From positions 1 to 31,842 of the IMG/VR virus record IMGVR_UViG_3300017788_000103: DNA of 31,842 nucleotides; one strand, written 5' to 3'. Below the pieces are notes generated by a model. The model was not told the DNA's origin. It worked only from the letters and a program-made list of their open reading frames with translations, and made no database searches. This DNA is from a virus. Each line of letters starts with the position of its first letter. Position 1 is the first letter of the stretch. The position numbers and the translations under genes are program-made. Positions 1 through 31,842 of the stretch are shown here, in pieces.

Positions 1-2
1 CC

Positions 3-398
3 TGTGGGTCCTGCTGTGAGGTTAGGGATTTGAGAGGTAGAATTCTGCCAAGCCGAGGTTTTGTTTCCGTATCGGAAGATCCGAGTTATGCCTATACTTT
101 TATTCGTTCTAAGAAAGGTGTTGCATCGGATCCGAATTCGCTGGGCGTAATGTATCAAGTAGTTCTTCCGCAGGGTTCTCCAGCTCTTCCTTTGTATGGG
201 CATCGGGATTCATTGGGTGATAACATTGGAAGTGCGCCAATGGAGCAGGAAATTGTTTTGCCAAGAAACACCGGATTTCGAGTAATTGATTACAAAGTTA
301 GAACTCCTCCTTCTGGTTTCGGCAGAGATTACTTGTTCTTGTTGGTCGAGCCGGTTTTTTCTGAATCTCCCGCTTTTCGTTCGCGAAGCACTCCTTGA
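3..398 (+). CDS. ADP-ribosyltransferase-like protein, C-terminal part (5' end outside window)
   Basis: The frame is open to the left edge, so the gene begins upstream; the TTG at 30 is only an internal codon or weak start. Two elements resemble the catalytic core of arginine-type (R-S-E class) ADP-ribosyltransferases, which transfer ADP-ribose from NAD+ to a protein. The first is an STS-like strand, GFVSVSEDPSYA (near 60-93). The second, about 170 bases on, is an ExE motif in the context MEQEIVLPRNTGFRV (E-Q-E at 243-251). The N-terminal conserved Arg would lie outside the window. The gene ends TTGA just before the next gene and sits beside polyvalent-type proteins, which suggests a toxin or modifier domain ejected with the DNA, comparable in role to T4 Alt. 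That role is inference; the fold call rests on motif spacing only. Confidence 0.65.
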   Translation, partial: CGSCCEVRDLRGRILPSRGFVSVSEDPSYAYTFIRSKKGVASDPNSLGVMYQVVLPQGSPALPLYGHRDSLGDNIGSAPMEQEIVLPRNTGFRVIDYKVRTPPSGFGRDYLFLLVEPVFSESPAFRSRSTP

Positions 399-404
399 CG
401 TGTG

Positions 405-419
405 CTATCTTCAGGATAG
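405..419. promoter_or_regulatory. palindrome copy, 3-base spacer (CTATCT-TCA-GGATAG)
   Basis: Near match to the dispersed TTATCC-N-GGATAA element. It lies in the 32-base gap between the ART-like gene and the ATG at 431, ending 11 bases before that ATG. One arm has T where the consensus has C. The copy at 26704 has the same spacer length and nearly the same arms. Confidence 0.45.
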
Positions 420-430
420 GGGGGCAGGGC

Positions 431-1852
431 ATGTCTACGTTTGACCGTAAGGGTTACTTCCAGGAACTTGATGGTGGCGGTACAACTTCCAGCATGACGC
501 CGGAAGAGTTGCGTCGCCACGAGTTGTTTTTGATTGAGGCTAACCAGGATCGCTACGATTACGTTTCTGATGACAATCGGCAACGTCGAGAAGCAGCCAG
601 AGCTGAGTATGGTTCATGGATTGACCCTATCCTCAAAGGCGTTCAACGTTTAGGTGCTTTTTCGGTATTGCCATTCTCGGTAGGCAACGCCATGAATGAT
701 GGGCAGAGCTTCGGCGAAGCGGTTCGTGGAACGTCTGAACGTTTTATGGAAGACCCAGGTTCTTTTACTTTTCGAGAAGCGACTGATCGTTTGCCTATTC
801 CTAATTGGTTGTCAAGTATTGGCGGCTTGGCTGCTGACATTTTTGCGCCTGGCCCGGGCGAATTTGTGCAAGGTTTAAATCTTGCATCCAATTTAGGAAG
901 TGCCGCTTCTGGGTTAGGAGCTACTGCCGCTGGCGGAGCTGCCGCTGCGATGGCGGCTCCAAGATTGGGTGGGCAAAATAATTTTTCTGATGTCATACGC
1001 GATTTTACGGATGAAGCCGTTAGCTCTAGGCAGGCGGTGCAAACCGGACAAGATCCGGTTGTGCTTCGGCAGCAAGTCGAAGAATTGGCTAATACCGTTG
1101 CTGCAAGCAATCCGGAGATGCGTAGCCTTCAAACGGCAACCAGCAGAATTATTCAGTTGGACGATCAGGGCCTTAGCCGGTTCTCCGCTTCTCTGCGTGG
1201 CATCAATCGAAATCGTAGAGCTGTTTCTACTTCTTTGAACAATGGCGGCTTTACTTATGATTTTGATCGCGGTATGGTTCCGATGATGGCCGCGCATACC
1301 GATCCGAAAACTGGCGCTAGGAACGTTGATGTGTATGGTTATGCCGTGAGTCCTTACCCGGACTTGGGCATTGCCGTTCCGGTGCAAACGTTTCCTTTGT
1401 CTAACCCTGATGCTTTGGCGGAAATTGCGACTCAATTTATTTCGGAACGTGCGCCTGTGTTGTCTCGTCCGCATCATGCTATTGGCGGATGGGTAAACGA
1501 AGGAATTTTTTATTTCGACATTTCGGTTTTGACGCTCAATCGCAATGAGGCTATTCGCATTGGGCAGCAGGCTAATCAAAAATCGGTTGCGGATTTTAGT
1601 GCTCAGTATGGCCAAGAATTTATTCCGGTTGGCGGATCTGGAGTGGCGCGGTCTTACGATCCAAGCTATCTTGCCAGTTATACAACCGGAGGCAGATTCG
1701 ATCCGACAAGTACGCATAATCCAAATCCGGATTTGCAACAAAGACTTGCCGCAGCGGAAAATTTTTACAACACGGTTATTATGCCTCAGGGTGGTCGTCA
1801 ATTGACCGGATTGACTTACGCTAATGCGCCTATTAGTAGGCGTCCGCGGTAA
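431..1852 (+). CDS. large internal virion / polyvalent-type protein, 473 aa
   Basis: I chose the ATG at 431 over the TTG at 395 because it follows a G-rich ribosome-binding stretch (GGGGGGCAGGGC) and places the conserved N-terminal peptide near residue 14, as in the 2097 gene. That peptide is DGGGTTSSMTPEELRRH (residues 14-30). Residues 135-180 are Ala/Gly-rich and hydrophobic. Residues 270-400 look like a globular domain: YDFDRGMVP, then PHHAIGGWVNEGIFYFD, then an EAIRIGQQANQKSV segment of a kind seen in large phage-encoded polyvalent proteins. No catalytic motif is obvious. The product is probably packaged and ejected with the genome (inference from neighbours and architecture). Codon choice is richer in GAA, TTT and AAA than in the terminase gene downstream. 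Confidence 0.6.
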   Translation: MSTFDRKGYFQELDGGGTTSSMTPEELRRHELFLIEANQDRYDYVSDDNRQRREAARAEYGSWIDPILKGVQRLGAFSVLPFSVGNAMNDGQSFGEAVRGTSERFMEDPGSFTFREATDRLPIPNWLSSIGGLAADIFAPGPGEFVQGLNLASNLGSAASGLGATAAGGAAAAMAAPRLGGQNNFSDVIRDFTDEAVSSRQAVQTGQDPVVLRQQVEELANTVAASNPEMRSLQTATSRIIQLDDQGLSRFSASLRGINRNRRAVSTSLNNGGFTYDFDRGMVPMMAAHTDPKTGARNVDVYGYAVSPYPDLGIAVPVQTFPLSNPDALAEIATQFISERAPVLSRPHHAIGGWVNEGIFYFDISVLTLNRNEAIRIGQQANQKSVADFSAQYGQEFIPVGGSGVARSYDPSYLASYTTGGRFDPTSTHNPNPDLQQRLAAAENFYNTVIMPQGGRQLTGLTYANAPISRRPR

Positions 1853-1863
1853 AGGAGATAATC

Positions 1864-2100
1864 ATGAAAAAAATGAGTAAAGGTTCTTTGCCGTCTCCTC
1901 CTAAGAATGCAATTCCTTTGGCGCCTTTTTTCAACACTATCTTTGGTGATAGTTTGAATTCCGAAGAGGGCGTTTTGGCTGCCATCACTTATATCAATTC
2001 AAACAAGCAGGAGTTTGCAGATTTGTTGCGTCAATACGTTGAAAATGGTGAAGACTTTAAGTTGCGTCAACGCTCAGGTGAATTGGAAAAGATTTTGTGA
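1864..2100 (+). CDS. small hypothetical protein, 78 aa
   Basis: Unrecognised. A strong ribosome-binding site (AAGGAGATAATC before the ATG) supports it, and its TGA overlaps the GTG of the next gene (GTGA), so the two are probably translationally coupled. The protein has a basic N-terminus (KKMSKG), a Pro-rich stretch, and a charged helical second half containing EFADLLRQYVENGEDF. There is no signal peptide or membrane segment. Lying between two virion-type polyvalent genes, it could be a chaperone or accessory for one of them, but nothing in the sequence shows this. Confidence 0.7.
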   Translation: MKKMSKGSLPSPPKNAIPLAPFFNTIFGDSLNSEEGVLAAITYINSNKQEFADLLRQYVENGEDFKLRQRSGELEKIL

Positions 2101-4040
2101 AGCCGTACCGGGATCAATTTTTTGACGGGGGCGGTACCACTTCCGGTATGACTTGGGAAGAATTGAGAGAACACGATGAATTTTTGAGGCTTTTGGCTGA
2201 GCGGGAAGGCATCAGCTACGAACGGCAAGGATTTTTTGATTGGCTCGGAGAACAGCGAGCTAATTTTTACGAGAATACTCCTACTGGTCAAGCTCTGAGC
2301 CGCGGGCAAGAAGTAATTAATAGAGAGTTGGATCATTACGAGCAAAGTTACATGAAGCCTTTGGCTATTGCCGGTCAAGCTTTTCAGGCTATTGGTTCTG
2401 CTATTGGAACTGATGGAAGGCAAGTGGGAAGCACTGTCTTGGATGCGGTTGCTCCTGGATTGGGCTATTTTCGGGATAGACGAAGTGGTCCAAATACCGG
2501 CGAAGAGCATGCGGCAAGATTGTTCGATTTAGTTTCGGGAAGTCCGTATGAGCCTGGCGATGTAACTGGCTATGCAATTGCCGATCAAACGGCAGCGGCT
2601 TTTTTGGATCCTACAAATTTTATTCCAGGCGGAGGAGCTGCCAATGCTACCCGAAGAAGCATGGGGCTTATTGATGATGTCATGGCTCCTGGCCTAAGGC
2701 AAGTTGCCGAAAGAGCAGAAGATACTGTGCTTACTCCGGTAAGAAAGCCCGCTAAAACTGCCGAAGAAATTGTGGTAAATCAAAATATCCAAGCGGCTGT
2801 TGATAGAATTATACCTCCAGAAAATCCGCTTTCGAATCCAGAAATCAAAAGACGATTTGATTACATGATTGATATTGGGAACCAACACGGTGCCACACGC
2901 TGGTATGGTTCTCCGGTTATTAAAGATCTTTTTTCGCGAGCTTTGAACTTTCTTGATCCTAGAGAAAGGCAAAGGCAAGTCCAGGGTACTTTGGCAATGT
3001 TTTCTGTTTTGAACGGCGCAACTAGCCCTCGAACCAAAGTGTTCAACAATATCAATAAGGCTTTGGTTTTGTTAACGAATGCTCAGGCGGGCAGACTGTT
3101 TCCGGATCTTGTTCGGATGGCTGAAGAAAATCCTCACGTGCCTAGGAAACCTAGGCGAAGCGGGCCGCCGTATAGAAAGAATAGACAAGGAGAAATGGTA
3201 GGCACTACGGTGACTCCGGAAGATGAACTATATATGCGCCTGACCAGTCCTTATGATTTGGAAGTTGGCTTGAGTGAAGCAATGTTTCCGAGCCACATGA
3301 CCAGACAGGCTTTTGAATTAGGAACATTGAGCGGGCAAAAAACCAGCTCGTTTGATTTGAATTTTGCCGCCGACGAGCTGAATCCAAATCATCAAATAGC
3401 CATTGACGCCGTTACTATCGACACTCATTTTCTTCCCCAGTTTCTTTGGGGATTGGGAATGGATTACAGAACTGTAGATGGCAGAAAGGAAATTGTCATA
3501 TTTTTAGATGTGCCGAACAAGCAAGCTTACGAACTGGAAGCCGAAGATTTTGACAAATATATCTATGGCGTAGTTTCTCAAACGCCAAGATACGCCATTA
3601 TCGAGCAAGCCGCTCAAAGGGTTGCGCGGTCTTATGGTTTGAGAGGTAGAGATTTTCAGTCTGTTCTGTGGGTCGGTGGCAAAGAAATTAGTCGTCCTGC
3701 CGACCTTAGGCCGTTTTCCGAAACTTTTATGGAGAACATGAGGATTCACGCTCAACGCCTAGGAACTAGCGTAGAAGAAGTTGCCCGAAAGATTGCGATG
3801 GGAGATTTAAAATTGGCTGATATCATGGGGCAAGATTTGGCTATGTATGCTAGATACGTAGCGGCTAACATGGCTAGCACCGATTGGAGCGAAGAGGAAC
3901 AAGAAGAGCAAGATGACGGTCGTACTGGCGGCAGTTTTGGAGCCGGCGGATTTCATACTCGCGACAGTTTTGGAGCCAGCGGAGAATCTATTGGCGGAGA
4001 TTTATATCGCATGATGGATCGTCGAAACACCGAGGAATAA
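2097..4040 (+). CDS. large internal virion / polyvalent-type protein with DUF7178-like region, 647 aa
   Basis: Starts with GTG overlapping the upstream stop. Residues 10-30 carry FDGGGTTSGMTWEELREHDEF, closely matching the N-terminus of the 431 gene. Residues about 265-530 contain a motif series I associate with the phage/plasmid family DUF7178: a WYG segment, FSVLNGATSPRTKVFNNINKA, DAVTIDTHFLP, and a final GRDFQSVLWVGGK. That family has no established function to my knowledge. The C-terminus is acidic and then Gly/Ser-rich with a near repeat (GSFGAGG and DSFGASG). Its stop overlaps the terminase ATG (TAATG). A genome-ejected host-takeover or anti-defence protein is the likely role, by inference from architecture and neighbours. 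Confidence 0.6.
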   Translation: MKPYRDQFFDGGGTTSGMTWEELREHDEFLRLLAEREGISYERQGFFDWLGEQRANFYENTPTGQALSRGQEVINRELDHYEQSYMKPLAIAGQAFQAIGSAIGTDGRQVGSTVLDAVAPGLGYFRDRRSGPNTGEEHAARLFDLVSGSPYEPGDVTGYAIADQTAAAFLDPTNFIPGGGAANATRRSMGLIDDVMAPGLRQVAERAEDTVLTPVRKPAKTAEEIVVNQNIQAAVDRIIPPENPLSNPEIKRRFDYMIDIGNQHGATRWYGSPVIKDLFSRALNFLDPRERQRQVQGTLAMFSVLNGATSPRTKVFNNINKALVLLTNAQAGRLFPDLVRMAEENPHVPRKPRRSGPPYRKNRQGEMVGTTVTPEDELYMRLTSPYDLEVGLSEAMFPSHMTRQAFELGTLSGQKTSSFDLNFAADELNPNHQIAIDAVTIDTHFLPQFLWGLGMDYRTVDGRKEIVIFLDVPNKQAYELEAEDFDKYIYGVVSQTPRYAIIEQAAQRVARSYGLRGRDFQSVLWVGGKEISRPADLRPFSETFMENMRIHAQRLGTSVEEVARKIAMGDLKLADIMGQDLAMYARYVAANMASTDWSEEEQEEQDDGRTGGSFGAGGFHTRDSFGASGESIGGDLYRMMDRRNTEE

Positions 4041-5581
4041 TGCCTAAGCCTCTAAAGTTGACCATCCCGCAGGGCCTAGAGGGTAAGTACCTTACGTTCC
4101 TAACGGATGAGCGTTTTACCGAGATGGCGTTCATCGGCGGCTTCGGTACCGCAAAGACGGATGCTCTAGTTACGAGCATCCTCCGTGACGCTTACGAGTA
4201 TCCCGGCGCAACTCTTGCGTTGTGCCGGGACGAACTCGTGAACCTCAAACGAACCACATTGGCTGACTTGCTGAGTAAGGCACCGGAGTTGACGGCGCAT
4301 CACAGCAAGACGGAGAGCGTGATTACCTTCCATCCGGTGACTTGCGCGGATGGTATTGTGCGTCAATCGAGGCTTTACTGCTTCGGTTTGATGACGGGTG
4401 ATTATAAGCAGAAGTTGAAGTCGTTGCAGCCGTTCCGCATGTACATCGACGAAGCTGACAAGATTTATGAAGAGATGCTTGACATGAGTGTCTTGCGTTG
4501 TCGTCAGAAGGTCTATCATTTTTCCTCTGGGAAACTTGGTAGGAACCAGGTGAAGATCGTCGCGAACGACGAAGGCAACAATTGGATTCATCGCAGGTTC
4601 ATTGGCGTTTCGCATCCTGGCTTGGAGATGAGTCCGGAATGGGTGCAGAAACACGTAGGCATTAAGGAGGATTTCTTTCAGCCTCGTAATGCGGCAGATG
4701 TGGTCGTTGGTGACATTGCAGTGCATGAGCATGTGCGTCGATTGGTTGAAGGCGTCTCGGATGAAGGTGCGCGTTTGGCCGGGTTGGATAAGTTGGTCGA
4801 ACCGAAAGACGTGAAGATCGTTGGTCAACGTTTGTGCATCTACGCCTTCTCGCATGAGAACAAGAGCTTGAATCAGCAGAACCTAGCTAACGCTCGTTTC
4901 GTTAGTGACGCCTTGAGGCGTCAGTACATTCTGGGTCAGATTGATACGCAGTCCGGTTTGTTGTTCCCGGAGTTCAACATTGGGGATCACGTGATTGATG
5001 AGTTCCCAATTCCGGATGAATGGCGTGTTGTTGTGGGTATTGACCATGGTCACGATCACCCTACGGCTGCCGTGTTTATGGCTGTTGATCCTTGGGGTAC
5101 GGCATTTGTGTACGCGGATTACCTGCGGTCGAATACTAGCGCGAGCGATAACGCGCAGGGAATTCTTGAGTTGGCTGGCGGTGGTCGCAAGACTCGGTTC
5201 GTGGCGGATACGCAGTTGTGGAATGCCGATCCTCGTCGGCCTTCCGAGTCGTTGGCTACGGATTACGAACGTGAGGGCGTGCGTCCGTTGATCCGTGCTA
5301 ACAAGCAACGGCAGTTGTCGGTGGATAGAATCAAGCAGGCGTTGCAGTTCAAGCAGACGATGTACGATCCGCAACCTAAAGCGCGAGTGTATTTCTTTAG
5401 GACTGCTGCGCGGCTTATCAAGTCGTTGAATTCTATCTCATGGGATAAGTTTAATGCCGGGGTTGATGATGACCTGATTGACGCTTTCAGGTATGCAATG
5501 ATGGACTTGTACCACGTGGGGTCTAGCGATACTCCGCGTGTTTTGAGGAAGCCGTTGATCCTTGATGGGAGGTACGCATGA
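4040..5581 (+). CDS. terL: terminase large subunit (packaging ATPase/nuclease), 513 aa
   Basis: This is the motor that pumps DNA into the prohead and cuts it. The N-terminal ATPase shows a Walker A-like GGFGTAKT (residues 33-40), unusual in having Ala where Gly normally precedes the Lys, and a Walker B MYIDEA (134-139) with the catalytic Glu. The C-terminal RNase H-like nuclease shows GIDHGHDH (first Asp at 335), RFVAD (Asp 390) and a terminal DDDLIDAF (477-483). Length is normal for TerL. The ATG overlaps the preceding TAA, and GAGGAA lies just upstream. No small terminase subunit is recognisable in the window. The gene is followed by fibre-like genes rather than directly by the portal. Confidence 0.95.
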   Translation: MPKPLKLTIPQGLEGKYLTFLTDERFTEMAFIGGFGTAKTDALVTSILRDAYEYPGATLALCRDELVNLKRTTLADLLSKAPELTAHHSKTESVITFHPVTCADGIVRQSRLYCFGLMTGDYKQKLKSLQPFRMYIDEADKIYEEMLDMSVLRCRQKVYHFSSGKLGRNQVKIVANDEGNNWIHRRFIGVSHPGLEMSPEWVQKHVGIKEDFFQPRNAADVVVGDIAVHEHVRRLVEGVSDEGARLAGLDKLVEPKDVKIVGQRLCIYAFSHENKSLNQQNLANARFVSDALRRQYILGQIDTQSGLLFPEFNIGDHVIDEFPIPDEWRVVVGIDHGHDHPTAAVFMAVDPWGTAFVYADYLRSNTSASDNAQGILELAGGGRKTRFVADTQLWNADPRRPSESLATDYEREGVRPLIRANKQRQLSVDRIKQALQFKQTMYDPQPKARVYFFRTAARLIKSLNSISWDKFNAGVDDDLIDAFRYAMMDLYHVGSSDTPRVLRKPLILDGRYA

Positions 5582-5979
5582 ACGAAGTTACTCGTCATTA
5601 CGAAGGCAGCATTGGTGCTGCTACCGGCGTCATTCCGTTGTACTGGGGTGGCTTGCCGATTCACATGTTGCCGTCTGCCAATCGGTTGGAGCCTGGTAGT
5701 GCTTCGCAGGGTGAACAGCGAGTTACTCCGAAGAATCACGTGTTTACTGGCGATGTGCAGTATAAGGGTTTCTTGTTGGAAATCGATGGTGTTGCTACCG
5801 TGAAGGTCGAGGGTACGAATGATGATCCTCTGGATTCCGGCGCGGTGTGGTCTTGTTATTCTACGCAGCACAATAGTACGACTGGCGTGTATGTGGATTC
5901 CGCTTGTCGTTTTATGCGGGTGAATAAAACGAGTGGCAGCGGTACTGTTCGCGTCAGTGCTCACATGCGGAGTGGTTGA
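5578..5979 (+). CDS. hypothetical virion protein, beta-rich, 133 aa
   Basis: Starts in an ATGA overlap with the terminase stop. The protein is rich in Val/Thr/Gly with alternating hydrophobic residues (GFLLEIDGVATVKVEG; then GTVRVSAHM at the C-terminus), suggesting a beta-sandwich as found in small capsid- or tail-surface proteins. It has no membrane segment or enzymatic motif. It heads a run of fibre/tail-tip-like genes, so a structural role is likely. I do not recognise a specific family. Confidence 0.65.
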   Translation: MNEVTRHYEGSIGAATGVIPLYWGGLPIHMLPSANRLEPGSASQGEQRVTPKNHVFTGDVQYKGFLLEIDGVATVKVEGTNDDPLDSGAVWSCYSTQHNSTTGVYVDSACRFMRVNKTSGSGTVRVSAHMRSG

Positions 5980-5981
5980 TT

Positions 5982-6212
5982 ATGGCCGACCGTAAGGTTA
6001 CTCAGTTACCGGCAGCGACCGCTGGTGATCTTGTTAGTACCGCTTTGTTCATGGTGGTGAATACGGGGCAGGCTCAGCCGGCAGATCAGAATCGTAAGGC
6101 GACATTGACGCAGGTGAAGACGGCGCTGAATGTTGATGGGTTAGCATTGCAGTCTAGCGTGGATGCAATCAATAATGAGTCGATTCATCCGTTCTTGCTG
6201 ATGGGAGCCTAA
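5982..6212 (+). CDS. small tail-fibre-like protein, 76 aa
   Basis: I chose ATG 5982 (MADRKVTQLPAATAGDL) over the TTG at 5976 because GCGGAG lies at a suitable distance upstream. The opening RKVTQLPAAT plus a following ATLTQVKTAL resembles the short N-terminal modules of many phage fibre or tailspike proteins ('KITELPAAT...TLAQI'), which bind the fibre to the particle. Here the module is a stand-alone gene rather than fused to a fibre shaft. It lies a few bases before the next fibre-like gene. Confidence 0.6.
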   Translation: MADRKVTQLPAATAGDLVSTALFMVVNTGQAQPADQNRKATLTQVKTALNVDGLALQSSVDAINNESIHPFLLMGA

Positions 6213-6213
6213 A

Positions 6214-6537
6214 GTGCCTACGTATAAAGTGTTGGGTCAATCGAATCCGAGTGCCGCTACTTTGACGACGGCGTATACGGTGCCGTCAGCGAAGTCTGCT
6301 GTGGTGAGTTCGGTGACGGTTGCGAATCGTTCGGCTACGGCTACGTCGTTTCGGTTGGCTGTTCGTCCGGCTGGCGCGTCTATCGCGGATCAGCATTATG
6401 TTGCGTATAACGTGCCTATCTCGGGGAATAGTACGGTGGCGTTGACGTTGGGTTTGACGTTGGCGACGACGGATGTCGTGAGTGTGTATGCGACGTTGGC
6501 TACGTTGTCGTTCGGTGTGTATGGGACGGAGTTGTAA
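6214..6537 (+). CDS. small virion structural protein, beta-rich, 107 aa
   Basis: GTG start just after the previous TAA, with GGGAGCC upstream. The sequence YKVLGQSNPSAATLTTAYTV followed by repeated Val/Thr/Ala strands (SAVVSSVTVANRS; TTDVVSVYATLATLSFGVYG) matches a small protein type common in phage structural operons and often annotated as tail- or capsid-surface. It is most likely a beta-sandwich accessory of the fibres. Its stop overlaps the ATG of the glycine-rich adhesin (TAATG). Confidence 0.6.
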   Translation: MPTYKVLGQSNPSAATLTTAYTVPSAKSAVVSSVTVANRSATATSFRLAVRPAGASIADQHYVAYNVPISGNSTVALTLGLTLATTDVVSVYATLATLSFGVYGTEL

Positions 6538-7556
6538 TGAGCATCAGTGTCTTTCCTCCGACGACAGCTAGTGGATCTATTACTTCTTTGTTTTCAAATG
6601 TTGTCAAGTTTGATACTAGCGATGTGTGGTCGCATCCTAACGGTTATTCCGTGGCTCGTCCTGTGATTGTTGTGGTGGTAGCGGGTGGTGGCGGTGGCGG
6701 CTCTGGTGGTCGACGAATTGGAACGACTATCTCTGATGCTGGCGTTTCAGTTTGGGCTGGCGGTGGCGGCGGTGGAGGAAGTGGCGGAAGTGCAGCTTAT
6801 AGCTTTTTGAATTCTAGTCAATTGACTATTACTATTGGTGCCGGTGGAGCCAAAGGCGCTTCCACGGTTTCTGCAAGTAATTTGGGCAGTACCAACGGCA
6901 ATAACGGTAGTAATGGTGGAACTAGTAGTGTTGTTCAGAACAGCGTTACGTTGGTAAGTTGTGGTGGTGGCGGCGGCGGAAAAGCCGGGCAAGCGCTTTC
7001 AGCTAGTAATTCCGGAACAATCAATATTACCGATTTTCAGGTCGGTGGGGCCGCTGGAACTAATGGTGGTTTAGCTGGTGGTAATGCGGCTAATACTAAT
7101 AGTACTCAGGATACCGCAATTGATACTCCAGCGGGGAATGGTGATGCGGTTACTGGATCTTTCAAGATTGCCGTTCCTAACATCAATTCGAGTTTTCCAA
7201 TTCCTTACTTGACCGATAACGATCAACCAAAACCTATGCCTGGAGCGGGTGGTGGTAGCACTTGGAAAACGTATGTGCTAAATAACGCTGGTACGGTTTA
7301 CGGTTCTCCTAATGCTACTGCGCAAACTCCAGCTTACGTTGATTGGTTTTTCTTGAGTCCCGGTGGTGACGGTGGCAACTTTACTCGCGCTAGCAATGTC
7401 ACTTCTGGCAATCCGGGTAGCAACGCTACTGGAATTGGTTGCGGCGGTGGTGGTGGCGGTGGATTTTGGTATAGCGCTCAAAATGTATCGGCCAACTCCA
7501 TTTCTTCTGCCGCTGGCGGCGATGGCGAAGATGGTGCCGTTTGGATTTTCTACTAA
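6537..7556 (+). CDS. glycine-rich receptor-binding / tail adhesin-like protein, 339 aa
   Basis: Several Gly clusters are separated by beta-prone, Ser/Thr/Asn-rich segments: VVVVAGGGGGGSGG near residue 50, WAGGGGGGGSGG near 75, SCGGGGGGKAG near 145, GAGGGS near 235, and GCGGGGGGGFWY near 300. This pattern resembles phage glycine-rich domains, including T-even gp38-type adhesins in which poly-Gly-II sandwiches form the receptor-binding tip. The protein is long enough to form a complete tip. It ends in hydrophobic/aromatic VWIFY. Neighbours are small fibre-like genes, which supports a host-recognition role at the particle surface. Whether it binds sugar or protein cannot be told. Confidence 0.7.
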   Translation: MSISVFPPTTASGSITSLFSNVVKFDTSDVWSHPNGYSVARPVIVVVVAGGGGGGSGGRRIGTTISDAGVSVWAGGGGGGGSGGSAAYSFLNSSQLTITIGAGGAKGASTVSASNLGSTNGNNGSNGGTSSVVQNSVTLVSCGGGGGGKAGQALSASNSGTINITDFQVGGAAGTNGGLAGGNAANTNSTQDTAIDTPAGNGDAVTGSFKIAVPNINSSFPIPYLTDNDQPKPMPGAGGGSTWKTYVLNNAGTVYGSPNATAQTPAYVDWFFLSPGGDGGNFTRASNVTSGNPGSNATGIGCGGGGGGGFWYSAQNVSANSISSAAGGDGEDGAVWIFY

Positions 7557-7564
7557 GGAGCATC

Positions 7565-7774
7565 ATGCCTAAGTACGCGATCTACCAAACTGATGTAATC
7601 GTAAATGTCATCAAAGCCAAAGATGAAGCTACGGCTCAGTTGGTGACCGGCATGAATGCCATTGAGATTGTCGATGGCGTTCCTCAAATTGATTGGACGT
7701 GGAATGCTGAAACGAACTCTTGGATTGCTCCCGTTCCTCCGGAGCCGGAAGTTATCCCGGAGGATAACTCGTGA
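7565..7774 (+). CDS. small hypothetical protein, possible tail accessory, 69 aa
   Basis: ATG at 7565 follows AAGGAG at good spacing, so a longer in-frame reading from 7541 is unlikely. The start PKYAIYQTDVIVNVIKAKDEATAQ resembles small phage tail/fibre accessory proteins that begin 'YAIIxNGVVVNVI'. It ends VIPEDNS. The VIPEDN codons form a copy of the dispersed palindrome (7751-7768), and the stop overlaps the portal GTG. Confidence 0.55.
   Translation: MPKYAIYQTDVIVNVIKAKDEATAQLVTGMNAIEIVDGVPQIDWTWNAETNSWIAPVPPEPEVIPEDNS
7751..7768. promoter_or_regulatory. palindrome copy, exact (GTTATCC-CGGA-GGATAAC)
   Basis: Perfect 7-bp arms around a 4-base spacer, the longest exact copy in the window. 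It ends 2 bases before the GTG of the portal gene, and GGAGGA inside it is the portal ribosome-binding site. As RNA, the stem would hide that site. It also encodes Val-Ile-Pro-Glu-Asp-Asn in the upstream gene. Confidence 0.7.
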
Positions 7775-14419: not shown

Positions 14420-17065
14420 ATGCCTCTTCAGAAGTTTCCCATTCAGCAATTCGCTGGAGTTGATCGCAACTCTGCGGAAGGATCGGTAACGCCTAGGGAA
14501 CTACGGAACTTGTATTTCCGTAGAGCGAATGGTTTGTCGTTGTTTGGTGGTAGGGCATCTACGGATAGTACAACTAATGCTGCTTTGGTGACGTATGACG
14601 AAGCGAACTTGGCTTTGTTATCCAATAATACTGTGTGGACTAACACGTTTGAGTTGCTGACGTTGGACGCTGCAAAATTTGGAGCGAGTCCGTTAGTGTT
14701 GATTCCTCGCGGTGGGATCATCACGGAGTACAAGAAGACGTCAACTGGGTATGACGGCAGTGCGTTGATTCGTTCTCCGGATGGCGAGTTGACCGAAAGT
14801 GATGTTGCGCCTACGGTAACGTTTACGCAGGGTGGCGCTGGTCCGGACATTCCGATTGATACGTACGAGTTTTTGTGGATGCTAGAGGCTCCTACTGACG
14901 CTGGCTTTATTGCTTACGCTCTCGGATCTGATTCTTTTATGGTCACTGGGGCGGCTACTGAATATATTGAACTTACTTTGGATGATGTAATTCCTCAAGG
15001 GCATATCGTTCGTTTCTATTGGCGAACGACGCAGGCTGGATACACTAGGTTTGCTGCTCGTGTATCTAACGGGAACACTGCCGTTGATGTTCGTTTGCAG
15101 AGCGATGCGTTCTCTGCAACGATTGATGCTCTTGTAAATTTTGCGCCTAACCGTACTGAGTTGCATGAGGGTCGCAACTACGGGATTGCTACGGCTCGTC
15201 CGTTCTTATCTTTGCTGCCGGATTCTGCCGTGACTCGTAAGGATTCGTACTTCCAACGTCTTTTCTCGGAGGATAAAACCACGGCTGCTTTTACTGCTGT
15301 TGCGCCTCATGTTTTTTCCATCCAGGATGAAAAGTTGGAATGGAGGATTAGGCAGTTGAAAGTGACGCGCGTCACATCGAATGTCAATGTCGATGTGCCA
15401 TTGGTTTACATGCGTCGAGATAGCGATTTGACTAGGGCGTTGTCGGTATGGATTCGGTTTCCGGCAAACGGCGGCAAGCCTCAAGTGCATATCAAATACA
15501 AAACCACTACTTTGTCTGGCACTATTGATGGCGCCATTCCAGCCCTTAGTTCCGTTAGTAGTTCTACTCTTGAATTGAACGAGTTGAATTTGGCGTTGCT
15601 TATCAAAGAAGTAGATACTTCCATTAGTTCTACGAATCCTACGTTGAAATTTAGCATGAGTTACACGATTACGTCCGGAAGCGTTGGTTCCTTTAATGTG
15701 CAGGGCGTTGCAAAGCCAACCGAGATTACCGGCGTTATGAATGGTTGGGGAGATTGGGATGACGTTGATAATACTCGCGTCAGTTTGTTTGCAATGCCTG
15801 ATGCTTCTAGCTCGTGGGAAGTACGGTTTGTTTCAGCGGCTGCTCTAACCGGCACTCCGTCGAAGTCTTATTTTGCGAATGTGACTCATTATTTATCTGG
15901 ATTGTCATGGTCTCGAACGGCTACATGGACTCCTCCGCCAAGTCCAGAAACGTGGACTTTGGGTGGCGAGGCAAACGTTGTGCTGGTTACAGAACCAATT
16001 GACTTGCAGGATGTTGAATTGATTATTAGTCAACCTAGGAAGACGATTGTGTACAGCGCCGTGAACTCGGTGAATCGCGGAGTGTCCGGTAATTTGATTG
16101 CACTTACGGCGTCGGTCAGTAACGAGATTACGGCGTTGACTAGCACTCCTGCCGGGTTGTTGATCTTCATGGAGAACGAGACGTGGCTGTTGACGGGCAA
16201 TCCGGATGATTACTCTGCGTCTTCTGTGCAGCGTTTCAGCGGCACGTTAGGTTGCGATCAGGGCGTAATTCCGGCTAGGCTGGGCGGCGTTGTCTTCCCG
16301 ATTTATAAGGGCGAACTGTACATGGTGAGCCTGGGAATGGGCGATGTCGATTTCGGTACGGGTGTAGAGAACATTGGGCGTCCAGTGTGGCTGCGTGAGG
16401 ATGGATTCGTGCAGGTTGTTGCCGAACCGCAGTCGAACATGTTGGTTGCTCGCACTGTGTCGGGTCGAGTGTATCGGTACGATAGCGTCACGAAGTCGTG
16501 GATGGATGATCCTTTTTCGCTAGCCGGAAATAATAATCAAGCTATTGACAATCCCACGAATGCGTCACTTGTTATTCTAGAGGATAGTGATGATCTTCTT
16601 CTAGAGAATGGTGGATTGTTACGGTCGGAGGACACGTCCGATAACAATCGCATTCTGCTTTTGCCAGCATGTTTGTGTCAAGAGTTTGGCACTAGGTACT
16701 TGGTGCGTAACAAATTCGAGTACATGGATTTCACGCTTGAGGATGACGCGTACGCTTCTTGGTCGCATCTGGATTTGGGCGACAAGTTGACTGCGAAGCT
16801 GTGGCGTCGTTTGGAGATCGTGACTAGTGATTCTTACGTTGGTCCTCCCGTGCTAACGTATTCTGTGGATGGAGGGAGTGATCGCGTCGTGACTGGTGTT
16901 TCCTCTGGGAAAGGGCGATGGGTGTTCAACTTCTTCCGTGGCGATGTCGGCGCTTACTTGGATGCGAAGGTGGCGCTTCCTGGGTTTACTCGGGAGGATG
17001 TGTTGGAGGTTCCGATTGTGATTGAGGCTGCGTTGCGTAATCGGTCGAGAGGACGAGTGGCCTAA
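14420..17065 (+). CDS. tail nozzle / tail hub candidate, 881 aa
   Basis: ATG two bases after the preceding stop. This is a large, almost wholly beta-structured protein with few Lys/Glu-rich helices. It opens with QQFAGVDRNSAEGSVTPREL, typical of podovirus tail-tube or nozzle proteins that start by naming the surrounding ring contacts. The second half has repeating short strands (GLLIFMENETWLLTGNPDDY; GGVVFPIYKGELYMVSLGMG; SGRVYRYDSVTKSWMDDPF) that look like blades of a beta-propeller, as in the P22-type nozzle. Position after adaptors and before ejection proteins fits. A fibre-bearing hub is the alternative. Confidence 0.6.
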   Translation: MPLQKFPIQQFAGVDRNSAEGSVTPRELRNLYFRRANGLSLFGGRASTDSTTNAALVTYDEANLALLSNNTVWTNTFELLTLDAAKFGASPLVLIPRGGIITEYKKTSTGYDGSALIRSPDGELTESDVAPTVTFTQGGAGPDIPIDTYEFLWMLEAPTDAGFIAYALGSDSFMVTGAATEYIELTLDDVIPQGHIVRFYWRTTQAGYTRFAARVSNGNTAVDVRLQSDAFSATIDALVNFAPNRTELHEGRNYGIATARPFLSLLPDSAVTRKDSYFQRLFSEDKTTAAFTAVAPHVFSIQDEKLEWRIRQLKVTRVTSNVNVDVPLVYMRRDSDLTRALSVWIRFPANGGKPQVHIKYKTTTLSGTIDGAIPALSSVSSSTLELNELNLALLIKEVDTSISSTNPTLKFSMSYTITSGSVGSFNVQGVAKPTEITGVMNGWGDWDDVDNTRVSLFAMPDASSSWEVRFVSAAALTGTPSKSYFANVTHYLSGLSWSRTATWTPPPSPETWTLGGEANVVLVTEPIDLQDVELIISQPRKTIVYSAVNSVNRGVSGNLIALTASVSNEITALTSTPAGLLIFMENETWLLTGNPDDYSASSVQRFSGTLGCDQGVIPARLGGVVFPIYKGELYMVSLGMGDVDFGTGVENIGRPVWLREDGFVQVVAEPQSNMLVARTVSGRVYRYDSVTKSWMDDPFSLAGNNNQAIDNPTNASLVILEDSDDLLLENGGLLRSEDTSDNNRILLLPACLCQEFGTRYLVRNKFEYMDFTLEDDAYASWSHLDLGDKLTAKLWRRLEIVTSDSYVGPPVLTYSVDGGSDRVVTGVSSGKGRWVFNFFRGDVGAYLDAKVALPGFTREDVLEVPIVIEAALRNRSRGRVA

Positions 17066-18369
17066 TGGTAGGATTAGGAGCAATCCTAGGCGGTCTTGGC
17101 AGTCTCTTTGGCGGTTTTGCTTCCGCTCGTGCTACGCAGGCAGAGAATCGCCGTAATGCGCAGAACGCGAATCTTCAACGTAAGATGGAATTGGATATCT
17201 ACAATCGTCAGACTGGATTGGGTGTAGCTCAGGGCAACCTGGATCGCCGAATGCAGTTGACGCAAGAGAACATGCGTAATGCCCTTGGGATTTCTCAGGG
17301 GAACTTGCAGACTCGCTTGGGTATCGACACTCAGAACATCCAGAATGAAATGCTTGCGGATCGTTTCAATGTTGAGAATCGACGAGCGATTGATGAGTTG
17401 AACTTGGGTACCCGCATGGGTATTGATACGTCTACTCGGCAGGCGGCGAAACTTGAGGATCTTGCAGCGATGTTTAGGTCGTACGGTTCTCAACAGAATC
17501 CGTATTTGGCTGGCTTGGCTGGAGCAGCTGGCGCTGCCGGTAGGATTGATTCTAGTGATCAGCGTCGTTTGGCTGGATTGCTTGAGGGTGGCGATCCTTA
17601 CGCGGATCAGCAACGTCTTGCGGCGTTGAACATGATCAACATGGCTGGGCCGGATAATCGTGCGACGCTAGAGGCAGAAGCTATGCGTCAGTTGGAGCGT
17701 TCGACTGGCGCGTTGGATGCTTCTTTGGCGGCTCGCGGCATGTACTCGACTGGTGCCGCAGCTGGTGCGCAACGCGAGTTGACGGCAAGCACATTGGGTA
17801 ACTTAGCTCAGGCTATCGCGGCGGATAGGCAGGCTGCGCAGCAGATGCAAATGGCTGGACAGCAGGCTGCGGCTGGGATTTATGGCGGGTTGGGCCAGTC
17901 GATGATGGCTGGTCGGCAAGCTGCCGCTGGCATTTACGGTGACGTCAATCAACAACAGTTGGCTGGCACGTCGGCTGCTGGTCAATTGTATGGGCAGGCG
18001 GCTAACATTTACGGGCAGCAGCAGGCCGACATGATGGCAGGTTTGCAGAACGTTTATTCTAACGACGTGTGGGGTCGCGCCGGATTGAATCCCGCCGATT
18101 ACGCTTTGAATCCTGAGCAGTACACTATGGATAGCCTGAAATACCAGCTCGACTCCGGCAATTACCAACTTGATCCAAGCCAATTCCAGTTTGTTGTCGA
18201 TCAGTTTAATTTGAATCCTGATGACTTCATGATGGATGCGAATGGGTACATGATTCCCGTGCCTGGTATCAATAACGGCCTTGCGCTGCTGGCCGGTATT
18301 GGCGCCGGTTTGTCTGGCGGTGCTGGTATTTGGGCGCAAACGGAAAGATCTGGAGCGGGGGGTTTATGA
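17065..18369 (+). CDS. internal/ejection protein 1, 434 aa
   Basis: ATG overlaps the preceding TAA (TAATG). A Gly-rich hydrophobic N-terminus (GLGAILGGLGSLFGGFASA, residues 3-21) could insert in a membrane. A long Gln/Asn/Arg-rich helical region follows, with a recurring LGI/GNL-type pattern (ALGISQGNLQTRLGIDTQN). An Ala/Gly/Gln/Met-rich middle follows (QQAAAGIYGGLGQSMM; RQAAAGIYGDVNQQQL, two related segments near residues 270-300). Repeating LNPxDYALNPEQY / YQLDPSQF / FNLNPDDF units lie near 340-390. A second hydrophobic Gly stretch is near the C-terminus (LALLAGIGAGLSGGAGIW). This resembles podovirus ejection proteins (T7 gp14/P22 gp7 role) that cross the envelope with the DNA. Confidence 0.6.
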   Translation: MVGLGAILGGLGSLFGGFASARATQAENRRNAQNANLQRKMELDIYNRQTGLGVAQGNLDRRMQLTQENMRNALGISQGNLQTRLGIDTQNIQNEMLADRFNVENRRAIDELNLGTRMGIDTSTRQAAKLEDLAAMFRSYGSQQNPYLAGLAGAAGAAGRIDSSDQRRLAGLLEGGDPYADQQRLAALNMINMAGPDNRATLEAEAMRQLERSTGALDASLAARGMYSTGAAAGAQRELTASTLGNLAQAIAADRQAAQQMQMAGQQAAAGIYGGLGQSMMAGRQAAAGIYGDVNQQQLAGTSAAGQLYGQAANIYGQQQADMMAGLQNVYSNDVWGRAGLNPADYALNPEQYTMDSLKYQLDSGNYQLDPSQFQFVVDQFNLNPDDFMMDANGYMIPVPGINNGLALLAGIGAGLSGGAGIWAQTERSGAGGL

Positions 18370-21317
18370 GTTACCGTAGTCCTTTCCGTGATGTTGCCGA
18401 AGCTTTCTCTACCGTTGCGCCTAACATCGCTCAAGGCGTAGCGAACAGAGCGGATCGGCGACGCGAAGAAGATCAGTATGCGCGTACTGCCGCAGAGCGG
18501 CAAGTTCAAACTTTGATTCAACGCTTGGGCGAACTCAAAGCTTTGAATCCACAAGATGAAAAAGAGCGAGAACGAGTCGCTCAAAATATTACTTTGGTAA
18601 CTCAAGCCATGAATGCTTACCAGAACATTTTGACGCTTGAGCCTGGCAAGGCGTATCAAGCTTTTATGAATCTCGGCAAAGGAACATTTGCAGCTACAGA
18701 TTTTACTGCTGGCGTTACGCCTCGAGAACGAGATCCTAATCGTCCGCCAGCTCCCCGTCAACAATTTACTGTTCCAGAAATTCTCGGGCAAAGCGCAGGA
18801 ACGGTTTCTAGCAGTTTGTTGAACGCGGAAGAACGCAAATCGGTTCGTAATGCCAACTCAGAAATTGTTTTGCAAGCTTACAGGATGTTGACTAGCGGCT
18901 CTTTGGATCTTTCGAATCCGTTGATTAGCGATCAGTTGGCCACGATCATGACGAGCGTGGAGTTCTACAAAAACCTTGAGGTCAATCAGGGCGTTGATCG
19001 AATGCGCGATGATTTGCCCAGGCTTGTTGCGGCGTTGCGCACGACAATCATGCAAGATCCCAATTCGGCCGGGGCAGTTTTGCGCGATTTAGCTATGCAG
19101 ACTGCGCAAACTCAGACTGAACGAGCTATTCTAGAAACCGAATCTGCTCGCGCCAACTTGACGGCTCAGAACATTGAGCTGTCTTTCTTGAGAACGATGC
19201 GCGAACAAGACGTCGAGCTTCGTAATTTGAATATCAATCTAGCCAACGAAAACATTCGCGGATTGTCGTTTGCTAATTCCTCTCAACAGGTTGAGTTTTT
19301 TACTCGCACTGGTTTAACCGGCACTCCTGAACAGACGGCTGCTTTGCGGGCAATGTTTCCGCAGTTGTCTCAAGGGCAGTTTGATACATTGGCGCAAGAT
19401 CGTTTTACGGCTTTCAAATTAGGTTTGCAGCGTGAGGAAACGCGGGCTAACTTGGAGATAGATCAACTACAAACGGCTATCGATAATGCCAGAAGCGGAG
19501 AATCGCGAGCAAACGCCTTTGATGAAGCTAGGCTTTTGCAGATGCAGCAGGATTTGGATAGAGGCGAGTTTGTTCTTGAGCGGGAAGAGTGGATGCTTAA
19601 CCGAGATAAAAGTTTGTCTCATGTTCAAGACGCCACTAGTGCTTTGTCGTACGTGATGCAAGCGACGCAGCAAGGCGATGCGGCGGCGTTGAATATGGTT
19701 CTTCGCGAGATGCGTGATTCAAGCAGTTCAATCGGTGATTTTTATCGGAATGCTATGGATATCTCCGAGGTCGAGCGTCGTTATAGGTTTGCTTTGACCG
19801 ATGAGGATTTGCGCGAGAAGGATCAGGGTAGACGCGCTCAGCTTAGCGACATTCAGTATGAGATTGCTCGCACTGCCGCAGGTTCGGATTTGCTGGCTGC
19901 CGGTGTTCAGTTCGGGCAGTGGGCTGCTCAATCAATGACCGAAAGCGAGTTGGCTATTTGGCATGCCGAACAGATGCGGTTAGGTCGCGCTGTTCCTCCG
20001 TTGGACGTCATTCAGTTGCAGCGTGCTGCTCACATGATGACGTTGCAAAATCCGGTAAAGCAGGAGTTGTGGTCCCGGATCGAGATGCTAGCGGCAATGC
20101 CGATTGATTTCAATAATCCCGCTGCGTTGGATAGGGCGTTGGGTACCATCGATGGCTTGTTGCGCGATCCTGCTTTGGGTTTATCTCCTGAGATAGTAGA
20201 GACTTATTTGAACGGATTCGTGACGGCGCAGCAAAATAATTACGTTGGATTCAACGCCGAGCTTGAGGCTAATAGGTTGCGTAGCGATTTGCTTCGCGCT
20301 CAGATTGGCGAAAGTTACGTGAATGCTCAACAGGCTATGGTTGCTACAACTTCCGGTGGCGGTAGCATTGCTGGTTTCAACAATACGATGGATACGTTGA
20401 TTGGTGATGCCGAAACTACGTACGATGCGACGCGAACTTACGTTGCTTCTCTCGAAGCGATTGTTCAAAGCCGTGAGGAAGCTTTGATTGCTAACGGCTG
20501 TCGCGAACCGGGAAGAATTACGACCGACACGATGGGCGTAAGTACGTCTATGGTATCTCCGAATACTAGCGTAAATTGCGTTAGCGGAAATGCAGAATTG
20601 CTCGAGTACAGAACTTTGCTTGCTGCCGGTAGAGTTGACATGTCCGAAGCTTTGGCTACGTTGCAGGAATACACGGCCTTTCGTGCGGCGATTAATATAC
20701 CCGAGGCTCAACCTACTCCCGCGCCTACTCCCGCGCCTTCGCGTGATTCTGCTGGCTTTAGTGCCGCCACTGGTAATTATGGAGCACCTAATACTGTTGG
20801 AACGGGCAGAGGGGCAGCTGTCGTTCCCACTCCGGCCCCAGCCGCCGCTGCAGCTGCTGCGCCAGCGGCAGCTGCTCCTGCCGCCGCCGCCCCAGCCGCC
20901 GCTGCGGCTGCCGCACCTGCTGCCGCTCAAGCGCAACCCGCTTCCGGCAATCGCCAAACGAGCGGCACGACGAATCAAGCTGCGGCTGCCGCTAGCAGAA
21001 TTGCCGGTAACAACACTGCGGCAGCTGCCTCCCTTACGACAATTCTAAACAGCGGTATCTACGTAAGCTGGGCGCGTGGCTACAGCGGACCACTAACAAA
21101 CAATGGGCAGTATGCGTCGCCTTACGCTTACGCGATGGCGATTGCAACCCTGCCATATAGTCAACAGCAAGCCGCAAGAAATGATTTGTATCGGTACGTT
21201 TATAACAACGTTGCCGGTCCAGCCGTTTCCGCTCAGTTCGGAGCTCGTCGTCCTAGCGCCGCTCAACTTACTGCCATGACCAACCAAATTCTCACTGAGC
21301 TTTTTAGTGGAAGGTAA
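18366..21317 (+). CDS. internal/ejection protein 2, coiled coil with Ala/Pro linker, 983 aa
   Basis: I place the start at ATG 18366 (MSYRSPFRDVAEAF), in ATGA overlap and behind GGAGCGGGGGG; the GTG-type extension upstream re-reads the previous gene. Residues 30-500 are mostly charged, Gln-rich helices, probably coiled coil. Near residue 780 a Thr-Pro-Ala-Pro linker starts, followed by an Ala/Pro run at about 825-860. A compact C-terminal domain (about 885-983) with YVSWARGYSGPL and YSQQQAARNDLYRYVYNNV ends the protein. Size, order and composition fit a large internal virion protein ejected into the host. No transglycosylase or protease motif was found. Confidence 0.55.
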   Translation: MSYRSPFRDVAEAFSTVAPNIAQGVANRADRRREEDQYARTAAERQVQTLIQRLGELKALNPQDEKERERVAQNITLVTQAMNAYQNILTLEPGKAYQAFMNLGKGTFAATDFTAGVTPRERDPNRPPAPRQQFTVPEILGQSAGTVSSSLLNAEERKSVRNANSEIVLQAYRMLTSGSLDLSNPLISDQLATIMTSVEFYKNLEVNQGVDRMRDDLPRLVAALRTTIMQDPNSAGAVLRDLAMQTAQTQTERAILETESARANLTAQNIELSFLRTMREQDVELRNLNINLANENIRGLSFANSSQQVEFFTRTGLTGTPEQTAALRAMFPQLSQGQFDTLAQDRFTAFKLGLQREETRANLEIDQLQTAIDNARSGESRANAFDEARLLQMQQDLDRGEFVLEREEWMLNRDKSLSHVQDATSALSYVMQATQQGDAAALNMVLREMRDSSSSIGDFYRNAMDISEVERRYRFALTDEDLREKDQGRRAQLSDIQYEIARTAAGSDLLAAGVQFGQWAAQSMTESELAIWHAEQMRLGRAVPPLDVIQLQRAAHMMTLQNPVKQELWSRIEMLAAMPIDFNNPAALDRALGTIDGLLRDPALGLSPEIVETYLNGFVTAQQNNYVGFNAELEANRLRSDLLRAQIGESYVNAQQAMVATTSGGGSIAGFNNTMDTLIGDAETTYDATRTYVASLEAIVQSREEALIANGCREPGRITTDTMGVSTSMVSPNTSVNCVSGNAELLEYRTLLAAGRVDMSEALATLQEYTAFRAAINIPEAQPTPAPTPAPSRDSAGFSAATGNYGAPNTVGTGRGAAVVPTPAPAAAAAAAPAAAAPAAAAPAAAAAAAPAAAQAQPASGNRQTSGTTNQAAAAASRIAGNNTAAAASLTTILNSGIYVSWARGYSGPLTNNGQYASPYAYAMAIATLPYSQQQAARNDLYRYVYNNVAGPAVSAQFGARRPSAAQLTAMTNQILTELFSGR
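20181..20196. promoter_or_regulatory. variant palindrome copy (TTATCT-CCTG-AGATAG)
   Basis: Both inner C/G pairs of the consensus are replaced by the matched pair T/A, so the dyad is kept. It lies inside the ejection protein 2 gene and is in a different codon frame from the Ile-Pro-x-Asp copies. Confidence 0.3.
20690..20950 (+). repeat. GC-rich Ala/Pro low-complexity linker
   Basis: The DNA is made of repeated GCC/GCT/CCA/CCT-type codons encoding a Pro-Ala and poly-Ala run in ejection protein 2. It stands out from the surrounding, AT-richer codon use and is a likely hotspot for slippage. Confidence 0.75.
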
Positions 21318-21319
21318 AC

Positions 21320-24300
21320 GTGATTCAAGATCCGTTTGCTAGATTGCGAACAAGGCTCCAGGATCAACAGCAGGAGTTTGACCAAGAGCGGCAAAGGGTT
21401 CTTGGGATTTACGAACAAGAGCGTCAATCGGCAATGACGTCTATCCCGGGGATAAGCCAGGGATCTCCGTTGCTTTCTGGCTATCAACAACCTTTTGCTT
21501 TGCAATCAGCTGCTCCATTGTCCGTTCAGGGCGCTTCTGCAATGACTCCCGCCGCCAGTCAATACGGCGTTCCTCAACCGGACTTGGTAGAGCTTGGGCC
21601 AAGTGAAGGATGGTTTGAGAAGAGCACGCGATTTCTGTCAAACGTTTTGAGCCCGCTTTCTTTGGCTCAGGATATGCTTTTTGCTACTGCTGCGGGTTGG
21701 TCAGATCCCGACAAGAGCGTGCGGGATTATCTTTCAGAAATGGATTGGGCTACGTATGTCCCGATGGGCGCCATTCCTGAGCGTCCGGTTTCTGGAGAAC
21801 AACTGCTTAGACTAAATGGCGTAGAAGGCCAGAACGCTGCTTTTTGGGGCGGATTGGCTATGGATCTGGTTGCCGATCCACTTCTTGTAGGTGGCGTAGT
21901 TCGTGGCCTTGCCAGACTTGGCGAGCTTGTTGGAGCGGTTCGTGTATCGTCCAGTTTGAATCGTGCAGCTAACGCTATTGATACTGTCGCCGAAGCGACA
22001 ATGTTGGTGGGAGCGACGCCTACGGCCAGGGTTGTTTCTGCCGCCAGAACGCTTCCCGGTTTTCGTCAATTCGAGCAAGCCGTAACGAATAACGTAATCA
22101 ATCGTTATGTCCGTCCGGCGCTGGAGCCTCTTGCGCAGAGGACGGTCAATGCTCCAGAAGCACTTGGTGGCCGGTCTTATAGCCTTGGCGGATTGTTTGT
22201 GCAGGACGCTAGTCGTCTTGATACCGCTCCAGAGATCATTCGCGCTTCTACCGGGGTAAGCCAAGAGCTGGAAGAGGCAACGATGATTCAGTTGATTCGC
22301 GCCGATGCAATGGCTGGCGGCACTCGTTGGCGCGGCTGGCTCAGATCTTTTAATCGCAGCATGTCGGTGATGTACAACGTTCCAGTGCAGACCGTAAATA
22401 CTTTTACTCCTGCTACGTCTCGTTCAATCATGACTTCGGCTTACGCTCAAGCGGATCAGCTTGGCTTGACGATGACTAATGTAAATTTGACTCAGCCTTT
22501 GCGGCGAAATCCGAATGCCTTTTTGCCTAACAGGATGGGGCAGAGCCCCAGGATGCGGCAGGCCGTGCAGGAAGTTGATGAGATGTTGGCTGTTCAGCGT
22601 CAACCTGGGCGGATGCCGGCTAACGTTCGCGCCGAAGAAAGAGCCATGTTGAATCAGTTTAATAGCGAGGTGGCTAGACTGAGGCAGGTGGCCGTAAGAA
22701 ACGGCGATGATCCCGATGTGGTCGAGCAAGCTTATCGCGGTGTAGTTGAATCCTTCCAGCGGGTATCAGCCATTGAGGGTTATTTTGCTAGCGGTGCCGG
22801 GCCGATGCTGGAAATTTTTACTCAGAACCTTGGCGCCAGAATCGCCGAGTTTAGCGCCGCGAATCCCAATTTTGCTCGCGCAATCAATCGCGCTGGCGGT
22901 GTGGCTCACGTTACGCGAGAGGCTTGGCGCGAGTTGATTCGCTCCGGTCGCCGCAATGAAGCGGGGCAGCTTATGCCTCAGGGAATCCGGTTGAATCGTT
23001 CCAGAGCTGGTTTGCCCGGAGCTAATTACTTGAATCCTGCGGATAGGGCTTTGCTTACGTATCAGAACATGTTCCAGGATTACAATCAGATTGCTGGCTT
23101 GGATCTGCCGACGTACTTCAACAACTTGACGCGCGGTCATATGCGTCGAGCTTTCGGCACATTCATGGATGAGACGTCCTGGCAGTCTTACGTCAGCGAC
23201 ATGCGTGCCGGAAACATTGTTACGAATCGCATTGTGAACGATGCGGCAGTAAATGCTACTGTGCGACAAGCCGGATTAAATCGTCAAGTCGATTTGGCCG
23301 AGGAGTACATTCGTCAAATTAGTCCTCCGCCTCCGGTTGGTTCTCCCGTGCCTAGGCCGATGGGCGGTTTTGTAAACATGACCGACTTGGCGGAGTTCAT
23401 GCTTTCTCGCGGCGTAACTCCGAATCAATTCCGGCAGTATCAACGAGCATTCATAGCTGCGGCCCAACCCGAGCTAATCAGAGTAGCTGATCAGTTGGCT
23501 CAGTATGGTCGAGCCAACATCGGGCAGAACATCAACATACGTACGCCGCTTGGCACGGGTGCCGATACGTTGACAACGGCTAGGCAGAACTTGGGTGAGG
23601 ATGAAGTCGACACTTTGATGGAGTTGATGGATCCCATCGTGTCTCGGGCGCAGACTGCGGTCGCTGCCGGTACGGCAACTCGGCGTATGGAATCCTTGAC
23701 AGGTATCCTGAGGGAAGCGCAGGCTCGCGGTTTGATGGTGGATAGCGCGACAGCGGGAAACGTGGTTCCGAACTGGTGGGTGTCGGTTCCCGTTAATCAG
23801 GCTGGTTATCTTCAGGGATTAGGCGGCATGACGGTTCACCCAATGATTTATCGGGAAGTCAGGAATGTGATGACGGCTGGTCGACGAAGCCATCGGCAGG
23901 CTGGCGCGCTTCAAACGTTGCGTTCGATGATTACAGCTGGTTATTTGGCTTCTCCTGCAACTAGTGCGGCGAACATTGCTGGTGGATTCTGGACTGCCGC
24001 CATGTATGGCATTAGCCCTACGACTTTGATGCAGAACATGGTTGGCGTGTATCGGGATTGGCGGAGGTTGGGGCGCGACCTTCCGGAGTTGTCTCACATG
24101 CGCGGGATTGTTGATAACGGTCAAGCGCATACCGAAATCGTAAACATGGGCGGGGATCTCGGCAGCATTGCGAATTTGGGAGTGGGTGTTCGCGGTTTTT
24201 CTCAAGCGATCACGAATGGTGTGCGTCGCTATCACGAGATGTTGCGACGTCCATTCGGTACGGGTGCCCTTGGGTTGGGGTTCTTTGAGTTGAGCGAGGC

Positions 24301-25393
24301 GTTGTTCAAAATGGGTACGTTCCGGATGGTGATGAACCAAACCGGGAACGTCGATGAGGCTCGCCGCATGGCTCGACATGTAGTGTTCGATTACGCCAAT
24401 CAACCTGGTGTTGTGCAGATGGCTCGCGACACCGGGTTGTTTTTGTTTCCCGGCTTTGAGTACTTTATGTTCGGCCGAACGGTGAATGCTTTGGCGAACC
24501 GCCCAGGAATGATGGGCGTGATGGAACGCCTTCCTGGCGTAATTACTCAGGCGATGGTGCCGGACGAAGATCAGCGTAACGCAATGCTGGCTGGCATGCC
24601 AGACTGGATGCTGGAAGGTAAGTTCATTCCGATTCGCCGTAAGGAGAACGGCGATTTGACCATGCTTCCTTGGTCTCAGCTTTTTCCTACGAGCAGCATG
24701 ACCGGTGCGCCATTTATCGAGTCTCTGCGTTCTGCCGGACTATGGGGTCCGGTGATTGATACGGTAACTGCATTGGGTAGCATTTCTGGAGCTGGTAGTT
24801 CTCCCGATCCGGGCGAAGCCAGGCTTACCGGCATGGGTCGCCGCGTTCTAGAGACCGGCGTGAGCAGTTGGGACGAACCTACGCAAGTAATTGGTGATGT
24901 AATGAGTTACTTGTATAACTCTTTCGCTCCGGCTATCCTGAGGAAAACGTATGCCCCAGCGGAAGATTTCGACCGAGCCGCTCGCGGTCTTGTGCCTTCT
25001 GTCATTCGTACATTCGTGGATGTTCCAGGATTTTTCGCGGATCAGGGTCGCTCTGCGCGAGAGGTGTACTCTCGCCGGGTGGATCAAGATTTGTTTGATA
25101 CTTTGATTTCGTTCAATCTGCGCACGACTCGCAGCGTTGCGACTAGCGGACCTTTGGCGGACATGACTACTGTGGTTGGTCGCGCTGTCGCTACTTTGGA
25201 ACGCGACATCAACGAGATGCAAGAGAAGATTGAGTTGGCCATGAGAGAGGGCAATACCAAGTTGGCTCAGTCCATGCTGAGGCGCAGAGCCTCAATGATT
25301 GAACGTTTCAAATTGCGTTGGGGCGACCGGCTTGAGGAACTGCGTAGAATGTCTTTGGAGGGGCGATTCCAACCTCCTCAGATGACGCCTTGA
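21320..25393 (+). CDS. giant internal/ejection protein, LPD38-like C-terminal region, 1357 aa
   Basis: GTG start shortly after the previous stop, with AAGG upstream. A Gln/Arg-rich coiled N-terminus (FDQERQRVLGIYEQERQSAM) is followed by a hydrophobic segment near 180-200 (AAFWGGLAMDLVADPLLVGG). Helical regions rich in Arg and Ala make up the middle. Between about 860 and 1100 a motif series appears: MITAGYLASPATSAANIAGG, then GFFELSEALFKMGTFRM, then VFDYANQPGVVQMAR and LFLFPGFEYFMFG. I associate this series with a C-terminal large-polyvalent-protein region (LPD38-like) of phage ejected giants. No protease, polymerase or lytic-enzyme signature is visible. It is the largest gene in the window, and a DNA-ejection role is inferred. 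Confidence 0.55.
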   Translation: MIQDPFARLRTRLQDQQQEFDQERQRVLGIYEQERQSAMTSIPGISQGSPLLSGYQQPFALQSAAPLSVQGASAMTPAASQYGVPQPDLVELGPSEGWFEKSTRFLSNVLSPLSLAQDMLFATAAGWSDPDKSVRDYLSEMDWATYVPMGAIPERPVSGEQLLRLNGVEGQNAAFWGGLAMDLVADPLLVGGVVRGLARLGELVGAVRVSSSLNRAANAIDTVAEATMLVGATPTARVVSAARTLPGFRQFEQAVTNNVINRYVRPALEPLAQRTVNAPEALGGRSYSLGGLFVQDASRLDTAPEIIRASTGVSQELEEATMIQLIRADAMAGGTRWRGWLRSFNRSMSVMYNVPVQTVNTFTPATSRSIMTSAYAQADQLGLTMTNVNLTQPLRRNPNAFLPNRMGQSPRMRQAVQEVDEMLAVQRQPGRMPANVRAEERAMLNQFNSEVARLRQVAVRNGDDPDVVEQAYRGVVESFQRVSAIEGYFASGAGPMLEIFTQNLGARIAEFSAANPNFARAINRAGGVAHVTREAWRELIRSGRRNEAGQLMPQGIRLNRSRAGLPGANYLNPADRALLTYQNMFQDYNQIAGLDLPTYFNNLTRGHMRRAFGTFMDETSWQSYVSDMRAGNIVTNRIVNDAAVNATVRQAGLNRQVDLAEEYIRQISPPPPVGSPVPRPMGGFVNMTDLAEFMLSRGVTPNQFRQYQRAFIAAAQPELIRVADQLAQYGRANIGQNINIRTPLGTGADTLTTARQNLGEDEVDTLMELMDPIVSRAQTAVAAGTATRRMESLTGILREAQARGLMVDSATAGNVVPNWWVSVPVNQAGYLQGLGGMTVHPMIYREVRNVMTAGRRSHRQAGALQTLRSMITAGYLASPATSAANIAGGFWTAAMYGISPTTLMQNMVGVYRDWRRLGRDLPELSHMRGIVDNGQAHTEIVNMGGDLGSIANLGVGVRGFSQAITNGVRRYHEMLRRPFGTGALGLGFFELSEALFKMGTFRMVMNQTGNVDEARRMARHVVFDYANQPGVVQMARDTGLFLFPGFEYFMFGRTVNALANRPGMMGVMERLPGVITQAMVPDEDQRNAMLAGMPDWMLEGKFIPIRRKENGDLTMLPWSQLFPTSSMTGAPFIESLRSAGLWGPVIDTVTALGSISGAGSSPDPGEARLTGMGRRVLETGVSSWDEPTQVIGDVMSYLYNSFAPAILRKTYAPAEDFDRAARGLVPSVIRTFVDVPGFFADQGRSAREVYSRRVDQDLFDTLISFNLRTTRSVATSGPLADMTTVVGRAVATLERDINEMQEKIELAMREGNTKLAQSMLRRRASMIERFKLRWGDRLEELRRMSLEGRFQPPQMTP
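21441..21455. promoter_or_regulatory. palindrome copy, exact core (CTATCC-CGG-GGATAA)
   Basis: The exact TATCC/GGATA core is present with a 3-base spacer, 121 bases inside the giant ejection protein gene. It encodes Ser-Ile-Pro-Gly-Ile, so here the shorter spacer shifts the frame of the right arm. Confidence 0.5.
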
Positions 25394-25405
25394 TGGGGGT
25401 AGATG

Positions 25406-25789
25406 ATGGCTGACAAGACGACTTTCTGGCGTGACGCGGTGCTGAATCTTCTGCGCGGCACTAACGTCACCGGCTTCAATGCGTACGTGAGTTTGCACAC
25501 TGGTGATCCTGGTAACACTGGAGCTAACGAGGTGGCGGGCGGATCGTACGCTCGGCAGCTTGTTGGTTTCGGTGCGCCTGCGGATGATGGTGGTGTGCGT
25601 GCCGTCACGAACGCTGCCGATATTGATTTTACTGGGATGCCTGCTACGACGGTGACTCATTTCGCAATCTGGACGGCTGCCACGTCGGGTAATAGTGTGT
25701 ACAAGGAGGCGTTGGCTACGTCTCGTACTACGTTGGCTGGCGATGTGATTCGTTTGGCTGCGGGTAACTTGAAGGTTACGGAAGGCTGA
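25406..25789 (+). CDS. Gp80-like tail fibre protein, 127 aa
   Basis: Two ATGs are adjacent (25403 and 25406); spacing to the GGGGG just upstream favours 25406. The sequence is characteristic of a widespread small phage fibre/structural family: a helical start (FWRDAVLNLLRG), then YVSLHTGDPGNTGANEVAGG, SYARQLVGFGAP, NAADIDFTGMPATTVTHFAI and a final strand region. Such proteins are usually placed at the tail tip or head surface. It starts a short gap after the giant ejection protein and is followed 2 bases later by the repeat-rich fibre-like gene. Confidence 0.75.
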   Translation: MADKTTFWRDAVLNLLRGTNVTGFNAYVSLHTGDPGNTGANEVAGGSYARQLVGFGAPADDGGVRAVTNAADIDFTGMPATTVTHFAIWTAATSGNSVYKEALATSRTTLAGDVIRLAAGNLKVTEG

Positions 25790-25791
25790 GT

Positions 25792-26697
25792 ATGTCCCGC
25801 TCGCGGATTCTTCAGGAGAATGCCGACTTCTTTCTTTTGGAAGATGGCAAGCAACTGCGAGCGGAAGATGATATTTACTCGGAGATTGGTACCGCCAATG
25901 GGGTCGGTACCATCTCTGGTTCAGCGCGTTTGTTCGCGTTATTCTCTGGGATAACTGATGGCGTAGGTACGGCTACTGGTTCGCTGTTGCTCTTAGCGGT
26001 TGCATCTGGTCAAGCGGATGGCGTTGGCGTGTTGACGGCTGTGACGAATGCGACATTGGGTGTCGCAGTTACCGCTGATGGTGTCGGGATAGCGTCGTTG
26101 TCCGCGAACGCTATCGAGTTCGCAAGCGGAACCGCTGATGGCGTAGCGACAACTTCGTTTGCTGCGTACGTCATCATGCCTACATCTGGTTTGGCCGATG
26201 GTGTCGGCGAAGCATTTGGTGTCGGCGGATTCCTGCTCGCTGCATCAGGTGCAGTGGATGGCGTTGGTACTTTGTCTGCTGCCGTCAGGTTGATTGCTTA
26301 CTTTTCCGGCACAGTGGATGGTGTCGGCGTAGCTTACGCTGATTCATTCACTCTCAAAGCCGTGTCGGGCGTTGCGAATGGTGTTAGCGATAGCTCAGGT
26401 ACGCCTGTGCTTTACGCTGTTGCTTTCGGGACTGCCGATGGTTCCGGTGTCCTGTACGGTTTCGCGAACGCAGAGTATTACGAGGCAGCAAGATTCGATG
26501 GTGTCGCTTCAGTATCCAGTAAGGCTTTGCGTATTCAGGATGGATCAAGTTACCTTTTCCCATGCGATAACTCGGTGATGCCATCTGTGGTGTTGACCGC
26601 ACCGAACCCCGTGATTCCTACTCCTGTGTTTTCTTCTTGTGATCCCGTTTCGCCCTCACCTGTTTTACCGCAACCGGCTACTCGCTGGCCGGATTGA
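25792..26697 (+). CDS. repeat-rich fibre/adhesin-like protein with eleven 20-residue repeats, 301 aa
   Basis: The ATG lies 2 bases after the Gp80-like stop. A 30-residue head (SRSRILQENADFFLLEDGKQ and following) is followed by eleven units of exactly 20 residues. Their DGVG-type turns fall at residues 36, 56, 76, 96, 116, 136, 156, 176, 196, 216 and 236. A typical unit reads SGTADGVGTLSAAVRLIAYF-like: a turn, then two hydrophobic strands. This suggests a beta-solenoid or trimeric fibre shaft. The tail is Pro-rich with two Cys (near residues 258 and 282) and ends TRWPD. The last gene of the plus-strand group, it overlaps the convergent RusA-like gene by 20 bases. Confidence 0.65.
   Translation: MSRSRILQENADFFLLEDGKQLRAEDDIYSEIGTANGVGTISGSARLFALFSGITDGVGTATGSLLLLAVASGQADGVGVLTAVTNATLGVAVTADGVGIASLSANAIEFASGTADGVATTSFAAYVIMPTSGLADGVGEAFGVGGFLLAASGAVDGVGTLSAAVRLIAYFSGTVDGVGVAYADSFTLKAVSGVANGVSDSSGTPVLYAVAFGTADGSGVLYGFANAEYYEAARFDGVASVSSKALRIQDGSSYLFPCDNSVMPSVVLTAPNPVIPTPVFSSCDPVSPSPVLPQPATRWPD
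25882..26541 (+). repeat. tandem 60-bp coding repeat, 11 units
   Basis: Repeats are exactly in step every 60 bases but divergent in sequence. The best conserved part encodes (A/V)-D-G-V-G, written GATGGCGT or GATGGTGT. Because the period never slips, the protein structure rather than recent duplication appears to hold it. Confidence 0.8.
25939..25954. promoter_or_regulatory. palindrome copy, one mismatch (TTATTC-TCTG-GGATAA)
   Basis: The dyad extends to 18 bases (GTTATTC...GGATAAC). It lies inside the second repeat unit of the fibre-like gene, where other repeat units do not carry it. Confidence 0.4.
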
Positions 26698-27061
26698 GTA
26701 CTTTTATCTTTAGGATAGCGCGGGGTTGCACTGGGTCAGGTTCCGCTCGGAAAATAGTGAACTTGTCAATCTGCTGATCATCAAAGCCTAACACTAATGC
26801 AATAGAATCAATCAGGATTTTCTCGCGATTCATGATGTCGTACCGTCGTTTGTCTGGGGCATGCAGAATCAACTGAACTTCTAGTCGATCCTGTAGAGTA
26901 AGGGGTGGGGTCAAGTACGCCGCCTTAGCTATACTTGCGGCCAAGGCGGCGTACAATCTTGCGTCTTTAGTTTTTACTCTTCGGGAGTTGACGTTAGCGT
27001 AAGCATGATTCGTCGTAGGTGGCCAGGGTAAGCTTAGCTGTACGTCATCCCGAAGGTTCAT
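26678..27061 (-). CDS. rusA: RusA-like Holliday junction resolvase, 127 aa
   Basis: RusA-type endonucleases cut four-way junctions in replicating or recombining DNA, often to prepare phage concatemers for packaging. The diagnostic layout is present: LPWPPTTNHAY near the N-terminus (residues 11-21), PDKRRYDIMNREKILIDS (69-86) with the metal-binding Asp residues, and FDDQQIDKF (93-101). Length is typical. ATG at 27061 with GGGGAGGAAG 9-12 bases upstream. It is the last gene of the minus-strand operon, and its end overlaps the plus-strand fibre gene by 20 bases. Confidence 0.88.
   Translation of the reverse strand: MNLRDDVQLSLPWPPTTNHAYANVNSRRVKTKDARLYAALAASIAKAAYLTPPLTLQDRLEVQLILHAPDKRRYDIMNREKILIDSIALVLGFDDQQIDKFTIFRAEPDPVQPRAILKIKVLNPASE
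26704..26718. promoter_or_regulatory. palindrome copy, 3-base spacer (TTATCT-TTA-GGATAG)
   Basis: Near match to the dispersed element, 7 bases past the end of the plus-strand operon and inside the 3' end of the RusA-like gene. No stem with a T run that would serve as a bidirectional terminator was found at this junction. Confidence 0.4.
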
Positions 27062-27064
27062 TAC

Positions 27065-27733
27065 TCAGACTTCCTCCCCGTGCATCTTAGCCCAGATTTC
27101 ACGCAGGTTCTCCGGGCTGCTATCGAGAACTAGTTGACTCGTGAACTCCAGGAAAGCGGTGGGGCTAATGACGGTTTCGCCTACGGCTTTAGCGAAGTGA
27201 GCGCGAGCATCATTCATCGTAGCGACGACATCTTTGTTGACAGTTACGGATGCCATCTCTTGCTTATCGGGTTTGTTCCGAATGCCTCGCGCGGCCTCAA
27301 GGATTTGTTCGCGCGTATGCGTACGCAATTTAGCGAGCCAATCCATGGCGCTGGTACCCGTGATGATCGTCAGGTTCTGTAGTTGATACAGCAGGTATGG
27401 ACTGACGAACGCTAGCTCATCAATGTCGACTCCGGCATGCAGATGCCAGGTTTCGTACACGCTACGGAGACGACTCATGCTGCCACCGGATGGTAGTTGA
27501 ATGCCGTGTTTGGTGACCATGTACGTGTCGATCATCTCGTAACTCAAGCCGGTATCTTTGGTGATCTCGTAGTACAGTTTCCCTAGGGAATACCGGTCAT
27601 GGTTGCTGCTGTGGTTGAGGGAAGCGATACGCTTCAGGGTTTCAGCGTTACGCTTCAGGTGATGTTCAGCGACTTCGATTTCGGTGGTAGGGGTGTTGCG
27701 ACCCGCTCTCGACCAAAGCCCAGGGAAACTCAC
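27065..27733 (-). CDS. hypothetical protein of the replication operon, 222 aa
   Basis: GTG start in GTGA overlap with the glycosyltransferase stop, preceded by AAGGAGGCATGCA. Predominantly helical. A middle section (LYYEITKDTGLSYEMIDTYM, then GGSMSRLRSVYETW) could be a helix-turn-helix or protein-binding helical bundle. The N-terminus is basic (LKRNAETLKRIASL) and the C-terminus acidic. No known family is recognised. Its position between the glycosyltransferase and resolvase genes suggests a DNA-metabolism partner, but this is only context. Confidence 0.6.
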   Translation of the reverse strand: MSFPGLWSRAGRNTPTTEIEVAEHHLKRNAETLKRIASLNHSSNHDRYSLGKLYYEITKDTGLSYEMIDTYMVTKHGIQLPSGGSMSRLRSVYETWHLHAGVDIDELAFVSPYLLYQLQNLTIITGTSAMDWLAKLRTHTREQILEAARGIRNKPDKQEMASVTVNKDVVATMNDARAHFAKAVGETVISPTAFLEFTSQLVLDSSPENLREIWAKMHGEEV

Positions 27734-28428
27734 TGCATGCCTCCTTCAATCCATTGCTCCACGCTTCCTTGAAGAACAATGTTTTTCATGTGTCCCAATG
27801 CGATGGTGACATCAATGTAGATGGGGATGGATTGACTGCGTGCCAAGTGGCAGAAACCAAAGTCTTCGCCCGTAAGCATTGGTTGATCGTTTGGCCCGAG
27901 GGGAAGAATGTTGTAGTTGAACATCACGGGTGCCTTCATGACTGCGCCGTGATCGGCGGTCATGTACACCGTCGGAACCGCCTCCGAGAGTTTACGTAAA
28001 GCCTTACCGCTAATCCGAAGAAATGCAGTGGGTACTGCTTCCACTTCGGCAAGGCCAGCGTTATTGACGCTAAGCTTGCCGTTCAATGGACGGAAAGGGA
28101 ATGTTTTCCCTGAGATAGCCTTGGAGGAATTCGTTGGCATGACTGCCGCTACGATGTCGACATCATGCTTGAGGAGCTTCAGGAGATCTTCAGGCTGCCA
28201 ATTGATGTCGCTGTCGATGAACACGAGATCAGTGGCTTCATTCTCGATGGCTTCCTGAACGATACGGTTACGCAGTCTTGGTACGGCAGCGACATTCCCA
28301 TGGCAGAACCACATGGTGTCTATGCCCTCCTCTTGCAGGAGGGACATCGACCGAATGAGGCTGGCGACATACGTGGTGCTTACCACGTTCGCGTAAGAGG
28401 GCGTGCCGATCGCGACGGAGCGAGTCAT
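27730..28428 (-). CDS. GT-A-fold glycosyltransferase-like protein, 232 aa
   Basis: This type transfers a sugar from a nucleotide-sugar donor. Key features are an N-terminal strand with a Ser/Tyr loop (VAIGTPSYANVV), PRLRNRIVQEAI (50-61), and the metal-binding DxD in ATDLVFIDSDINWQPEDLL (DSD at 72-74). Then come DIVAAVMPTNSS and, in the second half, LTGEDFGFCHLARSQSIPI, a typical acceptor/closing region. Phages use such enzymes for modified DNA bases, virion proteins or host surface; no base hydroxylase lies in the window, so the target is open. Starts ATG in ATGA overlap within the replication operon. Confidence 0.75.
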   Translation of the reverse strand: MTRSVAIGTPSYANVVSTTYVASLIRSMSLLQEEGIDTMWFCHGNVAAVPRLRNRIVQEAIENEATDLVFIDSDINWQPEDLLKLLKHDVDIVAAVMPTNSSKAISGKTFPFRPLNGKLSVNNAGLAEVEAVPTAFLRISGKALRKLSEAVPTVYMTADHGAVMKAPVMFNYNILPLGPNDQPMLTGEDFGFCHLARSQSIPIYIDVTIALGHMKNIVLQGSVEQWIEGGMQ

Positions 28429-28685
28429 TCGCCGTCGTACTTGAACCGCATGAGGTTCTGATGCGCGAAGGCTTCGCCAGCTTCCCGATGCTTCCGCACC
28501 AACTCTTCCATCGACAAGATGGCTTCCTGAGCGGCGCGTTGAATGACATCGAGATGCTTGGAGGTCACGCCGTTAGTGCTACCGACGTACAAGCGAGTTC
28601 TCTCAATGGCTCGCAAGAGCGGAGCCATGGCGTCTTCGGGTGTATCCTTCACGATAGTTGAGGCCAGTCGTTTAGCTGCACTCAT
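28425..28685 (-). CDS. hypothetical helical protein, 86 aa
   Basis: ATG in ATGA overlap with the winged-helix-like gene; the stop overlaps the glycosyltransferase ATG. The whole sequence is helical and charged (LAPLLRAIERTRLYVG-like centre; AAQEAILSMEELVRKHREAGEAF), with no membrane segment. No family recognised. Its place between a putative DNA-binding protein and a glycosyltransferase gives no firm function. Double overlap implies strict translational coupling. Confidence 0.6.
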   Translation of the reverse strand: MSAAKRLASTIVKDTPEDAMAPLLRAIERTRLYVGSTNGVTSKHLDVIQRAAQEAILSMEELVRKHREAGEAFAHQNLMRFKYDGE

Positions 28686-28897
28686 TTCTGCTCCATGTTT
28701 CTACTCTCGATCAGTCCGCGAAGAGTGACGCGGTACCCGGAACCCTCTTGTTTTGCGTACCGTTTTCCCACAAGGGCTTTCATGATTACGTAGTTCAACG
28801 CTAACGCTTTCCCTTCCGTGCTGGCCCCCTCTAGGGAGGCCAGCAACTTCAGGTGTTGTCTTGTGGCTAGACTCATGTGCGCCTTCGGCTTCGTCAA
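28682..28897 (-). CDS. small winged-helix-like DNA-binding protein candidate, 71 aa
   Basis: I chose TTG 28897 as start: it overlaps the exonuclease stop (TTGA) and GGGAGG lies 6 bases upstream, while TTG 28903 is flush against that site. A basic N-terminus (TKPKAHMSLATRQHLKLLASL) is followed by a second helix (LALNYVIMKALVGKRYAKQEG) and a final GYRVTLRGLIESRN. That last part has the beta-wing look of wHTH proteins (G-Y-x-hT-x-x-G). A transcription or replication regulator is plausible. It is also a candidate ligand for the dispersed palindrome, although nothing in the sequence proves that. Confidence 0.55.
   Translation of the reverse strand: MTKPKAHMSLATRQHLKLLASLEGASTEGKALALNYVIMKALVGKRYAKQEGSGYRVTLRGLIESRNMEQK
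28820..28844 (-). other. strong hairpin inside the winged-helix-like gene
   Basis: GCTGGCC pairs with GGCCAGC, and the inner CCC/GGG adds three pairs around the loop TCTA, with a single A bulge. No T run follows. It may be a regulatory or processing structure or simply a product of coding constraints. Confidence 0.35.
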
Positions 28898-29646
28898 ACC
28901 CAACCTCCCACAAACAGGGCATCGAACCCGAGCAGTTTCAAAGCGATGGCGGTAGTCACGTTGACGTCATTCTCCAGGTGGCGAACGACGGCATCATGAT
29001 TGCCGGACTCCCAAGCTCCGGGAATCTGATCGCCTGGGATGCTCTCCTTATCCCAAGGGATAGACAGCGTGATGGCGGCATCCTGAAGGCTGATGAACTC
29101 CTTGTAGCCAGCCAGCTCAACCATCGTGTCGATCACGCCATGCTTGCCAATAGGGAAGAAGCGCATGTGCCGGACATTATAACGCAATGACTGCTGCCGA
29201 AGAAAAGGCAGGTCGAAAGCAAGAACGTTATGGCCAGCGACGCGAATGTCCCACGTGCCACGGAAGTTGAAGTACTCGGCGACGCTCGCTTCCATCGTTC
29301 GGTACGATTTCGCCAGGAAATTCTGGACGGACTCATCTTTTCCGCGAATCAAAATCTTCGGCTTCGGGCTGGTGATTTTGTAATCCATGTCCTCGCCGGT
29401 CTCGCTGACGAGCACTTGCCAACCAATGGCGGTCACGTCACCCTGCAAGCCGTTGAGAGCCGTCTGCGCCAGCTTGTCCTCGATAGCTTGACCCGACTGC
29501 GTCGCCCACCATTCACGGATGCTGTCTTCCTTCTTGAGAGTGGCGGGCGGCTTGATCTTCTCGCGGATGCGTTCGATGATCGCCGGGTTGGTCGTGCGGT
29601 TGGTTTCGATGTCGAACACGAGGATGGGTTTCAGATCGGTACGCAT
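28894..29646 (-). CDS. DEDD-type 3'-5' exonuclease, PolB-proofreading-like, 250 aa
   Basis: Removes nucleotides from 3' ends, probably for proofreading or end-processing in phage replication. Exo I is FDIET (Asp12, Glu14). Exo II is AGHNVLAFDLPFL (Asp145). Exo III is HLENDV (His223, Asp227), in a place where PolB-like members usually have Tyr-x-x-x-Asp. Start ATG 29646 is set by AAAGGAG 6 bases upstream; an in-frame ATG at 29667 has no such site. No polymerase domain is fused. It lies downstream of the DnaB-type helicase and upstream of the winged-helix gene. Confidence 0.82.
   Translation of the reverse strand: MRTDLKPILVFDIETNRTTNPAIIERIREKIKPPATLKKEDSIREWWATQSGQAIEDKLAQTALNGLQGDVTAIGWQVLVSETGEDMDYKITSPKPKILIRGKDESVQNFLAKSYRTMEASVAEYFNFRGTWDIRVAGHNVLAFDLPFLRQQSLRYNVRHMRFFPIGKHGVIDTMVELAGYKEFISLQDAAITLSIPWDKESIPGDQIPGAWESGNHDAVVRHLENDVNVTTAIALKLLGFDALFVGGWV
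29048..29063. promoter_or_regulatory. palindrome copy, exact core (TTATCC-CAAG-GGATAG)
   Basis: Exact TATCC/GGATA core with a 4-base spacer, inside the exonuclease gene. On the coding (minus) strand it encodes Ile-Pro-Trp-Asp, the same Ile-Pro-x-Asp phase as the plus-strand coding copies. Confidence 0.55.
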
Positions 29647-29647
29647 G

Positions 29648-29716
29648 TCATTCTCCTTTGGCTGCATTGCGGCGAGCGTAAAGCATGTCGATCATCATCA
29701 TCGTCAACGGATTCAT
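29648..29716 (-). CDS. possible 22-residue leader peptide
   Basis: An ATG preceded by AGGAGG opens a short frame (MNPLTMMMIDML...AAKGE) between helicase and exonuclease. It ends one base before the exonuclease ATG, and its last codons contain the exonuclease ribosome-binding site. The spacing from AGGAGG to the ATG is only 3 bases, which weakens it. Translation would couple exonuclease synthesis to the helicase mRNA. Could also be a non-coding spacer. Confidence 0.35.
   Translation of the reverse strand: MNPLTMMMIDMLYARRNAAKGE
29653..29659 (-). promoter_or_regulatory. ribosome-binding site of the exonuclease gene
   Basis: AAAGGAG on the minus strand, 6 bases before ATG 29646. It decides between this ATG and the upstream ATG at 29667. 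Confidence 0.7.
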
Positions 29717-29723
29717 TATCCTC

Positions 29724-31037
29724 CTAGATCATCGACAGCGTTTGGAATGTAGCGAACGTGCTAGTGAATGGAATGCGTGCCGTGCCGGTAGCTCCAGTTT
29801 TATTCTTGGAGATAACTAGCTCGGCCCAACTCTCCGGATCTTCCGAACGCCCCTCGCTGCGGGCACGGTAGTACTCCTCTCGGTACAGGAAGATGACCAC
29901 CTCGGCATCCTGCTCGATCTGCCCGGACTCACGCAGGTCGCTGAGCATCGGGCGTGGCGGATTGCGATTCTCTACAGCGCGGCTCAACTGAGCAAGCGCG
30001 ATGATGGGCAACTCCAGCTCTTGCGTCAAGTGCTTGAGCGTCTTGCTGATCTGCGTCACGCTGGACAGCGTGCTGTCGCCACGAGTACCTGGAACCTCGA
30101 TGAGTTGAAGGTAATCAATCGCGATCAGTTCGGCGCCCCATCGCGCTGCCGAACGAATGCGGGTAGCCAACTCGTAAATGTTGTGCGGCCTATCATCAAT
30201 CAAGAACACGTCTCGGTACTGGTCACGCACGGCATGCACTGCGCGTCGCCAGCGTTCCTTCTGATCCGGGCGAGCATCTCCGCTCTTCACCAGGCCGTAC
30301 TCAATCCGGGAACGAAGGCTAGCCTCGAACGCCATGACGTCGCTGCCATACTGATCCTGCGTGAAGAGTGCCACTCTGCGACCTGCCTTCACTTGGTTAC
30401 GCAGGATGTCACGAACCAAGCTGCTCTTACCCATGCTTGGTCTAGCGCCGATGACGACGAGTCCTTTCATGTCGCCCGTCACACGGTCGAGTTCTTCAAT
30501 CCCGGAACGAAACCAGCCTTTGGTTTTTCCTGCCGAGATAGCGCCGATAGCTGTCTCTGCGTACAGGTCGATGCCTCGATGTTCTTCGCCTGCCACTTCC
30601 GCCGTAGTGAGCGACTGCTCAATGCGTCCTTTGATCTCCGTCATGCCGAGGCTGAGATCGCGGGCGAGCCTGATGCTCTCGCCCGCGAAATCCACCAGCT
30701 TGCGACGACGGTACAGTTCAAGTAGACGTTGAGCGTAATCGTACGCTCCACTGGTGCTGCCGAGTTCGGCGACACCGACGAGGAATGGTACGCCACCGAT
30801 CTCTTCAAGCTTCCCTGAACGACGCAGGTGATCCGTGATGTTCACGAGATCAGTCTCAATCTCCAGGTCGTTCAGGGAACGGATGGCTTCGGCGATGACT
30901 CGATGACGTTGCGACCAGTACGCTGTCGTCGGCACGGAGAGGAAGTTCTCCAGCACGTCATCGTGCGGATGGATGATCGTTGCGCCCAGCAGGGCAGCTT
31001 CGACTTCCTCGGCGTGAAGGTTAGCGTAAAGGTCCAT
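29724..31037 (-). CDS. dnaB: replicative DNA helicase, DnaB type, 437 aa
   Basis: Unwinds DNA 5'-3' at the fork as a hexamer. The N-terminal domain is typical (AEEVEAALLGATI... with LVNITDHLRRSG near 64-74 and EIGGVPFL). A RecA-type motor follows, with Walker A GARPSMGKSS (197-206), Walker B LIAIDYLQLI (304-313), a sensor-like LPIIALAQLSR and DLRESGQIEQDAEVV (367-381). Length is normal. The start ATG lies 3 bases after a palindrome copy on the minus strand. No primase or DNA polymerase is visible in the window. Confidence 0.95.
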   Translation of the reverse strand: MDLYANLHAEEVEAALLGATIIHPHDDVLENFLSVPTTAYWSQRHRVIAEAIRSLNDLEIETDLVNITDHLRRSGKLEEIGGVPFLVGVAELGSTSGAYDYAQRLLELYRRRKLVDFAGESIRLARDLSLGMTEIKGRIEQSLTTAEVAGEEHRGIDLYAETAIGAISAGKTKGWFRSGIEELDRVTGDMKGLVVIGARPSMGKSSLVRDILRNQVKAGRRVALFTQDQYGSDVMAFEASLRSRIEYGLVKSGDARPDQKERWRRAVHAVRDQYRDVFLIDDRPHNIYELATRIRSAARWGAELIAIDYLQLIEVPGTRGDSTLSSVTQISKTLKHLTQELELPIIALAQLSRAVENRNPPRPMLSDLRESGQIEQDAEVVIFLYREEYYRARSEGRSEDPESWAELVISKNKTGATGTARIPFTSTFATFQTLSMI

Positions 31038-31040
31038 CAG

Positions 31041-31056
31041 TTATCCTATGGGATAA
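31041..31056. promoter_or_regulatory. palindrome copy, exact (TTATCC-TATG-GGATAA)
   Basis: Perfect 6-bp arms. It fills most of the 19-base gap between the upstream stop (31057-31059) and the helicase ATG (31035-31037). On the minus strand GGATAA ends 3 bases before ATG, the same spacing as GGATAA to GTG at the portal gene. No coding frame constrains it. Confidence 0.7.
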
Positions 31057-31410
31057 TCAGTCGCGCTTGCCGGGTTTGACGTGCGAGATGCGGATGCGAA
31101 CACGGTTGATGATGTCGAACTTCTCATCGACCGGGCTGCACAACTCCATCGAGCTGACGATGGAGCCGTCATCCGTGGCGGTCTTCGTGATGCCTTGAGC
31201 CAGGATGCTAGCGCCATACTTCACGAAGTGATCTTCGAGGGCGGACAGGAGATCCATCGACTGCACCTGGAAGTTCATCTCGACAGCGTAAGTCTCGTCG
31301 CTGTCGACGATCTTCCTCATCGGGATGACGATGTCGAACAGGGCATCCGCCAAGTATTCGGCGAGCTGCTGGAATCCGTGCGGGTCGGCAAGCGTACCTT
31401 TGCGAGTCAT
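31057..31410 (-). CDS. hypothetical protein, 117 aa
   Basis: I chose ATG 31410: GGAGGAAAAAG precedes it, and it shares an ATGA overlap with the upstream stop. The N-terminal half is helical (GFQQLAEYLADALFDIVI); the rest is mixed alpha/beta (ETYAVEMNFQVQSMDLLSAL; IINRVRIRISHVKPG), resembling a small single-domain protein with a basic end. No family recognised. Its place directly before the helicase suggests a replication accessory such as a helicase loader or single-strand binding partner, but no motif supports a specific choice. Confidence 0.6.
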   Translation of the reverse strand: MTRKGTLADPHGFQQLAEYLADALFDIVIPMRKIVDSDETYAVEMNFQVQSMDLLSALEDHFVKYGASILAQGITKTATDDGSIVSSMELCSPVDEKFDIINRVRIRISHVKPGKRD

Positions 31411-31842
31411 CTTTTTCCTCCGATGCCTGACCACGTTCTGAAGGTGGACAGGTAATCACTCCTTGCCGCTGCCGGTTCGATTCCGATCATCACGTGATCC
31501 TCATCACCGATGACCCATCGAATGTTGTTATCGAGTTGGTAATCGATCAGCATCTTCACAAGCGTACTGACGCTGGCTCCCGTACCTTTCGTGGTGCGAA
31601 TCACGACACCATCCGAGAAGGGTAGGACATCGATACCGTCGCTGGACAGGCGGTCTTGAAGTGCTAGGCGAACGTCGTCACTGTTGAGAATGTCGGCGGT
31701 ACGGTAACGCCATACTCCGTTACCAACTTGTACTCGCACGACGCCGATGGCTTCCAGGTCTCCTTTCGCGGTTGCTTGCCCGATGGTTTCGCCGGTGCGT
31801 TTTTTCAGCGCCGCAATCAAGTCGTTGACGCTAGTGATGACG
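31407..31842 (-). CDS. possible helix-turn-helix protein, 5' part outside window
   Basis: The frame stays open to the right edge, so the start is unseen; TTG 31820 is only a possible internal start. The visible N-terminal part (VNDLIAALKKRTGE, then GQATAKGDLEAIGVVRV and NGVWRYRTADI) resembles an excisionase/MerR-like winged helix-turn-helix: a helix pair, Gly-Asp-Leu turn and a beta-wing with WRYR. The remainder (LPFSDGVVIRTTKGTGASV; IRWVIGDEDHVMIGIEP) is an unassigned alpha/beta domain. A regulator or origin-binding protein would suit its position ahead of the helicase. This is inference from pattern only. Confidence 0.45.
   Translation of the reverse strand, partial: VITSVNDLIAALKKRTGETIGQATAKGDLEAIGVVRVQVGNGVWRYRTADILNSDDVRLALQDRLSSDGIDVLPFSDGVVIRTTKGTGASVSTLVKMLIDYQLDNNIRWVIGDEDHVMIGIEPAAARSDYLSTFRTWSGIGGKR

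Follow-up and report, generated by a model that had tools for sequence, protein, structure and literature searches.

Two otherwise different proteins encoded upstream of the terminase large subunit gene (terL) of an uncultivated phage of the short-tailed type carry a common peptide close to their N-termini. This peptide is real, is kept at the protein level and is confined to residues 10-34 of the two proteins, which are termed P1 and P2. We tentatively read it as a lineage-specific N-terminal docking tag that would load effectors into the phage head, a reading to which we grant a little less than an even chance. The DNA analyzed, referred to as the window, comprises all 31,842 bases of a record from an uncultivated virus; the features discussed are collected in Table 1.

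A peptide common to the N-termini of P1 and P2

The N-termini of P1 and P2 contain the common peptide QxxDGGGTTSxMTxEELRxHxxFL, in which 17 of the 24 residues are identical. When all proteins of the window were compared with each other by blastp, P1 and P2 formed the top pair (71% over 24 aa, E 8e-5), the runner-up pair being found at E 0.039. The score of the P1/P2 pair was 82 versus 40 for the next pair when the first 60 residues of the proteins were compared (435 pairs of segments), and none of 20,000 random pairs of internal segments scored above 46. An earlier note on this DNA had reported the same peptide on the genes starting at 431 and 2097 and had regarded the remainder of the two proteins as unrelated. 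Both observations were confirmed: the two copies lie inside the first 34 residues, and no further match between P1 and P2 was found.

At the DNA level, similarity between the two genes was restricted to positions 468-550 and 2122-2207, and none was detected upstream (p 0.95) or downstream (p 0.75) of the peptide. In the peptide core, 16 of the 21 aligned residues are identical, and 6 of these 16 are encoded with synonymous codon differences. As identical residues are specified by different codons and the DNA match ends with the peptide, it is the protein sequence that has been kept. Combined, the codon differences and the restriction of the DNA match to the peptide indicate an old element under protein-level selection, and neither a recent copy nor a chance likeness.

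Table 1. Positions in the window of the features discussed in the text
Feature	Position	Strand	Remarks
ADP-ribosyltransferase, C-terminal part	3..398	+	last 131 residues, N-terminus off the left edge; match in L053
P1	431..1852	+	473 aa, ATG start; N-terminal peptide, helical middle module, C-terminal domain
Peptide copy on P1	470..532	+	residues 14-34; DGGGTTSSMTPEELRRHELFL
P1 middle module	818..1015	+	residues ~130-195, IGGLAADIFAPGPGEF...; common to the L053 ADP-ribosyltransferase cargo, weakly to the L056 cargo
P1 C-terminal domain	1397..1807	+	residues 323-459; matches in Syn5 gp45, P60 gp34, Rockstar gp76
78-aa gene	1864..2100	+	homologue directly before the L053 ADP-ribosyltransferase cargo, pairwise E 1e-18
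P2	2097..4040	+	647 aa, GTG start; cargo protein with DUF7178-like region; directly before terL
Peptide copy on P2	2124..2186	+	residues 10-30; DGGGTTSGMTWEELREHDEFL
P2 DUF7178-like region	2880..3686	+	approximate; placed via the L046 homologue
terL	4040..5581	+	large terminase subunit; constant neighbour of the cargo slot

Genome context and the variable slot beside terL

The window carries genes for terminase, portal, major head and adaptor-like proteins, with the replication genes on the opposite strand. Two adjacent adaptor-like genes (12807-13445 and 13442-14113) are possibly remote paralogues (E 0.039 in blastp). Three large proteins encoded between 17 and 25 kb matched no named family and, judging from their position and size, are probably internal or ejection proteins. 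A PHROG family 240 protein annotated as 'head protein' (25403-25789, E 7e-32) is encoded after these large proteins, distant from the other head genes. Relatives of the phage were identified exclusively by way of the major capsid protein and then of terL alignments; direct searches for relatives of P1, P2 and terL found none, and neither did a search of bacterial genome contigs.

The stretch preceding terL varies between phages of this group and serves as a slot for effector-like genes. In the window the slot contains the end of an ADP-ribosyltransferase gene, followed by P1, the 78-aa gene and P2. The fragment at the left edge scored 14.5 bits against PF03496 (ADP-ribosyltransferase exoenzyme, curated cut-off 23.4 bits) and matched the ADP-ribosyltransferase of relative L053 with E 6e-14, including the ExE-type end. 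The slot of L053 (1-1928) holds a homologue of the 78-aa gene and then a 566-aa ADP-ribosyltransferase (PF03496 E 1.9e-10), an enzyme class that includes T4 Alt. A 408-aa protein, weakly ART-PolyVal-like (E 0.073), occupies the slot of L056 (1753-2976); L046 carries there a P2 homologue with a DUF7178 domain (111-1748), and L047 a 156-aa gene and a P2 homologue (7446-9224). In L054 and L057, no such large gene separates terL from the probable small terminase gene. According to a survey, phage ADP-ribosyltransferases encoded near terminase and portal genes are likely packaged in the head (PMC9503650).

The start codon of P2 overlaps the stop codon of the 78-aa gene (GTGA), and the homologue of this small gene in L053 (1-231) overlaps the start of the L053 cargo gene in the same way. 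Conserved before two different cargo genes, the 78-aa gene could encode an escort or an antidote. The gene starts in the slot vary among the relatives, and the cargo proteins found in the slots of the relatives lack the peptide, which is thus not a general loading signal of the clade.

Residues 142-596 of P2 align with residues 87-505 of the L046 homologue (E 4.5e-50; 31% identity over 470 aa). This homologue passes the DUF7178 model (PF23802, curated cut-off 27 bits) with 32.7 bits and E 8.9e-8; P2 itself scores 8.9 bits, under the cut-off. The P2 homologues of L046 and L047 occupy the same place upstream of terL, start with MDQAAFLE and are devoid of the peptide, indicating that the peptide was acquired or lost en bloc.

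No full-length relative of P1 was found. Its middle module resembles the middle of the L053 ADP-ribosyltransferase (pairwise E 4e-4, with none of 300 shuffles scoring as high) and weakly the L056 cargo protein (p 0.017). Its C-terminal domain corresponds to a region inside gp45 of Syn5 and gp34 of P60, two annotated internal virion proteins of cyanophages, and makes up most of gp76 of mycobacteriophage Rockstar, a small free-standing protein. The context of the cargo slot and the presence of the P1 domain in internal virion proteins lend support to the idea that effectors are delivered by the virion. The predicted structures of the two proteins were of too low quality (mean pLDDT 37.5 and 38.6) and were not used, including for fold searches.

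Searches for the peptide outside P1 and P2

A search for the N-terminal pattern in other genomes, proposed in the earlier note, revealed one N-terminal look-alike, an ejection-region protein of the marine phage L022, and no other occurrence of the peptide. The pattern DGGGTTxxMT occurred in five viral contig records, in no case at the N-terminus of a plausible virion gene. Among the 35 matches to GGGxxxxMTxEEL in viral contigs, only that of L022 was N-terminal in a long gene of an ejection region. The L022 protein (9830-11395), which starts MAISRAQIPDQIDIFQEGGGASSAMTLEEL and has the peptide-like N-terminus DQIDIFQEGGGASSAMTLEEL, is the sole convincing look-alike outside the window. As it was found with a pattern derived from the peptide, its independent evidence consists of its position, its gene context and the upstream DQ/F residues. 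The start of Syn5 gp45 (MDQINLFQDG) resembles that of the L022 protein (p 0.003); P60 gp34, compared for its start, does not share it.

The proteins encoded between 17 and 25 kb carry no copy of the peptide, in agreement with the earlier note. Searches of phage records by tblastn with the peptide, a consensus and the L022 N-terminus as queries gave nothing useful, and weak matches to T7-like gp13 (E 5-10) were dropped as noise. The segment SGPSMSWDELRAF, residues 28-40 of the 156-aa protein of L047 (6976-7446), is slightly similar to the peptide; it was considered as a variant and rejected as not significant (p 0.05); the gene encoding this protein adjoins the P2 homologue.

A possible docking tag, its alternatives and known systems

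How phages select the effectors that enter the head is known at the level of sequence for few systems, among them T4. As a docking tag, the peptide would bring two different effectors, P1 and P2, into the assembling head. Its flexible Gly/Ser/Thr stretch would present the following helix (MTxEELRxHxxFL) to a partner in the prohead. The most likely partner would be the scaffold (probably encoded at 9955-10737), because in P22 the scaffold recruits gp7 and gp20, the ejection proteins, via their N-terminal portions (PMC8402733) and in T4 the signal of the internal proteins acts on the prohead core (PMC9026906). P1 and P2 would then stay with the DNA, exit via the tail and be released into the host together with the DNA. 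Carried by two unrelated cargo proteins beside terL, such a tag offers, in a phage of another type, a loading candidate that can be tested directly. The slot itself, with its ADP-ribosyltransferases, DUF7178 proteins and P1 domain, is a hunting ground for new injected effectors.

Several observations are consistent with a docking role. Firstly, conservation of the peptide is limited to the N-terminus, the peptide appears to be lost or gained as a unit, and the slot beside terL is variable; the occurrence of the P1 C-terminal domain within Syn5 gp45 and P60 gp34, both internal virion proteins, points in the same direction. Secondly, by analogy, the T4 internal proteins and P22 gp7/gp20 provide precedents for loading by short N-terminal sequences, and the survey of ADP-ribosyltransferases suggests head packaging of such cargo. 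The peptide-like start of the L022 protein may be counted in part. The absence of the peptide from the putative internal virion proteins encoded at 17-25 kb and from the slot cargo of the relatives argues against a docking tag, above all against one of general use. The earlier note had proposed a modular cargo signal; modularity is upheld by the P2 homologues that lack the peptide and by the location of its carriers in a variable cargo cassette, but the signal does not extend to the cargo of the relatives. In a wider form of the proposal, the motif [F/Q]..DGGG[T/A][T/S]SxMTxEEL would be a transplantable loading tag, independent of T4 and found in unrelated short-tailed phages (this phage, L022 and perhaps Syn5 gp45), that serves a swappable effector cassette beside terL; we regard this as decidedly unlikely.

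The peptide could also bind a common partner to another end, either keeping the effectors inactive or joining P1 and P2, the 78-aa protein, made just before P2, being a candidate escort or antidote. Both P1 and P2 adjoin the 78-aa gene, and the overlaps of this gene with the P2 start and of its homologue with the start of the L053 ADP-ribosyltransferase cargo would fit such a role. However, the L053 cargo is adjacent to a homologue of the 78-aa gene and has no peptide, nor do the P2 homologues, and this explanation seems rather unlikely. Doubtful to a similar degree is an origin by ancient shuffling or duplication of a gene start, retained as a simple N-terminal cap with no targeting role. In favour of such an origin, the two genes lie close together and the slot shows different gene starts among relatives, but the 6 synonymous differences among 16 identical residues and the lack of similarity beyond the peptide suggest selection and not a recent copy.

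Cleavage of the peptide as a propeptide, with LIE (P1 34-36) and LAE (P2 33-35) serving as prohead protease sites as in T4, is very unlikely. An L-x-E site does occur within a few residues of the end of the peptide in both proteins, but such sites are common, neither the window nor three relatives, in records that are possibly incomplete, gave a match to the prohead protease families S77 and S78, and the head-region proteins tested matched no protease family. Even less probable is an element acting in the mRNA, in which GGNGGNGGN would serve as the ribosome-binding site and translation would begin internally, at the ATG of MT. GG-rich codons are present 12 bases upstream of this ATG in both genes, but this spacing is long, a G-rich site (aggataggggggcagggc) immediately precedes the P1 ATG at 431, and the residues flanking the ATG of MT are kept on both sides with synonymous changes. 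A chance likeness, arising from a loop rich in Gly and a frequent type of helix start (MTxEEL), is strongly disfavoured by the score of 82 against at most 46 in the random pairs and by the E value of 8e-5, even though helix starts of this type are probably common and GGGxxxxMTxEE-type matches in viral contigs lie mostly in unrelated reading frames.

The proposed docking tag can be compared with known systems. The likeness to the capsid-targeting peptides of T4, drawn in the earlier note, holds in principle only: in both cases a short N-terminal sequence is common to otherwise different, probably injected proteins. The T4 signal corresponds to the first 10-19 residues and is removed by the protease gp21, whereas here the peptide occupies residues 14-34 of P1 and 10-30 of P2, the extreme N-termini differ and no S77 or S78 protease was matched. 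Loading through N-terminal parts, as proposed here, also recalls P22 gp7 and gp20, which need the scaffold (PMC8402733); unlike P1 and P2, these are DNA-channel proteins and not effector-like, and no shared peptide is described for them in PMC8402733. ADP-ribosyltransferase domains adjoin terL in the window and in L053, as for the head-packaged Alt/VIP2-type enzymes (PMC9503650), but the carriers of the peptide end in other C-terminal domains. In contrast to polyvalent proteins (PMC5512222), P1 and P2 have one recognisable C-terminal domain each, no multi-domain architecture being found; like them, they are probably injected effectors of phages with terminase and portal genes, and the L056 cargo protein is itself weakly similar to ART-PolyVal.
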